In this document: positions 1 to 64,000 of the stretch, one piece after another
Numbering within the stretch: the first letter of the stretch is position 1
Layout: each line of letters starts with the position of its first letter
Assembly (NCBI GenBank): GCA_951813325.1
Contig: OX638350.1
Location: 2,213,954-2,277,953 of the forward strand
DNA from: an uncultured Acidimicrobiales bacterium
GTDB taxonomy: Bacteria > Actinomycetota > Acidimicrobiia > Acidimicrobiales > Bin134
Reading direction: 5' to 3'
Length of the DNA stretch: 64,000 nt
Program-made: the position numbers and the translations under genes
The notes under the pieces: model-generated
The model's input: only the letters and a program-made list of their open reading frames with translations
Databases searched by the model: none
Told to the model about the DNA's origin: nothing

Positions 1-812
1 GCGGGGTCGATGTTGTTGGCCGCGGCCCGCAGCACCCACAGCTCCAGTTGGTGGTTCATCTCGTCGAGGCGACCCTCCAACAGCCGCACCTGGGCAGCCA
101 AGCCCCGGTCGTTGAGAACCAGCGCCGAGTAGGCCAGCCCCACCGCGGCCTCCGAGAGGTCCTTCATCTCCACCAGCACGTCCACCGCCCGATCCAGATC
201 TGAGATCCACGGATCCTCAGGGGCCATCGGCTCCTCCCACATGGGCGCGGCCGCCAGCTGGTGCAGCCGCATGATGCCCGCCGGCGAGCCCCGCAAGAAC
301 AGCACATCGCCGGGCATCATGAGCTGGTTGCCGCCCACATCGGTGATCCAGCTGCGGTCCCGGCGGATGGCCATGACCCGCATCCCGGCTACCACGGGCA
401 GTTCCAGGTCGCCGAGGGGACGGCGCACCATGTGGGATCCCTCGTGCACCACCAAGCGGTGCGATATCTCCTCGGCACTGGTCATGTCGGCCACCAGCTC
501 AGCGGGGATTCCCAGGCGGCGGGTCACGATCCGGGAGATGTCCACCGCATCGTTGGCGATCCGCTCGATGGCGCTGATCACCTGGAGCACCGACGACATG
601 CCGTCGGCCTCCCGGGGGTGGCGAACGGCCATGATGCACACCGCCCGCATGCCCTGCACCAACTCGGTCATCTTGATCTCGAGCTCGTCGACCTCGGTGG
701 CCATGTCCGGGTCGCCGAAGTACAGGGCGGCATAGGCGAGATCCACCATCAGCTCGGAGAGATCCTTGGCCTCGGCGAGCATGGCCCGAAGATTGCGGGG
801 TTTATCGTCCAT
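1..812 (-). CDS. PhoU / TrkA-C domain regulatory protein (C-terminus beyond window)
   Basis: The minus-strand frame is open from the ATG at 812 to the left edge, so 270 residues are visible and the C-terminus is missing. Residues ~8-100 form a PhoU-like helical domain. Residues ~125-190 resemble a TrkA-C/RCK_C ligand-binding domain (GMRVMAIRRDRSW, then PGDVLFLRGSP). A second PhoU-like segment starts near 205, and its EMKDLSEAAVGLAYSAL matches EAKDLSELMVDLAYAAL of the first, so the protein is internally duplicated. It follows the MgtE-type transporter gene by 39 nt in the same direction. PhoU+TrkA-C proteins are commonly found beside MgtE/SLC41 channels, so a cytosolic regulator of that transporter is the likely role (inference). 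The fold assignment is fairly secure; the ligand is unknown. Confidence 0.8.
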   Translation of the reverse strand, partial: MDDKPRNLRAMLAEAKDLSELMVDLAYAALYFGDPDMATEVDELEIKMTELVQGMRAVCIMAVRHPREADGMSSVLQVISAIERIANDAVDISRIVTRRLGIPAELVADMTSAEEISHRLVVHEGSHMVRRPLGDLELPVVAGMRVMAIRRDRSWITDVGGNQLMMPGDVLFLRGSPAGIMRLHQLAAAPMWEEPMAPEDPWISDLDRAVDVLVEMKDLSEAAVGLAYSALVLNDRGLAAQVRLLEGRLDEMNHQLELWVLRAAANNIDP

Positions 813-855
813 TGTCAGGTCTCTCCACGATAGCCACTAAGCATCGGCCGCTCAC
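802..855 (-). other. Bridging mini-ORF between mgtE-like gene and PhoU/TrkA-C gene
   Basis: A 17-codon ORF starts with GTG overlapping the transporter stop codon (GTGA) and ends in TAA 11 nt inside the start of the PhoU/TrkA-C gene. The peptide would be MSGRCLVAIVERPDNGR. It exactly fills the 39-nt gap. It is one of a series of such mini-ORFs at junctions in this window; see findings. Whether it is translated is unknown. Confidence 0.4.
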
Positions 856-2105
856 CCTGCCCCTATCGCCTCGATGGCGAACACCAGGGTGAGGGCCCCC
901 ACCAGATCGAGCACCGCGGTCACCGTCGGGATGCCCACGGAGTCGGGGTCGACCCCGAAGCGAACCGCGGCGATGGTTCCGTAATAGGCCACGGCCACCA
1001 CCACTACCAAGGCCAGGACTCCGCCGACCAGCGCGATCCCCACCAGTCGGCCCAACCCCGGCCCGGCCAGGTCCACCAGCGATCCCGCCCCCTGGGAGAC
1101 CAGGGCCAAAAAGGCGAACACCGGAAGCGCCAACCCCACGGTCACGCCCACATCGCTGCGGGCCCGCCGCTGGGGCACAACCGAGGGGCCGATCAAGCCC
1201 AGGTGCAGTTTGCTCGACAGCCGATTGGCCAAGATGCCCCCCAGCGCGCCAGCGGTGGCCAAAAAGCCGGGTATCAGCACCAACAACACCGGGCGGTCGG
1301 AGAACACGTCGAACCGGTTCTCCACGGTGACCCCGGCCATGAGCGACAAGAACCCGGCCAGCACCAGCACCGGCATCGACTCCCGCAGCACGGTTCGCAA
1401 CAGCGGGGCTTGGGACCGGATGGCCGCCACCAGCGATCCCATGGTGGCTGCGGCCACCACCCCCGCGACCACCGGGGTGACCACGTCGTGGCGCACCAGA
1501 TAGGACGCCAAAATGAGCGCGGGCAGGGCCAGCACGTCGCCGGCTGCGGTCACCATGGGGGCGGTCACGTTGTCGGGATCGAGGTCCCAGCGAACCGATG
1601 CGGTAGCCATGCCCAGCGTCACCAACATCACGAAGACCGAGGCCAGCGCGCCTCCCACCACCGAGATGACCACGTAGTCGGCCACGCCGACGGCGTTCTC
1701 CACTCCCAGATTCGACGCCACCGCCGAGGCCAGCAGGGCCAGCACCAACGACAGCACCAGGGTCAACACCATGGAGGCCCACACATTTTGGCCCACAACG
1801 CTGGACGACCGCAGCGACAGGCGGAAGGTGCCGGTGTGGATGGCGGTGCCCAGCCGGCTGCCCAGCGCCCCGAAGATCTTTCCCGGCAGGGCGATGGCCG
1901 CCGGCACCAGAAGCAGCAGTCCGGGCAGCTCGGCCAATCGCTCGTGGCTACGGCCCAACACCACACCGGCGACCACGCTGGTCACCGCCAGGATGCACAA
2001 CGCCCCCAGCGACTGGCGCACGCCCCGGGGATCGGGGCCGAGCAGCCACACCCGGGGCAGCCGGAGCTGCGGATGCCGAACGCCGGAGAAGCCGAAGAGC
2101 CTCAT
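852..2105 (-). CDS. MgtE/SLC41-type divalent cation transporter, two-repeat membrane protein
   Basis: 417 residues, strongly hydrophobic, with about ten membrane segments arranged as two halves. Each half contains the MgtE membrane-domain signature: DPDNVTAPMVTAAGDV near 178-193 and DPDSVGIPTVTAVLDLVG near 385-402. This internal duplication and the lack of an N-terminal CBS/MgtE_N domain fit the SLC41-like branch rather than classical MgtE. The expected role is Mg2+ (or other divalent cation) passage across the cytoplasmic membrane. The stop overlaps a GTG mini-ORF leading into the PhoU/TrkA-C gene, so the two are probably one operon. The ATG at 2105 begins MRLFGFSGVRHP. Substrate specificity is inferred from family knowledge only. 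Confidence 0.85.
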   Translation of the reverse strand: MRLFGFSGVRHPQLRLPRVWLLGPDPRGVRQSLGALCILAVTSVVAGVVLGRSHERLAELPGLLLLVPAAIALPGKIFGALGSRLGTAIHTGTFRLSLRSSSVVGQNVWASMVLTLVLSLVLALLASAVASNLGVENAVGVADYVVISVVGGALASVFVMLVTLGMATASVRWDLDPDNVTAPMVTAAGDVLALPALILASYLVRHDVVTPVVAGVVAAATMGSLVAAIRSQAPLLRTVLRESMPVLVLAGFLSLMAGVTVENRFDVFSDRPVLLVLIPGFLATAGALGGILANRLSSKLHLGLIGPSVVPQRRARSDVGVTVGLALPVFAFLALVSQGAGSLVDLAGPGLGRLVGIALVGGVLALVVVVAVAYYGTIAAVRFGVDPDSVGIPTVTAVLDLVGALTLVFAIEAIGAG

Positions 2106-2176
2106 GGCCTGGCCCTGCGTGGTGATAGTGCTGCGATGGAAGGGGTACCGCGCCGCATTCCCCGGTACCCCTCTTG

Positions 2177-3106
2177 CTATTCCGCCGCGGCCTGGCCCAG
2201 TCGGCGCAGACGCAACCGGCAGTCTTCCCAGGCCTCGCGCAAGATGTCGGCCGCCGGGCGCACCTGGTCGATGCGACCCATCACCTGGCCGCCGAAGGGG
2301 ACGGCCACATCCATCTGCCCGCCGAAGTACTGGTCCATGAGCCGGTCGAGGCCGGGCATCAGCACCTGATCTTGACGCTCCATCTCGGCGGTCAGCTCAG
2401 TGCGCAGCGCCCGCATCCCGGGCCGGCCGAACCGGTTCAACAGCACTGTGTCGGTCTCGGCGGCATCGACCACCGCCTGCTTCCAGTTGTCGTGCACCGG
2501 AGACTCGGCGGCTGACAACATCCGGGTGCCCATCTGCACCCCGTCGGCGCCCAGCGCCAAAGCAGCCGCCATGGACACGCCGTCGCAGATCCCGCCTGCG
2601 GCGACAACCGGGACGTCGACCGCGGCCACAACCAGCGGAGTGAGCACCATGGTGGACGACCCGTGGGGGTTCTTGAACCCGCCGCCCTCCACGCCTTCGA
2701 CGATAAGGCCATCGACCCCGGCGTCCACTGCCTTGAGAGCCCCCCGCAAGGTGGGCACCACGTGGAAAACCGTGATCCCGGCGTCTTTCAGCATGGCGGT
2801 GAACCGGTTGGGGTCGCCCGCCGAGGTGGTCACAAACCCCACCTCATGTTCGATAACGAAATCGATAACAGTGGCGTCGGGCACCAGCAGCTGGGCGATG
2901 TTCACGCCCCACGGGCGGTCGGTGAGATCGCGCATCTTGGCGATCTCCACCTTGATGTCGTCGAGCTGGCCCGAGGAGGTCTCGACAATGCCCATGGCGC
3001 CGGCGTTTGACACCGCAGACGCCAGCTGGGCTCGGGCGATGTAGCCCATGGGGGCCTGCACCACGGGGATGTCGATGCCCAACAGCTCGGTGATCCGGGT
3101 TCTCAT
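2177..3106 (-). CDS. FMN-dependent nitronate monooxygenase / enoyl-reductase-like flavoprotein (NMO/2-NPD family)
   Basis: 309 residues from the ATG at 3106 (MRTRITELLGIDIPVVQAPM). An in-frame start 16 codons upstream gives an atypical extension and was not chosen. Family marks are the N-terminal PVVQAPMGYIA strand, the central VDGLIVEGVEGGGFKNPHG loop and the FMN-phosphate region VVAAGGICDGVSMAAALALG followed by GVQMGTRML. The TIM-barrel family includes nitronate monooxygenases, FabK-like enoyl-ACP reductases and FMN oxidoreductases of lipid catabolism, so the substrate cannot be named. Actinobacteria usually carry several paralogues. It stands alone between the transporter gene and the channel-like gene. 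Confidence 0.85.
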   Translation of the reverse strand: MRTRITELLGIDIPVVQAPMGYIARAQLASAVSNAGAMGIVETSSGQLDDIKVEIAKMRDLTDRPWGVNIAQLLVPDATVIDFVIEHEVGFVTTSAGDPNRFTAMLKDAGITVFHVVPTLRGALKAVDAGVDGLIVEGVEGGGFKNPHGSSTMVLTPLVVAAVDVPVVAAGGICDGVSMAAALALGADGVQMGTRMLSAAESPVHDNWKQAVVDAAETDTVLLNRFGRPGMRALRTELTAEMERQDQVLMPGLDRLMDQYFGGQMDVAVPFGGQVMGRIDQVRPAADILREAWEDCRLRLRRLGQAAAE

Positions 3107-3203
3107 GGCGCCAGCCTCACCGGTACGAGCACTGGCCGAGAAATCCAAGACCAAGCCGGCACCAGCTCAAGCCGCCATCGTGATGCGACCCGACCGGCAC
3201 TAA

Positions 3204-4349
3204 TCACTTTCGCCGCCCAGGGCCGAGCCCCCGGCGCCGGAGCTGACGCAGCAGCGGGGGCAGCGGGCGGTGCAGGGGTCGGTAGAACAGCGGCAGCCGC
3301 TGGTAGGGAGAAGGCCGGTCGGTGCTCCACTTGCCCGGCGGCGCCGATGTGATGGAAGCCAGCCCCACCAGGCAGTTGTCGTAGTTCACGCGCCATCCGG
3401 CGTAGTCCCGCCATGCCTGTTCGCGATCCTCCACCACGGGGACCCCGGCACTCTTGAGGGTCTCGTAAGCCTCGTAGAACTCGTGGCGGCGCACGGTGAT
3501 CGGCGATGTTGGCGACGGGTCGGGGTCATAGTCGATGGCGAAGAAGTCGGCGATGTTACGCAGCGCCACATAGCCCGATCGGATCATGAACGGCGCCGCC
3601 GGCGAATGGGGCACCGCCACCGTCGACAACATGACGGCCGCGGTATCGAGAATGCAGCCCGCGGCGGTCACCCACGACCGGTCGGAGCGCACCGACCGGA
3701 AGAAGGCCAGCGCCGGATAGGTCTGGTGGGTTCCCTCGATGTGGATGAACCAGTGCTCCCACTCGGTCCAGGTCTCCCCCATGTCTTCGAGGCCGCCAGT
3801 CTCGTGAGCCAAGATGATCATGGCTTCTGGCGTTGGCGGGTTCCCGGCCCGAATCTCCAAGCGGGCCACTGCCGCCTCCCGGGCGCTGAACGCGCTGTGC
3901 ATGAGAGGCAAGAAGCTGATCAAAAGCGCAACGATGCCCAGGCCGATGAGCGCCTCGGCCACCACCAGAACCTGGGTGAACAGGTCAGTGGCCACCCAAT
4001 AGCCCAAGGTGGTAAGCGACCAGCCGCTCAGCACCAGAGCCTCCCGATAGGGGCGCACGTCCAGCGCCCAGAACATCAGCGAGAATCCGTAGATGACCCC
4101 GGTGGCCCACACCATAGGCAGCAACATGAGCGTGGTGGGGGCGTAGCGGGCCAGCAGCGCATCACGGGCCTCGTAGGTCTTGCGGCGCCGGGCGATCACC
4201 GAGAACAACACCCCCATGCCCACATAAACAAACCGAATTAACAGGCTTCGCTCGGCTCGGGGCACCACCACCGTCTGAATGGCGACCAACAGTGTGCCCA
4301 GGGCGATCAGGGCCCCTACGGCGAACACGATCCCTTCTGCCGGATTCAT
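3204..4349 (-). CDS. Membrane protein with ion-channel-like pore region, function unknown
   Basis: 381 residues. Hydrophobic segments lie near 7-27, 36-52, 74-96, 105-125 and 128-152, followed by a ~220-residue soluble C-terminal part and a basic tail (LRRRGLGPGRRK). The segment LSGWSLTTLGYWVATDLF resembles the pore loop and selectivity filter of two-TM K+ channels, but the canonical GYG is replaced by GYW, so ion selectivity is uncertain. The cytoplasmic part has no motif I recognise. The gene is divergent from the Rieske oxygenase gene, with 60 bp between the starts. An ion-channel family protein is the best guess. Confidence 0.6.
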   Translation of the reverse strand: MNPAEGIVFAVGALIALGTLLVAIQTVVVPRAERSLLIRFVYVGMGVLFSVIARRRKTYEARDALLARYAPTTLMLLPMVWATGVIYGFSLMFWALDVRPYREALVLSGWSLTTLGYWVATDLFTQVLVVAEALIGLGIVALLISFLPLMHSAFSAREAAVARLEIRAGNPPTPEAMIILAHETGGLEDMGETWTEWEHWFIHIEGTHQTYPALAFFRSVRSDRSWVTAAGCILDTAAVMLSTVAVPHSPAAPFMIRSGYVALRNIADFFAIDYDPDPSPTSPITVRRHEFYEAYETLKSAGVPVVEDREQAWRDYAGWRVNYDNCLVGLASITSAPPGKWSTDRPSPYQRLPLFYRPLHRPLPPLLRQLRRRGLGPGRRK

Positions 4350-4397
4350 ACGGGATAAAGACTACGGGACTGCTGAAGCCACCTCGGTCAACCCGCC

Positions 4398-4410
4398 TAC
4401 GCTTTAGCTA
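4398..4410 (+). promoter_or_regulatory. Probable -10 box for leaderless Rieske oxygenase mRNA
   Basis: TACGCT at 4398-4403 lies exactly 6 nt before the ATG at 4410, the spacing expected when transcription starts on the start codon. No convincing -35 hexamer and no Shine-Dalgarno sequence are visible. Confidence 0.45.
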
Positions 4411-5801
4411 TGGCGAGAATCCAGATCGGCCCTGAGCTCACCAATGACGCTCCTGTGGGAACTGCGATCGGGGCGGTACCTCCCCGGCGCATCCCGGTGG
4501 AGGTCCCCACCCACCGGTATATCTCTCCAGAGTGGGCCGAGTTGGAGATGACCCATGTGTGGCCCCGGGCCTGGCAACTGGCCTGCACGGTGGATCACGT
4601 GGCGGAGCCGGGCGACTGGTTCGAGTACTCGGTGGGCAATCTGTCGGTACTCGTGGTGCGGGGCGACGACGGGGTGCTGCGGGGGTTCCAGAACGTGTGC
4701 CGCCACCGGGGCAATGTGCTGTGCACCGGGTCGGGGTCGGGGCTGACCGAGCTGCGCTGCATCTACCACAGGTGGAGCTGGACCCTGGACGGCAAGCTGC
4801 GGGAGGTGCCGTCGCGCCGGGGTTTCGGGGCACTGCTCAACGACGACTACCCGCTGTTCGGTGTGCAGGTGGGCGCTTGGGGGCCGCTGGTGTTCGTGAA
4901 CTTGGACATGGACGCTGAGCCGCTGGACGAGTACCTGGAGGCCATCCCCGGCCTTTTGAAGTGGGCCCGCATGGACGAGTACGCCTGCGCCTACGACCTC
5001 ACCGTGCCGCTTCCCTGCAACTGGAAGACCCTCATCGAGGCGTTCAGCGAGACCTATCACGTGCAGGGCATACACCGGGAGATGCTGCCCAGCTGCGACG
5101 ACGTCAACTCGGTGAACCGCCTCTACGGCCGGCACGGATCGCTGCACCAACCCTACGGGGTGCCCAGCCCCCGACTGCGCAACGGGGCCACCGACCAGGA
5201 AATCTGGGAGTCCATCGTCGTCACCCAGGGCGCCCGCTACGGCCAGGACTCCGAGAATCCCGGGAAGTGCCCGCCGGTTCCCGACGGGGGCAGCGTGCGG
5301 GACGTGCTCGAGGAGCTGGTTCGGGCCCAGACCGCCCAAAAGGGCCTCAATCTGGACAGCTTCGACCAGTCGCAGATGCTGGATCTGTTCCAGTTCAACC
5401 TGTTCCCCAACATCACGGTGATCGTCATGTGCGACAGCATCACTGTGCTGCGGTCTCGGCCCGGCGCCACCCCCGACGACGCCTTCATGGACGTGCTGCA
5501 CCTCGACCGGCACCCGCCGGGCAGCGAACGGACCTCGCCGATGCAGGCCACCATCCCCGCTGAGGACGCCTCCATGAACCTGGTGTTCGATCAGGATCTG
5601 TCCAACCTCCAGCGGGCCCAGCGGGGCCTGCACCAGCCCGGCCTGGATCACATCGTGTTGAGCCGCGAGGAGATGCGGATCATCAACCTCCACTACAACC
5701 TGGAAGAATTCATCGGCATCAGCGAACTCTCACCCGAGGCCGTTGCCGAAATCGAAACCCTGCGCGCCCAGCCCCCCGCCATCGGCCCCGTCATCGGCTG
5801 A
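4410..5801 (+). CDS. Rieske non-heme iron oxygenase, large (alpha) subunit
   Basis: 463 residues. The Rieske [2Fe-2S] ligands are C97-x-H99 and C117-x2-H120 (NVCRHRG ... ELRCIYHRW). The catalytic domain shows mononuclear Fe ligands H217 and H222 in ETYHVQGIHREM, and an acidic segment FDQDLSNLQRAQ near the C-terminus that can supply the aspartate ligand. The length is normal for aromatic-ring-hydroxylating dioxygenase alpha subunits. No beta subunit, ferredoxin or reductase gene is adjacent, so it must borrow electron transfer partners from elsewhere. Members act on aromatic acids, carnitine/choline-type compounds or terpenoids; the substrate cannot be told from sequence. The start is supported by the upstream TANNNT box. 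Confidence 0.9.
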   Translation: MARIQIGPELTNDAPVGTAIGAVPPRRIPVEVPTHRYISPEWAELEMTHVWPRAWQLACTVDHVAEPGDWFEYSVGNLSVLVVRGDDGVLRGFQNVCRHRGNVLCTGSGSGLTELRCIYHRWSWTLDGKLREVPSRRGFGALLNDDYPLFGVQVGAWGPLVFVNLDMDAEPLDEYLEAIPGLLKWARMDEYACAYDLTVPLPCNWKTLIEAFSETYHVQGIHREMLPSCDDVNSVNRLYGRHGSLHQPYGVPSPRLRNGATDQEIWESIVVTQGARYGQDSENPGKCPPVPDGGSVRDVLEELVRAQTAQKGLNLDSFDQSQMLDLFQFNLFPNITVIVMCDSITVLRSRPGATPDDAFMDVLHLDRHPPGSERTSPMQATIPAEDASMNLVFDQDLSNLQRAQRGLHQPGLDHIVLSREEMRIINLHYNLEEFIGISELSPEAVAEIETLRAQPPAIGPVIG

Positions 5802-5988
5802 GGGATACTCTGGGCCATCAAATACTGCGTTCCGAAGTCTCTCCTTGGTGCCGTCTGCGCTGCGGTCTGCTGGGGAAAAAGCGACGACAACCGGCTCGAC
5901 GCCCCTGACTGAATCCCCCCGGGTTTTGCGCAGTCTCTGGGGCTCCCCGCCCACATCTTCACTGTTTGGTGGAGGCGTGATGTTGGAT

Positions 5989-6069
5989 TCACGCTGCCGG
6001 TGATTGTTGATGTCGAGCTTCGAACTCGACGGGTGTGAGCATGCTGAGCGATGTGTGCCGGCGCTGGGC
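5989..6069 (-). pseudogene. IS3-family transposase OrfB, C-terminal remnant
   Basis: The last ~26 codons of a minus-strand frame read QRRHTSLSMLTPVEFEARH then a short tail and TGA. This is the typical C-terminal end of IS3-group OrfB (DDE integrase core; 'RRHSxLGxLTPxEFE'). The rest of the transposase is absent: the preceding gene on this strand ends at 6072, directly against the remnant. The stretch 5802-5988 towards the Rieske gene holds nothing else I can identify. Confidence 0.7.
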
Positions 6070-6071
6070 GG

Positions 6072-6638
6072 TCAGATTCTGAGGTCCACGCGGAGCTTGA
6101 CCTGCGAGGGGCGGCGGGGCGGATCGGTGAAGCCGAAGCCCAAGGGACGATCGACCTGAGACGTCGGGCCGAGATCGGTGCCGTTGAACGATGCCGAGGC
6201 TGACGTGACCCATCGCAGCGAGCGGGTGCGGTACCACTCGGCGGCTCCGGTAGGGCTCATCCCATAGGTCTGAACGCCCAGGAGGCGTCGAGAGATCCAA
6301 TTCTCGGCTGTTGCAGTGATCCATCGGGGTCGAGGGGGAAAGAGTATGGCCCATCTGCTGAGCGAATAGCACAGGCTGAGGTCTCCGGCGCGAACGATGG
6401 CTTGTCGAACATTGGTCTCAACGCCAACTTCCCAGGAGCGCACTTCCTCGAAGGGATAGACCGACGTCACAAACTCCGCCGCTGTCGGCGAGGCCACCAG
6501 GATCCTCCACCCCTCGGGGCCGGCCCACATCACATCGGTGAACGGCCCAATGGGGCTGCTCTCCCAATGCCCGACCACGAACCGATGCCCCGAAGCAAAG
6601 CCCACCGCAGTGATCGAACCGAACAGAGTTTCAATCAT
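6072..6638 (-). CDS. Uncharacterised protein coupled to the DUF234 ATPase gene
   Basis: 188 residues from the ATG at 6638, which overlaps the stop of the upstream ATPase gene by 4 nt (ATGA). A longer in-frame reading exists but lies entirely over the ATPase gene. The sequence is a globular alpha/beta protein rich in Trp (GHRFVVGHWESSPIGPFTDV, then WAGPEGWRILVASPT) with no motif I can name. Its 3' end runs into the IS3 remnant, so the last few residues may not be native. Tight coupling suggests it acts with the ATPase, but no function can be assigned. Confidence 0.6.
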   Translation of the reverse strand: MIETLFGSITAVGFASGHRFVVGHWESSPIGPFTDVMWAGPEGWRILVASPTAAEFVTSVYPFEEVRSWEVGVETNVRQAIVRAGDLSLCYSLSRWAILFPPRPRWITATAENWISRRLLGVQTYGMSPTGAAEWYRTRSLRWVTSASASFNGTDLGPTSQVDRPLGFGFTDPPRRPSQVKLRVDLRI

Positions 6639-8092
6639 GTCGGATAGAGGTCGTCCATGGTCCAGCAGATGACCTCGCGGGTGGGGTCGGCGACTTCGTG
6701 GAATGAGGGGGCGTAGCCGGCGGCGGAGACGAACCAGAAGGGCGACTCCAGGGCTAGGGCCTCCTGGGCCCACCCGAGGCCGCTGTCGGCTAGGCGTTCG
6801 AGGGCGGCTACGTGGTCGAGATATGTCTTGGCGTCGGCGGGGCGGGTGCGGAACTTGACTGAGCCGGTGACCACCCCGTCGTCGAGGTTTCGGCCGGCCA
6901 GGTCGATCTCCACTTCGCGGCGGAAGCGGTCTCGGCCGGCCCATCTGCTCCACTCGGCCACCGCAGGCAGACCCAATTCGGGTCCCCAACGACGACAGGC
7001 TTGACGGGCCACGTCCTCGAAGGCATGGCGGCCTACATAGGCGGGGAATGCCTCGGACTCGATCCGGACCCGCCAGGCGGCTTCCGGCCCCAGCACGGCC
7101 ACCGCCGATTCGGCCGGCAGCCCAATCCCGTAGTGGAAGCGGGCTGCCGGGTCGGCCAGCCGGTACCGCACCCCCCGCTTAGGCGACGCGCCGAAGTTGA
7201 CCTCTCGCACCAGATACGACATGTCCTCGAGCTGGTCGATCATCCGCTTGAGGGGCGTGTCTGCCTGCTGGCCCATCTTGGCTGCGATCTCCCCGACAGT
7301 GCGGGCCCCCAGCCCGATGCTGGCCAGCACAGCACGGTAGCGAGAGGTGTTTCGCAACCCCTCCTCCTGGTCGATCTCGGTCAGCAGGCGAGTGCGGACC
7401 ACGCCATGGGGAGACAAGAGCAGCCCGGCGATGTTCTCCCCCACCGGGCGGGTGTCGTCCACCACGGCCAGATTGGCGGGCAACCCCCCGAATGCCGCGT
7501 AGGCCCGAACCCGGTCGCGAGGCGAGTAGCGGACCACCATCTGGCCGGCGTCGTAGTAGTCAAACGGCTCGAGCGAAAGCTGGGCGTCGACCCGCCCGTA
7601 GAGCGGCGAGCCGCCCGAGGCCAGGGCCTCCAGCGTTCGCACCGCCGACCCGCACAGCACCACCAGCAGACCTGCGGAACGGGACAGGCCTGACTCCCAT
7701 ACCGCGTTCAGCTCTGAGGCGACCTCGCGCCGCCCGCTCTCACCGTCGGCCAGATGCTGAAACTCGTCCAAGACGATGACGGTGGGCTCGCTGGGGCGGA
7801 GGCCGAACAGGGCGCGGAAGACCGTGCGCCAGGTGGGATGGTCTTCGACCAGAAGCTCTTGGCCCGACCAATGGGCCGCTGCTTCCAACAGCGCATGCCG
7901 GTTGATTGCCGGGGCGGTGGACGAAGCCGAGTAATACAGCGCCTGCTCAGTAGGCCAGAGACGGGACAACAAAAAGGTCTTGCCCACTCGGCGACGCCCG
8001 TGGACCAGCGCCAATGCCGGCTTGCCCCGGTCAAGCAGACTCCTCAGCTTGGCCGCCTCAGCTTCCCGGTCGATCAGCGGTATGGGTGCCAT
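6635..8092 (-). CDS. AAA+ (STAND/MNS-type) ATPase with C-terminal DUF234 domain
   Basis: 485 residues. Residues ~8-45 contain the Walker A GRRRVGKT preceded by DREAEAAKLRSLLDRG. Walker B is VIVLDEFQH near 106-114. A winged-helix-like region follows at ~255-310, and the C-terminal third (FEDVARQACRRWGPELG ... RREVEIDLAGRN) matches the nuclease-like DUF234 domain of 'archaeal-type' ATPases. These proteins occur in archaea and scattered bacteria and are often mobile; proposed roles include toxin-like or DNA-processing activity, none proven here. The gene has its own promoter with a perfect palindrome over the -35 box and overlaps the next gene by 4 nt. Confidence 0.85.
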   Translation of the reverse strand: MAPIPLIDREAEAAKLRSLLDRGKPALALVHGRRRVGKTFLLSRLWPTEQALYYSASSTAPAINRHALLEAAAHWSGQELLVEDHPTWRTVFRALFGLRPSEPTVIVLDEFQHLADGESGRREVASELNAVWESGLSRSAGLLVVLCGSAVRTLEALASGGSPLYGRVDAQLSLEPFDYYDAGQMVVRYSPRDRVRAYAAFGGLPANLAVVDDTRPVGENIAGLLLSPHGVVRTRLLTEIDQEEGLRNTSRYRAVLASIGLGARTVGEIAAKMGQQADTPLKRMIDQLEDMSYLVREVNFGASPKRGVRYRLADPAARFHYGIGLPAESAVAVLGPEAAWRVRIESEAFPAYVGRHAFEDVARQACRRWGPELGLPAVAEWSRWAGRDRFRREVEIDLAGRNLDDGVVTGSVKFRTRPADAKTYLDHVAALERLADSGLGWAQEALALESPFWFVSAAGYAPSFHEVADPTREVICWTMDDLYPT

Positions 8093-8098
8093 GATGCA

Positions 8099-8156
8099 AC
8101 TATATAGAGGCTATTGTGTTAGTCAACTAGTGTGTTAGTTCACTAACACACTAGTT
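8099..8156 (-). promoter_or_regulatory. Promoter and palindromic operator of the AAA+/DUF234 gene
   Basis: Read on the minus strand, TTGACT (8126-8121), 16 nt, TATAGT (8104-8099), then 6 nt to the ATG at 8092 form a consensus-like promoter for a leaderless mRNA. A perfect 15-bp inverted repeat, AACTAGTGTGTTAGT at 8125-8139 and its complement at 8142-8156 with a 2-nt spacer, overlaps the -35 box. A third copy of the half-site TGTGTTAGT is at 8115-8123 between -35 and -10. This is the layout of a repressor operator. A terminator is unlikely because no T-run follows on the minus strand. Confidence 0.7.
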
Positions 8157-8159
8157 TTC

Positions 8160-8849
8160 TTAGGTCCTGCGTTGGCGGGCGACTTCGAAGCAGAGGACGG
8201 TGGCTGCGGCGGCCGCGTTGAGGGATTCGACCGACTCAGCCATGGGGATCGACACCCAGCGGTCTACTGCCGCGGCCTGATCGAGGCCGTGGGCCTCGTT
8301 GCCTACCACCAGGGTGAGAGGGCCGGTGAAGTCAACCTGATCGCAGGGGTCGCCCTGATGGGGGTCGGCGCCGACGCGCTCCCCGACGGGCGCCGCAACG
8401 GTCAATGGGACTCGAAAGAGCGCGCCGGCTGATGCTCGCACTGTTTTGGGGTTCCAGGGATCCACCGAGCCGGGGCTGAACACCACCGCTTGAGCGCCGG
8501 CGGCCACCGCGCTGCGCAGGATGGTACCGGCGTTGCCGGGATCGGCCACTCCGGCCAGCTCAACGACGAAGTCGCCGTCAGCCAAAGGTGCTGGATCGGG
8601 AATGCGGGCGGTGGCCATGACTCCCTGAGGTGTTACCACCGAGCCGACTCTGGCCAAGACGCCGTCGCCCACAGTCCAGACTGGGGCATCCACAGGGACT
8701 CCAAGATCGGTCTCGGGCACCACGAAAACATCCACCAGCTCGACGCCTGCGACCACTGCCTCGGCGAGCAGCCGAGGGCCTTCCAGAACGAATTTGCCGG
8801 ACGAGGTGCGGTCTCGGCGGCGGTTGACGAGGCGGCGAAGCTCTGCCAC
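8160..8849 (-). CDS. TrmH/SpoU-family RNA 2'-O-methyltransferase
   Basis: 229 residues from the GTG at 8849. The N-terminal RNA-binding substrate domain (GKFVLEGPRLLAEAV) is followed by a SPOUT knot with the three TrmH motifs: GVADPGNAGTILRSA, LTLVVGNEAHGLD and IPMAESVESLNAAAAATV. It methylates rRNA or tRNA ribose; the target is unknown. A CTG at 8870 would add LSARNPR, which matches the usual start of homologues ('LSARNPRVxELRRL'), so the real start may be that non-ATG codon. It follows rplT by 41 nt, the normal actinobacterial neighbourhood. Confidence 0.88.
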   Translation of the reverse strand: MAELRRLVNRRRDRTSSGKFVLEGPRLLAEAVVAGVELVDVFVVPETDLGVPVDAPVWTVGDGVLARVGSVVTPQGVMATARIPDPAPLADGDFVVELAGVADPGNAGTILRSAVAAGAQAVVFSPGSVDPWNPKTVRASAGALFRVPLTVAAPVGERVGADPHQGDPCDQVDFTGPLTLVVGNEAHGLDQAAAVDRWVSIPMAESVESLNAAAAATVLCFEVARQRRT

Positions 8850-8890
8850 CCGAGGGTTTCGGGCACTCAGCGGCCTACTGACGGGCAGTG

Positions 8891-9268
<378 letters not shown>

Positions 9269-9307
9269 CGTCGTCTTCTCCTTGAACTCAGACTTGTCGC
9301 TTCAGAC

Positions 9308-9502
9308 CTAGAGGCCCAACTGGCGCTTGACCGCCGGCGCGTCGGCCGAGGATACCTGGGCCGGGCCGCGCAGCTGGCGCTTGCGCTTCGGGGCCTTCTT
9401 CTCGAGGATGTGGTTCTTGTAGGCGCGGCGGCGGCGGATCTTGCCGGTGCCAGTGGTCTTGAACCGCTTGGCCGCTCCTCGGTGGGTTTTCATCTTGGGC
9501 AT
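9308..9502 (-). CDS. rpmI: 50S ribosomal protein L35
   Basis: 64 residues, starting [20 protein letters not shown] and ending near KRQLGL; this is diagnostic for L35. It begins 1 nt after the infC stop codon (TGAAATG) and so is translationally coupled to infC. Confidence 0.98.
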
Positions 9503-9503
9503 T

Positions 9504-10112
9504 TCAGTTGTCTGCGCTTTGGGGAGCAGTATCGTTTGCCGCGGTCTCTTGGGCCGGTGGGCGAGCAGACCGGGCGGCCTGCTTGCGGGACTTCTTCTTC
9601 ACCGGTCCCAGAACCATGACCATGTTGCGGCCGTCCAGCCTCGGGTAGACCTCGATCTTGGCCACTTCTTCCACCTGGGCAGCAATGTCATCGAGAATGC
9701 GCCGCCCCAACTCGGGATGTTGCACCTCGCGGCCGCGGAACATGATTGTGACCTTGACTTTGGAGCCCTCCTCCAAGAAACCCCGCACCTTGCGGGTCTT
9801 GGTATCAAAGTCGCCGGGCCCGATCTTGGGCCGGTACTTCATCTCCTTGACAACGATGTTGGTGCTGTTTCGCCGGGACTCTTTGGCCCGTTGGGCAGCC
9901 TCGTACTTGTACTTGCCGTAGTCCATGATCCGGCACACCGGGGGACTCGCCTTCTCAGCTACCTCCACCAAGTCCAAGCCGACGTCACGGGCCATATCCA
10001 ACGCCTCAGGAAGCAGGCGAATGCCTATTTGCTGTCCGTCCTGATCTACGAGCCGTACCTCTCGAGCTCTGATCCGGTCGTTGATCCGGGGCTCAGCATC
10101 TGCCGAAGCTAT
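9504..10112 (-). CDS. infC: Translation initiation factor IF-3 (non-ATG start)
   Basis: The IF-3 frame is open from 10118 (after an in-frame TGA at 10119-10121) to the stop at 9504. The upstream part encodes [19 protein letters not shown], the conserved IF-3 N-terminus, then [21 protein letters not shown] and the C-terminal domain ([29 protein letters not shown]). No ATG, GTG or TTG precedes the N-terminal domain; the first TTG is at 10001 and would delete it. Possible starts are ATA (10112) or ATC (10085). I chose ATA, giving 202 residues. infC genes are known to use AUU/AUC/AUA starts for autogenous control by IF-3, which discriminates against such codons. The C-terminal Ala/Pro-rich tail is common in actinobacteria. 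Confidence 0.9.
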
Positions 10113-10275
10113 GGCCGATCACCGCTCTGCAATGCGCATGTTCCTCTCTCTCGGCTATTGGGAACGGCACGCTGGGATACTCTTCACCCCGCTTGCGCGC
10201 CGAAGTTGCGGGGTAACAGTATCAGCGTTGGGAGACAAAAACGCCAGGCAAGGCGAAAAGGAATTGAGGAAAGAC

Positions 10276-10719
10276 ATGAGCACACTATGGACGCCGGGCG
10301 GCGAGGTACCCGTTGACGACGGCAGGAGGAGGTCGGCGGCCCCGCCACCGCAAGACGCTCCCGAGCAAACTGGCGACCCGCTGGCCGGGCTGAGCGACGA
10401 GGAGCGGGCTCAGGCTGAGGTGATGGCCCAGCAGCTCGCCGAGGCCCGGGAGCAGATCGCCAACACGCCGGGATCGGTGGTAGTGGGAAACCATGCCATG
10501 GGCCTGTACGAACTGGGGGCTATCCACCTCAGTCAGCAGCCGCCCAACCTGGATGAGGCCCGACTGGCCATCGACGCCCTCGGTGCGCTGGTAGAGGGCC
10601 TGGAGGGCCGTCTAGGCGAGCACGAGGCCACGCTGAATGAAGCCCTCCATCAGATCCGAATGGCGTTCGTGCAGGTGTCGAGGGCTGTCGACGAAGCTGA
10701 CGGGGCTAGCGAGGAGTGA
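10276..10719 (+). CDS. DUF1844-family protein
   Basis: 147 residues from the ATG at 10276, which has a Shine-Dalgarno GAGGAA 5 nt upstream. After a disordered, Pro-rich first ~45 residues comes the DUF1844 core: NHAMGLYELGAIHLSQQPPN, DEARLAIDALGALVEGLEG and LHQIRMAFVQVSRA. The family is of unknown function and sits divergently next to infC in many actinobacteria, as here. Its 3' end overlaps the convergent small cold-shock-like gene by 14 nt. Confidence 0.85.
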   Translation: MSTLWTPGGEVPVDDGRRRSAAPPPQDAPEQTGDPLAGLSDEERAQAEVMAQQLAEAREQIANTPGSVVVGNHAMGLYELGAIHLSQQPPNLDEARLAIDALGALVEGLEGRLGEHEATLNEALHQIRMAFVQVSRAVDEADGASEE

Positions 10720-10930
10720 CCCCAGCCGCCTCCCATTCGCCCCGGTGGCCGGGAGCGAGCTGGAACACGACCGGCGTCCCTGCCTCGACGGTGCGGGTCC
10801 CGCCGACGATGGCCGTGCAGTGGAAGGGATAGACCGCGCCGCTCTCGGCGGCGACCACCCCCCAGCCGGCTGCATCGTCGAAGGTCGCCACGCGGCCGGT
10901 TAGCACCGCCCCTGGGTCGGACAGGCTCAA
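10706..10930 (-). CDS. Small cold-shock-domain-like protein
   Basis: 74 residues. TGRVATFDDAAGWGVVAAES and the following YPFHCTAI and EAGTPVVFQLAP resemble the beta-strands of an OB/cold-shock fold, but the aromatic RNA-binding motifs of true Csp proteins (KGFGFI, VFVHF) are degenerate, so nucleic-acid binding is uncertain. The start is a TTG at 10930 that overlaps the hisG stop (TTGA), indicating translational coupling with hisG. Confidence 0.6.
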   Translation of the reverse strand: MSLSDPGAVLTGRVATFDDAAGWGVVAAESGAVYPFHCTAIVGGTRTVEAGTPVVFQLAPGHRGEWEAAGVTPR

Positions 10931-11802
10931 TGGACGATCTTGGCCAGCGGCAGCTCGATGATGTCGCTGGCCCCGGAGTCGCGCAGGTCGGGGATCAAGA
11001 TATTTATGTCGGCTTTGGGAACGACGGTCTCCACCGCATAGCCGTGGCCCCCGAACAGCTCATTGACCGTGGGCGCTTTCATGGACGGCAGCAGGTCGAT
11101 CACCTTGTCCAAGCTCCCAGCCGGCACGTTCATCTTCACCAGCACCTTGCCCCTGGCCTCCAGCACCCCGCTCAACAGGGTGTGGATCTGCTGCATGGCA
11201 TGACGGCGATCGGGGTCGGCGTAGCTGGCCGGGTTGGCCACCAACTCGGTGTAGGAAGTGAGGACGGTGTGGATGATCTTGAGCCCGGCGGCCCGCAGCG
11301 CCCGACCGGTCTCGGTGATCTCCACCACCGCGTCCACGATGTCGGGGGCTTTGGCCTCGGTGGCCCCGTACGACAGGGCGATGTCGGCCTCGATGCCCAG
11401 TTCCTCGAAGAACTGCTTGGTCAGGCCGGGATACTCGGTTGAGATCTTCACCCCCTGGGGCAGGTCTTCAGCGGTACGCCATGGCGAGTCGCCGGGGACC
11501 GCCAGCACCATCCGAATCGGCTGGGAGGTGTTCTTGGAGTACTGGAGCTCGCCCAGCGACACCACCTCGCTGCCGGTCTCGACCACCCAATCCCGACCGG
11601 TGATGCCCAGATCGAACATTCCGTCGGCCACATATCGGGGAATCTCCTGGGGTCGCAGGATGCGGACTTGGTCGATGCGGGGATCGTTGATCGTCCCCTT
11701 GTAGGCCACGTCCGAACCGCGACGCACGGGTATGTCGGCGGCGTCGAACAGCTCCAAGGTCGCCTTTTCCAACGATCCCTTGGGCAGCACCAACGAGAGC
11801 AT
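10927..11802 (-). CDS. hisG: ATP phosphoribosyltransferase, long form
   Basis: 291 residues from the ATG at 11802 (MLSLVLPKGSLEKATLELF). It catalyses the first step of histidine biosynthesis, ATP + PRPP to PR-ATP. The catalytic two-lobed domain shows DLGITGRDWVVETG and LVANPASYADP. Residues ~215-291 form the ACT-like histidine-binding regulatory domain found only in the long (HisZ-independent) form. It lies 10 nt after ribD and overlaps the small cold-shock-like gene. Confidence 0.95.
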   Translation of the reverse strand: MLSLVLPKGSLEKATLELFDAADIPVRRGSDVAYKGTINDPRIDQVRILRPQEIPRYVADGMFDLGITGRDWVVETGSEVVSLGELQYSKNTSQPIRMVLAVPGDSPWRTAEDLPQGVKISTEYPGLTKQFFEELGIEADIALSYGATEAKAPDIVDAVVEITETGRALRAAGLKIIHTVLTSYTELVANPASYADPDRRHAMQQIHTLLSGVLEARGKVLVKMNVPAGSLDKVIDLLPSMKAPTVNELFGGHGYAVETVVPKADINILIPDLRDSGASDIIELPLAKIVH

Positions 11803-11812
11803 GCCCCAGACG

Positions 11813-12835
11813 CTACCGGTCTGAGGGTGCGGGGCCGGTATCAATACCCGGTTGAGAGGGGCGCAAGTCGATGCGCAGATCTGGCCCCAGTGGACAGACG
11901 CCGGTGATCTCCCCCCGCCACACGTCAGAGACAGTGGCCGCGCCCGGGCCGGCGAACATCGAACGGCCGTCATCGCCGCCGAACAGGGCCGGGGCCAGGT
12001 ACACGGTGTAGTGGTCGACCAGGCCCGCTCGATGGAATGCGGCCGCGGTGGCCGCTCCCCCCTCCACCAAGAGCTGGACCACGCCCCGCTCCCCCAGCTC
12101 GGCAAGCACCTGCTCCAGCGGTCCGTGCATCTCCAGCGCGGGGAGGACGCGGGCGTCGGGCGGGACGGCGCCGAGCACCACCCGCTGGGGCTGGCCCTGG
12201 CGGGGGGTCGCGCCAGGGGGGGGCTGCCAGTCGCGCACCGTCAGGGCGGGATCGTCGGCTCGGACAGTGGCCGCCCCCACCAGCACCGCATCGCTTTCGG
12301 CTCTCAGCCGATGGGCGTCGACCCGGGCCTCGGTTCCGGTAATCCACTGGCTGGTGGCATCGGGGGCGGCGATGCGACCGTCCAGCGAGGCGGCCAGCTT
12401 CAACACCACCCAGGGGAGTCCGGTTCGGCGGTGTTTCAGATAGGGGGCGAGCAGATCCGCGGCCTCGGTCGCCCTCACCCCTGTGTCCACTGCTACCCCG
12501 GCCTCTCGGAGAGCAGCGATGCCCTGTCCGGAAACGGCAGGGTCGGGATCCTCGATGGCAACCACCACCCGGGCGACGCCCGCGGCGATGATGGCGTCGG
12601 TGCACGGCCCGGTGCGGCCGTGGTGGTTGCAGGGTTCCAACGTGGTGTAGAGGCCGGCGCCCAAAGCACGCCGGCCCGCCGCGGCCAGGGCGTTGATCTC
12701 GGCGTGGTTGCCGCCCGGTGGCGAGGTTGCCCCTGTGTACTGATTCTCCCCGGCGTCGATCACGCATCCCACCCACGGGTTGGGCGAGGTCACCAGCCGG
12801 CAGGATCGGGCTGCCTCCAAGGCCAGATCCATCAT
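11813..12835 (-). CDS. ribD: Bifunctional riboflavin biosynthesis deaminase/reductase
   Basis: 340 residues from the ATG at 12835. The N-terminal cytidine-deaminase-like zinc site is GGNHAEINAL plus LEPCNHHGRTGPCTDAI. The C-terminal reductase domain starts near 140 (WVVLKLAASLDGRIA, QWITGTEARVDAHRLR, LLVEGGAATAAAF). It performs the second and third steps from GTP to riboflavin. An upstream in-frame TTG at 12865 overlaps the moaB stop (TTGA) and could be the true start, adding ten residues; longer readings lie over moaB. No other rib genes are in the window. Confidence 0.92.
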   Translation of the reverse strand: MMDLALEAARSCRLVTSPNPWVGCVIDAGENQYTGATSPPGGNHAEINALAAAGRRALGAGLYTTLEPCNHHGRTGPCTDAIIAAGVARVVVAIEDPDPAVSGQGIAALREAGVAVDTGVRATEAADLLAPYLKHRRTGLPWVVLKLAASLDGRIAAPDATSQWITGTEARVDAHRLRAESDAVLVGAATVRADDPALTVRDWQPPPGATPRQGQPQRVVLGAVPPDARVLPALEMHGPLEQVLAELGERGVVQLLVEGGAATAAAFHRAGLVDHYTVYLAPALFGGDDGRSMFAGPGAATVSDVWRGEITGVCPLGPDLRIDLRPSQPGIDTGPAPSDR

Positions 12836-12861
12836 CTGGCCCGACCGGCCGGGGTTCGATG

Positions 12862-13350
12862 TCAATGCTCGGTCGGCTCGTCGGCCAGCAGGCGCAGGGC
12901 GTGGGGAATGATGTCGAGCACCGCACCCAGGCACTCCACCGACCCGTTGGGCGAGCCCGGCAAGTTCACGATCAGCGCCGTGCCCCGGGTGCCGGCTATG
13001 GCTCGGGACAGGCGGCCGAACGGGCTTACCAGCCGAGCGGCCTCGGCCAAGCCGTCGGCCCGGCGCTCCAGCACCGCGGCAGTGCCCTCAGGAGTGAGGT
13101 CCCGGGGGCCGAAGCCGGTTCCCCCGGTGGTGGCGATGAGGCCGGCGAACCCGTCGGACATGTCCAGCAGGGCGTCGCGGACCGATTCGACGCCGTCTTC
13201 CACCGCTCGGCGTTCGGCTACCCGGTAGCCCCCGCTGGCGAGCAGCTCCACCAGGGCATCACCGGAGCCGTCTTGGCGAGTGCCGGCGATCACCCCGTCG
13301 GAGACGGTAAGAACTTTTGCGGTCAAGCCCGCGGTCTCATAGTCAGCCAT
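12862..13350 (-). CDS. moaB: MoaB/Mog-type molybdopterin-binding protein
   Basis: 162 residues from the ATG at 13350. Family motifs are AKVLTVSDGVIAGTRQDGSG, the MPT-binding loop TTGGTGFGPRDLTPEGT and VNLPGSPNGSVECL. MoaB/Mog proteins adenylylate molybdopterin before metal insertion. With no moeA or other cofactor genes adjacent, the assignment rests on sequence alone. It starts 11 nt after rsmB. Confidence 0.88.
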   Translation of the reverse strand: MADYETAGLTAKVLTVSDGVIAGTRQDGSGDALVELLASGGYRVAERRAVEDGVESVRDALLDMSDGFAGLIATTGGTGFGPRDLTPEGTAAVLERRADGLAEAARLVSPFGRLSRAIAGTRGTALIVNLPGSPNGSVECLGAVLDIIPHALRLLADEPTEH

Positions 13351-13361
13351 TGCCGGCCACA

Positions 13362-14489
13362 CTACCCACCGGGGGATTTGTAGATGGCGACGAACATCCC
13401 ATCAGTGTTGTGGTCTTGGGGGAGGATGAGGGCGCCCCGGGCATGGGGCCGCCATCGGGGATCGGTGATGGGGGCGGCCATGGCTTCGGGGAACTCTTGG
13501 ACCACTGTATCGTCGATGCCCGTCGTCTCCGCTGCGGTCATGGTGCAGACGCTGTAGACCACCGCTCCCCCCGGGCAGACCAGGCCGAACGCAGCCCGCA
13601 CCAGTTCGGATTGGAGGAGGGCCAGATCGGCGATGTCGCCGGGGCCCACCCGCCAACGGGCGTCGGCCCTGCGCCCCAGCACTCCCAGCCCGGAACAAGG
13701 GGCGTCCACCAGCACCCGGTGGAAGGAGCCGGGGCGAAATGGCGCATGGAGGCCGTCGGCGGCCACCACGCCGCCCAGGACGGCGCCGGTGCGGGCGGCG
13801 TTGGCCGCCACCAGCGACGCCCGATGTCTGCGGCGGTCAGCCGCCACCACTGTTGTCGAATCTTGGGCCAAGGCAGTGGCCTTGCCCCCCGGGCCGGCGC
13901 ACATGTCCAGCACCCGCTCTCCCGACTGAGCGCCGACCAACTCAGCCACCCACTGCGATGCCTGATCCTGGGTGTAGCCGTCGGGCCGAGTGGTAACCGG
14001 CGACGGCCGGTTCATCTGCTCCAAAGCAGCACGGGCGTCGACCGCGCCGAGAGCTCGCTCCAACTGCTCAACGATCCAGTCTGGGTAGCTCAGCCTGAGC
14101 GCCTGGGTGGGCCAGGCCGGTTCCAGGTCGGCCACCCGGCGCAACACAGCGTTGACGAAGCCCCGCTGGCGGCGGGGGGCGGCTTGAACGGTCTCACTCA
14201 CCGCGGCGTAGGCCGGGGTGGCCATCATGTGGAGCTGATAGGCCCCGATACGCAGCAGGTTGCGGGTGGTGAGGTCGGGCGGGTCGGACACAAAGCCGTC
14301 GATGAGGTGATCCAAGGCCCGGCGCATACGGGTGACCCCATAGACCAACTCGGTGATGAGGGGCGCGTCGCGCGGGGGCAGATGGGCTGAGGCCAGCACC
14401 AAGTTGGCGTAGGCGCCATCACCCTCAACCCGGTCCAAGAGCGAGGCGGCCACGGCACGGGCACTGAGGCCTTTGGCGGCGCTGCTCAC
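13362..14489 (-). CDS. rsmB: 16S rRNA (cytosine-967-C5)-methyltransferase
   Basis: 375 residues. The N-terminal NusB-like RNA-binding domain spans ~10-135. The Rossmann methyltransferase contains the SAM loop VLDMCAGPGGKATALA and the two cysteines of m5C enzymes, VDAPCSGLGVLGR and VYSVCTMTAAET. It starts with GTG overlapping the fmt stop (GTGA). The def-fmt-rsmB order is standard in bacteria. Confidence 0.93.
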   Translation of the reverse strand: MSSAAKGLSARAVAASLLDRVEGDGAYANLVLASAHLPPRDAPLITELVYGVTRMRRALDHLIDGFVSDPPDLTTRNLLRIGAYQLHMMATPAYAAVSETVQAAPRRQRGFVNAVLRRVADLEPAWPTQALRLSYPDWIVEQLERALGAVDARAALEQMNRPSPVTTRPDGYTQDQASQWVAELVGAQSGERVLDMCAGPGGKATALAQDSTTVVAADRRRHRASLVAANAARTGAVLGGVVAADGLHAPFRPGSFHRVLVDAPCSGLGVLGRRADARWRVGPGDIADLALLQSELVRAAFGLVCPGGAVVYSVCTMTAAETTGIDDTVVQEFPEAMAAPITDPRWRPHARGALILPQDHNTDGMFVAIYKSPGG

Positions 14490-15367
14490 GACCCGAGCTG
14501 GTCGCCGAACATCGCTCGGGCGCCTCGCAACCAGTCCTCAGCGGCCTGCCGGGACCTGCCCTCGGCCTGCACCTCTACCAGTCGAAGCTGCCCGTCGCCG
14601 GTGCCGACGAAGGCGCCGTCGAGCCCACCCGGTGGAAGAGATCCGTCGACTGGATGAGCCGACCAAACCTTGAGCGTTGTGCCCCTCCAGGTGGTCCATG
14701 CCCCGCCGACGCGCACCTGCCGGTGCACATGCTCCGCCTTCTGTCGCCAATCGATGCGAAGCTCGTCCCGGGTGACCTTGGCCGCATAGACCGGCTCGCC
14801 GTGCTGGGGCTCGGCCGGGCCAAGGCCGTCTCCCAGGGCTTCGACCAGCATCGGAACCGCGATGTCCACCATCTCGACCCGCAGCGATGCCGCGGTGGCG
14901 TTGGGGGCGATGGGCACTTCGACCCGGCGGTAGATCCGGCCGGTGTCGAGCCCCTCGGCCACCTCCATGAGGCACACCCCGGTGGTCTGGTCTCCGGCCA
15001 GGATGGCCCGCTCCACCGGGGCCGCCCCCCGCCAGCGGGGCAGCAGCGAGAAGTGGACGTTGACCATGGCCAGGCGGTCGAGCACATGAGGCTTGATTGT
15101 CTGCCCGAAGGCCACCACCACGCCGAGGTCGGCGTTGGCATCGAGGGCATCGTCCACATGTGAGGAGACCGGGATGCTGTGGCTTTGGGCGGCGGCCTTC
15201 ACCGGGCTGGGAGTGGGAGCAGCCCGCCGTCCTCGGCGCTTGTCGGGCCGGGTCACGGCCAGAGCCACGTCGAAACCGGCTGTGGCCAGCGCTTCCAGAA
15301 AGGGCACCGCCTCTGGAGGAGTGCCCAGGAAGACCAGCCGGCCAACTTCAGCCGGCGGGTCCATCAC
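14486..15367 (-). CDS. fmt: Methionyl-tRNA formyltransferase
   Basis: 293 residues. The formyl-THF binding and catalytic segment VVVAFGQTIKPHVLDRL ... VNVHFSLLPRWRGAAPVE includes the conserved N-x-H pair and SLLPxxRGAAP. The C-terminal OB-like tRNA-binding domain follows (VYAAKVTRDELRIDW). It formylates initiator Met-tRNA. The start is GTG (15367) or the adjacent ATG (15364), overlapping the def stop. Confidence 0.96.
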   Translation of the reverse strand: MMDPPAEVGRLVFLGTPPEAVPFLEALATAGFDVALAVTRPDKRRGRRAAPTPSPVKAAAQSHSIPVSSHVDDALDANADLGVVVAFGQTIKPHVLDRLAMVNVHFSLLPRWRGAAPVERAILAGDQTTGVCLMEVAEGLDTGRIYRRVEVPIAPNATAASLRVEMVDIAVPMLVEALGDGLGPAEPQHGEPVYAAKVTRDELRIDWRQKAEHVHRQVRVGGAWTTWRGTTLKVWSAHPVDGSLPPGGLDGAFVGTGDGQLRLVEVQAEGRSRQAAEDWLRGARAMFGDQLGS

Positions 15368-15897
15368 GGCAGCGACAGGCCTTCGCCAGTGCCGGCGGGA
15401 GGGCCCTGACCGTTCATCGCCCGCTGGCGCAGGATGCGCTTGGCCTCCCGGCGCTGGTCATCGTCCAGGTAGTCGAGCAGAATCCTGCCCTCCAGGTGGT
15501 CCAGCTCGTGCTGGAACAGGCGGGCCTGGAGATCCTCAGCCTCGATACTCACCTCGTTGCCGTCCAAGTCGTAGGCCTTCAGGTGGATGCTGCGGGGGCG
15601 CACGATCTCCCACGTCAGCTCGGGCACCGACAGGCAGCCCTCGTTGTAGGTCCATTCGCCGTCACTGTCGGTGATCTCAGGATTGACCAGGATGCCGGGG
15701 CCATCGCCGAAGTCATACACGAAGAACCGCTGCGAAACCCCCACTTGGGGTGCGGCCAGCCCGATGCCGGGGGCCTCGTACATGGCGGCGAACATGTCCT
15801 GGCACAGATTGGCCATTGCCCCGTCGATGTCGGTCACATCATCGGCCACGCGCCGCAGCACCGGGTCGCCGTACACCCGTATCCGCAAAGAGGCCAC
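15364..15897 (-). CDS. def: Peptide deformylase
   Basis: 177 residues with all three deformylase motifs: GIGLAAPQVG, EGCLSVPEL (metal-binding Cys) and QHELDHLEG (HExxH). It removes the N-formyl group added through the downstream fmt product. The C-terminal ~20 residues (NGQGPPAGTGEGLSLP) are a non-conserved tail. Confidence 0.97.
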   Translation of the reverse strand: MASLRIRVYGDPVLRRVADDVTDIDGAMANLCQDMFAAMYEAPGIGLAAPQVGVSQRFFVYDFGDGPGILVNPEITDSDGEWTYNEGCLSVPELTWEIVRPRSIHLKAYDLDGNEVSIEAEDLQARLFQHELDHLEGRILLDYLDDDQRREAKRILRQRAMNGQGPPAGTGEGLSLP

Positions 15898-15976
15898 GAA
15901 ATCAGGATACTGCCATCTGGCCGTCGACTCTCACCCAGGTCGCCAAGGAAACAGGCAAACCGGGTACCGTCGTCTT

Positions 15977-16582
15977 GTGGGCGACTCGCACTATTTCAGC
16001 GCCTCGCCGGGGGGCAAGCGGCGGGCAGGCGCTGTTGAACTGCGGGTGGGTGACCTGGCGGTGAAGCTGGCCACCGACCGGGGAGTCTTCGCCGCCGATG
16101 AGCTGGACTGGGGCACGCGGTACCTGCTGGCCGAGGCCCCCCGCCCACCCCAAGACGGGTCGCTGCTGGACCTGGGCTGCGGGTACGGGCCAATCGCAGT
16201 GGCGTTGAGCAGGTGGGCACCACAGACACCGCTGTGGGCCGTGGACGTGAACCCCCGGGCCCTGGAGCTGTGCCGGGCCAACCTGGATCGACTCGGTGGC
16301 CGCGATGCCGCGGTATGCCACCCCGACGACGTGCCCCCCGATGCGCGCTTTGCCGCCATCTACTCCAACCCCCCCATCCGCATCGGCAAAGCCGCCCTCC
16401 ACGAGATGCTGGGCAGGTGGCTGGTCCGACTGGCCGACGAGGGGCGGGCCTACCTGGTGGTGAACAAGAACCTGGGCTCCGACTCACTGGCCCGCTGGCT
16501 CAACCAGCAGGGATGGCCCACCACCCGGCTCAGCTCGCGCCGGGGCTATCGAATTTTGGAGGTTGGTGCTAGATCGCCCTGA
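15977..16582 (+). CDS. Class I methyltransferase of the RsmC/MTS family
   Basis: 201 residues from the GTG at 15977. The SAM loop is LLDLGCGYGPIAVAL. The substrate-side motif is SNPPI, a variant of the NPPF/Y of MTS N-methyltransferases such as RsmC/RlmG that modify guanine in rRNA. It is single-domain, like most actinobacterial members. It is divergent from def and overlaps the 3' end of priA by 14 nt, tail to tail. Confidence 0.85.
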   Translation: MGDSHYFSASPGGKRRAGAVELRVGDLAVKLATDRGVFAADELDWGTRYLLAEAPRPPQDGSLLDLGCGYGPIAVALSRWAPQTPLWAVDVNPRALELCRANLDRLGGRDAAVCHPDDVPPDARFAAIYSNPPIRIGKAALHEMLGRWLVRLADEGRAYLVVNKNLGSDSLARWLNQQGWPTTRLSSRRGYRILEVGARSP

Positions 16583-18281
16583 TGGGATCCACGTCGATGC
16601 GGAGGCGGCCGGGGGGGCGCTCGACGGCGGCTAGGGCGGCGCAGAGGGTTTTGTAGTCGGGGGCCCGCAGGAAGAACTGGCCGCCGGGGTCGGGGGCGAT
16701 GCGGACGCCCAGGGGGGTGCCGAGGCGCGCCATGAACTCCCCGGCGACGGGGCCGGACACGACCGCCATGGCGCCATAGGGGGGCAGGCCCAGCTCTTGG
16801 CGGCGATCTCGCTCGGAACGGGCCAGAAGCGCCGGGTCGGCCCGGAGCGCGGCCATCACCGCGGGGTCGTCGGGAAGGCGGGTCTGAAGCAGGATGCGCC
16901 CGCCGGTGGTGCGGGGGCCGGTGATCCGGGCGGCCCGGGCAATGAGGGCCAGGGCTTGCTCGCGGGCCCGGAATCGGGGGGCCAGCAGCTCCTGGTCGAA
17001 CTCCAAGAAGGCAACCACGTCAAAAGGGCGGCCCAGGTGCAGCACTGCTTCGGTGCCGACCACGACTCTGGCAGTGGCCGGGCCCACATGGCCGCTTCCG
17101 GTGACCTCGGCCACCGGGGTCCGGATCAGCGCCTCAATCTCTTCGCGGACCCGTTTGATCCCGGCCCGCAGGTTTCGCATCCCGGTGCTGCCGCAGTCGG
17201 CGCACACCAGCGGGCGGGTGTGGTCTCGGGCCCGGCACTGCAATCGCCCGTCGTCGCCCTGGCGCATGGATGATCCGCACTCGGTGCAGACAGCCAGCTC
17301 GCCGCACACCCGGCAGGCCAGCAAGAGGGAGCGTCCCAGGCGGTTCAACACACACGCCACCCTTCCGCCCTCGCGCAGCGCCCGCACCAGCGCCGGAGAA
17401 TAGAGTCCGGCCCGTGCTGGATCCTCGCTCCGGCGGTCCACCACATCCACCTGAGGCCAGCCGTCGCGTTCTATCCCCCGCGAGGGACGGAGTACCGGGC
17501 GGGACCGCAGTGCTTCCAAGCTGGGCACCGGTGACAGCAGCACACAGGGCACGCCCGCTCGACGGGCTCGCTCGATGGCCACATCCCGGCCGCTCCACGT
17601 GGGTGAGGACTCCGAGCGGTACGACTCGTCGTGCTCATCGATCACCAATACCGCGGCCAACTCAGGGGCCGGAGCCCACACCGCCGACAGGGTGCCCACC
17701 ACGGTGGCGCCCGCGAGAGCTGCGGCCCAACCGTCCGGATAGCGGGCTGCCCACACTCCATTCCTTCCCAACCGCCTGGTCAGCTCATCAGCCCGGTCAT
17801 GGTCAGGCACCAGGATCAGCGCCTGGCCTCGGGCGGCCGCGGCGATGGCTACGGGCAGCGCGTCGTCTGAAGGCCCGAGGCGCAGGGTGCAGCCCTCATC
17901 ATCGAACAATTCGGCATGGTCCCCCGAGGGCACCAGCCGAGTGCCCTGGGGCCGGGGAAGGGCAGCCACCATTCGAGGAGGCGAGGCGGTCCGCAGGAAG
18001 TGGACCCGCCGACCGGCCCAGCGCCAAGCGGCCCATTCGCTCAGTTCGATGAGCTCGCGGCCAGGTCCCAGGCTGCTCAGCTTGGCCAGCGGCGCGAGCT
18101 CCACCCCTTCTGGGGGCTCCACGCCCATTGCAGTGATCCAGCCGCCCACCCTTCGACCATGAAGCACCACCCGGACCATCGCCCCTACGCCGAAACGGGG
18201 GTCGTCGACCCAGCGCTCAGGAACCGTGTAGGTGAACTCGCGGTCTATTGCGACAACGTCGGGAAGAACCCGGACGTGCAA
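16569..18281 (-). CDS. priA: Probable replication restart protein PriA, helicase-deficient actinobacterial type
   Basis: 570 residues from a TTG directly after the metK stop. The N-terminal 3'-DNA-binding domain (IDREFTYTVPERW), the paired zinc-binding cysteine motifs (ACRVCGELAVCTECGSSM, LVCADCGSTG) and the C-terminal domain are clear. The Walker A of true PriA helicases (GxTGSGKTE) is missing; the DEAH-like box reads VIDEHDESY. Loss of the helicase motifs is known for actinobacterial PriA. It probably acts as a structural restart or assembly factor. Confidence 0.9.
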   Translation of the reverse strand: MHVRVLPDVVAIDREFTYTVPERWVDDPRFGVGAMVRVVLHGRRVGGWITAMGVEPPEGVELAPLAKLSSLGPGRELIELSEWAAWRWAGRRVHFLRTASPPRMVAALPRPQGTRLVPSGDHAELFDDEGCTLRLGPSDDALPVAIAAAARGQALILVPDHDRADELTRRLGRNGVWAARYPDGWAAALAGATVVGTLSAVWAPAPELAAVLVIDEHDESYRSESSPTWSGRDVAIERARRAGVPCVLLSPVPSLEALRSRPVLRPSRGIERDGWPQVDVVDRRSEDPARAGLYSPALVRALREGGRVACVLNRLGRSLLLACRVCGELAVCTECGSSMRQGDDGRLQCRARDHTRPLVCADCGSTGMRNLRAGIKRVREEIEALIRTPVAEVTGSGHVGPATARVVVGTEAVLHLGRPFDVVAFLEFDQELLAPRFRAREQALALIARAARITGPRTTGGRILLQTRLPDDPAVMAALRADPALLARSERDRRQELGLPPYGAMAVVSGPVAGEFMARLGTPLGVRIAPDPGGQFFLRAPDYKTLCAALAAVERPPGRLRIDVDPIRAI

Positions 18282-19460
18282 CTACGACAGGCCCAGTGCT
18301 GAGCGGAGGTCGTCCACTCGATCAGTGCGCTCCCAGGTGAACGTGCTCTCGGGACTGCGTCCGAAGTGGCCGTAGGCGGCCGTTCTCCGGTAGATCGGCC
18401 GCAGCAGCTCCAAATCCCGGATGATGGCCGCGGGCCGCAGATCGAAGAGCTCGGTTACCTGGTGGCCGATCTTGGCCGGGTCCACGGTCTCGGTGCCGAA
18501 GGTCTCCACCATCACCGACACCGGCCGGGCGATGCCAATGGCATAGGACACCTGCACCTCGCAGCGGGAGGCAGCACCGGAGGCCACCACGTTCTTGGCC
18601 ACCCAGCGAGCCGCATACGCCGCCGAGCGGTCGACCTTGCTGGGATCCTTGCCCGAGAAGGCACCCCCGCCGTGGCGGGCCATGCCACCGTAGGTGTCCA
18701 CGATGATCTTGCGCCCGGTCAGCCCGGCATCGGCCACCGGGCCACCCCTCACGAACCGGCCGGTGGGGTTGACCAGCACCTCGTAGTTGTCATCGCGAAA
18801 GTTCTCGGGAACCACCGGGTCGATGACCTGCTCTTTGAGATCGTCTTTCATCTCATTGAGGTCGGTGCCGTCGCGGTGGTGCGCCGACATCAGCACGGTG
18901 CTCAGGCCCACCGCCCTGGTCCCCTCGTACTCGAACGTCACCTGGCTCTTGCCGTCAGGCCTCAGATAGGGCACCACGCCAGCTCGACGGACTTCGGTCA
19001 GGCGCTCCACCATCCGGTGGGCGATGTGGATGGGCAGCGGCATCAGCTCGGGGGTCTCGTTGCAGGCGAACCCGAACATCATCCCCTGGTCGCCGGCGCC
19101 CTGCTCCAGCGGATCAAGCCTGTCCACCCCCTGGGTGATGTCGGGAGACTGGTCGTCGATGGACACCATCACCCCGCAGGTGTTCCCGTCGAAGCCGAAG
19201 TCCTCCCGGTCGTAGCCGATCCCGATTATGGTGTCGCGCACCACCCGGGGGATGTCGATATAGCCCTCGGTGGAGATCTCTCCGGCCACCACCACCAGCC
19301 CGGTGGTCACCAGGGTCTCGCAGGCCACCCGGCTGCCGATGTCCACCTCGAGCAGGGCATCGAGCACGCCGTCGGAAATCTGGTCGGCGATCTTGTCGGG
19401 ATGGCCGCCGGTAACCGACTCCGATGTGAATCGGTACCGGCTATTGGAACCTTGGCTCAT
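18282..19460 (-). CDS. metK: S-adenosylmethionine synthase
   Basis: 392 residues, the usual length. Motifs are [16 protein letters not shown] at the N-terminus, [18 protein letters not shown] and the phosphate loop [19 protein letters not shown]. It makes SAM from methionine and ATP. The ATG overlaps the coaBC stop (ATGA). Confidence 0.98.
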
Positions 19461-20695
19461 TGCTTCTCCTGAGTATCGGCTCGGCTGGTTCGATCGGCGA
19501 CCACCAAGTCGAGAACGGCCTGGGCCACCTGGCGCTTGGATCGCAGCCCGACAGGGTGGACCCGGCCATCGGAAGCTAGCACCAGCACCTGGTTGGTGTC
19601 GTAGGCAAAACCAGCGCTTTCCGCGGTCACGTCGTTGGCCACGATGTAGTCGGCGCCCTTGCCGCTCAGCTTGGCGGCGGCATTGCCCGCCACATCGCAG
19701 GTTTCGGCGGCAAACCCCACCAAGGTTTGTCCCTCCGGCTTGGACGCTCCCAAAGAGGCCAAGACGTCGGGGGTGGGCTCCAGCTCGATGGCGGGGACCC
19801 CGTCGCGTTTTTTGAGCTTCACTCCGGCAGGATCGACCGGGCGGAAATCAGCCACCGCCGCCGCCATGATCACCACATCGGCCTCCTTGGCGGCCATCGC
19901 GGTGGCCGAGGCCATCTCCTCTGCGGTGTCGACCTTCACCACGGTGGCGTCTGGAGGGTGGGGCCGCTCCACGGTGGAGACGATGGTCACCCTGGCTCCC
20001 CGATGGACGGCTTCTTCGGCGAATGCATAGCCCTGCTTGCCGGAGGACCGGTTGCCGATGTAGCGCACCGGATCGATCGGCTCCCGGGTTCCGCCGGCGG
20101 TGACCACCACCGACAGCCCCGTCATGTCCATAGGCTGACCCTCGGCTCCTGCCTCAGAGAGAACTCGGCCCACCGCAGCCACGATGTCGGCCGGAGGGCT
20201 GAGGCGTCCGGCGCCCTCATCGCCCCCCGCCAATCGGCCCGACTCCGGCCCCACGATGTGGACGCCCCGCTCGGCCAGGATGGCGATGTTGTCGATGACC
20301 GCTGGGTGCTCCCACATCTCGGTGTGCATAGCCGGGCAGACCACCACCGGGGCCCGGGTGGCGATGAGGGTGGCGGTCAACAGGTCGGAGCTGATCCCGG
20401 CGGCATAGGCGCCGATCAACCGGGCAGTGGCCGGGGCGACCAGAACGCAGTCGGCGGTTTGGCCCAGAGTGGTGTGGGGAATGGGATCATCTTCGTCGAA
20501 CAAGCTCATTTGAACCCGTTCAGAGGCCAGCGCATCGAAGGTGGCGCGGCCCACAAAGCGGGTGGCGCTCTTGGTGAGCACCGGGATGACGTGGGCACCG
20601 GCGTCCATCAGCCGACGGCAGATCTCCACCGCCTTGTACGCCGCGATCCCCCCGCTCACACCGAGCACGATCTTCTTGTCGGCAACCGAAATCAT
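19457..20695 (-). CDS. coaBC: Bifunctional phosphopantothenoylcysteine decarboxylase/synthetase
   Basis: 412 residues. The N-terminal CoaC flavoprotein domain ([19 protein letters not shown], active-site [11 protein letters not shown]) is followed from ~190 by the CoaB synthetase domain ([23 protein letters not shown]). It performs two consecutive steps in coenzyme A synthesis. Gene order rpoZ-coaBC-metK-priA is conserved in actinobacteria. A 14-codon mini-ORF resembling its own 5' end precedes it. Confidence 0.96.
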
Positions 20696-20736
20696 GAGCC
20701 TGCGAGACCGATGCCCTTGCCAACGACCGAAGTCAT
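20692..20736 (-). other. Bridging mini-ORF before coaBC, degenerate copy of the coaBC start
   Basis: The peptide would be [14 protein letters not shown]; coaBC begins [15 protein letters not shown]. The two ATGs are 41 nt apart, and their first ~36 nt align with substitutions only. The mini-ORF stop overlaps the coaBC ATG (ATGA). It starts 7 nt after the rpoZ stop. Confidence 0.45.
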
Positions 20737-20743
20737 GGTTTTG

Positions 20744-21109
20744 TCAGGACGCAGAGTCCAGATCAGTGTCGCCTAGACCGGCATCGTCTAGATCGGCATC
20801 GTCCAGATTGGCATCGCCGGTGGGGATCATGGAGTCGGGCAAAACAGCCTCTTCGGTGGCCTCCGGGGGATCGGTGGCGATGATCTTGTCTACCGCGATC
20901 TCCTCGAAGGCTATGGATAGAGGCTTGCGGGACATGGTCAGCACCTGGGGTGGAACCATCGCTCCCAAGCCCTCGCCGAGTTGGCCGAAGTAGGAGTTGA
21001 TCTGGCAGGCGCGAAGCGCTCCGAGCGTTACCAACCGGAACTTGGAGTCGGTGCGGCCCAAGAGCTCTTCAATAGTCGGATACATCATGGTTTCGTGCTG
21101 TTCAGTCAT
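20744..21109 (-). CDS. rpoZ: DNA-directed RNA polymerase omega subunit
   Basis: 121 residues from the ATG at 21109, which has a GAAGAAGG Shine-Dalgarno upstream. The omega core is MMYPTIEELLGRTDSKFRLV and LTMSRKPLSIAFEEIAVDKI. The C-terminus is an acidic tail of four tandem pentapeptides of the type DAxLD (DNA 20756-20815), probably a slippage-generated, unstructured extension. Omega promotes assembly of the beta' subunit. Confidence 0.92.
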   Translation of the reverse strand: MTEQHETMMYPTIEELLGRTDSKFRLVTLGALRACQINSYFGQLGEGLGAMVPPQVLTMSRKPLSIAFEEIAVDKIIATDPPEATEEAVLPDSMIPTGDANLDDADLDDAGLGDTDLDSAS

Positions 21110-21175
21110 CAGTTCGGCCTTCTTCCAACGAGCAGCCCTCTGCACACAGGTACTTGCGAGAGCGGCTAAATGATA

Positions 21176-21736
21176 TCAAATGGGACTGACAAAACCGTCA
21201 TTGCCAGATCGCTCCTGGCGAGCTTCGTCGATAAGAGAAGCGATCGCCGCCACTGTCTCTTCCAGAGCGTCGTTCACCACGTGGATGGCGTTGAGCTCAT
21301 AGGCCAAAATCCGCTCGGAGTCGGCCAGAGCCAGCCGTTTGGCGATGTGACTCTCAGGATCCCCCCGGCCCCGCAGGCGGGATTCCTGCTCCTCAGGCGA
21401 AGGCGCCTCGACGAAAATGCACAGGGCTTCGGGGCGGCTCTCTCGCACTTGGGCCGCTCCCTGAACATCGATTTCCAATAGGACGTCGAAGCCGGCAGGC
21501 GGATCGGGTTGCGGCGTTCCGTAGAGGTTGCCGGCGATCTCGGCCCATTCCACGAATCCGCCGTCAGCGGCTTGCTTGCGGAACTCGAGCTCTGTGGCAA
21601 ACACATAGGCGGCTTCTGGCTCGCCAGGGCGACGAACGCGGGTGGTCCACGAGCGACTGAGCCACAATGTGGGGTCAGCCGCCACGAGGGCAGCCGCGAT
21701 TGTGCCTTTGCCGACCCCGCCGGGGCCGGACAGCAC
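21176..21736 (-). CDS. gmk: Guanylate kinase (start uncertain)
   Basis: 186 residues from the GTG at 21736. The P-loop is SGPGGVGKGT. The GMP-binding region TTRVRRPGEPEAAYVF and LEIDVQGAAQV are typical. GTG 21736 would cut beta-strand 1: the frame continues upstream as ARALRRLDRPLIIVLSG with no ATG/GTG/TTG before a stop near 21818. The true start may therefore be a CTG (21745 or 21766) or ATT codon inside mihF, giving overlapping genes. It converts GMP to GDP. Confidence 0.92.
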   Translation of the reverse strand: MLSGPGGVGKGTIAAALVAADPTLWLSRSWTTRVRRPGEPEAAYVFATELEFRKQAADGGFVEWAEIAGNLYGTPQPDPPAGFDVLLEIDVQGAAQVRESRPEALCIFVEAPSPEEQESRLRGRGDPESHIAKRLALADSERILAYELNAIHVVNDALEETVAAIASLIDEARQERSGNDGFVSPI

Positions 21737-21753
21737 AATTATCAGTGGTCTAT

Positions 21754-22071
21754 CTAGTCGCCGCAGCGCGCGAGCAATGAGGCTCGTTGCTGGTCGCCCA
21801 GCCCGCGAATGCGACGGCTATCGGCAATGCCGATCTCGTCCATCATCTTGCGGGCCCGGACCTTGCCCATGCCTGGAAGAGACTCCAAGACGGCGAGCAC
21901 TTTGGTGCCGGCGACCACTTCGTCGGTTTCCGCTTGTTCCAGCAGGTCGGAGAGCGAAATCGACCTCATCTTGAGCTTGGCCTTGACTTCGGCACGCTTG
22001 CGACGCACTTCGCCAGCCTTGGCCAGCGCCGCTTGGCGCTGCTCTGCTGTCAGTTGTGGGGGTCCTGCCAT
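21754..22071 (-). CDS. mihF: Integration host factor, actinobacterial type
   Basis: 105 residues. It contains the helix-two-turn-helix segment VVAGTKVLAVLESLPGMGKV followed by RARKMMDEIGIADSRRIRGL, characteristic of mIHF, the nucleoid-associated protein found only in actinobacteria and unrelated to proteobacterial IHF. The start lies 6 nt after a TACAAT hexamer, consistent with a leaderless promoter of its own within the pyr-gmk cluster. Confidence 0.95.
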   Translation of the reverse strand: MAGPPQLTAEQRQAALAKAGEVRRKRAEVKAKLKMRSISLSDLLEQAETDEVVAGTKVLAVLESLPGMGKVRARKMMDEIGIADSRRIRGLGDQQRASLLARCGD

Positions 22072-22077
22072 TACACC

Positions 22078-22083
22078 ATTGTA
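22078..22083 (-). promoter_or_regulatory. Probable -10 box for leaderless mihF mRNA
   Basis: TACAAT on the minus strand, 6 nt before the mihF ATG at 22071. The 74-nt pyrF-mihF gap has no Shine-Dalgarno and no bridging mini-ORF, so an internal promoter is plausible. No clear -35 was found. Confidence 0.5.
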
Positions 22084-22145
22084 GTTTACACTTCAAGTCT
22101 TGTGGGGGATTTTGTGCAATCCCTGATGTATGGGGCTCGTGTTGG

Positions 22146-22880
22146 CTAGAGATCGCTGATGCTGGCAGCGATCAGCCGAGCCCTGTCAGCCATGTTGGCC
22201 AGGCCATTCTCCAGCTGTGGCGACTCGGCAGACAGCGCTTGCACGTCGGCGGTCACCGTTCGGCCGACGACCAATATGGATGCTCCCGCCGCGATGGCTG
22301 CCTCGGGTGTGGCCACTGAGGCCTGATCGTTGTGACTTGAGCCTGGCATGCGGATACCGGGGACCACGCGGGCCAACTCGGGGGCGACCTTTTTCACCAC
22401 TTCGATATCAGCCGCCGAGCAGATAACCCCACCGCAGCCGGCTTCAAGGGCCAACTCCACTCGCTGCTCGAGCACGCTTCGGGACCGGTCCCGATCGCTG
22501 GTCAAAATCGTCACGCCCAAAACCTGGGCCACCCCGCCACTGCCCTCGGCCAAACCTTCTACCCCGGCCCGCAGCATGTCGGCCCCCCCAAAGGTGTGGA
22601 TAGTCAGCCAGCGGGCCCCAGTTCGGCCCATTTGGGCAGCCGCCCTCCCTACTTGGGTGGGGATATCAATGAACTTGAGGTCGGCGAACACCTCAAAGCC
22701 CCGGTCGGTCATGGCCCTGACCGCCGCGGGACCAGCGGCGGCAAACAGCTCGAGGCCCACCTTGGCCACCCCCATCCAAGGAGCGACGGCATCGGCCATC
22801 GAGCAGGCAAAGTCCAGATCATCCACGTCCAAGACGATGGCCAACCGGGGTTCGGGCCTTGCGGGCTCGGTCTCACTCAT
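22146..22880 (-). CDS. pyrF: Orotidine 5'-phosphate decarboxylase
   Basis: 244 residues from the ATG at 22880, which overlaps the pyrD stop (ATGAGTGA). The catalytic FADLKFIDIPTQV, the substrate loop RWLTIHTFGG and the late VPGIRMPGS region identify it. It performs the last step of UMP synthesis, closing the pyr operon. Confidence 0.96.
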   Translation of the reverse strand: MSETEPARPEPRLAIVLDVDDLDFACSMADAVAPWMGVAKVGLELFAAAGPAAVRAMTDRGFEVFADLKFIDIPTQVGRAAAQMGRTGARWLTIHTFGGADMLRAGVEGLAEGSGGVAQVLGVTILTSDRDRSRSVLEQRVELALEAGCGGVICSAADIEVVKKVAPELARVVPGIRMPGSSHNDQASVATPEAAIAAGASILVVGRTVTADVQALSAESPQLENGLANMADRARLIAASISDL

Positions 22881-23814
22881 GGGCTGCTCCAATCAACTCG
22901 TCGACACAACTGACACCGCGGGCAGCACACCAGCGGGCCAATTCCCGCAGGACATTGGCCGGGGCCCGGGGATCGGCGAACGTCGCAGTTCCCACCTGCA
23001 CGGCACTGGCCCCGGCCAGGATCATCTCCACGGCATCGGCGCCGGAGGCGATCCCGCCCACTCCGATGATGGGCACGTCGGGCAGGGCGGCGTGCACGTC
23101 GTAGACCGCTCTCACCGCCACCGGGCCCATAGCCCGGCCCGACACCCCTCCCCCGCCGCCGCCCAGCAGCGGCTGGCGGGCCTCGACGTCTATGACCATG
23201 CCCAACAGGGTGTTGATCAGGGTGAGGGCGCCGGCGCCCCCCTCAACCGCAGCGGCGGCAACATCGATGAGGTCACCGGTGGCGCTGAGCTTGGCCCACC
23301 GGGGAAGGCCACAGCTTGCGGTGGCGGCCAGCGCGGCTTCGGTCATTGCCGCGGAATGGGAGAACATGCGGCCCCGGTCTTCCCGATTGGGACACGAGAC
23401 GTTGACCTCAACCGCGACCACGGCGCTCCGGGCTTGGCTGTCGGCTGCGGCCAGAAGGTCGGCCGCAGCGGCGTAGTCGTCCACGGTGCGCCCCCAGATC
23501 GAAACCACCACCCGGGCGCCGGCTGCGGTGAGCACCGGAAGCTCCTCGGCCAGCCAGCGGGGCAGGCCCGGGCCTTGCAAACCCACGCTGTTGATCATCC
23601 CTGCGGAAACGGGATGGACTCGAGGCGGGGGGTTGCCGGGCCACTCGTAGGGCGCCAGCGACTTGACCACCACTGCTCCCAGTTTGGAATAGTCCAGATA
23701 GCGGGCCAACTCGGCGCCGTGGCCCACTGTGCCTGATGCAGTCATAATCGGATTGGGCAAACGCACCGAGCCAATGGCGGTGTCCATCTCCGGTTCCTGG
23801 CCGCCGCGCGTCAT
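22873..23814 (-). CDS. pyrD: Dihydroorotate dehydrogenase, class 1-type
   Basis: 313 residues. NPIMTASGTVGHGAELARYL, the active-site VNVSCPNREDRG with catalytic Cys, and the FMN loop GVGGIASGADAVEMILAGA place it in class 1 (1B-like, NAD-linked in species with PyrK). No pyrK electron-transfer subunit follows, so its electron acceptor is open. The first ten codons (MTRGGQEPEM) are part of a 40-bp unit repeated three more times upstream. Confidence 0.93.
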   Translation of the reverse strand: MTRGGQEPEMDTAIGSVRLPNPIMTASGTVGHGAELARYLDYSKLGAVVVKSLAPYEWPGNPPPRVHPVSAGMINSVGLQGPGLPRWLAEELPVLTAAGARVVVSIWGRTVDDYAAAADLLAAADSQARSAVVAVEVNVSCPNREDRGRMFSHSAAMTEAALAATASCGLPRWAKLSATGDLIDVAAAAVEGGAGALTLINTLLGMVIDVEARQPLLGGGGGGVSGRAMGPVAVRAVYDVHAALPDVPIIGVGGIASGADAVEMILAGASAVQVGTATFADPRAPANVLRELARWCAARGVSCVDELIGAAHE

Positions 23815-23931
23815 GGGCTCACTCCATCTCCGGTTCCTGGCCGCCGCGCGTCATGGGCTCACTCCATCTCCGGTTCCTGGCCGCCGCGCGTCATGGGCTC
23901 ACTCCATCTCCGGTTCCTGGCCGCGGGCCAC
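23782..23931 (-). repeat. 40-bp tandem repeat of the carB-pyrD junction encoding three mini-ORFs
   Basis: The unit is repeated at 23781-23820, 23821-23860 and 23861-23900, with a 24-bp partial copy to 23924; copies are identical apart from the outer edges. Each unit carries a start codon, ten codons, TGA, then GCCC and the next ATG. The mini-ORFs are 23931-23899 (GTG; ARGQEPEME tail), 23894-23859 and 23854-23819 (both MTRGGQEPEME). pyrD itself begins at the fourth start, 23814. Each unit also repeats a GGAG element about 8 nt before the ATG. Confidence 0.9.
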
Positions 23932-23938
23932 TAGCGCC

Positions 23939-27268
<3,330 letters not shown>

Positions 27269-27277
<9 letters not shown>

Positions 27278-27399
27278 GATGACCCCACTTCACATCTACC
27301 CGCCACGCGGCGGCGCGAAAGCCAATTCGCCTAGGCATGATGGCCCCACTTCACATCTACCCGCCACGCAGCGACGCGAAAGCCGAAACGCTTAGGCAA
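27269..27399 (-). repeat. 61-bp tandem duplication of the carA-carB junction with two mini-ORFs
   Basis: Units 27269-27329 and 27330-27390 (about 85% identical) plus a partial third copy at 27391-27398. On the minus strand each unit gives a 22-codon ORF: 27399-27331 starts TTG-CCT-AAG and encodes MPKRFGFR...; 27338-27270 starts ATG-CCT-AGG and encodes MPRRIGFR.... Both end like CarA (A then stop) and start like CarB (MPKR). Each stop overlaps the following start by 8 nt, and the last overlaps the carB GTG. Confidence 0.85.
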
Positions 27400-28489
27400 C
27401 TGGGCCGCCCATGAGCTCGTCGAAGAGCCGGAAGAGATAGCGGGAGTCATGGGGGCCAGGTCCCGCTTCAGGGTGGTATTGCACGCTGAACGCGGGGAGG
27501 TCGCGGCAGCGCAGGCCCTCCACGGTGTGGTCGTTGAGGTTGATGTGGGTGATGTCGGCGCCGGGAATGGAGCTGTCGGCCACGCAGAAGTTGTGGTTCT
27601 GGCTGGTGATCTCCACCGCGCCGGTAGCCAGGTTGCGCACCGGGTGATTGCCGCCGTGATGGCCGAAGGGGAGCTTGTAGGTCTCCCCTCCCAACGCCGC
27701 GGCCAAGAGCTGATGGCCCAGGCAGATGCCGAAGATCGGGACCTCGCCCAACAGGGCCGAAATAGTGCCGACCGCGCCCACCACCGCCTCGGGGTCACCG
27801 GGGCCGTTGGACAAGAACACCCCGTCGGGCCGTCGGGCCAAAATGTCACCGGCAGAGGTACCGGCCGGCACCACGTCCACTTCGGCCATGGTCCGGAGGT
27901 GGCTGATGATGGTGGCCTTCAGCCCAAAATCGAGGGCCACCACCCGGTGGGGCGATTGACCGTCGTGGCGGGTGGTGGAGAAATGCTCAAGCTCAGGTCG
28001 GGTCACGGCAGCCACCAGGTCAATTCCGTCGGTGCCGGGCTCGGCGCTGGCAGCGGCCCGCAGGTCGGACTCGGCCGCGGTGCCGAAAGCGCCGGGCATG
28101 GCGCCGGCATCGCGGATGTGGCTGGTGAGCCGCCGGGTGTCCACCCCGGCCAGGCCGGCGATGCCCTGTTCGACCAGAAAAGCCTCCAAATCTCCGGTGG
28201 CGCGCCAGTTGGAGCGGCGGCGGGCCATCTCTCTCACGATCACCCCCCGGCAGAACGGGCGGCGGCTCTCGTGGTCGGCCGGGGTGACGCCGTAGTTGCC
28301 GATATGGGGATAAGTGAAGGTGATGACCTGCCCGGCGTAGGACGGATCGGTGATCACCTCTTGATAGCCGGTGAGCACGGTGTTGAACACCACCTCGCCG
28401 GAGGTGACCCCACCGGGCGGCTCCGCGCCGATGGCCTCCCCCTCGAACACCTCGCCGTCGCTGAGCACCAACGCTGCGGGGCGGATCAT
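27392..28489 (-). CDS. carA: Carbamoyl-phosphate synthase small chain (glutaminase)
   Basis: 365 residues from the ATG at 28489. The N-terminal CPSase_sm domain (VLTGYQEVITDPSYAGQ) is followed by a class I amidotransferase with nucleophile FGICLGHQLLAAALGG and catalytic His in SVQYHPEAGPGPHDS. It supplies ammonia to CarB. The ATG overlaps the stop of a bridging mini-ORF from pyrC. Confidence 0.96.
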   Translation of the reverse strand: MIRPAALVLSDGEVFEGEAIGAEPPGGVTSGEVVFNTVLTGYQEVITDPSYAGQVITFTYPHIGNYGVTPADHESRRPFCRGVIVREMARRRSNWRATGDLEAFLVEQGIAGLAGVDTRRLTSHIRDAGAMPGAFGTAAESDLRAAASAEPGTDGIDLVAAVTRPELEHFSTTRHDGQSPHRVVALDFGLKATIISHLRTMAEVDVVPAGTSAGDILARRPDGVFLSNGPGDPEAVVGAVGTISALLGEVPIFGICLGHQLLAAALGGETYKLPFGHHGGNHPVRNLATGAVEITSQNHNFCVADSSIPGADITHINLNDHTVEGLRCRDLPAFSVQYHPEAGPGPHDSRYLFRLFDELMGGPVA

Positions 28490-28536
28490 GGCCGCCTCTC
28501 CGTGGCAGCCACTGCTGTAGCTAGCTTGCCGTTCAT
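28486..28536 (-). other. Bridging mini-ORF pyrC-carA (degenerate 47-bp duplication)
   Basis: MNGKLATAVAATERRP, 16 codons. The ATG overlaps the pyrC stop (ATGA) and its TGA overlaps the carA ATG (ATGA). The last codons copy the pyrC end: GAGAGGCGGCCATGA against GAGATGCGGCCATGA, 47 nt apart, so it appears to be an old duplication of the stop/start region. Confidence 0.5.
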
Positions 28537-29804
28537 GGCCGCATCTCCCGGTCAACCACAACCGGGCGGCTGCCGACGACGGTGTGGCGAACCCGGCCGC
28601 GGACACGGCGTCCGGCATAGGGGGTGTTGCGAGAGCGGCTGGCCAGGTCATCGGGGTCGACCGTCCACTCCTCGTCGGGGTCGAACACGCACAGGTTGGC
28701 CGGCGCGTCGGGCGCGATCGGCCCGCCATGGGTCCCGTTCAGCCCGGCGATAGCCGCGGGGCGCCAGCTGAGCAGCCCCACCACCTCGGCGATGGGCAGG
28801 TTGAGCTCGGTCAACGCCAGAGCCAAGGCGGTCTCCAGGCCGAGCATTCCCGGCGGGGCCTGGTCGAAGGGCATCTCCTTGGCATCGGGAGAATGGGGGG
28901 CGTGGTCGGTGGCGATAGCGTCGACCGCCCCGTCGGCCAAGCCCTCCCGCACCGCTTCCCGATCGTCAGCCGGGCGCAGGGGCGGATTGACCTTGAACAC
29001 CGGGTTGTAGGAGGCGCAGGCCTCGTCGGTGAGGGTGAAGTGATGGGTGGCAACCTCAGCGGTAACGGCCAGTCCGGCCTCGCGGGCAGCCCGGACCATG
29101 GCGATAGAGCCCCCCGTGGACAAGTGCTGGAAGTGGACGGGGGCACCGGTGAAGCGGCTGAGGGCGATATCCCGCATGACCATCAACTCCTCGGCCTCCG
29201 CGGGCACACCGGGAATGCCCAGGAGGCTGGACCACTCCCCCTCGTGCATCTGGCCTCCTGCGGCCAAAGAATCGACTTCGCAGTGCTGGGCCAGCACCAC
29301 TCCCAGCCCGGCGGCGTACTCCATGGCTCGGCGCATGAGCCCGGCGTCTTGGACCCCGTTGCCGTCGTCGGTGAACAGGCGCACGCCCAACCCAGCCATC
29401 TCGGCCATCGGGGCCAGCTGCTCTCCCTTGCGGCCCACGGTGATGGCCCCGGAGGTGTACACGTCGCAGGGCGCTTGGCTGCCCAGCAGCAGCACTTCTT
29501 GCACCACCGCCGCGCAGTCGATGGCCGGGTTGGTGTTGGGCATGGCCACCACCGCGCTGAACCCGCCCCGCACTGCGGCCCACCCCCCAGTCTCGATGGT
29601 CTCGGCCTCCTCGGCGCCGGGCTGGCGCAGATGGGTGTGCAGGTCTACGAATCCAGGGGACACCACACAGCCGGAGGCGTCCAATACCTGGTCGCCCGAC
29701 AAGTCGGGGCCGACGGCAACAATTCGGCCATCATCGACCACCACATCGGCGGTGCGCTCTCCGGTCTGGTCGATGACCAGGCCTCCTTTGATCACGGTGC
29801 TCAT
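28533..29804 (-). CDS. pyrC: Dihydroorotase
   Basis: 423 residues from the ATG at 29804. The zinc-binding VDLHTHLRQPG, the GGFSAVVAMPNTNPA region and the ATDHAPHSPDAK loop with metal ligands mark a class I dihydroorotase. It closes carbamoyl aspartate to dihydroorotate. The ATG overlaps the pyrB stop (ATGA). Confidence 0.96.
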   Translation of the reverse strand: MSTVIKGGLVIDQTGERTADVVVDDGRIVAVGPDLSGDQVLDASGCVVSPGFVDLHTHLRQPGAEEAETIETGGWAAVRGGFSAVVAMPNTNPAIDCAAVVQEVLLLGSQAPCDVYTSGAITVGRKGEQLAPMAEMAGLGVRLFTDDGNGVQDAGLMRRAMEYAAGLGVVLAQHCEVDSLAAGGQMHEGEWSSLLGIPGVPAEAEELMVMRDIALSRFTGAPVHFQHLSTGGSIAMVRAAREAGLAVTAEVATHHFTLTDEACASYNPVFKVNPPLRPADDREAVREGLADGAVDAIATDHAPHSPDAKEMPFDQAPPGMLGLETALALALTELNLPIAEVVGLLSWRPAAIAGLNGTHGGPIAPDAPANLCVFDPDEEWTVDPDDLASRSRNTPYAGRRVRGRVRHTVVGSRPVVVDREMRP

Positions 29805-30739
29805 GCCTGATCCCTTTCGGGGCGCGGCTGGGGATCGGCGCCCAGCAGGAGGTAGAGGATGGCCATGCGCACCGCCACCCCGTGACGGACCTGCTCGTTG
29901 AGGGTGGCGTTGGGCCGATCCAGCACCTCGGGGGCGATCTCCACACCACGGTTCACCGGACCGGGGTGCATGACCAGCGCGCCGGGGTTCATGCGGGCAG
30001 CCCGGGCCGCGGTGAGCCCCCATCGGGCGGTGTACTCCCGCAGAGACGGCAGCAGGGCCTCAGACTGGCGCTCCATTTGCACCCGCAGCCCGTACACCAC
30101 GTCGCAGTCACTGAGCACCGCATCGAGGCTGAAGCTGATATCTACCGGCCAGGAGTCCAAGGCCGGGGGCAACAGCGTAGGAGGCGCCACCAGCGTGACC
30201 TTCGCCCCCTGTGCAGTGAACGCCATTACACAGGATCGGGCCACCCGGGAGTGCTTGATGTCGCCCACGATGACGATGCGCCGACCGGCCACCGAGCCGA
30301 GCCGGTCGCGGATGGTGTAGCAGTCGAGCAGTGCCTGGGTGGGATGCTCGTGCCAGCCGTCCCCGGCATTGATGACACTGGCATTGGTCCAGCCGGCCAC
30401 CTGGTGGGGCACCCCGGCCGAGCGGTGGCGGACCACGAGGGCATCGGGCCCCATGGCGGAGATGGTGTTCACCGTGTCTCGCACCGACTCCCCCTTGTTG
30501 ACCGACGAGCTGGACACGCCGAAGCCCATCACGTCGGCCGATAAGCGCCGGGCGGCCACCTCGAATGAGAGCCGGGTCCGGGTGGAATCCTCGTAGAACA
30601 GCATCGCCACCGTCTTGCCCCGCAAGGCGGGAACCTTGGGGATGGGTCGCTGCGACACTTCGGTGAAATGGTCGGCCAGACGGCACACCTCGTCGATGCC
30701 CTCTGCACCGAGATCATTGATCGACAAGAGATGCTTCAC
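29801..30739 (-). CDS. pyrB: Aspartate carbamoyltransferase, catalytic subunit
   Basis: 312 residues. The carbamoyl-phosphate loop FYEDSTRTRLSFEVAARR and GDGWHEHPTQALLD are present. No pyrI regulatory chain gene follows, as in other Gram-positive operons. The ATG overlaps the pyrR stop (ATGA). Confidence 0.97.
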   Translation of the reverse strand: MKHLLSINDLGAEGIDEVCRLADHFTEVSQRPIPKVPALRGKTVAMLFYEDSTRTRLSFEVAARRLSADVMGFGVSSSSVNKGESVRDTVNTISAMGPDALVVRHRSAGVPHQVAGWTNASVINAGDGWHEHPTQALLDCYTIRDRLGSVAGRRIVIVGDIKHSRVARSCVMAFTAQGAKVTLVAPPTLLPPALDSWPVDISFSLDAVLSDCDVVYGLRVQMERQSEALLPSLREYTARWGLTAARAARMNPGALVMHPGPVNRGVEIAPEVLDRPNATLNEQVRHGVAVRMAILYLLLGADPQPRPERDQA

Positions 30740-31236
30740 TTGACAACCTCCCCGATGTCCACACCCTCCCGATGGGCGTCCACCATCTCATTGCGGCGGG
30801 TGGGCAGGTTCTTGCCCACATAGTCGGGTCGGATGGGCAACTCCCGGTGGCCCCGGTCCACCATCACCGCCAGTTGCACCGCCCGGGGCCGCCCATAGGT
30901 GTTCAGCGCGTCCAGGGCCGCCCGGATGGTGCGACCGGTGTAGAGCACGTCGTCGACCATCACCACTGCTTGGCCGTCCAGGTTGACCGGGATGCGGGTG
31001 GGCGCCTCCGGCAGCAGGGGTCGCAGTCCGATGTCGTCGCGGTGAAAGGCCACGTCCAGGGTTCCCAGAGGAGGCTCGGTCCCATCAATTTCGTGCAGGG
31101 CGCGGGCAATATCGGTGGCCAGCCACACCCCGCCGGTTTGCAGCCCCACGAGCACGACACCATCAAGGCCGTGATTGCGCTCGATGATCTCGTGGGCCAT
31201 GCGCCATGTCGCCCGTTTGATGTCCTCGGTTTCCAT
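30736..31236 (-). CDS. pyrR: Bifunctional pyr operon RNA-binding regulator / uracil phosphoribosyltransferase
   Basis: 166 residues from the ATG at 31236 (METEDIKRATWRMAHEIIER); a longer in-frame reading would run through the leader hairpin and was rejected. The PRPP-binding motif is VVMVDDVLYTGRTIRAAL. PyrR senses UMP/UTP and binds a specific RNA hairpin in pyr leaders; a matching site is found upstream. It is the first gene of pyrRBC-carAB-pyrDF. Confidence 0.96.
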   Translation of the reverse strand: METEDIKRATWRMAHEIIERNHGLDGVVLVGLQTGGVWLATDIARALHEIDGTEPPLGTLDVAFHRDDIGLRPLLPEAPTRIPVNLDGQAVVMVDDVLYTGRTIRAALDALNTYGRPRAVQLAVMVDRGHRELPIRPDYVGKNLPTRRNEMVDAHREGVDIGEVVK

Positions 31237-31255
31237 CACCCGGGTGCGGGCAATG

Positions 31256-31368
31256 AAAACGCCCCCGTACGGGGGCGTTCTTCGGCGCTCGCGTTCAGCC
31301 AAACTCGGGTTCCTCCATATCCGTATGGGCCTCGCCGGACCCACTTCACGGGTGTTTCGGGAACTATA
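31256..31368 (-). promoter_or_regulatory. pyr operon leader: promoter, PyrR-binding hairpin and intrinsic terminator
   Basis: Minus strand, in order. A possible -10 TATAGT (31368-31363). A hairpin TGGGTCCGGCGAGGCCCA (31343-31326) whose centre TCCGGCGAGG fits the PyrR recognition loop UCCNGNGAGG exactly. An overlapping small hairpin at 31328-31315 (CCATA/TATGG arms) that could compete with it. Then a GC-rich palindrome with 11-nt arms (31279-31258, AACGCCCCCGT and its complement) running into TTTT (31259-31256), 20 nt before pyrR. This is the architecture of PyrR attenuation: with UMP, PyrR stabilises the first hairpin and the terminator forms. Confidence 0.75.
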
Positions 31369-31403
31369 CACCCGCCGATGTGCGGATCGGTGATGGCATT
31401 TGC

Positions 31404-31832
31404 CTATCCGTCCTGAGCTGGTCGGACGATGGAAGCCACCTGCGACAGCAGGCCGTTGATGAATCCGGCGGAGGCTGGGGTGGAGTACTCGTGGGCCAGC
31501 TCCACCGCCTCGTTGATGACCACCGCTACGGAGATGTCGGTGCTGTGGGTGAGCTCGAAGCTGGCCATGCGCAGGATGGCCCGGTCGAGTGCCGGCATCC
31601 GGGCCACCGGCCAGTTATCGGACAGCTCTTCCAGGCGGGTGTCGATGTCATCCAGGTGATAGGCGGTCCCGGTGACCAGGGTGTGGGCGTAGGGGTCCAG
31701 GGGCAGGTCTTGGGCAGCTATCAGCTCGTCCATCTCCTCGCCTTTGACCTCGGCCTCATAGAGCAGGCCCAAGGCCCGCTCCCTTACCTGGCGACGCTGG
31801 GATCCGGAGACCAGCGGATCCGGCATATTCAT
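31404..31832 (-). CDS. nusB: Transcription antitermination factor NusB
   Basis: 142 residues, starting MNMPDPLVSGSQRRQVRERA. The all-helical NusB fold is recognised by RERALGLLYEAEVKG, MPALDRAILRMASFEL and VVINEAVELAHEYSTPASAGFING. It binds boxA RNA with S10 in rRNA antitermination. It follows efp by 36 nt. Confidence 0.95.
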   Translation of the reverse strand: MNMPDPLVSGSQRRQVRERALGLLYEAEVKGEEMDELIAAQDLPLDPYAHTLVTGTAYHLDDIDTRLEELSDNWPVARMPALDRAILRMASFELTHSTDISVAVVINEAVELAHEYSTPASAGFINGLLSQVASIVRPAQDG

Positions 31833-31868
31833 CTCACTGGTGGGGCCTTGCTCGCTAGTGGGGTGCGG

Positions 31869-32432
31869 TCAGGCCCGGCTGATGTACTCACCGCTGCGGG
31901 TGTCCACCTTGATGCGCTCGCCCGGGTTCAAGAACAACGGCACCTGGACTACCAGGCCGGTCTGGCAGGTGGCCGGCTTGGTCGCCCCCGACACCCGGTC
32001 GCCCTGGACACCGGGCTCGGTTTGGACGATGTCGAGTTCCACGGCAGCCGGCAGGTCGGTGCCCACGATCTCGGCGCCGAACATGCCGAGGATGACGGAA
32101 TTGTTCTCCACCAGGTAGTTGACCGCATCGCCCAGCACTTCGGCGCTCACGTGAAGCTGCTCGTAGGTCTCGCTGTCCATGAACACGTAGCCGTCGCCGT
32201 CGGCGTACAGGTACTGCATCTCCCGGCGGTCGATATTGGCCCGCTCCACCTTCTCCCCAGCCCTGAACGTGCGATCCAGCACAGCGCCAGTGCGGGCATT
32301 CTTGAGGGTGGTGCGCACGAACGCCCCGCCCTTGCCCGGCTTGACGTGTTGAAATCCGACCACGTTGAACAGCCCGTCGTCCAGATTCAACGCCATGCCG
32401 TTTTTGAGATCGTTGGTGGTGATCGTGGCCAT
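31869..32432 (-). CDS. efp: Translation elongation factor P
   Basis: 187 residues, with three OB-like domains. The modification-loop Lys is K34 in FQHVKPGKGGAF. The C-terminal GERIKVDTRSGEYISRA is the EF-P signature. It relieves ribosome stalling at polyproline. The usual K34-modifying genes (epmA) are not nearby. Confidence 0.97.
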   Translation of the reverse strand: MATITTNDLKNGMALNLDDGLFNVVGFQHVKPGKGGAFVRTTLKNARTGAVLDRTFRAGEKVERANIDRREMQYLYADGDGYVFMDSETYEQLHVSAEVLGDAVNYLVENNSVILGMFGAEIVGTDLPAAVELDIVQTEPGVQGDRVSGATKPATCQTGLVVQVPLFLNPGERIKVDTRSGEYISRA

Positions 32433-32498
32433 GGCCTAAGTCTGGCCCACGATGCCCTTGTTGACCACAGCGGACAGCAACCACAGCAACCAGCATTG

Positions 32499-33614
32499 TC
32501 AGGTCACAGCCAGCGCCTTGGGGGAATGGGTCAAGCGCCGGGCGCCGTCTTCGGTTACCACCACGGTGTCCTCCACGCGGGCGCCGCAGAAACCCGGCAG
32601 GTACACGCCGGGCTCCACGGTGATCACCTGGCCAACTTGCAAAGGCTCGCCAGCCGTGCTCCGCACCCATGGCATCTCGTGGATGTCGAGTCCCACGCCA
32701 TGGCCGGTGCCGTGGACAAAAGCGTCAGCCCAGCCGGCGGCGTCGATGCAATCTCGGCAGGCTTTGTCCACTTCCGAGATGGGGCTTCCCGGCACTACCT
32801 GCTCCACGCCGAGTCGCTGGGCGTCCCGAACGGTTTCGAACACCTTGCGGGCCTTGGGATCGGGCTCGCCCACCGCCATTGTCCGAGTCATGTCGGAGCG
32901 GTAGCCGTCCACCACTGCGCCCATGTCCACGATCACCAGCTCTCCGGGACCGATGGGGCGGTCGGAAGGCCGTTTGTGGGGCAGGGCGGCGTTGGGGCCC
33001 GAGGCCACGATGGTGGCAAAGGCGCTGCTGTCGGCCCCCAAACGGCGAATGGCAGTGTCCAACGCCAATGCCGCCTCCTTCTCGGTGGGGCCTTCGGCCA
33101 GCATCGGGCGCACCTCGGCCAAAGCGCCATCGGCGATGGCCGCGGCGGCGGCCATGCGGTCGATCTCGCCCTCATCTTTGACCTGGCGGCACTGCTCCAC
33201 CACGCCAGTTGTCGGCACCAGCTCGGCCCCCTCGAACCACTCGGCGTACTTTCGCTGGTCGGCCCAGTTCACCGAGGCCGCCTCCAGGCCGATGCGACCC
33301 ACCTCAGACGCCGCCGCGGCCAAGATCTCCTTGGGCGCCAAGTTGGTGATCTCGATCCGGACGTCCACCCCGGCTTGGCTGGTCTCGGCCTCGGATTGCC
33401 CGGCGTAGCGGCGGTCGGTGATCAGCACGATCTCGTCCGATGCCAGCCAGGCCAACCCGGCTGAGCCGGTGAACCCGGTGAGATAGCGGACATTGACGAG
33501 GTTGACGACCACCAAGGCGTCGCAGCCAGCCTCGGCGGCCGCGGCCCGAACCCGCTCCGCCCGTCCCGCCACATCCATGGGGACGAGGGGTCGGGTAAAC
33601 TCAGACCCGCTCAT
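32499..33614 (-). CDS. pepQ: M24 metallopeptidase (Xaa-Pro aminopeptidase/dipeptidase)
   Basis: 371 residues. The N-terminal creatinase-like domain spans ~1-140. The pita-bread catalytic domain contains the dinuclear metal ligands: Asp pair in VIVDMGAVVDGYRSDMTRT, His in HGTGHGVGLDIHE, Glu in TVEPGVYLPG and Glu in GARVEDTVVVT. It cleaves peptides at proline. Gene order aroQ-pepQ-efp-nusB is widely conserved. The start overlaps the aroQ stop (ATGA). The symbol is by analogy; the exact specificity is not determinable. Confidence 0.9.
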   Translation of the reverse strand: MSGSEFTRPLVPMDVAGRAERVRAAAAEAGCDALVVVNLVNVRYLTGFTGSAGLAWLASDEIVLITDRRYAGQSEAETSQAGVDVRIEITNLAPKEILAAAASEVGRIGLEAASVNWADQRKYAEWFEGAELVPTTGVVEQCRQVKDEGEIDRMAAAAAIADGALAEVRPMLAEGPTEKEAALALDTAIRRLGADSSAFATIVASGPNAALPHKRPSDRPIGPGELVIVDMGAVVDGYRSDMTRTMAVGEPDPKARKVFETVRDAQRLGVEQVVPGSPISEVDKACRDCIDAAGWADAFVHGTGHGVGLDIHEMPWVRSTAGEPLQVGQVITVEPGVYLPGFCGARVEDTVVVTEDGARRLTHSPKALAVT

Positions 33615-34054
33615 GTCGGTGCGAGCAGGCGGGCGACCGCTTCGACGGCCAACTCATAGCCGTGGCCGCCGAAGCCGACGATGGTGCCGGTGGCCACCGG
33701 ACTTACCACCGAAGTGTGGCGCCACGGCTCCCGGGCGTTGGGGTTGGACAGGTGCAACTCCACCACTGGGCCTGCGAAAGCGGCCAAGGCGTCGTGGATG
33801 GCCCAGGAGTAGTGGGTAAACGCGCCGGGGTTGATGATGATAGCCGCGCACCGGTCTCGAGCCTGGTGGATGTGGTCGATGAGCGCGGCCTCGTCGTTGG
33901 ATTGGTGGTGCTCGACGACCAGCCCGCGGCGCTCGGCGGCATCGGCCGCAGTGGACACATGGTCGTCCAGAGTGTCGGTGCCGTAAACCTCGGGCTCCCG
34001 GTCGCCCAGCAGGTTCAAGTTGGGCCCCGACAAGAGGAGGATCGTCTGGCTCAT
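33611..34054 (-). CDS. aroQ: 3-dehydroquinate dehydratase, type II
   Basis: 147 residues. GPNLNLLGDREPEVYG includes the active-site Tyr loop; NPGAFTHYSWAIHDAL and VVELHLSNPNARE complete the active site. It performs the third step of the shikimate pathway. It is preceded by two tandem mini-ORFs derived from the aroB end and aroQ start. Confidence 0.97.
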   Translation of the reverse strand: MSQTILLLSGPNLNLLGDREPEVYGTDTLDDHVSTAADAAERRGLVVEHHQSNDEAALIDHIHQARDRCAAIIINPGAFTHYSWAIHDALAAFAGPVVELHLSNPNAREPWRHTSVVSPVATGTIVGFGGHGYELAVEAVARLLAPT

Positions 34055-34142
34055 CTAATGGCCTCCGAGAGGTGGTTGAGGATGCAGCTCATCTGATGGC
34101 CTCCGAGAGGTGGTTGAGGATGCAGCTCATCTGATGGCCTCC
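34050..34142 (-). repeat. 38-bp tandem repeat of the aroB-aroQ junction with two identical mini-ORFs
   Basis: Units 34050-34087 and 34088-34125, plus a 17-bp partial copy inside the aroB end. Each gives MSCILNHLSEAIR then TGA (34130-34089 and 34092-34051). The ORF starts like AroQ (MS) and ends exactly like AroB (EAIR stop). All stops and starts overlap as ATGA, and each unit repeats a GGAGG element before the ATG. Confidence 0.9.
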
Positions 34143-35164
34143 AGGGACTCGTGGATGAGGGCGGGGTCGAGGCCGGTGACCGGCTGGATGCCGTCGGGGC
34201 CGTCCAGCATGAAGGTAACCCCGTCCACCGCTTTCTTGTCCCGGCTGAACAGCCGGACAAGGGCGTCGGGGTCGGCTCCGGCGGGCAAACCGGTGGGCAG
34301 CTCGTAGCCGCCAACCACCTGGCGATGCTCCTCCACCCGGGGGGCGTCAATGCGTCCGGCGCGATGGGCCAGCTCAGCGGCGTAGATGAGCCCGATCGCC
34401 ACTGCCTCGCCGTGGCGGAGGCCGTAGCCTCCGTGGGCTTCGAGGGCGTGGGCCAGGGTGTGGCCGTAGTTGAGCACCGCCCGTCGGCCCGACTCGCGCT
34501 CATCGGCCGCCACCACCTCGGCCTTGATCTCCACGCAGCGGGCGATGCGCTCGACCAGATTCAGAGAGCCCAGATCGGCGTCGGCGATGAAGTGGTATTT
34601 TGCCATCTCCCCCAACCCCGAGCGCATCTCCTCGACAGGCAGCGTGTCGAGCGTCTCGGTGTCGCACAACACAGCAGACGGCTGCCAGAAGGCGCCCACC
34701 AAGTTCTTGCCCTCGGGGAGGTTGACCCCGGTCTTGCCGCCGACGGAGGCGTCGATCTGGCCCAGCAGGGTGGTGGACACGTACACCACCCGGATACCCC
34801 GGTGGTAGACGGATGCGGTGAAACCGCCCAAGTCGGTGACTGCTCCCCCGCCCACGGCCACCACGGCGTCGCGGCGGGTGAGCCCCCACTGGGCGAACTC
34901 CCGGCACAATTCCTCGACCGCGCCCAGCTTCTTGATGTGCTCGTCGTTGTCAGTGATGAACACCCGGTGCTCAACCCCCGGATCCACGGTGATGCCCGCG
35001 TCGGCCACAGCCGCCTGGGTAACCACCGCAACCCGCTTCACCTCGCGGGGAATGACCTCAGCCAGCCCATGGCGGACCCCGGCGCCAACCCAGACGTCGT
35101 AGGCCCGCTCCCCCAGCTCAACCGGGACCCGGATCGCGCCGTCCAAGACGGTTTCGGCGCTCAT
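34127..35164 (-). CDS. aroB: 3-dehydroquinate synthase
   Basis: 345 residues from the ATG at 35164; longer readings lie over aroK. NAD/metal-binding motifs are VAVGGGAVTDLGGFTASVYHRGI, STTLLGQIDASVGGKTGVNL, metal Glu/His in GLGEMAKYHFI and LNYGHTLAHALE. It is the second enzyme of the shikimate pathway. Confidence 0.97.
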   Translation of the reverse strand: MSAETVLDGAIRVPVELGERAYDVWVGAGVRHGLAEVIPREVKRVAVVTQAAVADAGITVDPGVEHRVFITDNDEHIKKLGAVEELCREFAQWGLTRRDAVVAVGGGAVTDLGGFTASVYHRGIRVVYVSTTLLGQIDASVGGKTGVNLPEGKNLVGAFWQPSAVLCDTETLDTLPVEEMRSGLGEMAKYHFIADADLGSLNLVERIARCVEIKAEVVAADERESGRRAVLNYGHTLAHALEAHGGYGLRHGEAVAIGLIYAAELAHRAGRIDAPRVEEHRQVVGGYELPTGLPAGADPDALVRLFSRDKKAVDGVTFMLDGPDGIQPVTGLDPALIHESLEAIR

Positions 35165-35214
35165 CGGGCCGGCATTGGCCGAGGCCAGCTCTCGGCGACA
35201 AGGGTGAGGCTCAT
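35161..35214 (-). other. Bridging mini-ORF aroK-aroB
   Basis: MSLTLVAESWPRPMPAR. The ATG follows the aroK TGA immediately (TGAATG), and its own TGA overlaps the aroB ATG (ATGA). Both it and aroB start ATG-AGC. It fills the 50-nt gap exactly. Confidence 0.45.
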
Positions 35215-35757
35215 TCAGCCGACCTCTCCTGTTGTCGAATGCGACAAGGGCCAGATTCGACTGATGTGCCCGGCAACCTGTTCGGCCTCCAAGCCGTCCA
35301 CGTCGACGACCTCGTGGGCCGTCTCGGCGTAGAGCCCCGACCGAGCGGCGCTGATGGCAGCCAGGGCGACAGCCGGGTCGTTGCCCAGAAGCGGGCGATT
35401 CTCGCCCGCTCGGACCCGCTGGCCCAGGGTCTCGATGGTGGCTCGGAGCCAGCACGCCCAGGCCCGGTCTCGCAGCATCGCCCGGTTCTCGGCCCGCAGC
35501 ACCGCTCCTCCGCCGCAGGAGATCACCAGCGGCTGCACCGATGTCAGGCATTCGGTCAGCTCCGCCTGTTCAAGGTCGCGGAAGCGCTCCTCGCCGTCGG
35601 CCTCGAATATCTCAGGGATTGGCCGGCCCTGGCGCCCCTCAATGGCCGCGTCGAGATCCACGAACCGCAGCCCCTCGGACCGGGCCAGCCAAAAGCCCAC
35701 CGTCGATTTTCCCGAGCCCATCATCCCGATGAGGGCCACATGCGGCTGACTGTCCAC
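35215..35757 (-). CDS. aroK: Shikimate kinase
   Basis: 180 residues from the GTG at 35757. Walker A is GMMGSGKSTVG. The shikimate-binding DLDAAIEGRQG and the CGGGAVLRAENR glycine triplet are present. TAGGAT lies 6 nt before the GTG, so an internal leaderless promoter is possible. The order aroE-aroK-aroB-aroQ matches other actinobacteria except for the insertion of pilD- and hicB-like genes. Confidence 0.95.
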   Translation of the reverse strand: MDSQPHVALIGMMGSGKSTVGFWLARSEGLRFVDLDAAIEGRQGRPIPEIFEADGEERFRDLEQAELTECLTSVQPLVISCGGGAVLRAENRAMLRDRAWACWLRATIETLGQRVRAGENRPLLGNDPAVALAAISAARSGLYAETAHEVVDVDGLEAEQVAGHISRIWPLSHSTTGEVG

Positions 35758-35763
35758 GCCGCG

Positions 35764-35769
35764 ATCCTA
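35764..35769 (-). promoter_or_regulatory. Probable -10 box for leaderless aroK transcription
   Basis: TAGGAT on the minus strand, 6 nt before the aroK GTG at 35757, inside the 41-nt gap after the HicB-like gene. No -35 is obvious. Confidence 0.4.
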
Positions 35770-35798
35770 CCGGGGGGAGGTGGGCGCTCAGATGGCAG

Positions 35799-36020
35799 TT
35801 AGTTGTCTTGAAGATTTGTGGCGGTGGCATCAGCCACTGAGATTTGAGGAATTACCCCTTCCATGTCGGCTGCTTCCTGGATCATGGCCACTAGTTCCTC
35901 GCGGGTATCAGCCCCCGCGTAATAGCCGGCATCTCCCAGTTCGCCAATCGCACACCAAGCGGGACCGGAGTCATGGTTCCTGTTGGGGCAAATTTCAATG
36001 ACTTTTGTGCAGGAGGACAA
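35799..36020 (-). CDS. Small HicB-like protein
   Basis: 73 residues from a TTG at 36020, 1 nt after the prepilin peptidase stop codon. The core AWCAIGELGDAGYYAGADTR followed by EELVAMIQEAAD resembles the partial RNase-H-like fold of HicB antitoxins, but there is no C-terminal DNA-binding domain and no HicA-type toxin gene beside it. The base composition is less GC-rich than its neighbours, and the gene interrupts the aroE-aroK order, so it may be an insertion. The start codon is uncertain. Confidence 0.5.
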   Translation of the reverse strand: MSSCTKVIEICPNRNHDSGPAWCAIGELGDAGYYAGADTREELVAMIQEAADMEGVIPQISVADATATNLQDN

Positions 36021-36021
36021 C

Positions 36022-36720
36022 TCAGGTGGTGGCGGGTAGGGCCAAGACGATGGCCGCGGCGGCGGCGGCCATTGAGGGGGCGAAGGGGAAGACGGTGGGA
36101 CGGGGGTTGGCGGGGTCGGCCAGGGGGTCGGGCAGAACTTCGTTGCCCCACTTCCGCATACCCCACACGGTGAGACCCATGGTCGCGCCCAAGAACGAGG
36201 CCAGCATGAAGGCCAGGAACACGGCCAGCAGCGACTCACCGTAGCCCGAAGCCACCCAGCCGAGCACGAGACCGACCGGCAAGGCCAGCTTTACGTCGCC
36301 CAAACCGAGGCTGCCGCCTGAGAGCACATGCAGCACCGACATAGTGGCTCCATAGAGGCCGGCGGCAGCGACTGCTTGTCCGATGGCCCCCGGCCGGTCT
36401 CGCAGCAGGGTGATGATGGTCATAAGCGACAGCAGCACCGCTACCGTGGGAAACACGATGGCGTTGGGTATGCGGTAGTGGAACAGATCCACGGTGGTTA
36501 CCCCGACCAGGGCAACAAATAGGACCCACACGGGGAGAACATCCCAGGTGGCGCCCAAAACACCGCCGGCGGTTCCCAGCGCAATGGCAGTGGACAACGG
36601 GACCAGCACCCGCAGCGACCGGCTGTCGCGCACCCCGAAGCCCCACATCAGCGGCAGCAGGCCGCGGCCGGCGACGGTTCCGATGGCCACCCCGGCAATG
36701 ACCATGGCGGCCTGGCTCAT
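36022..36720 (-). CDS. Prepilin peptidase (type IV leader peptidase, A24 family)
   Basis: 232 residues, about seven membrane segments. The two catalytic aspartates are in VTTVDLFHYRIPN and GLGDVKLA. The N-terminal methylase domain of large PilD proteins is missing, as in short actinobacterial and archaeal-type enzymes. In actinobacteria this gene is often located next to aroE. It would process type IV pilin-like or Tad/Flp prepilins at the membrane; no substrate gene is in the window. Confidence 0.88.
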   Translation of the reverse strand: MSQAAMVIAGVAIGTVAGRGLLPLMWGFGVRDSRSLRVLVPLSTAIALGTAGGVLGATWDVLPVWVLFVALVGVTTVDLFHYRIPNAIVFPTVAVLLSLMTIITLLRDRPGAIGQAVAAAGLYGATMSVLHVLSGGSLGLGDVKLALPVGLVLGWVASGYGESLLAVFLAFMLASFLGATMGLTVWGMRKWGNEVLPDPLADPANPRPTVFPFAPSMAAAAAAIVLALPATT

Positions 36721-36755
36721 GGCCCGACTCCTGAACCACTGGGTATTCCGCTCAT
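36717..36755 (-). other. Bridging mini-ORF aroE-prepilin peptidase
   Basis: MSGIPSGSGVGP, 12 codons. The ATG overlaps the aroE stop (ATGA) and its TGA overlaps the prepilin peptidase ATG (ATGA). The codons after both ATGs start AGC, so the mini-ORF and the downstream gene share ATGAGC. Confidence 0.45.
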
Positions 36756-37603
36756 CTCCTGTTCAGCGCGGCGGTGGCCGCGGCGGTCATGGCGTCGATG
36801 GGCGGCTCGGCCCCGGTCCAGATCCGAACGGCGTGGGCGGCTTGGTGCACCAGCATCCCCACTCCGGTGGACGAGGGCACGCCTCGGCGGCTGCATTCGG
36901 CCAGCAGCGGGGTCTGAAGCGGGTTGTAGACCAGTTCGGCCACATGCTGCCCAGCGTGGAGGAGGTCGGGGTCGAGGGGCAGGTTGCCGGCCCCCTCGGT
37001 TTCGGCCATCCCCAGCGGGGTGGCGTTCACCACCAGGCGGAACTGGCCGATGTCGCCAAGGCTGGCCGTCGTACCCCCCGATCCGGCCAGCTCAGCGGCC
37101 GACGCCGCCCGTTCCGGCCGGCGGGCGATCACCGCCACTTCGGCCGCGCCCCGGCGAGCCAGCTCGGCCGCCACCGCCCGAGCGGCGCCGCCGGCGCCTA
37201 CAACGGCGCAGCCGATACCGGCGAGCTCCAACCCGTCGGCTATGAGGGCGTCGCAGAAACCGGCCCCGTCGGTGTTGTGGCCGACGAGCCGATCGCCGCC
37301 GCGGGCCACGCAGTTCACCGCCCCCAAGACCGCGGCCGCGGGGCTCAGCTCGTCAACCGCAGCAGCTACGTCGGCTTTGTGGGGCATGGTCACCGACAAC
37401 CCGGCCATGCCCCGGTCCCGCATGTGGTACAGCGCTTGGTCGGCGTCTCCCGGCGCCACTTCGAAAGCGGCGTAGGTCCAATCCAATCCCAGCTCGTCGA
37501 ACGCGGCCTGGCAGATGGCCGGAGAAAGGGAATGCCGCACGGGAAAGCCGATAACCCCGGCAGCCACCTCGGTGTCGGAGGGCACCCCGATGGGAATCAG
37601 CAT
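36752..37603 (-). CDS. aroE: Shikimate dehydrogenase
   Basis: 283 residues. Substrate-binding SLSPAICQAAFDELG, catalytic Lys in VTMPHKADVA, VGHNTDGAGFCDAL and the NADP-binding VVGAGGAARAVAAEL are all present. It reduces 3-dehydroshikimate. Its ATG is preceded by two mini-ORFs formed by duplication of the mltG-aroE junction. Confidence 0.96.
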   Translation of the reverse strand: MLIPIGVPSDTEVAAGVIGFPVRHSLSPAICQAAFDELGLDWTYAAFEVAPGDADQALYHMRDRGMAGLSVTMPHKADVAAAVDELSPAAAVLGAVNCVARGGDRLVGHNTDGAGFCDALIADGLELAGIGCAVVGAGGAARAVAAELARRGAAEVAVIARRPERAASAAELAGSGGTTASLGDIGQFRLVVNATPLGMAETEGAGNLPLDPDLLHAGQHVAELVYNPLQTPLLAECSRRGVPSSTGVGMLVHQAAHAVRIWTGAEPPIDAMTAAATAALNRR

Positions 37604-37706
37604 CCCAGGTTCCTCTCTCGGCAGATGGCTGGCATCAGCATCCCAGGTTCCTCTCTCGGCAGATGGCTGGCATCAGCATCCCAGATTCCTCTCTCGGCAG
37701 ATGGCC
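37597..37706 (-). repeat. 38-bp tandem repeat of the mltG-aroE junction with two identical mini-ORFs
   Basis: Units 37601-37638 and 37639-37676, with a third, partial and slightly diverged copy that is the genuine mltG 3' end. Each unit gives MLMPAICRERNLGC then TGA (37679-37635 and 37641-37597): the first codons are those of AroE (ML), the last are the MltG C-terminus (ICRERNLGC). Stops and starts overlap by 7 nt (ATGCTGA). A GAGAGGAA element precedes each ATG. Confidence 0.9.
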
Positions 37707-38815
37707 ACTGCGGCCTCGTGTTCTTGGGCATTGGCGCTGAAGGTGTGGGCGCCGGGCACCGGATCGTCGGTGCGGGCGTAGAACATCCAGAAACCCTCTG
37801 CGGGGTTCAACGCAGCCACCAGCGAGTCTCGACCGGGTGCGGCTATGGGGCCGGGCGGCAGGCCGGTTCGGTTGTAGACATTGTAGGGATTGTCCACATC
37901 CAGGTCGGAAAGGGTCAGCGGGTCGGAGGGCTTGTTCACCGCGTAGCGCACCGCGGCGTCGATCTGGAGCGGCCAACCCAGGACCAGTCGGTTGTAGATC
38001 ACTCGGGCAATCTTGGCCCGATCCTCGTCGATGAGGGCCTCTTTCTCGATCAGCGACGCAACGATGACCGCTTCGTAGGGGGTCACGCCCACCGTGTCGG
38101 GGGCGGCCTCCAATCCCACCTCGGAGGCCACCGCATCGAATTGGTTGATCAGGCGGACAACCAGAGCGGCCTCATCCTCGGATGTGGCCGAGTCGAGAAG
38201 GTAGGTGTCGGGGAACAGCATCCCCTCCAACGTGCTGTTGGCCGGCTGGTAGGCCGACCGCCTGGGGGGGAAGGCCAGGGCTCGAGCCAAGTCTTCGCCG
38301 TTGAACGTGGGAAGCTGCTCCAACAGCTGCGCTCGGATCTGGACCAGCGTGAGGCCCTCGGGCAGCACCACCCTCAGGGCATCATCCGTCGGGCCGGGGG
38401 CGGGACCGGCCAGCAGCACGTCTTTGGCCCGCCACACCGACATGTCCTCGTTCAGGACGTAGTTGCCCGCTTGGAAATCGCCGGAGTCCTTGTAGCGCAG
38501 GTAGTAGCGGAACACCGTGGAGTTGGCCACCACCCCCTGTTCTTCGAGAATGCGGGCAATGTCGTTGGTGGACGCTCCCTGGGGAATGTTGACCACTAGC
38601 TCCGAACCCTCGTCGCCGGGGGGGTCGAGGCGGTCGTCGATCCAGCTCTTCACCCACAGCGAGGCGATCAGCAGAACAACTCCCAGAGAAGCCAAGATGA
38701 TGACCGCCCGGGTGAGAGTGGAGGTTCTGCGAGGCAGCCAGTCCCAATCTTGGGGATCGTCGCCCCCAGACAAAGTGACCGGCGGCTGGTATCGCGGCCC
38801 CGAATCGCCCGTCAT
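37673..38815 (-). CDS. mltG: Endolytic murein transglycosylase (YceG-like)
   Basis: 380 residues from the ATG at 38815, overlapping the ruvX stop (ATGA). A short cytoplasmic part, one membrane segment near residues 36-56, a LysM-like subdomain (VVNIPQGASTNDIARIL) and the catalytic YceG domain with Glu in VASLIEKEALIDED are present. It cleaves nascent glycan strands at the membrane, terminating peptidoglycan polymerisation. Confidence 0.93.
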   Translation of the reverse strand: MTGDSGPRYQPPVTLSGGDDPQDWDWLPRRTSTLTRAVIILASLGVVLLIASLWVKSWIDDRLDPPGDEGSELVVNIPQGASTNDIARILEEQGVVANSTVFRYYLRYKDSGDFQAGNYVLNEDMSVWRAKDVLLAGPAPGPTDDALRVVLPEGLTLVQIRAQLLEQLPTFNGEDLARALAFPPRRSAYQPANSTLEGMLFPDTYLLDSATSEDEAALVVRLINQFDAVASEVGLEAAPDTVGVTPYEAVIVASLIEKEALIDEDRAKIARVIYNRLVLGWPLQIDAAVRYAVNKPSDPLTLSDLDVDNPYNVYNRTGLPPGPIAAPGRDSLVAALNPAEGFWMFYARTDDPVPGAHTFSANAQEHEAAVAICRERNLGC

Positions 38816-39246
38816 GGCCGCGACTCCCGGCCGGTGGCATCCAGCCAACCCTGGAGGATGACCGACGCGGCCACCATGTCGACTCGTTGGCGGCGGGCCC
38901 GGCCGCTGAGGCCTGACTCGGCCAGGGCCCGCTCGGCGATGACGGTGGTCAAACGCTCGTCATGGGTCAAGACCGGAACACCCAGCGCCGCCTCCAGCTC
39001 CTGGGCCTCGTTCCCGGCGCCGCGGGCGGCCGGACCCGAGCTGCCGTCCAACGACAGGGGCAGGCCCACTACCACCACCTCGGCCTCGTATTCGCTCACC
39101 AACTCGGCGATCTGCTGGTGGTCGCGCCCGCGGCTGCCACTGCGCTCGATCACGGTCAGCGGGGTGGCCACCCGGCCCTCGCCGTCGGAGACCGCCACTC
39201 CGATGCGGCGCTCACCGAGATCGATGCCCAGCGCTCGGGCCGACAT
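38812..39246 (-). CDS. ruvX: Putative pre-16S rRNA nuclease / Holliday junction resolvase-like (YqgF)
   Basis: 144 residues with an RNase-H-like fold: LGIDLGERRIGVAVSDG, VVVGLPLSLDGSSG and LTHDERLTTVIAERAL. It matures the 16S rRNA 5' end in E. coli. The ATG overlaps the alaS stop by 1 nt (TGATG). The alaS-ruvX-mltG-aroE order is typical of actinobacteria. Confidence 0.94.
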   Translation of the reverse strand: MSARALGIDLGERRIGVAVSDGEGRVATPLTVIERSGSRGRDHQQIAELVSEYEAEVVVVGLPLSLDGSSGPAARGAGNEAQELEAALGVPVLTHDERLTTVIAERALAESGLSGRARRQRVDMVAASVILQGWLDATGRESRP

Positions 39247-41822
39247 CAGCTCCCGATGCCAGCAGCAGCTCGCACCTGGTTCAGAGCTTCCTCCAAGCGA
39301 GCCGGGTCCCGGCCTCCGGCGATGGCCAGCTTGGCGTCTCGGCCACCGCCGCCCCCGATGGTGGCGGCCGCTTGGGCGATCAGCTTGCCGGCGTTCAGAT
39401 CGCAGTCGGCGGCCACCGCCGCCACTAGGGCCGCGCCACCCCCGTCGGGTGCCACCCCCAGCACCACTGCGGCCACGCCGGGTCGGTCTCGGGTGGCGAT
39501 GGCCAGGTCGCGCAGCTGGCCCCGGTCCACTCCCTCGACTTCGGCCACCACAACCCCGTCTACCGCCTGTTGGGCCAAGACCCCGGACTGGTCGGCCGAG
39601 GCCGCCTGGCGCAGCCCGGCCAACTCGGCCCGGAGGCCCTTGATCTCGGCCATGCGCTTGTCGGCGCCCACCAGTAGCTGCTCAGCTGGGACGCCCAAGC
39701 GCTCGGCCGCCTGAGCCAGCACTTGCTCCCGCTCGGTCAACAGCTCCACCGGGCGGGTGCCGCTCACTGCCTCGATGCGGCGGACATTGGCCCCGATCGA
39801 GCCCTCCGAGACGATCTTCACAGGACCGATGTCGCCCAGGGCTCGCACGTGGGTGCCGCCGCACAGCTCGATGGAGTGCGGGCCGGCTTCCAGCACTCGG
39901 ACCCTTTCGCCGTACTTGTCGCCGAAGAAGGCGATGGCCCCGGCCTCAGTGGCCTCGGCCATGGACGTCTCGTAATTGCGGGTCGCGGGGTTGTCCAAGA
40001 TGTCGGCGTTGGCCAACCGCTCGATCTCGGCGATCTGGTCGGCGGTGAGGGCTTCAAAGTGGGTGAAGTCGAAGCGCAGCCGGTCGTCGGCTACCAGCGA
40101 GCCCTGCTGTTTGACGTGGTCGCCCAGCGTTTCCTTCAGCGCCCAGTGCAGCAGGTGCGTGGCGGTGTGGTTGCGCCGAATGGCAGTCCGCCGGTTGGCG
40201 TCGATGGCCGCAATGGCCGTCTGGCCCACGGCGATCTCGCCTTCGACGTCCGTCGCGTGATGCAAGTGCAGGTCGGGCACTGCATACGTGGTATCGGTGA
40301 CCTGGGCCGAGCCGGTGGGCGAAGTGATGGTGCCGGTGTCGCCCACCTGGCCACCAGACTCGGCATAGAACGGGGTCCGGTCCAAGATGATCCCGTCGTC
40401 GGTGACGGCCAGCACCACGGCCTCGGCGGTCTCGAATTCTCGGCCTACGAAATCGGTGGGGCCGTGCTCAGAGACAAGCGCAAAATAAGCCGAGACATCG
40501 GCCGAAGTGGCGTGCCGGGCATCGAAGTCCTCCCGAGCCCGGGAGCGCTGGACCTCCATGTGCTGGTCGAAGCCGGCCCGGTCCACCGCCACCGCTCGCT
40601 CGCGGGCCGTCTCCTCGGTCACCTCGTAGGGAAAGCCGTAGGTGTCGTGCAGCAAGAAGGCCAGGTCGCCGGCCAGCTCCTGCCCGGCGCTCAGGCGGTC
40701 GATGGCGCCGTCGAGGATCTGGGATCCCTGGGCCAGAGTGGACCGGAAGCCTTCCTCCTCCCGGGCGACCACCTCCCGGACGAAGCTGTGGTTGGCGGCG
40801 ATGTCGGGGTAGTCGGGGCCCATGATGTCCACCACTTTGTCGACCAGGCGGGGGGTGACCACGTCGGTGACCCCAAGCATGTAGGCCCGGCGGATGGCCC
40901 TGCGCATGATGCGGCGCAGAACATAGCCCCGATCCTCATTGGAGGGGAACACCCCGTCGGAAATGAGGAAGGTCATGGTGCGGGCATGTTCGGCCATGAT
41001 CCGAAGGGTGAGATCGCTGTGCTCGGCCGCGCCCAGCTTCACCCCGGCGACCGCGGAGGCCTCGCCCACCAGATCGGCCATCTCGTCGATGTCGAACACC
41101 GACTCCACTCCTTGGATCAGGGTGAGGATTCGCTCCAGGCCGGCCCCGGTGTCGATGCTGGGCTTGGGCAGCGGGACCAGGCCGCCGGGCTGCTGGTCGA
41201 ACTGCATGAAGACCAGGTTCCAGAACTCCAAGAACCGCTCGTCCCCGCCGTGGGCCGGACCGCCGTCGGGGCCGAATTCCGGCCCCTTGTCGAAGAAGAT
41301 CTCCGAGCACGGTCCGCACGGGCCGGTGTCGGCCATGCGCCAGTAGTTGTCCTCGTCCATCCGCTGGATCCGGTCGGGCGACACTCCGGCCACCTCCCGC
41401 CAGATCTCGGCGGCCTCGTCGTCGCTGAGGTGGACGGTCACCCACAGTCGGTCGGGGTCGAAACCCAGGCCCTCGGTTACGAACTCCCAGGCCCAGTCGA
41501 TGGCCTCGGTTTTGAAGTAGTCGCCGAAGCTGAAATTGCCCAGCATCTCGAAGAAGGTGAGATGGCGACGGGTGCGCCCGATTTCATCCAAATCGTTGTG
41601 CTTGCCCCCCGCCCGCACGCACTTCTGGACGGTGGCCGCCCGGGGATGGGGAGACGCCTCCTCACCCAGGAAGTAGGGCTTGAACGGCACCATTCCGGCC
41701 ACTGTGAACAGCACCGTGGGATCGCGGGGGATCAAGCTGGCCGATGGCAAAACGGCATGGTCCCGCTCGCCGAAAAAGGAGGTGAACGCGTTTCGGATCT
41801 CCTGGGCTCGCTTGGGGGTCAA
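39246..41822 (-). CDS. alaS: Alanyl-tRNA synthetase
   Basis: 858 residues from a TTG at 41822. Class II catalytic core at the N-terminus (LFTVAGMVPFKPYFLG, RRHLTFFEMLGNFSFGDYFK), editing domain with HTATHLLHWALKE and CGGTHVRALGDIG, and a C-terminal DHHA1 domain. The TTG overlaps the TGA of a 5-codon mini-ORF (TTGA) linked to the preceding small gene. All key motifs are intact. Confidence 0.97.
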   Translation of the reverse strand: MTPKRAQEIRNAFTSFFGERDHAVLPSASLIPRDPTVLFTVAGMVPFKPYFLGEEASPHPRAATVQKCVRAGGKHNDLDEIGRTRRHLTFFEMLGNFSFGDYFKTEAIDWAWEFVTEGLGFDPDRLWVTVHLSDDEAAEIWREVAGVSPDRIQRMDEDNYWRMADTGPCGPCSEIFFDKGPEFGPDGGPAHGGDERFLEFWNLVFMQFDQQPGGLVPLPKPSIDTGAGLERILTLIQGVESVFDIDEMADLVGEASAVAGVKLGAAEHSDLTLRIMAEHARTMTFLISDGVFPSNEDRGYVLRRIMRRAIRRAYMLGVTDVVTPRLVDKVVDIMGPDYPDIAANHSFVREVVAREEEGFRSTLAQGSQILDGAIDRLSAGQELAGDLAFLLHDTYGFPYEVTEETARERAVAVDRAGFDQHMEVQRSRAREDFDARHATSADVSAYFALVSEHGPTDFVGREFETAEAVVLAVTDDGIILDRTPFYAESGGQVGDTGTITSPTGSAQVTDTTYAVPDLHLHHATDVEGEIAVGQTAIAAIDANRRTAIRRNHTATHLLHWALKETLGDHVKQQGSLVADDRLRFDFTHFEALTADQIAEIERLANADILDNPATRNYETSMAEATEAGAIAFFGDKYGERVRVLEAGPHSIELCGGTHVRALGDIGPVKIVSEGSIGANVRRIEAVSGTRPVELLTEREQVLAQAAERLGVPAEQLLVGADKRMAEIKGLRAELAGLRQAASADQSGVLAQQAVDGVVVAEVEGVDRGQLRDLAIATRDRPGVAAVVLGVAPDGGGAALVAAVAADCDLNAGKLIAQAAATIGGGGGRDAKLAIAGGRDPARLEEALNQVRAAAGIGS

Positions 41823-41836
41823 GGGACCATCCTCAT
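41819..41836 (-). other. Five-codon bridging mini-ORF before alaS
   Basis: MRMVP. The ATG (41836) overlaps the stop of the small upstream gene (ATGA) and the TGA overlaps the alaS TTG (TTGA). It may be chance given its size, but it fits the pattern of the other junctions. Confidence 0.3.
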
Positions 41837-42081
41837 CGATCGGGGGGATCGTCGAGAGCCCGGCGAGCGACCTCGGCCCGGTAGCGGCGGACCGCGGCAG
41901 TACCCTCGGCCAGCGCGGCCCGAGCCTCGGACGCGGCCGCCTTGACTCGGGCGCCGGCGTTGGTGCCCGCCCTGACGGGCGCCGCTTTCTGAGTAGCCTG
42001 GCGCAGCTTGCGGCGCAGGTAGGTAGCCCCGGCTGCGCCCGCGCCCGCGCCCGCGGTGAACCACACGAGCCGCTTGGGCAT
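41833..42081 (-). CDS. Small membrane-anchored protein upstream of alaS (DUF6167-like)
   Basis: 82 residues. MPKRLVWFTAGAGAGAAGAT forms a short N-terminal hydrophobic segment, followed by a basic, alanine-rich helical part (YLRRKLRQATQKAAP, then ARVKAAASEARAALAEG). A similar small protein of unknown function (FWFTAGAAAG ... RKLR) sits before alaS in Streptomyces, so this looks like the same conserved gene. It is preceded by two mini-ORFs derived from the rarA end. Confidence 0.7.
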   Translation of the reverse strand: MPKRLVWFTAGAGAGAAGATYLRRKLRQATQKAAPVRAGTNAGARVKAAASEARAALAEGTAAVRRYRAEVARRALDDPPDR

Positions 42082-42184
42082 CAGCCGGTCTCGCTCTCGG
42101 GTTTCACAAGTCGCTTGGGCATCAGCCGGTCTCGCTCTCGGGTTTCACAAGTCGCTTGGGCATCAGCCGGTCTCGCTCTCGGGC
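42079..42184 (-). repeat. 41-bp tandem repeat at the rarA end with two identical mini-ORFs
   Basis: Units 42079-42119 and 42120-42160, plus a partial copy at 42161-42184 that is the real rarA 3' end. Each gives [13 protein letters not shown] then TGA (42163-42122 and 42122-42081). The first six residues equal the start of the downstream gene (MPKRLV) and the last six equal the RarA C-terminus (PESETG). All junctions are TGATG overlaps. Confidence 0.92.
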
Positions 42185-43479
42185 TTGTCGTCTCGACGGC
42201 GCATCATTTGTTGGTGGATCTCCTTCTCGGCACCGTGTTGGGAGGGATGGTAATAGCGCCGATCGTCGAAGCGGTCGGGGCGATATTGCTGGCTCACCCA
42301 GCCCTGGGGATCATCATGAGGATACACGTAGCCTGCGCCATGCCCTAGGCCGGCCGCCCCCTGATAGTGGGCGTCACGCAAGTGGGCGGGCACCTCGCCG
42401 CTGCCGTCGCCCGCGTCGGCCCGAGCCCTGCCCAGTGCGGTGGTGACCGTGTTGGACTTGGGAGCAGTGGCCAGATACACCACGGCGTGGGCCAAGTTGA
42501 GCTGCGCCTCGGGCAAGCCGACGAACTCCACCGCTCGGGCGGCGGCGTCGGCCACCACCAAGGCCTGGGAGTCGGCCATGCCGATATCCTCAGAGGCCAG
42601 AATCACCATGCGGCGGGCTATGAACCGGGGGTCCTCTCCTGCCTCCAGCATGCGGGAAAGCCAGTACAGGCCGGCATCGGGGTCGGACCCCCGCAAACCC
42701 TTGATGAAGGCGCTGATGATGTCGTAGTGCTCGTCGCGTCCATAGCGGACCGCGCTGGCCCCCAAGGCGTTCTCGGCATCGGCCAGGGTGATCCGGGGCG
42801 GGTCTTCGGGGCGGGCCGACGCCAGGGCCACAGCCACCTCCAGACTGGTCAGGGCTTGGCGGCCATCGCCGGCGGCCTGGGTGGACAAATGGGCCAGGGC
42901 ATCGTCGTCGGCCACCGCGCCCTCGGCTCGCATCCCTCGGCGCAGCAGCTCAGCCAGCTCATCGGCTTCAAGGGGCTCGAGTCGGAACAGGGTGGAGCGA
43001 GATCGCAGCGGCGGGTTGACTTCGAAGTACGGGTTCTCGGTGGTCGCCCCGATCAGCGTGACGAGCCCGGACTCCACCGCGGGCAGAAGGGCGTCCTGTT
43101 GGGCTCGGTTGAACCGGTGGACCTCGTCAAGGAACAAGATGGTGCCCTGGTCGTGCTGGCCCAAGCGGTCGCGGGCCGAGGCGATCACCTCCCGCACGTC
43201 TTTGACCGTGGCGGTCACCGCTGAGAGCTGGATGTAGGCCCGGGCCGTGGAGCGGGCCACCAGCCGGGCGATGGTGGTCTTGCCGGTGCCCGGCGGTCCC
43301 CACAAGATGGCCGATGACAGGCGGTCGGATTCGATCAGGCTGCGGAGCGGCTTGCCCGGGCCGAGCAGGTGCTGCTGGCCAACAAGCTCATCCAAGGTGC
43401 GGGGGCGAAGCCGATCGGCCAGCGGAGCTGTCTGGGACAGGCGCTCCGCTGCGGCAGCAGCAAACAGGTCGTCGCTCAC
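42163..43479 (-). CDS. rarA: Replication-associated recombination protein A (RarA/MgsA), AAA+ ATPase
   Basis: 438 residues from a GTG at 43479. [20 protein letters not shown], Walker [12 protein letters not shown], Walker [12 protein letters not shown], sensor [14 protein letters not shown] and the C-terminal tetramerisation part ([27 protein letters not shown]) are complete. It acts at stalled replication forks. Confidence 0.95.
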
Positions 43480-43545
43480 TGCGAACCCGCTGGACCGCTC
43501 ACCCGGTACTCATTTCAGCCGCCGATGCCCATCATCGTCGCTCAC
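43476..43545 (-). other. Chain of three mini-ORFs between aspS and rarA
   Basis: Minus strand: GTG 43545 MSDDDGHRRLK stop (43510); ATG 43513 MSTG stop (43499); GTG 43502 MSGPAGSQ stop (43476); then rarA GTG 43479. Every stop overlaps the next start by four bases (ATGA, GTGA, GTGA). The first repeats the rarA start (GCAGTGAGCGACGA occurs at both). The aspS stop lies 12 nt before the first GTG. Confidence 0.45.
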
Positions 43546-43557
43546 TGCGGCACCCGC

Positions 43558-45294
43558 CTACCCGGCCGCGGGAGGGGGGAGAACGCGCAGGCCGAGCTCA
43601 TCCAGGTGGCGGTCGGCGATGGAGGTGGGAGAGTTGGACAGCGGATCGGCGCCTGACTGGGTCTTGGGGAAGGCGATTACCTCGCGGATGTTCTCTTCTC
43701 CAGCCAAGAGGGCCACCAACCGGTCGATGCCGAAGGCGAAACCGGCGTGGGGCGGCGCGCCGTAGCGGAAGGCGTCCAGCAGAAATCCGAATCTCTCCTC
43801 GGCCTCGGCATCGCTGATGCCCAGTGCTCGGAACACCGCCCGCTGGATGTCGGGGCGGTGGATCCGCACGCTTCCCGAGCCCAGCTCCCAGCCGTTGAGC
43901 ACCAGGTCGTAGGCCTGAGAGCGCACCGCCAGCAGCTCTGATCCCGAGCCTTGCAAGAGGCCCACATCGTCGGGGTGGGGCATGGTGAACGGGTGGTGGG
44001 CGGCGATCGGCCGACCCTGGTCGTCGATGGACTCGAACAGCGGAAACTCGGTGACCCAGATGAAGTTCAGCCCTCCCTCGGTGATGGGCGGACGGCCCAG
44101 CTCCACGCGGAGCAGGCCGAGGATGTCGCGCACTTTCTGGCGGCGATCGGCGATCAACAGCAGCAGGTCGCCGGGCTCGGCGCCCATGGCCGGGCCGAGG
44201 GTGGCCTGCTCTCTATCAGCCATGAACTTGGTCAGGGCGCCGTCGAGGGCACCGTCGTCGCCCACCCGGAACCAGGCCAGGCCCTTGGCCCCCCACTGCT
44301 GGCACTTGTGGGTCAGCTCGTCGATGGCATTGCGACCCAGGCTCTGCCCGCCGCCCTTGTAGTTGATGCCCTTGACGCATTCCACCTGGAAGACCTTGGC
44401 CTCGGTGTCCTCGAACAGCTCGGTCAGCTCGACCAACTCCATGCCGAAGCGCACGTCGGGCTTGTCGGAGCCGTAGCGCTCCATGGCATCGGTCCAGGTC
44501 ATGAAAATCGGAGCATCGGGACGGGTGCCGGTGACCGCCTCCACCGCGGCGGCCACAGCCTCGGTGATAAAGGCCATCACGTCGTCTTGGCTCGCGAAGC
44601 TGGCCTCGGCGTCGAGCTGCATGAACTCGAATTGCCGGTCGGCCCGGAGATCCTCGTCGCGCAGGCAGCGGGCGATCTGGTAGTAGCGGTCGAGGCCGCC
44701 CACCATGCAGAGCTGCTTGAAGATCTGGGGTGATTGGGGCAGGGCGTAGAACCGGCCAGGGTGAAGCCGAGACGGCACCACGAAGTCGCGGGCCCCCTCG
44801 GGGGTGGAGGCCACCAGCATCGGGGTTTCGATCTCGGTGAAGCGCTGAGCCTCCATGGAGCGGCGGATGGCGCTGTTCACCTTCGCCCGCAACGACAGGT
44901 TGCGCTGGAGTCGCTCCCCCCGCAGGTCGACGTAGCGGTAGCGCAAGCGCACGTTCTCGTCCACCTCGGTGCGGGAGTGGAGCGGGAACGGCGGAGGCTC
45001 CGCAACCGAGAGGACTTCCACTTGGCAGTCGCCGATCTCCACCTCGCCGGTATCCAGCTTGGGGTTGACGGTGCCCTCGGGCCGGTGCCGCACGGTGCCG
45101 CTGATGCGGACCACATACTCCGAGCGCAGATCGTGGCGCTCGTCGACCACGCACTGGATCACGCCGGTGCGATCCCGCAGGTCGATGAACGCCAGGTTCT
45201 CCCCGTGCTCCCGCCGACGGTCCACCCAGCCGCACACCGACACCTCACGGCCGATGTCATCGGCGCGCAGCTCCCCGCAATAGTCAGTTCTCAT
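43558..45294 (-). CDS. aspS: Aspartyl-tRNA synthetase
   Basis: 578 residues from the ATG at 45294 (MRTDYCGELRADDIG); an in-frame ATG six codons upstream (45312) is an alternative. N-terminal OB anticodon-binding domain (VSVCGWVDRRREHGENLAFI), class II core, a GAD insertion domain and the C-terminal motif 3 (FAFGIDRLVALLAGEENIREVIAFPK) are present. This is the bacterial-type, full-length enzyme. Confidence 0.96.
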   Translation of the reverse strand: MRTDYCGELRADDIGREVSVCGWVDRRREHGENLAFIDLRDRTGVIQCVVDERHDLRSEYVVRISGTVRHRPEGTVNPKLDTGEVEIGDCQVEVLSVAEPPPFPLHSRTEVDENVRLRYRYVDLRGERLQRNLSLRAKVNSAIRRSMEAQRFTEIETPMLVASTPEGARDFVVPSRLHPGRFYALPQSPQIFKQLCMVGGLDRYYQIARCLRDEDLRADRQFEFMQLDAEASFASQDDVMAFITEAVAAAVEAVTGTRPDAPIFMTWTDAMERYGSDKPDVRFGMELVELTELFEDTEAKVFQVECVKGINYKGGGQSLGRNAIDELTHKCQQWGAKGLAWFRVGDDGALDGALTKFMADREQATLGPAMGAEPGDLLLLIADRRQKVRDILGLLRVELGRPPITEGGLNFIWVTEFPLFESIDDQGRPIAAHHPFTMPHPDDVGLLQGSGSELLAVRSQAYDLVLNGWELGSGSVRIHRPDIQRAVFRALGISDAEAEERFGFLLDAFRYGAPPHAGFAFGIDRLVALLAGEENIREVIAFPKTQSGADPLSNSPTSIADRHLDELGLRVLPPPAAG

Positions 45295-45389
45295 GGCGCG
45301 GTTCGCCCCCATAGCGATAGTCGGTTGTCATCGTGGTTGTCTCATACCCTTGGGCAATTGGAGCAATGCGGCCACGACCCCCGATGCTA
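45284..45389 (-). promoter_or_regulatory. Duplicate of the hisS promoter and start upstream of aspS, with two mini-ORFs
   Basis: TAGCAT (45389-45384), 8 nt, then GTG (45375) opens MAALLQLPKGMRQPR stop (45328). This region copies the hisS promoter and first codons (hisS: TAGCAT, 8 nt, GTG, MAELFQAPKGTRD). Its TGA overlaps ATG 45331, which opens MTTDYRYGGEPRHEN stop (45284), a degenerate copy of the aspS start (MRTDYCGELRADD). That ORF ends 11 nt inside aspS. The promoter probably drives aspS. Confidence 0.6.
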
Positions 45390-45461
45390 CCGCCGCCATG
45401 CAACTGCTCCCTATCCCATAGTTCTCCATCCCTAGTTCTCTTAGCCGCGCAGGGGGAGCTC

Positions 45462-46688
45462 TCAGTTCCTGAGCACAGGGTCTAGTTGCTTGGGCTGCCA
45501 AGTGGCAGTTCCGGAGTCGGGGAACGCGTCGGGCGGCGGCACCACGCTGTGTTTGCCGGTTCGCCGGTTGTGCTTTACCTGATGGTGGCGGTCGTGGATG
45601 TCATGGTGGCAGTCGTTGCACACCGTGACCAGATTGGGATAATCGGTCTTGCCGCCATTTTTCCAGTGCTTGACGTGGTGGGAGAAGCTGCGATTCGCAT
45701 CCGCCCCGCAGCCCACGCACGCCTTGTCCCTGACCATCAACGCAATTCTCTGGGCGTCGCTGGCACAACGGCGCCGCCGTCCCAACCAGAGATCCTGGGT
45801 TCTGGCGTTGAACACGGCCGGGAAGATGTCCGCCTCACACGCCAAGCGCACCAACTCCTTGCCAGGAAGCGGGGTGCCGTCGGAGATGCGGGCGTTCACC
45901 AACTCCTCATGGGTTGCGTCGTAGTCGGCTACCAGCACCAAGGCGATGCCTGTCGCTTTGCCTTTCTCAGGGTGCAAGATCAGCTCTGCCAACGCGTCAG
46001 CGGCGCGCTGAAGAGGCGATCGCCGCTGTTTCGGGTCTTCTCGGCTCCAGAACTCGCGCTCTTTGTCCGCCAAAGCCCCGGCGATATGCGCCCCAATTAG
46101 GGGATCAAACTCGGCGTTGAGCACGTACATGCCTGTGTCGTTGCTCTTGAACAGCCTTGTCGAACGCCTTTTCTTCTGCCGGCCCATCAGCGACTCTCCG
46201 CCATCACCCGACAGCTCATGTTGCTGGCACTTCACCGTCCTGGAAAACTCGTCATAGCTCTGAGTCCGCGCTGCCTCAACCAGCTCTTGCTCCGAGATCG
46301 GCCCCTCCGACGACGCCCGGGCGATCAGGCGGGCATGATCACCCGGAATCTCCCCCGACGCCAAAGCCTCAGACGTCTCCGCCAGCGCGCCTAGCCGCTC
46401 GGCAGTCTTCACATCGTGATGAGCCTTGGAGGGAGATGACCGCAGCACCTCGCGGGCCACCCTTTTGGCCCCGGCTGTGTCATGGCGGCGAGCCAGCTGA
46501 GCCAATGCCTGCGCTTTCAACGCCTCCAGCTGCGACTCGGCTTCGCCCAACACCCCCAATCGCCGGCGCAGCCCCGCATCCGACAGCCCGGCCACATCCA
46601 CCCGCGACACGCAAACCGCAGCCCCGCAACCGCCATCAACCGCAGTCCCGCCCCCGGCTTGTCCGGCGAGTGCAGATGAGAACTCCAT
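45462..46688 (-). CDS. DUF222 and HNH endonuclease domain protein (13E12-repeat type)
   Basis: 408 residues. The N-terminal DUF222 helical domain (~25-290) is followed by an HNH nuclease: VGCGADANRSFSHHVKHW, then NLVTVCNDCHHDIHDRHH, including the zinc-binding cysteines and the His-Asn-His residues. Such genes are multicopy and often mobile in actinobacteria (13E12 repeat family in mycobacteria). It is inserted between hisS and aspS, normally neighbours. TAGACT lies 6 nt upstream of the ATG. Confidence 0.88.
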   Translation of the reverse strand: MEFSSALAGQAGGGTAVDGGCGAAVCVSRVDVAGLSDAGLRRRLGVLGEAESQLEALKAQALAQLARRHDTAGAKRVAREVLRSSPSKAHHDVKTAERLGALAETSEALASGEIPGDHARLIARASSEGPISEQELVEAARTQSYDEFSRTVKCQQHELSGDGGESLMGRQKKRRSTRLFKSNDTGMYVLNAEFDPLIGAHIAGALADKEREFWSREDPKQRRSPLQRAADALAELILHPEKGKATGIALVLVADYDATHEELVNARISDGTPLPGKELVRLACEADIFPAVFNARTQDLWLGRRRRCASDAQRIALMVRDKACVGCGADANRSFSHHVKHWKNGGKTDYPNLVTVCNDCHHDIHDRHHQVKHNRRTGKHSVVPPPDAFPDSGTATWQPKQLDPVLRN

Positions 46689-46845
46689 GCCTGTAGTCTA
46701 CCAAGGCCAGTGACAATATCCCTCTGATTTAGTGAAAAATAATGAAAAATAGTTGATAATTATGTTAAATGAAGCAACCACACTCACAATAGTCACAACA
46801 CAACAATTCAAAGCGCATCACTTGATGGGACGCCCCGTCGATCGA
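46689..46845 (-). promoter_or_regulatory. AT-rich intergenic region upstream of the DUF222-HNH gene
   Basis: 157 nt between the hisS stop and the HNH gene start, far more AT-rich than its surroundings (46720-46810 contains TGAAAAATAATGAAAAATA and similar runs). TAGACT (46700-46695) lies 6 nt before the ATG at 46688 as a probable -10. No gene and no intrinsic terminator is seen. The composition suggests it arrived together with the HNH gene. Confidence 0.5.
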
Positions 46846-48105
46846 CTACCGAGCCAGCCTCGCGGCCACCTCGTGCACCACATCGCCCCGCGCCAGGGCA
46901 GTCTGGCTCCCGCCCGAGCGCAGGTCGCGCAGGGTGACCGTGCCTGCGGCCAGCTCTTCTTCTCCTACCAATAAGGCCAGCCGGGCACCCGAGCGATCGG
47001 CCACCTTCATCTGGGCTTTCATGGAGCGCGCATCGAAGGCCCTGTCGGCCGAGATGCCGTTGCGGCGCAGCTCAAAAGTGAGATTCCTCCCGGCGCCGCC
47101 CCCGGTTACGTCCACCACAAACACGTCCACCGAGGCTGCTGTGTCGAGCAGGGCTTCTTCGGCGTCGGCGGCCAGCAGAATGCGCTCGATGCCGGCACCG
47201 AATCCCACGCCGGGGGCGGGCTTGCCCCCCAAGGACTCGGCCAGCCCGTCATAGCGTCCTCCGCCGCCCACTGCGTTCTGGGCCGAGGTCAGGGCCCCGG
47301 CCGCGAACTCCCAGGTGGAGTGGGTGTAGTAGTCCAGTCCCCGCACGAGGCGGGAGTCGATCTCGTAGGCCACCCCGAGGGCGTCCAAACCGGCTTGCAC
47401 CCGAGCGAAGTGGGCGGCGGCCTCATCGGAGAGGTGGTCGGTGATGCGGGGGGCATCGGCGACCACGGCCACCGTGCGCTCCCGCTTGGAGTCCAGCACC
47501 CGCAGTGGGTGGTCGGCGACGTTGGCCCGGTCGGCCTCATCCAAGTCGCCCAGCCGCTGGCCCAGCCAAGTGGCCAACCGCTCGGCATAGGCCTGCCGGT
47601 CGCCGGGGCTGCCCATGGAGTTGAGCCGCAGAGACAGATGGCTCAGGCCGAGCGCCCGGTAGAAGTCGTGTTGAAGGGCGATGACCTCTATGTCGAGGTC
47701 GGGATCGGCCGAGCCGATGGCCTCGGCCCCCACCTGGTGGTGTTGGCGGAACCGCCCGGCCTGGGGCTCCTCGTACCGGAAACAAGGGGTGAGGTACCAC
47801 ACCTTCCAAGGAACGGTGGGCCGGTGCTGGTTGAACGCCCTCACCACCGACGCGGTGCCCTCGGGGCGCAAGGCCAGGCGGCGGTCGCCCTTGTCGTAGA
47901 AGTCGTACATCTCCTTGCGCACCACCTCGGTGCCCTCGCCCAAGCGCTGGAACACCCCGATGTCCTCGAACATTGGGCTCTGCACCAGCCCATAGGCGGC
48001 TCGCCCCATCACCCCGGCGAACACGGCGACCAGCCGCTGCCAGCGGTCCGACTCCGGGGGCAGGACGTCTCGAGTCCCCTTGGGAGCTTGGAACAACTCA
48101 GCCAC
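46846..48105 (-). CDS. hisS: Histidyl-tRNA synthetase
   Basis: 419 residues from the GTG at 48105 (MAELFQAPKGTRDVLPPE). Class II motifs: RPEGTASVVRAFNQH, motif 2 RYEEPQAGRFRQHHQVG, the His-specific LVRGLDYYTHSTWEF and motif 3 GFGAGIERILL. The C-terminal anticodon-binding domain is complete. A longer reading from 48159 would pass through the promoter and is not supported. Confidence 0.96.
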   Translation of the reverse strand: MAELFQAPKGTRDVLPPESDRWQRLVAVFAGVMGRAAYGLVQSPMFEDIGVFQRLGEGTEVVRKEMYDFYDKGDRRLALRPEGTASVVRAFNQHRPTVPWKVWYLTPCFRYEEPQAGRFRQHHQVGAEAIGSADPDLDIEVIALQHDFYRALGLSHLSLRLNSMGSPGDRQAYAERLATWLGQRLGDLDEADRANVADHPLRVLDSKRERTVAVVADAPRITDHLSDEAAAHFARVQAGLDALGVAYEIDSRLVRGLDYYTHSTWEFAAGALTSAQNAVGGGGRYDGLAESLGGKPAPGVGFGAGIERILLAADAEEALLDTAASVDVFVVDVTGGGAGRNLTFELRRNGISADRAFDARSMKAQMKVADRSGARLALLVGEEELAAGTVTLRDLRSGGSQTALARGDVVHEVAARLAR

Positions 48106-48113
48106 GACGCCCG

Positions 48114-48119
48114 ATGCTA
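48114..48119 (-). promoter_or_regulatory. Probable -10 box of hisS
   Basis: TAGCAT on the minus strand, 8 nt before the hisS GTG. The segment GGTAGCATCGGG ... GTCGTGGC around it is repeated almost exactly upstream of aspS (45373-45391), which supports its function. It would produce a leaderless or near-leaderless transcript. Confidence 0.55.
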
Positions 48120-48444
48120 CCGGCACCCTGCGACCGTTCCCCTGTCTATAAGACGGCAAGCCGCAGTCCGCCCCGCAGGGGTCGCATCCAAACTGCCTTG
48201 CTTCCCTTATGCCGCAGTCATGCCGGATGGCTCGGAATCTCCCCCCGCACCAGGAGATTCAAAATCACTGGCAGATAACCGCACGCTGAGCGAGCACGTC
48301 GTCATGGTTGGGTCATATCCGGCTGCACTCAGCAATCGGAATGGTCCCACCGGTAGAATACGAACAAGCCCACACCCCTGATCCTCAAAAACAACCTCTC
48401 CACGATCAGGGGGGAAGCTCAAGCCCTTGTTCTTGGTCTACGGG
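48120..48444. other. Intergenic region between vapC and hisS, no gene recognised
   Basis: About 325 bp. It contains two inverted repeats: GAATCTCC (48235-48242) with GGAGATTC (48253-48260), and CCCCTGATC (48375-48383) with GATCAGGGG (48404-48412). Neither is followed by a T-run on the minus strand, so neither is a convincing terminator. A 71-codon TTG-start frame (48422-48207, minus) has no recognisable features. No tRNA or T-box could be made out. Confidence 0.4.
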
Positions 48445-48846
48445 TCATGTGCCGATCACCGCGAGGCCCAGTGATCTGGCGGCTTGGGCTTGGCGGTTGT
48501 CGAATGTCAAGAGCGTGGTCGAGGGTCCGGTGCGGACGGCGGCGGCAAGGTGCAGCGCGTCCAGTGAGCGGCACAGGGTCTGCTCGGCGATCCTGGCTGC
48601 TTCGTTGCAGGTGGCCCCATCCAGGCTCACCAGCGCGAACGAGTCCAGATCGTTGAGGAACTGCCGCTTGGCGGCGGGGGCATCGGAGGAGTTCAACAGG
48701 CGGGAGAGACTCCGCCTGACCTCGACCTCGGTGAGCCTCGACGTCACCAGCACCGGATCAGCCGCCATGAACTGCTCGGCGGCATCAGAGTCGTGCTCGG
48801 CCACGTAGCGCTTCAACAGCGCGCTGGTGTCCACGTACAACGTCAC
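48445..48846 (-). CDS. vapC: VapC-type PIN-domain toxin
   Basis: 133 residues from a GTG overlapping the antitoxin stop (GTGA). PIN-domain acidic residues: LYVDTSALLKRY at the N-terminus, Glu in SRLTEVEVRRSL, Asp in RSLDALHLAAAV and Asp in LLTFDNRQAQAA. VapC toxins are Mg2+-dependent RNases cutting tRNA or rRNA. All four acidic positions are intact, so it is probably active. Confidence 0.9.
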   Translation of the reverse strand: MTLYVDTSALLKRYVAEHDSDAAEQFMAADPVLVTSRLTEVEVRRSLSRLLNSSDAPAAKRQFLNDLDSFALVSLDGATCNEAARIAEQTLCRSLDALHLAAAVRTGPSTTLLTFDNRQAQAARSLGLAVIGT

Positions 48847-49097
48847 GAGCGGTCATCGTCGAGCACGTCGAGAACCGACTGATCAGCCAAAAACCGCTGA
48901 GCCGGGACCAGCCCCACACGCTTGGGGGGCTGGATCCAACCCTCCTCCATCCCCCGCTCCAGTGCTGAATATCCGGTCAACGGCCCGATCTGGGCCACTG
49001 GACGGCCGCGATCGGTCACGACGACTAGCTCGCCTTTGGCGGCCCGTCCGATGAACTCCGACAACTTGGCCTTCAATTCCCGCACGCCGACTTCCAT
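48843..49097 (-). CDS. vapB: Phd/YefM-type (VapB) antitoxin
   Basis: 84 residues from the ATG at 49097 (MEVGVRELKAKLSEFI). The N-terminal Phd/YefM DNA-binding domain (VRELKAKLSEFIGRAAKGEL, VTDRGRPVAQIGPL) is followed by a toxin-neutralising tail. It neutralises the co-translated VapC and probably binds the palindrome over its own promoter. Confidence 0.9.
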   Translation of the reverse strand: MEVGVRELKAKLSEFIGRAAKGELVVVTDRGRPVAQIGPLTGYSALERGMEEGWIQPPKRVGLVPAQRFLADQSVLDVLDDDRS

Positions 49098-49132
49098 GTA
49101 GTCACAATACAACTTTTATGTGACTACAACAA
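49097..49132 (-). promoter_or_regulatory. vapBC promoter and operator
   Basis: A perfect 10-bp inverted repeat, TGTAGTCACA (49097-49106) and TGTGACTACA (49119-49128), with a 12-nt spacer, brackets the promoter. TATTGT (49109-49104) lies 6 nt before the ATG and TTGTTG (49132-49127) is 17 nt further up. This arrangement is expected for conditional autorepression of a toxin-antitoxin operon. Confidence 0.7.
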
Positions 49133-49136
49133 TTGG

Positions 49137-51347
49137 TCAACCAGAGGCGGTGGGGAGCACCCGATAGGCGCTGTAGACCGACTCGATGCCCCGGATGGTG
49201 CGGAGGAGGGCATCGAGGTGGGTGCTGTCGATCAGCTCGAAGTCGAACCGCATGACCGAGATCTGGTCGGCGCCGGTGCGGGTCTCGCAGGCCAGGATGT
49301 TCACCGATCCGGTGGACAGGGCGTTGGCCACGTCTCGCAGCAGGCGGGTGCGGTCGAACGCCTTCACCTCGATGGTCACGCAGTAGGCGCCGCTGCGCTC
49401 GGCGCTCCAGTCCACGTCGATGAGCCGGTCGCCCTGCTCGAACGACAGCGACACCGCATTGGCGCACTCCGTGCGGTGGACCGACACCCCCCGGCCCCGG
49501 GTGACGAAACCGATGATCTCGTCGGGGGGGACCGGCTTGCAGCAGCGGGCCAGGCTGGCCAGCACATCGTCGAGTCCCTCCACCTCCACCGGCTGCTCGG
49601 TCTTGCGGGGCAGCGCCGCAGGCGACGGGACGGCGGCCAGTTCCCCCTCCCCACCGCCCTCTGAAGACGGCTCCACCCTCATGCCGGCCACCCGCTCGGC
49701 CACCGCCTTGGCCGACACGTGGCGCTCTCCTACTGCGGCGAACAACGTGTCGAGGTCGCGGTAGTTCATGTCCTGGGCGGCGTGCACCAGCTCGTCGCCC
49801 GACAGAATCTTCGCCACCGGCAGACGCTCGCGGCGCAATGCGGCGGCCACCGCGTCGCGGCCGGCCTTGATGGCGTCTTCCCGCCGAGCCTGGGCGAACC
49901 ACTGGCGGATCTTGTTACGGGCCCGGTGGGAGGCCACCAAGCCGAGCCAGTCGCGCGACGGCCCCTTGTCGGCCACCTTGGAGGTGAAGATCTCCACCAT
50001 GTCGCCGGGCCGCAGCTCGCGGTCCAGCGGGACGAGCTGGCCGTTGACCCGGGCCCCGATGCAGGCGTGGCCCACCTCGGTGTGGATGGAGTAGGCGAAA
50101 TCGATGGGAATCGCCCCCATGGGCAGCGACACCACCTCGCCCTTGGGCGTGAACACCTGCACCTCGTCGTGGTCTAGATCGGTCTTGAGGTTGCTCAAGA
50201 ACTCGACGGCGTCGGAGGTCTCCTGCTGCCAGTCGATGATCCGGCTCAACCAGGCCAGATCGTCGATCGTCGTTCCCTCCTTGTAGCTGTAGTGGGCGGC
50301 CACCCCCTGTTCGGCTCGGGCGTGCATCTCGTTGGTGCGGAGCTGAACCTCCAAAGACTTGCCCCCCGGTCCGACCACCGTGGTGTGAAGCGATTGGTAG
50401 AGGTTGAACTTGGGCATGGCGATGTAGTCCTTGAACCGCCCCTGCACCGGCTTCCAGGTGGCGTGGATGGAGCCCAGCGCGGCGTAGCAGTCCCGCACCG
50501 AGTCGACGATCACCCGGATGCCCACCAAGTCGTGGATATCGTCGAAGCTGCGCTCTTTGGTCATCATCTTCTCGTAGATGCTCCAAAGGTGCTTGGGACG
50601 GCCGGTGACCTGGGCCTGGATCCCCAGCTCGGCCAATCTTGCGTCCACGCTGGACAGCACCTGGGTGAGATACAGGTCGCGCTCCGGCGCCCGGGTGGCC
50701 ACCATGCGATCGATCTCGGCATACCGCTTGGGATGCAGGGCGGCGAACGCCAGGTCTTCGAGCTGGAGCTTCATGTCCTGCATGCCCAGCCGGTTGGCCA
50801 GCGGGGCGTAGATGTCCATCGTCTCGCGGGCCACGCGGTGCTGTTTGGCCAAAGGAAGTGCGGCCAGGGTCCGCATGTTGTGCAGCCGGTCGGAGAGCTT
50901 CACCACCAGCACCCGCAGATCCTTGGCAATGGCCACCAGCATCTTGCGCATCGAGGCGGCCTGCTCCTCCTCTTGGGTGTTGAACTTGAGCCGGTCCAGC
51001 CGGGTGACGCTGTCCACGATCGAGGCCACTTCGCCGCCGAAGTGCTGCTCGACTTCGGACAAGTCCATGGCGGTGTCCTCTATGGCGTCGTGCAACAGCG
51101 CGGCGATGACCGACACGTCGTCCAACCCCAGCTCCACCACGATGTGGGCCACGGCCAGCGGGTGGCTGACGTAGGGCTCACCGGACTTGCGCATCTGTCC
51201 AGCATGGGCCTTCAGTGCAAGGCGATAGGCCGTGTCGATGCGGTCGGCGGTGGCGCTGGGGTGGCGCTCGAGATAGGCGGCAAGCAGCGGACCCACGTCT
51301 TGGCCCGGCTGATCCATCCAGGGCAATGACCGTTCAGCAAGCGTCAT
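49137..51347 (-). CDS. rel: Bifunctional (p)ppGpp synthetase/hydrolase
   Basis: 736 residues. HD hydrolase domain with LLHDAIEDTAMDL near 86, synthetase domain (VGIRVIVDSVRDCYAALG, YQSLHTTVVGPGGKSLEVQLR), TGS domain (VQVFTPKGEVVSLPMGAIPIDFAY), a conserved cysteine region (LARCCKPVPPDEIIGFVTRG) and a C-terminal ACT domain. It controls the stringent response. The ATG overlaps the apt stop (ATGA), the standard apt-rel pairing. Confidence 0.96.
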   Translation of the reverse strand: MTLAERSLPWMDQPGQDVGPLLAAYLERHPSATADRIDTAYRLALKAHAGQMRKSGEPYVSHPLAVAHIVVELGLDDVSVIAALLHDAIEDTAMDLSEVEQHFGGEVASIVDSVTRLDRLKFNTQEEEQAASMRKMLVAIAKDLRVLVVKLSDRLHNMRTLAALPLAKQHRVARETMDIYAPLANRLGMQDMKLQLEDLAFAALHPKRYAEIDRMVATRAPERDLYLTQVLSSVDARLAELGIQAQVTGRPKHLWSIYEKMMTKERSFDDIHDLVGIRVIVDSVRDCYAALGSIHATWKPVQGRFKDYIAMPKFNLYQSLHTTVVGPGGKSLEVQLRTNEMHARAEQGVAAHYSYKEGTTIDDLAWLSRIIDWQQETSDAVEFLSNLKTDLDHDEVQVFTPKGEVVSLPMGAIPIDFAYSIHTEVGHACIGARVNGQLVPLDRELRPGDMVEIFTSKVADKGPSRDWLGLVASHRARNKIRQWFAQARREDAIKAGRDAVAAALRRERLPVAKILSGDELVHAAQDMNYRDLDTLFAAVGERHVSAKAVAERVAGMRVEPSSEGGGEGELAAVPSPAALPRKTEQPVEVEGLDDVLASLARCCKPVPPDEIIGFVTRGRGVSVHRTECANAVSLSFEQGDRLIDVDWSAERSGAYCVTIEVKAFDRTRLLRDVANALSTGSVNILACETRTGADQISVMRFDFELIDSTHLDALLRTIRGIESVYSAYRVLPTASG

Positions 51348-51907
51348 TCATCACCGCCAAAGCAGATCAGCGAGATCACCGGGCAGCCGTCGCCCAGTTT
51401 GGCCCGACCGCCCAGAAAGCCCAACTCGACGAGGAAGCCCACCCCGACCACCTCGGCGCCCGCCGAATCGACCAGCTCCACCGCCGCGGCCGCCGTGCCC
51501 CCGGTGGCCAAGACGTCGTCCACAATGAGCGCGCGCTGTCCGGGGGACAAAGCGTCGGTATGGGCCTCCAGCGAAGCCGTGCCGTACTCAAGCTGATAGT
51601 CGACCGACAGGGTGTTGTAGGGGAGTTTGCCCGGCTTGCGGAAGGGCACAAAGCCCAGGCCCAGCCGGTAGGCCACTGCCGCCCCCAGGATGAACCCCCG
51701 GGCCTCGACTCCCACCACCCGGTCTGCCTGAGTATCGCTAAAGCGGTCGGCCAGCGCGTCAGCCGCCCACCGGAGGGCATCGCCGTCGTCGAGCAGCGGG
51801 GTGATGTCTTTGAAGATGATCCCCTCGGTGGGAAAGTCGGGGACATCCCTGATAAGGCCCTCAGGCCAGGCAGACTCCACTGCGCTCCATTCTACCTGGT
51901 CTTCCAT
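51344..51907 (-). CDS. apt: Adenine phosphoribosyltransferase
   Basis: 187 residues from the ATG at 51907; an upstream in-frame start gives an unlikely 39-residue extension. FPTEGIIFKDITPLL, VVGVEARGFILGAAVAYRLG and the PRPP loop ALIVDDVLATGGTAAAAVEL are diagnostic. It salvages adenine to AMP. The 278 bp between it and the divergent methyltransferase gene hold no recognisable gene. Confidence 0.95.
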   Translation of the reverse strand: MEDQVEWSAVESAWPEGLIRDVPDFPTEGIIFKDITPLLDDGDALRWAADALADRFSDTQADRVVGVEARGFILGAAVAYRLGLGFVPFRKPGKLPYNTLSVDYQLEYGTASLEAHTDALSPGQRALIVDDVLATGGTAAAAVELVDSAGAEVVGVGFLVELGFLGGRAKLGDGCPVISLICFGGDE

Positions 51908-52173
51908 ACCCCATCGAAGGCTCGAAGCAGTGTCGGCTCGGCGGGGCAAGCCCAGCGGACCGTCGGCCGGCGCTGGAGGCGTTGGTAGACGAATGCTGAA
52001 TTGTCTCCTGAGGGAAAATTCCAATGGTTATGAGTGGTCATGGGCAATGTCCAGAAGGGGTGGGACCGCGACCCCGAGGGAGGTGGCAGAAGAAGCTGGG
52101 GTGAGCAGCAAATGCCTCCACGAAACGAGGGGAGCCTCACAGCCTGGATTCCGCGCCCCTATGGACTGTCATC

Positions 52174-52186
52174 TACGTTTGCGCGA
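52174..52186 (+). promoter_or_regulatory. Probable -10 box for a leaderless methyltransferase mRNA
   Basis: TACGTT at 52174-52179, then 6 nt to the ATG at 52186; no Shine-Dalgarno is present. Confidence 0.4.
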
Positions 52187-53145
52187 TGAAGTTTGGGCCC
52201 ATTCATATCATTCGCGACAGGACTTACTCCTCGCTGCTGCACCAGATCGAAGCAACCAAACCAACCAACGAGACTCAGCGGCTGCATGAGGCCCTTGACC
52301 GGGCCCGTCAAGAACTTCAACGCCTGGGGCTAGACGTCGACGCTGATGACCGCTTCGGAGCTGAAATACCGAAACAACTCCACTTGACGCCTCGGCTGAG
52401 CGGTGAGGGCCACGAGTACGCAGAACCCCCCACACCGGCTCCTTCGCCGCTTGCCTCCTTCAATGTTCTCGATGGGTGGGTCAGCCAGTTTGAGATCAAT
52501 GGAGAGAAAGTCGGAGGGGCGGTCGGCCTGTCCACTGACGAGCGCATCGAGTGGCTGATGGATTCCATCGGGGGGGTCAAGCGCAAAAGGCTGCTGGAGC
52601 TCGGACCGCTCGAGGGAGCCCACACCAAGATGCTCTGCGATGCAGGCGCAGCGTCGGTGGTGGCAGTCGAGGGATTCCGGGCATCATGGCTTCATTGCCT
52701 GGTGATCAAGGAGATCTTCAACCTCGAACGAGCTCGGTTCATATACGGGGACTTCAACCACTATGTCGCCGACTACCACGGCCCCCCATTCGACGCAGTG
52801 CTGGCCTGCGGAGTCCTCTACCACCAACTAGACCCCCCAGCGCTTATCGCTGGACTCAGCAAACTCACCAAGACCGCAATGGTGTGGACCCATGTCGCAG
52901 ACGAGGCCTACCCGCCCGACGCAGTCCCCGCCGAAGTCGACGGCTACCGAGGCCGGCGGATGGACTACGGCGATGCCCGCAACGAGTATCGGAACTACTG
53001 CGGCGGCGTTGCCCAAGAGGCCATCTGGCTCTACCACGACGAACTGATCCGCTGCTTCACAGAAAACGGCTTCAACCACATCGAATCCCGCGGCGTAACC
53101 CCAACACCCGCTGGACCAGCCGTGCTGTTCACTGCTACCTGCTGA
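52186..53145 (+). CDS. SAM-dependent class I methyltransferase, function unknown
   Basis: 319 residues. Residues 1-110 include a charged helical segment (NETQRLHEALDRARQELQRL). The Rossmann core starts with motif I LLELGPLEGAHTKMLCDAGA, motif II VVAVEGFRAS and ACGVLYHQLDPPALI. The region resembles CmoB/DUF1698-type or small-molecule methyltransferases, but the acceptor is unknown. It lies next to IS3 debris and differs from the core operons on its left, so it may be part of an accessory region that continues to the right edge. Confidence 0.75.
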   Translation: MKFGPIHIIRDRTYSSLLHQIEATKPTNETQRLHEALDRARQELQRLGLDVDADDRFGAEIPKQLHLTPRLSGEGHEYAEPPTPAPSPLASFNVLDGWVSQFEINGEKVGGAVGLSTDERIEWLMDSIGGVKRKRLLELGPLEGAHTKMLCDAGAASVVAVEGFRASWLHCLVIKEIFNLERARFIYGDFNHYVADYHGPPFDAVLACGVLYHQLDPPALIAGLSKLTKTAMVWTHVADEAYPPDAVPAEVDGYRGRRMDYGDARNEYRNYCGGVAQEAIWLYHDELIRCFTENGFNHIESRGVTPTPAGPAVLFTATC

Positions 53146-53181
53146 CCACCTCCCCGAACCGACGCAACGACCTGAGCTTCC

Positions 53182-53650
53182 CCTGAGGTTCCCCCCTTTT
53201 TGTGGAGGCATGCTCTATAAGGAGGAGCTATGTCTAGTCCACGAAGAGAGTTCGACGGGGAGTTCTGTGATGGGGCTGTCCGGATCGTCAAAGAGACCGG
53301 CCGGCCGGTGGCCCGGGTGGCCCGGGGCTTGGGTGCGGGCGAGGGCGCTTTGGGCAACTGGGTCAGAAAGGACCGCGCCGAGCAGGCCGGGGGCTGTGTG
53401 GTGATGAGCGGGCCGGGCTGGTGCGGCTGCGCGAGGAGAACGCGGCTTTGCCGATGGAGCGTGATGTGCTCAAACGATCCGCAGTCGTTCGGGTTGACGA
53501 GGTGACGCGGTGACCGCGGAGTTCATCGCCTCCCAAAGGACCGGCCACAGCGTGGCTCACACGGTCGCATGCAGAGTGCTGGGAGTGGCGCCCTCGGCGT
53601 TCCACAACCACCGCAACCGGCCGCCCACCACCACCAAAGACCACTTACAC
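53182..53650 (+). pseudogene. IS3-family element remnant: left end, frameshifted orfA, 5' part of orfB
   Basis: The element end TGAGGTTCCCCCC... starts at 53184. orfA opens at 53230 (MSSPRREFDGEFCDGAVRIV, then WVRKDR), the usual HTH of IS3 OrfA. A frame change in the GGGGG run near 53390 moves the rest (DERAGLVRLREENAAL, ERDVLKRSAVVRVDEVTR stop 53513) to another frame. orfB begins at 53510 with a GTGA overlap (TAEFIASQRTGHSVAHTVAC) and breaks off after about 45 codons; the integrase core is absent. The element is therefore dead. Confidence 0.8.
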
Positions 53651-53715
53651 ACCACTAGGATGATTCCTGCTCGGCGCGGCACTAGCTTGTGACCGACCCT
53701 CCCGGGGAGGAAGGC

Positions 53716-55857
53716 ATGGAACCAAATCGACTTTTCATGCGTTGCTTTCGTGATTGCTGGGGGGTGTCTCGGATGAAGGCAGCAGAAATGAAGGCGGCCA
53801 TTGGGAAGCATTGCGATCGCACTCCAAGAATTGGAGGGGGTCGACTCAGCTCGTGGACGGCGGCGCCGACAATCGCGGTTTTTGTTGCTGCCGCTGTGAT
53901 CTGCGGCCTGTTCGTTGCCGATTTAGGCGAGGCTGCCGCTCAAGATTCGTCCGCCAATGGAGTCGCGAGGGAAGACGTCCAGATCCGCGACAACCTCATC
54001 GCAGACCAAGAATCGCTGCTCAACGCGTACCGCTGCCTGTTCAACGTCGACACCCAGGTGGTCCCCGGCGGCTGCATCGAAGGAAGACCCTCCCGGGGCA
54101 GAGCCAATCCAGGCTCATTCTCGGGCACTCCAAACCAGCAAGGCATCGCGATCCGCGACTTGCTGATAGACACCCAGGAATCGCTGCTCAACGCGTACCG
54201 CTGCATGTTCGACATCGACACCCAGGTGGTTCCCGGCGGCTGCCATAGCGGAATGCCGGCCCAATCCGAACCAGAGCCTGAAACTGACACCACCACTGGC
54301 ACGGCTGCCCCCCAAGACGACCCCACCACACCACCAGTGGAAGTCAGCTTCAGTTCCGCCGCTTACACAGTCGCAGAGGGCGCCACCGCCTGGGTGGGAG
54401 TGGAGCTCGACAGAGCACCCAACCGCACTGTCGTCATCCCGCTCACCACCACATTCCACGGCGGCGCCACACCGGCTGACTTCGACACGCTGCCGGGGTT
54501 TGTAACGTTCGCAGCCGACGAAACCATCCAAGCCGTGTCGTTCACCGTCACCGACGACCAACAAAGCGATCCAGGCGAATCAATCAAGCTCGCCATTGGC
54601 CAAACCCTACCCGACAAAGTCACTACCGATGCACCCGGCCAAACCATCATCAATATCGCTGACACTGGTGTTCCGACCCCTGCTCGATCAGTGATTGACG
54701 TGAGTGTGTTCTACTGCGCATCTGAGAGTCGGGGCTACAATCAGGCCGATTTAATTTATGAAACCGACTTGATGAATGAAATAGTCGGTGAGTTTTATGC
54801 GAGGGAGTCGTCAGGACTCTCGACTTTGAGATTCTTACCCAGCGGCATCGTCACACCCGATCTTGATTGGAACAATTCAACCATCGCCGGCGAAATAGGG
54901 GAAAGGTTGTGGGATCCGAACCATACGGGTATACGCGAGTGCTTTTACGACGCCCAACTACCAGGTGATTACCAACAATTTCTGTTTCTGGTAGACATGA
55001 TTCCAGGCAAGCAGGGTGCCTTTGGATCGCCATATTTCTACGTTCCAAATTTGAGAGAAAGTGTGGGTATGGCCGTGGTATCGACTGTGGAATCACAATA
55101 TGAAAGCTCGTATTTTTGCAGTAACGACGGTGATATCCCACATCGGATACGAGAACAGCCTGGCAATATTCTACCTAACCTCCAATCAAGTTATGGTTAT
55201 ATTGCTTCCTACATAAGCTGTCGATATATAATTTACTGGAACTACTTATTCGTGATCGGTCACGAGCTTGGACATTCGGTGTATGATCTTCGCCACCCTC
55301 CGGGCTGCTCGATTATGGGCAGAGGATACACAAGAAACGACAAGTGCCCGACTATCCACTTGGACAAGGCAATGCAGTTTTCGAATATATTCAATGGACT
55401 CTACGTCGATTGCGTTGACCGCGAGGCATTGGGCTGGCCCGTCGTGCGAGAGGAATGCTCATCGCCTCCCCCACCTGTCAATATCAGCTTTGAATTAAGC
55501 ACTTACGCCGTCGAAGAGGGAACGTCTGCGCAGGTTACCGTGGAACTAGACACCGTCCCGTTCCGCACCCTGACCATCCCGCTGACCTACACCTTCCAGG
55601 GTGGGGCGACAGCCTCCGATGTGGGAACACTGCCAGCCAGTGTCACTTTCGGCCCCAACGAGACCACCAAAACCATAGCCATCCCAGTCAACGATGACAG
55701 CGACGACGAATTCGGCGAGGGAGTTGAGGTCTCATTCGGAACTCCCCTTCCCGCCGATGTCTCCCTCGAGTGGTCGGGTGCCCCTGTCCAAACCACCGTC
55801 AGCTTCTCCGACGCTGCCCCTCCAACCGTCCAGGTCAGCTTCGCATCAGCCACCTAA
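53716..55857 (+). CDS. Secreted metzincin-like metallopeptidase with Calx-beta domains, 3' end truncated
   Basis: 713 residues from the ATG at 53716, which has GGAGGAAGGC before it. A signal or membrane segment lies near 50-70. Two ~33-residue repeats follow (QESLLNAYRCLFNVDTQVVP and QESLLNAYRCMFDIDTQVVP). Then a Calx-beta domain (VSFSSAAYTVAEGATAWVGV), a peptidase domain with HELGHSVYDLRH and a Met-turn-like CSIMG, a second Calx-beta domain, and the start of a third that is cut by TAA at 55855. The third histidine is one residue further than in HExxHxxGxxH metzincins. The peptidase part is visibly AT-richer than the flanks. Confidence 0.75.
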   Translation: MEPNRLFMRCFRDCWGVSRMKAAEMKAAIGKHCDRTPRIGGGRLSSWTAAPTIAVFVAAAVICGLFVADLGEAAAQDSSANGVAREDVQIRDNLIADQESLLNAYRCLFNVDTQVVPGGCIEGRPSRGRANPGSFSGTPNQQGIAIRDLLIDTQESLLNAYRCMFDIDTQVVPGGCHSGMPAQSEPEPETDTTTGTAAPQDDPTTPPVEVSFSSAAYTVAEGATAWVGVELDRAPNRTVVIPLTTTFHGGATPADFDTLPGFVTFAADETIQAVSFTVTDDQQSDPGESIKLAIGQTLPDKVTTDAPGQTIINIADTGVPTPARSVIDVSVFYCASESRGYNQADLIYETDLMNEIVGEFYARESSGLSTLRFLPSGIVTPDLDWNNSTIAGEIGERLWDPNHTGIRECFYDAQLPGDYQQFLFLVDMIPGKQGAFGSPYFYVPNLRESVGMAVVSTVESQYESSYFCSNDGDIPHRIREQPGNILPNLQSSYGYIASYISCRYIIYWNYLFVIGHELGHSVYDLRHPPGCSIMGRGYTRNDKCPTIHLDKAMQFSNIFNGLYVDCVDREALGWPVVREECSSPPPPVNISFELSTYAVEEGTSAQVTVELDTVPFRTLTIPLTYTFQGGATASDVGTLPASVTFGPNETTKTIAIPVNDDSDDEFGEGVEVSFGTPLPADVSLEWSGAPVQTTVSFSDAAPPTVQVSFASAT

Positions 55858-55920
55858 GCCGCTGACAAGAGTGCCTACTCGCCGATCACCGTGCAACTCG
55901 ACACTGCACACCCGGACGCA
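55858..55920 (+). pseudogene. Orphaned continuation of the third Calx-beta domain
   Basis: In frame after the TAA the DNA still reads AADKSAYSPITVQLDTAHPD, the expected next strands of a Calx-beta domain, before running into the IS3 end at 55921. So the peptidase gene was longer and has been truncated by a nonsense change and an insertion or deletion. Confidence 0.6.
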
Positions 55921-55995
55921 CCTGAGGTTCCCCCCTTTTTGTGGAGGCATGCTCTATGAGGAGGAGCTGTGTCTAGTCCGCGAAGAGGGTTCGAC
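55921..55995 (+). mobile_element. Second copy of the IS3-family left end (75 bp)
   Basis: 55921-55995 repeats 53182-53256 almost base for base: the terminal TGAGGTTCCCCCC, the spacer and the first codons of orfA up to GTTCGAC. It then switches abruptly to the 3' end of the paralogue array. The rest of the element is gone. The two copies are in direct orientation and bracket the truncated peptidase gene. Confidence 0.8.
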
Positions 55996-57174
55996 AAAAT
56001 CGAGCCCAGACCGCCCAGAACGCCGAAACCGCCACCCCAGTACAACAACCAATAACAACCCCGCAAAAACCCAAACCCAAGCCCAAGAAAAACCACCAGA
56101 ACCCGCACATTGTTCATTACCGGCATAGTCTATGTATGAGTGTACCCAGAGATCACTGCACACCTCTCCATCACCCATACCTGTATAAGCGGATATGCGC
56201 CCGCTTTGGTGCACTTCGGCTCCGCCGAACACGTGTGATCCGCCCCATACTTTTGCCTGTCCGTGGACTACGGCATCGCCGAACACAGCAGTAGGCCGAT
56301 ACGGAGCTATCAATACAGTATCATCCCATTCATCTTGTAGTGGCGGAGCAACGGTCCCCAACAACTCGTCAACTGCTTCCTCAACCGAACTCAAACTCCG
56401 AGTCCACGTCACAACAACTGGAACACCTGGGGTGCTTTCGTCAGGTACTGTAACTCGTGAGTTTGTCCACAGTTTGCGGGCGAGGTCGTTGTTGTCGAAT
56501 ACGGGGCTGTAGAGGGCATTACCGTCGGCGTCTTCTCCGTTCCAGTGCTGCGAGTGGGACGAGTCGAACACCATGGCCTGGCCGCGCACTTGTGCCCGTC
56601 CGTAGATCCGCGCCGAGTCGAACACCTGCGCCTCGCCGCCCACCTCAGCGCTGCCGGACACCTCAGCATTGCCGAACACCGCCGCGTTTCCGGACACCAA
56701 CGCGTCGTCCGACACTGCGGCGTCGTCGAACACCCGGGCGTTGCCGCCGACCCACGCGGCGCCCTCGTGGGCGAGGTTGCGCCCGGTTTGTATCCAGCCG
56801 CCCACATCGCCGCGCTTGGCCCTCAGTACTTTCCCTCCGTCGGGCAGCTCCGCAACCACGTCGCGCAGCGCCACAACCCGGCACAGCCCGGCCCGGCCGC
56901 CGTGAACACACCCCACACCGCCCCCCGCAACCCCGCCGTCTGAGATCGGGGCGGCCACGCTGCGGGCCACATCGACGCAGTACTTCGCGTCCGCAACACC
57001 GTCGGGGACCACACACGACTCCGGCACAGCCCCGCCCGACCCGCCCGACCCGCAACCCCCCAACACCAACCCCACAACCACCACCACCGCAATCCAGCCG
57101 CTGCTCGGCCCCTGCCGATCTGGCCGCCCCGCGAAGCCCCGGACCGCGCTAAGCACGGCCAGCGGCTTTGCCAT
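55954..57174 (-). CDS. Array paralogue 1: lipoprotein-like beta-helix protein, C-terminus altered by IS end
   Basis: 406 residues from the ATG at 57174. The layout is that of its sister genes: hydrophobic segment ending in the lipobox-like LVLGGC, a Cys-containing region (VPESCVVPDGVADAKYCVDV), hexapeptide repeats of the type AxVxG (NARVFDDAAVSDDALVSGNA), a variable block (~235-290), a second hexapeptide stretch (YRPTAVFGDAVVHGQAKVWG), then CAGSGGFSW, a membrane segment and FRRSGRSGL. The usual GLGFG stop is replaced by DFVEPSSRTRHSSSS, read from the antisense of the IS3 end. Confidence 0.75.
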   Translation of the reverse strand: MAKPLAVLSAVRGFAGRPDRQGPSSGWIAVVVVVGLVLGGCGSGGSGGAVPESCVVPDGVADAKYCVDVARSVAAPISDGGVAGGGVGCVHGGRAGLCRVVALRDVVAELPDGGKVLRAKRGDVGGWIQTGRNLAHEGAAWVGGNARVFDDAAVSDDALVSGNAAVFGNAEVSGSAEVGGEAQVFDSARIYGRAQVRGQAMVFDSSHSQHWNGEDADGNALYSPVFDNNDLARKLWTNSRVTVPDESTPGVPVVVTWTRSLSSVEEAVDELLGTVAPPLQDEWDDTVLIAPYRPTAVFGDAVVHGQAKVWGGSHVFGGAEVHQSGRISAYTGMGDGEVCSDLWVHSYIDYAGNEQCAGSGGFSWAWVWVFAGLLLVVVLGWRFRRSGRSGLDFVEPSSRTRHSSSS

Positions 57175-57202
57175 AGGCAGTTACCACCTCACCCCGCGGC
57201 CA

Positions 57203-58405
57203 TCAACCAAAGCCGAGCCCAGAACGCCGAAACCGCCACCCCGCCACAACAACCAACAACAACCCCACAAAAACCCAAACCCAAACCCAAGAAAAACCAC
57301 CAGAACCCGCACACTTTGCAAAACCAACATAAGCTCCAAGTGAGTGCACCCAGAGATCACCGCACACGTCTCCGCCGCCCATATTCGTTTGGCCAGATAT
57401 GCGCCCGTCCTGGTGAACCCTGGCTAGGCCGAACACGTGTGACCCGCCCCACACTTTTGCCCGCCCGTAGACAACAGCATCGCCGTACACAGCAGTAGGC
57501 CGATACGAAGTCGCTAGAACGTCGTCACCCCACTCGTTTTGGAATTGCGGATCAACTATTTCCAACAACTCGTCAACTGCTTCCTCAATTCTACTCAGAC
57601 TCCTATGCCACTGCACAGTAGCTTGAACACCTGGGTTATTCTCATAAGGTACTGTGACTCGTGAGTCTGTCCAGAGTTTGCGGGCGGGGTCGTCGTTGTC
57701 GAACACGGGGCTGTAGAGGATATTGCCGTCGGGGTCTTCTCCGTTCCAGTGCTGCGAGTGGGACGAGTCGAACACCATTGCCTGGCCGCCCAGTTGTGCC
57801 CGGTCGTAGATCCGCGCCGCGTCGAACACCTGTGCCTCGCCGCCCACCTCAGCGCTGCCATAGACCTCGGCGCCGCCGAACACCGCCGCGTTGCCGTCTA
57901 CTACTGCGTCGCCGGACACTGCGGCGGCGCCGAACACCCGGGCGTCGCCGCCGACCCACGCGGCGCCTTCGTGGGCGAGGTTGCGCCCGGTTTGTATCCA
58001 GCCGCCCACATCGCCCCGCTCGGCCCTCACTACCTCCCCTCCGTCGGGCAGCTCCGCAACCACGTCGCGCAGCGCCACAATCCGGCACAGCCCCGCCCGG
58101 CCGCCGTGAACACACCCGACACCGCCCCCCGCAACCCCGCCGTCTGAGATCGGGGCGGCCACGCTGCGGGCCACATCGACGCAGTACTTCGCATCCACAA
58201 CACCGTCGGGCACCACACACGACTCCGGCACAGCCCCGCCCGAACCACCCGACCCGCACCCCCCCAACACCAAACCCACAACCACCACCGCCAAAACCGG
58301 CCCAAAGCCCGGCCCCCGCCGAAAACAGCCCCCGCCGCCCGGCCGCCCCGCCCAACAGCCCGCGAAGCCCCGGACCGCGCTAAGCACGGCCAGGGGCTTT
58401 GCCAT
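57203..58405 (-). CDS. Array paralogue 2: lipoprotein-like beta-helix membrane protein
   Basis: 400 residues from the ATG at 58405 (MAKPLAVLSAVRGFAG); a GTG 18 nt upstream is also possible. It has the longest signal region of the set (Gly/Arg-rich) before VLAVVVVGLVLGGC. The hexapeptide stretch GDARVFGAAAVSGDAVVDGN, then AAVFGGAEVYGSAEV, suggests a left-handed parallel beta-helix. Variable block: YENNPGVQATVQWHRSLSRI, then EEAVDELLEIVDPQFQNEWG. The tail CAGSGGFSW plus a membrane segment plus WRFRRSGLGFG is intact. No known family function. Confidence 0.75.
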   Translation of the reverse strand: MAKPLAVLSAVRGFAGCWAGRPGGGGCFRRGPGFGPVLAVVVVGLVLGGCGSGGSGGAVPESCVVPDGVVDAKYCVDVARSVAAPISDGGVAGGGVGCVHGGRAGLCRIVALRDVVAELPDGGEVVRAERGDVGGWIQTGRNLAHEGAAWVGGDARVFGAAAVSGDAVVDGNAAVFGGAEVYGSAEVGGEAQVFDAARIYDRAQLGGQAMVFDSSHSQHWNGEDPDGNILYSPVFDNDDPARKLWTDSRVTVPYENNPGVQATVQWHRSLSRIEEAVDELLEIVDPQFQNEWGDDVLATSYRPTAVYGDAVVYGRAKVWGGSHVFGLARVHQDGRISGQTNMGGGDVCGDLWVHSLGAYVGFAKCAGSGGFSWVWVWVFVGLLLVVVAGWRFRRSGLGFG

Positions 58406-58432
58406 AGGCAGTTGCCACCTCACCCGCGGCCA

Positions 58433-59632
58433 TCAACCAAAGCCGAGCCCAGACCGCCCAGAACGCCGAAACCGCCACCCCACCACCACAACCAACACCA
58501 ACCCCGCAAGAACCCAAACCCAAACCCAAGAAAAACCGCCAGAACCCGCACACTTTACAAAACCGCCATAACCTAGGGATGAGTGTAACCATGCATCACT
58601 GCACACTCTTCCGCCGCCCAATATTGTTTGGCCGGAGATTCGCCCGTCCTGGTGAACCCTGGCTGGGCCGAACACGTATGACCCGCCCCACACTCTCGCC
58701 CGCCCATAGACAACAGCATCGCCGTACACAGCAGTAGGCCGATACGGGGCTGCCGAAACGTCGTCATCCCACTCGTCCCGGCTCGCCGGAACAAGCATCT
58801 CCAACTCCGACAACCTGAGTGAATCCTCAAGGCTGCTCAAAGGCCGAACCCACGTCCAAGTGATGTTAGTACCTGGGCCATACTCGTAAGGTATCGAGAC
58901 CAGGGAGTTTGTCCACAGTACGCGGGCGGGGTCGTCGTCTTCGAACACGGGCCGGTAAAGGGAATTGCCGTCGGTGTCTTCTCCGTTCCAGTGCTGCGAG
59001 TGGGACGAGTCGAACACCATGGCCTGGCCGCTTACTTGTGCCCGTCCGTAGATCCGCGCCGAGTCGAACACCTGCGCCTTGCCGCCCACCACAGCGGTGC
59101 CATAGACCTCAGCGCTGCCGAACACCGCCGCGTTTCCGGACACCAACGCGTCGCCCGACACTGCGGCGTTGCCGAACACCCGGGCGTCGCCGCCGACCCA
59201 CGCGCCGCCCTCGTGGGCGAGGTTGTGTCCGGCTTGTATCCAGCCGCCCACATCGCCCCGCTTGGCCCTCACTACTTCCCCACCGTCGGGCAGCTCCGCA
59301 ACCACGTCGCGCAGCGCCACAACCCGGCACAGCCCCGACCGGCCCCCGTGAACACACCCCACACCGCCCCCCACAACCCCGCCGCCTGATACCGGAGCGG
59401 CCACGCTGCGGGCCGCATCGACGCAGTACTTCGCATCCACAACACCCTCGGGCACCACACACGACTCCGGCACAACCCCACCCGAACCGCCCGACCCGCA
59501 ACCCCCCAACACCAACCCCACAACCACCACCGTCAAAACCCGGCCGCCACCCGGCCACCGCCGAACCGGAACCCCCGCCCAACAGCCCGCGAAGCCCCGG
59601 ACCGCGCTACGCACGACCAGCGGCTTTGCCAT
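58433..59632 (-). CDS. Array paralogue 3: lipoprotein-like beta-helix membrane protein
   Basis: 399 residues. Constant parts are as in copy 2. The variable block reads YEYGPGTNITWTWVRPLSSL followed by EDSLRLSELEMLVPASRDEW; the second half is shared almost exactly with copy 7 while the first half is unique. RVCSDAWLHSSLGYGGF near the C-terminus is shared with copy 6. A 17-codon ORF (MAAGEVATAYGKAPGRA) overlaps its stop (TGATG) and runs into the start of copy 2. Confidence 0.75.
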   Translation of the reverse strand: MAKPLVVRSAVRGFAGCWAGVPVRRWPGGGRVLTVVVVGLVLGGCGSGGSGGVVPESCVVPEGVVDAKYCVDAARSVAAPVSGGGVVGGGVGCVHGGRSGLCRVVALRDVVAELPDGGEVVRAKRGDVGGWIQAGHNLAHEGGAWVGGDARVFGNAAVSGDALVSGNAAVFGSAEVYGTAVVGGKAQVFDSARIYGRAQVSGQAMVFDSSHSQHWNGEDTDGNSLYRPVFEDDDPARVLWTNSLVSIPYEYGPGTNITWTWVRPLSSLEDSLRLSELEMLVPASRDEWDDDVSAAPYRPTAVYGDAVVYGRARVWGGSYVFGPARVHQDGRISGQTILGGGRVCSDAWLHSSLGYGGFVKCAGSGGFSWVWVWVLAGLVLVVVVGWRFRRSGRSGLGFG

Positions 59633-59659
59633 AGGCAGTTGCCACCTCACCCGCGGCCA

Positions 59660-60865
59660 TCAACCAAAGCCGAGCCCAGACCGCCTAGAACGCCGAAACC
59701 ACCACCCCGCCACAACTACCAGCAACAACCCCGCAAGAACCCAAACCCAAACCCAAACAAAACCGCCAGAACCCGCACACCCTCCACTGCCAACATAAGC
59801 TTGGACTGAGTGCACCCAGAGATCACCGCACACGTCTCCGCCACCCATATTCGTTTGGCCAGATATGCGCCCGTCCTGGTGAACCCTGGCTGGGCCGAAC
59901 ACGTATGACCCGCCCCACACCCTCGCCTGGCCATAGACAACAGCATCGCCGAACACAGCAGTAGGCCGATACTTAGTTATGCGAATGTCGTCATCCCACT
60001 TGTCTTGGATTTGCAGATCAACGGTTTCCAACAAATCGTCAAGTGCTTCCTCAACTGAACTCAAAGGCAGAGTCCACTGCACAGGAACTTGAACACCTGG
60101 GTTATTCTTATAAGGTATCGTGACTAGTGAGTTTGTCCAGAGTTTGCGGGCGAGGTCGACGTTGTCGAACACAGGCCGTTTGAGGACATTGCTGTCGGCG
60201 CTTTCTCCGGTCAAGTGCTGCGAGTGGGACGAGTCGAACACCATTGCCTGGCCGCCCACTTGTGCCCGCTCGTAGATCCGCGCCGAGTCGAACACCTGCG
60301 CCTCGCCGCCCACCACAGCGGTGCCATAGACCTCAGCGTCGCCGAACACCGCCGAATTTCCGGACACCAACGCGTCGCCGGACACCGCGGCGCCGCCGAA
60401 CACCCGGGCGTCGCCGCCGACCCACGCGGCGCCCTCGTGGGCGAGGTTGCGCCCGGTTTGTATCCAGCCGCCCACATCGCCCCGCTTGGCCCTCAGTACT
60501 TCCCCTCCGTCGGGCAGCTCCGCAACCACGTCGTGCAGCGCCACAACCCGGCACAGCCCCGCCCGGCCCCCGTGAACACACCCCACACCGCCCCCCGCAA
60601 CCCCGGCCCCGCCGTCTGATACCGGCGCGGCCACGCTGCGGGCCACATCGACGCAGTACTTCGCGTCCGCAACACCGTCGGGGACCACACACGACTCCGG
60701 CACAGCCCCGCCCGACCCGCCCGACCCGCAACCCCCCAACACCAACCCCACAACCACCACCACCGCCAAAACCCGGCCGCCACCCAGCCACCGCCGAACC
60801 GGCACCCCCGCCCAACAGCCCGCGAAGCCCCGGACCGCGCTACGCACGGCCAGCGGCCTTGCCAT
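59660..60865 (-). CDS. Array paralogue 4: lipoprotein-like beta-helix membrane protein
   Basis: 401 residues, beginning MARPLAVRSAVRGFAG. It has an extra GAG insertion in the VSDGGAGVAGGGVGCVHGG segment, shared in form with copy 6. The variable block is YKNNPGVQVPVQWTLPLSSV then EEALDDLLETVDLQIQDKWD; the conserved flank is also altered here (HSQHLTGESADSNVLKRPVF). The tail VWVWVWVLAGLL plus FRRSRRSGLGFG is intact. Confidence 0.75.
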   Translation of the reverse strand: MARPLAVRSAVRGFAGCWAGVPVRRWLGGGRVLAVVVVVGLVLGGCGSGGSGGAVPESCVVPDGVADAKYCVDVARSVAAPVSDGGAGVAGGGVGCVHGGRAGLCRVVALHDVVAELPDGGEVLRAKRGDVGGWIQTGRNLAHEGAAWVGGDARVFGGAAVSGDALVSGNSAVFGDAEVYGTAVVGGEAQVFDSARIYERAQVGGQAMVFDSSHSQHLTGESADSNVLKRPVFDNVDLARKLWTNSLVTIPYKNNPGVQVPVQWTLPLSSVEEALDDLLETVDLQIQDKWDDDIRITKYRPTAVFGDAVVYGQARVWGGSYVFGPARVHQDGRISGQTNMGGGDVCGDLWVHSVQAYVGSGGCAGSGGFVWVWVWVLAGLLLVVVAGWWFRRSRRSGLGFG

Positions 60866-60894
60866 AGGCAGTTGCCACCTTCACCCCGCGGCCA

Positions 60895-62094
60895 TCAACC
60901 AAAGCCGAGCCCAGACCGCCCAGAACGCCGAAACCGCCACCCCGCCACAACAACCAACAACAACCCCCCAAAAACCCAAACCCAAACCCAAGAAAAACCA
61001 CCAGAACCCGCACACGTTTCAGGACCAGCAAATCTTAGGGCTGAGTGCACCCAGAAATCACCGCACACATCTCCGCCGCTCATATTCGTTTGGCCGGACA
61101 CGCGCCCGTCCTGGTGCACTGCGGCTCCGCCGAACACATGTGACCCGCCCCACACTCTCGCCCGCCCGTAGACAACAGCATCGCCGAACACAACAGTAGG
61201 CCGATACGGATATGCAACAACGCCGTCGTCCCACTGTTCCCGACTCGCCGGAACAAGCGTTCCCCACCACTCGCCAACTCTTTTCACAACTCCACTCAAA
61301 GATGAAAACCACTCCATTTCATCTGGAGCACTATGAGAATTTTCGTTGGGCACTAAAACCGGTGTATCCGTCCACAATTTACGCGCGGGATCGTCTTGTT
61401 CGAACACGGGCCCATACGCGGGGTTTCCCTCTGGGCTTTCTCCGTTCCAGTGCTGCGAGTGGGACGAGTCGAACACCATGGCCTGGCCGCGCACTTGTGC
61501 CCGCCCGTAGATCCGCGCCGAGTCGAACACCTGCGCCTCGCCGGACACCTCAGCGGTGCCATAGACCTCAGCGTCGCCGAACACCGCCGCGTTTCCGGAC
61601 ACCAACGCGTCGCCGGACACTGCGGCGCCGCCGAACACCCGAGCGTCGCCGCCGACCCACGCGCCGCCCTCGTGGGCGAGGTTGCGCCCGGTTTGTATCC
61701 AGCCGCCCACATCGCCCCGCTCGGCCCTCACTACCTCCCCTCCGTCGGGCAACTCCGCAACCACGTCGCGCAGCGCCACAACCCGGCACAGCCCCTCCCG
61801 GCCGCCGTGAACACACCCGAAACCGCCTCCCACAACCCCGCCGTCTGAGACCGGCCCGGCCACGCTGCGGGCCACATCGACGCAGTACTTCGCATCAACA
61901 ACACCGTCGGGAACCACACACGACTCCGGCACAACCCCGCCCGAACCACCCGACCCGCAACCCCCCAACACCAAACCCACAACCACCACCACCGCCAAAA
62001 CCCGGCCGCCACCCAGCCACCGCCGAACCGGAACCACCGCCGAACAGCCCGCGAAGCCCCGGACCGCGCTAAGCACGGCCAGCGGCATTGCCAT
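60895..62094 (-). CDS. Array paralogue 5: lipoprotein-like beta-helix membrane protein
   Basis: 399 residues, beginning MAMPLAVLSAVRGFAG. The most divergent variable block of the set: NENSHSAPDEMEWFSSLSGV then VKRVGEWWGTLVPASREQWD. WTDTPV at its start and RVSGQTN after it are shared with copy 6. N-terminal lipobox, hexapeptide repeats and C-terminal CAGSGGFSW/membrane/FRRSGRSGLGFG are intact. Confidence 0.75.
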   Translation of the reverse strand: MAMPLAVLSAVRGFAGCSAVVPVRRWLGGGRVLAVVVVVGLVLGGCGSGGSGGVVPESCVVPDGVVDAKYCVDVARSVAGPVSDGGVVGGGFGCVHGGREGLCRVVALRDVVAELPDGGEVVRAERGDVGGWIQTGRNLAHEGGAWVGGDARVFGGAAVSGDALVSGNAAVFGDAEVYGTAEVSGEAQVFDSARIYGRAQVRGQAMVFDSSHSQHWNGESPEGNPAYGPVFEQDDPARKLWTDTPVLVPNENSHSAPDEMEWFSSLSGVVKRVGEWWGTLVPASREQWDDGVVAYPYRPTVVFGDAVVYGRARVWGGSHVFGGAAVHQDGRVSGQTNMSGGDVCGDFWVHSALRFAGPETCAGSGGFSWVWVWVFGGLLLVVVAGWRFRRSGRSGLGFG

Positions 62095-62121
62095 AGGCAG
62101 TCGCCACCTCACCCGCGGCCA

Positions 62122-63321
62122 TCAACCAAAGCCGAGCCCAGACCGCGCAGAACGCCGAAACCGCCACCCCGCCACCACAACCAACAACAACCCCGCAAAA
62201 ACCCAAACCCAAACCCAAGAAAAACCGCCAGAACCCGCACACCTTACAGAACCGCCATAACCTAGGACTGAGTGTAACCATGCATCACTGCACACTCTTC
62301 CGCCGCCCAAATTCGTTTGGCCGGACACGCGCCCGTCCTGGTGAACTTCGGCTCCGCCGAACACGTGTGATCCGCCCCATACTTTTGCCTGTCCGTAGAC
62401 AACAGCATCGCCGAACACAGCAGTAGGCCGATACGGGGCTGCCGAAATGTCGTCGTCCCACTCGTCCCGACTCGCCGGAACAAGCGTTACCGACAACTCG
62501 ACTGCTTCCTCAATTCTACCCAAATACTCAACCCACTCCATATCAAGTGAAATACCTGGGGAATTCTCATAAGGCGTGAATACGGGTGTGTCTGTCCACA
62601 GTTTGCGGGCGGGGTCGTCGTTGTCGAACACCGACCGGTACACGGGGTTTCCCTCAGCTCCCTCTCCAACCCAATACTGCGAGTGGGACGAGTCGAACAC
62701 CATGGCCTGGCCGTTTACTTGTGCCCGCCCGTGGATCCGCGCCGCGTCGAACACCTGCGCCTCGCCGCCCACCTCAGCGGTGCCATAGACCTCAGCGCTG
62801 CCGAACACCGCCGCGTCGCCCGACACCAACGCGTCGCCCGACACTACTGCGCTGTCGAACACCCGGGCGTTGCCGCTGACCCACGCGCCGCCCTCGTGGG
62901 CGAGGTTGCGCCCGGTTTGTATCCAGCCGCCCACATCGCCCCTCTTGGCCCTCACTACTTCCCCACCGTCGGGCAGCTCCGCAACCACGTCGCGCAGCGC
63001 CACAACCCGGCACAGCCCCGCCCGGCCCCCGTGAACACACCCGACACCGCCCCCCGCAACCCCGGCCCCGCTATCTGATACCGGCGCGGCCACGCTGCGG
63101 GCCACATCGACGCAGTACTTCGCATCAACAACACCCTCGGGAACCACACACGACTCCGGCACAGCCCCGCCCGAACCACCCGACCCGCAACCCCCCAACA
63201 CCAACCCCACAACCACCACCACCGCAACCCAGCCGCTATCCGGCCCCCGCCGAACCGGAACCACCGCCGAACAGCCCGCGAAGCCCCGGACCGCGCTAAG
63301 CACGACCAGCGGCTTTGCCAT
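62122..63321 (-). CDS. Array paralogue 6: lipoprotein-like beta-helix membrane protein
   Basis: 399 residues, beginning MAKPLVVLSAVRGFAG. The block YENSPGISLDMEWVEYLGRI then EEAVELSVTLVPASRDEWDD is four residues shorter than in copy 2. The flank HSQYWVGEGAEGNPVYRSVF is also altered. DDISAAPYRPTAV after the block is shared with copy 3 (DVSAAPYRPTAV), and the signal region (PDSGWVAVVVVV) resembles that of copy 1. Confidence 0.75.
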   Translation of the reverse strand: MAKPLVVLSAVRGFAGCSAVVPVRRGPDSGWVAVVVVVGLVLGGCGSGGSGGAVPESCVVPEGVVDAKYCVDVARSVAAPVSDSGAGVAGGGVGCVHGGRAGLCRVVALRDVVAELPDGGEVVRAKRGDVGGWIQTGRNLAHEGGAWVSGNARVFDSAVVSGDALVSGDAAVFGSAEVYGTAEVGGEAQVFDAARIHGRAQVNGQAMVFDSSHSQYWVGEGAEGNPVYRSVFDNDDPARKLWTDTPVFTPYENSPGISLDMEWVEYLGRIEEAVELSVTLVPASRDEWDDDISAAPYRPTAVFGDAVVYGQAKVWGGSHVFGGAEVHQDGRVSGQTNLGGGRVCSDAWLHSVLGYGGSVRCAGSGGFSWVWVWVFAGLLLVVVAGWRFRRSARSGLGFG

Positions 63322-63348
63322 AAGCAGTCGCCACCTCACCCGCGGCCA

Positions 63349-64000
63349 TCAACCAAAGCCGAGCCCAGACCGCCCAGAACGCCGAAACCGCCACCCCAGC
63401 ACAACAATCAATAACAACCCCGCAAGAGCCCAAACCCAAACCCAAGAAAAACCACCAGAACCCGCACACTTTACAAAACCACCATAAGCTTGGACTGAGT
63501 GCACCCAGGCATCACTGCATACTTCTCCCCCACCCACATTTGAATGGGCGGATATGCGCCCGTCCTGGTGAACCCTGGCTGGGCCGAACACGTATGACCC
63601 GCCCCACACTTTTGCCCGCCCGTAGACAACAGCATCGCCGTACACAGCAGTAGGCCGATACGAAGTCGCCAGAACGTCGTCACCCCACTCGTCCCGGCTC
63701 GCCGGAACAAGCATTTCCAACTCCGACAACCTGAGTGAATCCTCAAGGCTGCTCAAATGCCGAGCCCAAAGCACAGGAACTTGAACACCTGGGTTATTCT
63801 CATAAGGTATTGTGACTAGTGAGTCTGTCCAGAGTTTGCGGGCGGGGTCGTCGTCTTCGAACACGGGCCGGTAAAGGGGATTGCCGTCGGGGTCTTCTCC
63901 GTTCCAGTGCTGCGAGTGGGACGAGTCGAACACCATGGCCTGGCCGCTTACTTGTGCCCGCCCGTGGATCCGCGCCGCGTCGAACACCTGCGCGTCGCCG
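63349..64000 (-). CDS. Array paralogue 7, N-terminus beyond the window
   Basis: The C-terminal ~216 residues are visible; the frame is open to the right edge. Its block combines YENNPGVQVPVLW (as in copy 4), SSLEDSLRLSELEMLVPAS (as in copy 3) and GDDVLATSYRPTAVYGDAVV (as in copy 2), the clearest mosaic in the array. The C-terminal tail CAGSGGFSWVWVWALAGLL is intact. Confidence 0.75.
   Translation of the reverse strand, partial: GDAQVFDAARIHGRAQVSGQAMVFDSSHSQHWNGEDPDGNPLYRPVFEDDDPARKLWTDSLVTIPYENNPGVQVPVLWARHLSSLEDSLRLSELEMLVPASRDEWGDDVLATSYRPTAVYGDAVVYGRAKVWGGSYVFGPARVHQDGRISAHSNVGGGEVCSDAWVHSVQAYGGFVKCAGSGGFSWVWVWALAGLLLIVVLGWRFRRSGRSGLGFG

Follow-up and report, generated by a model that had tools for sequence, protein, structure and literature searches.

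The open reading frame at 53689–55857 of the window (the whole stretch of DNA analysed, 64,000 nt from an uncultured Acidimicrobiales bacterium) holds a peptidase-like core between Calx-beta domains, with a zinc motif one residue longer than the canonical one and a base composition unlike that of its flanks. This raises the questions of whether the core is a true metalloprotease domain, to which family it belongs and whether it was acquired separately from the rest of the gene.

Organisation of the gene

The open reading frame encodes 722 aa and, like all its parts, lies on the + strand. Its start is uncertain, with five in-frame candidates (GTG 53689 and ATG 53716, 53737, 53773 and 53788); the start given in an earlier note on this DNA, 53716, is one of the ATG codons, and the end given there, 55920, lies 63 nt downstream of the stop codon at the border of an insertion-sequence (IS) fragment. 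When the translation was read by eye, a hydrophobic signal-peptide-like segment with AAAQ at its end was identified (53839–53943), followed by two copies of RDxLIAxQExLLNxYRCxFxxDTxxVPGGC (53968–54243), from here on referred to as module A. The two copies also appear as a DNA repeat, D15 (53972–54075 and 54140–54243, 83% identity), confirming the duplicated NAYRC unit described earlier. Downstream of module A are a first Calx-beta domain (54334–54666, residues 216–326), the AT-rich, metzincin-like catalytic core of 255 aa (54688–55452, GC 0.47, supported by AF2, VIA and GC), a second Calx-beta domain (55465–55821, limits read from the sequence) and the beginning of a third (55822–55857), recognised by comparison with the relative L031 and ended by the TAA at 55855–55857. 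The first two domains correspond to two stretches matching Pfam PF03160 (E 7.1e-16, scoring 58.7 bits where the cut-off is 27), which makes this a Calx-beta protein. The proposed order, with two N-terminal repeats and two Calx-beta domains around the core, was borne out by the open reading frame list, the DNA repeats and Pfam. Calx-beta domains are enriched in metagenomes of Ircinia sponges, according to the available part of PMC9531527.

Within the core the zinc motif HELGHSVYDLRH (HExxHx6H, 55261–55296) provides the predicted zinc ligands His525, His529 and His536 and the predicted base Glu526. The third His stands 11 residues after the first, the canonical distance being 10, and a Met-turn-like CSIM follows (55306–55317) with its Met 7 residues past the third His, so that both features described in the earlier note can be read directly from the sequence. 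In A1, a profile of 26 cores, the His, Glu, His and His columns are identical in 26/26 rows, but these rows were picked by the motif. The element CVDREALGW (55411–55437), C-terminal in the core, has its Cys and its Trp each in 25/26 A1 rows. Three cysteines of the core, an odd number, are near-invariant: Cys10 (26/26 rows), Cys85 (25/26) and Cys242 (25/26).

The shifted zinc motif in the family

As the initial 33 open reading frames of the family had been gathered by the motif itself, a count on them would be circular, and all frames of at least 60 aa in the loci, with L120–L139 left out, were therefore rescored independently of the motif. At E<1e-12 this gave 38 distinct open reading frames, near-copies included, of which 37 contain the zinc helix and 37/37 of these are compatible with HExxHx6H, in a search where A1, being made of such x6 rows, leans towards x6 matches. 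One of them, L091, has HH in the motif and fits both spacings, while L145 (the L031 gene) reads HELGHTVYGLGH and fits x6. The remaining one is part of a frame in L162 that is interrupted, and the other piece of this frame reads HEIGHSKIGLPH (E 1.7e-9). Just below the limit is L057 from the same genus, which matches nearly all of the profile (positions 5–189, E 1.3e-11) yet has the canonical HELDHNIGVHH; it is a 1571-aa frame (L057:5753-10465, genome G006) with module B (described below), RCC1 repeats and FN3 in addition to its canonical metzincin-like core. Rows weaker than the limit, up to E 0.01, number 31: 23 have the canonical spacing, five are x6, two are without motif and one is L061, which reads HEIGHSVYGFCH (E 3.4e-12). 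The five consist of the second piece of L162 together with L068, L112, L113 and L119; the last four (E 1e-4 or worse) were taken as chance or unrelated matches.

The strict metzincin motif HExxHxxG/NxxH/D is not found in the x6 proteins. Motif position 8 is F (28), Y (4), L (4) or T (1) and never Gly in the 37 x6 rows of the tree, to be compared with Gly in 5/14 x5 tree rows, and position 9 varies between G (16), D (10), Q (3), S (3), K (3), R (1) and A (1). A Met is located at +7 or +8 in 20/37 x6 rows and further away in most of the others. Three x6 members, L051, L052 and L060, showed no Met within 48 residues after the third His and therefore not every member need be active. In the tree of 51 rows, from which ten loci (fragments or motif-only matches) had been excluded beforehand, the x6 rows form one side of a branch whose support, 84/77, is not strong. 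The shift noticed in a single protein is real and family-wide. No report of a family with the x6 motif and a third His was found in the open-access literature searched; HEXXHXXXGXXH/D is given as a general metzincin sequence in the consulted part of PMC5491558.

Predicted fold and zinc site of the core

The AF2 model of the core, built on A1 (pLDDT 82.1, pTM 0.85), contains strands at 2–10, 46–55, 97–102, 111–119 and 124–132 and helices at 19–40 and 178–199, giving in residues 1–250 a predicted twisted sheet, backing helix and active-site helix as in metzincins. The active-site helix, 178–199, ends at motif position 8, and residues 211–230, just past the third His, have a mean pLDDT of 55–57. 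Foldseek against PDB revealed nine matches with E<=0.001, including ADAM10, P-I snake venom metalloproteinases and an archaemetzincin (2x7m), with modest TM-scores by query length (0.27–0.45 overall, 0.36–0.44 for the nine). The best VIA match is ADAM17 (Z 11.8, rmsd 3.3, 180 aligned), and the bacterial glycopeptidase Amuc_1438 also scores high (Z 11.4, identity 20%). Matches between profiles of metzincins and the family are weak, the best in PDB having E 0.0081 and Reprolysin_5 matching 11/26 members (best E 4.7e-4); against profiles of known peptidases the core of the window protein gave no match and its relatives at best E 4.7e-4 (Pfam) and 0.0075 (NCBIfam). The peptidase domain suggested earlier is in this way supported by the predicted fold, with AF2, Foldseek and VIA all pointing to a metzincin-like structure.

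In the igalysin IgAse the helix is half a turn longer, which makes up for an extra residue ahead of the Gly (PMC12237041, in the part available). The predicted helix of the core, running through position 8, fits this precedent, and from this we infer a working zinc site. The name metzincin-like, with a family of its own, was chosen because the clan as described in the same part of PMC12237041 includes the igalysins with the same extra residue. With a family-wide motif, a predicted metzincin fold and the igalysins, which have Asp as third ligand, as the sole precedent found, the core is, judged by its model, an unclassified metzincin family of Acidimicrobiia.

Distribution of the core family

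Searches with the core alone found no relative in Pfam or NCBIfam, among PDB sequences (one chance match, E 0.11), in a pattern search of the named genome collection (16 stretches, none of them a relative) or among plasmids, and viral contigs scanned with the six-row subgroup A2 of the family gave no relative either. The weak Pfam match to TrfA, present in 1/26 members, was taken as chance. In a six-frame search of 99 genomes, the window genome included, the core reached E<=0.001 in 17/22 genomes belonging to the genus and 0/77 others of the order. With A1, matches at E<=0.001 appeared in 8/298 genomes of an order sample, seven in the genus and one (G280) in another family, and at E<=0.01 in 56/395 genomes of a class sample, where G460, G489, G500, G506 and G574, all outside the order, have E<1e-15. 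In the order of G460 14/138 genomes match at E<=1e-6. A phylum sample gave matches in 13/396 genomes at E<=0.01, none of those outside the class reaching E 0.001. Within the samples searched, homologues are confined to the genus and the class.

The six A2 relatives all come from metagenome-assembled genomes, labelled Acidimicrobiia (four), Acidimicrobiales (one) and 'bacterium' (one), and judging by isolate names several are presumably from sponges. The window genome has one clear copy of the family; a second profile match (E 0.0056) was dropped as its 784-aa frame appears to lie on the opposite strand of another gene. No paper on these proteins was found among the open-access matches listed, going by their titles and the beginnings of their abstracts. 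Two further frames were inspected by eye. In L036:6223-8862 the N-terminal part resembles RCC1 repeats in the wrong frame, possibly due to a frameshift or an assembly error, and L083:10333-13623, beside the G280 homologue, begins like a cell-wall-binding repeat, continues with a TolB-like propeller and has a peptidase-like end with HELVHLFGLLD.

Base composition of the core

When analysing GC in 300-nt windows, values of 0.42–0.53 were found from 54500 to 55549 and 0.59–0.65 on both sides. With 50-nt steps, the 11 lowest such windows of the 64 kb start at 54701–55201, all within the core, ranks 12 and 13 overlap it and the 14th is elsewhere, at 59951. GC and GC3 are 0.47 and 0.52 in the core, 0.61 and 0.67 in the upstream part and 0.60 and 0.67 in the downstream part. 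For three core pieces of 150 codons GC is 0.456–0.469, while 243 pieces from 42 other open reading frames (an uncurated, greedy choice of frames of at least 150 aa) have a mean of 0.669, sd 0.040 and minimum 0.536. GC3 of the core pieces, 0.46–0.51, is low without being unique, the lowest non-core piece also having 0.46. The sharp shift in composition noticed before was upheld by both profiles, with no other part of the window as rich in AT as the core.

The same dip is seen elsewhere in the family. In 22/25 genes GC of the core is below that of its own flanks (median difference 0.055) and in 16/25 GC3 is lower, the 25 being the 33 open reading frames minus seven near-duplicates, fragments or odd ones and minus L032, which has no flank. 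A homologue with the same domain order, module A - Calx - core - Calx, was found in another genome (L031 in G018); it is the closest relative, with 54% identity in the core, and reads to 1183 aa. In other relatives the cassette is located directly behind the N-terminal modules and ahead of RCC1 repeats (L041–L044, L046 and L047) or C-terminally behind RCC1 repeats (L033–L035 and L037), architectures that were assigned by Pfam for L037, L033, L043 and one L042 protein and by eye for the rest.

Insertion-sequence fragments and the 3' end

Upstream of the gene is an IS fragment (53182–53629, + strand) with a transposase helix-turn-helix from 53230 (Pfam HTH_Tnp_1, PF01527, E 9.8e-08), presumably IS3-type, which shares ~78% identity with two other copies along 450 nt. 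Its bases 53182–53300 occur at nine places in the genome, the copies at 53182 and 55921 included. The latter is a further fragment of this IS type, from its end (55921–55995, + strand, repeat D16, 95%), in the same orientation as the upstream fragment. Homology to L031 continues past the TAA to ~55902, and as the frame of L031 extends another 600 aa beyond the core, the window protein has lost its C-terminal part; read from this alignment, the window copy is shortened at its 3' end by the stop codon and the IS fragment, with the core intact. Further downstream, on the minus strand at 55954–64000, are seven tandem paralogues of ~405 aa with a start-to-start distance of ~1.2 kb, the last one cut by the window end. 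They have a lipobox-like Cys by eye and parts low in GC3, and two that were scanned gave weak, sub-threshold matches to the YdcK beta-solenoid.

Origin and state of the gene

The earlier note suggested that the peptidase domain may be a separate acquisition. One part of this stands, as the core behaves as a separate cassette, placed before or after RCC1 repeats or between Calx-beta domains. The other part, a recent transfer of the AT-rich core from another lineage into a resident Calx-beta surface protein, we regard as improbable. It would account for the composition stepping sharply at each border of the core, and the two IS fragments of the same orientation on either side of the gene could be read in its favour, but they border the gene and not the core, and the recurrence of the GC dip in 22/25 genes together with the identical order in L031, another genome, weakens the case. 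Neither does the distribution point to an outside donor, with matches in 17/22 genomes of the genus, 0/77 elsewhere in the order and none at E 0.001 outside the class in the phylum sample (n=396). A composite transposon carrying the whole gene was considered on the basis of the shared orientation of the IS fragments, neither of which is complete. No sign of a recent gain of a foreign domain by the window gene was seen; with a low GC that recurs in several architectures, the core looks more like an old cassette that has been exchanged, as far as can be read from sequence comparison.

The shortened 3' end could also mean that the gene is decaying, either as a remnant or as an inactive pseudo-enzyme kept for binding. 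The TAA at 55855 within sequence that is open for 600 aa beyond the core in L031, the IS fragment 63 nt after the stop and the single clear family copy in the genome are what such a course might leave behind. On the other hand no stop codon interrupts the 722-aa frame within the core, where the Met-turn, the Cys and Trp and the His, Glu, His and His of the zinc motif are all retained, for which reason we consider decay unlikely, though it deserves some weight.

The N-terminal modules

Module A is not restricted to this gene. It was found at 21 further places in the window genome (E<=0.01), with L138–L141 being partial (E 1.5e-9 to 1.3e-5), and in seven of the ten of these proteins scanned a Pfam match was obtained (CAP, amidase, trypsin-like, transglycosylase, PD40 and, twice, RCC1), module A in each case preceding the matched part; L124, L127 and L136 gave no Pfam match. 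Eight module A proteins, with frames of 349–470 aa and including L124, form a tandem array at G000:C1:3199928-3207604 (L122–L126 and L128–L130). Among the 99 genomes the module has at least 250 places, in 22/22 genomes of the genus (from at least 3 to 22 in each) and 0/77 others of the order, and in the class sample it occurs in 4/296 genomes, all four of the genus. AF2 models it as two units, each a helix with a short tail (pLDDT 85.4, pTM 0.64; two of the five models ~52), for which Foldseek gave no useful match in PDB (one, E 4.0).

A second doubled module, module B (RCFxxHxFGxxPVPVAK...CYLxLD), takes the same slot and was found in 17/22 genomes of the genus together with one weak match elsewhere (G069, E 2.1e-4). 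By eye, 15 of the 33 family frames have module A, nine module B and nine neither or are cut. On the tree of the cores at least six changes between A and B are needed, weakly supported forks among them, and one eight-row clade with support 100/100 contains both. Ahead of the core other members have SLH (L091, L093 and L094, 3/5 of the loci L091–L095), module B plus SLH (L051) or CWB2 (L083), although for L083 and L093 none of the anchor-repeat stretches is under the E-value limit by itself. SLH and cell-wall-binding repeats are known surface anchors, and because they occupy the same slot in relatives, modules A and B were read as anchors too; module A is probably a surface anchor, slot equivalence being the one argument for this role. 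The idea that the repeats bind a surface is plausible in the sense of a surface module, given the genus-wide distribution, the proteins tagged and the slot. One may go further and propose, tentatively and as something that could well turn out otherwise, that the genus has an undescribed surface-display scheme in which the doubled, Cys-bearing and mutually unrelated modules A and B are interchangeable anchor tags, taking the part played by SLH or cell-wall-binding repeats in related families, with the cassettes behind them swapped by recombination. The cassette stock of such a scheme would comprise the new metzincin family, RCC1 propellers, amidases, trypsins, CAP and Calx-beta.

Proposed function

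Taken together, we find it likely that the gene product is a zinc endopeptidase that is secreted, probably attached to the surface and part of an unclassified metzincin family, with an old cassette as its core and its C-terminal part lost. The protein would be exported by its signal peptide and held at the cell surface by the doubled module A, a helix and then a loop ending in the second Cys, and the Calx-beta spacer would carry the core outwards. There the three His and Glu526 would make up a catalytic zinc site, metal binding, proteolysis and a substrate being presumed. The extra residue Tyr532, ahead of the turn, may lengthen the active-site helix with the third His still reaching the metal, as the igalysin precedent and the predicted helix end suggest. 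The core may have been moved between architectures by the lineage as an old cassette, and the window copy, with its C-terminal part largely removed by the stop codon and the IS fragment, keeps the core intact. Module A, which tags many unrelated exported proteins throughout the genus and for which no Pfam name or PDB match was found, may offer a handle on surface building in these uncultured bacteria.

Comparison with known metalloproteases

Adamalysins/ADAMs (M12B) and matrixins (M10) give the best fold matches and the best of the weak profile matches, and share the zinc motif and the Met-turn with the core. They differ in having the canonical HExxHxxGxxH with Gly, and the adamalysin/ADAM rows of VIA are 7–13% identical to the core; with a motif one residue longer and a window core without reprolysin match, the protein shows neither the canonical motif nor the profile match of M12B. 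Archaemetzincins (M54) resemble the core in fold (2x7m) and in a Cys close to the Met-turn. Their motif HEXXHXXGXXHCX4CXM (PMC3427221, part available) is absent from the window protein, which has HExxHx6HPPGCSIM, and M54 matches 1/26 members (E 0.19). Leishmanolysins (M8), also metzincins, carry an insertion inside the zinc motif that leaves the geometry of the site unchanged; it consists of 62 residues after the Gly, to be compared with one residue ahead of the turn in the core (PMC5572447, in the section consulted).

Closer at hand is a sister group with HELGHxLxWPHS (L096–L107 and L115), which accounts for many of the weaker rows with canonical spacing, comes from the same bacterial class, matches the same profile and, in the proteins scanned, is combined with SLH or FN3, but has the canonical spacing and a match that stops before the C-terminal CxxR..LGW element. 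The group belongs to other families of the class and has Gly at position 8 in 4/13 (5/14 with L117) and SLH in three of three scanned.

The nearest precedent is the igalysins (M64; IgAse/ThomasA of Thomasclavelia ramosa), which according to the accessible parts of PMC12237041 and PMC12402451 also belong to the metzincin clan, have the extra residue before the turn and are multidomain proteins with beta domains. That the core is itself an igalysin with the third ligand switched from Asp to His is nevertheless very improbable. The identical extra residue speaks for it, as does the presence of Peptidase_M64 (PF09471) among the weak Pfam matches, although this model matches 2/26 members at a best E of 0.095, fewer than the Reprolysin and Matrixin models do and too weakly to make them igalysins. 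The M64 clusters hold to HEXXHXXXGXXD, the third ligand being Asp or, in two clusters, Glu, and one cluster lacks the catalytic residues (PMC12402451, same parts). HExxHxxxGxxD with its Asp ligand is found neither in the window protein nor in the family, where the third ligand is His in 37/37 helix-bearing frames. At the turn igalysins have Gly where the window protein has Asp and the family Gly, Asp, Gln, Ser, Lys, Arg or Ala, and the Glu that follows the third ligand in IgAse and binds a structural zinc is replaced by Pro. No igalysin was among the best 50 VIA rows listed, an absence that is not evidence against them. What the core adds to the known systems is an unclassified metzincin family, as predicted, that pairs the igalysin-type extra residue with a third His, and which may serve as a natural test of how far the metzincin motif can be stretched while still holding zinc.
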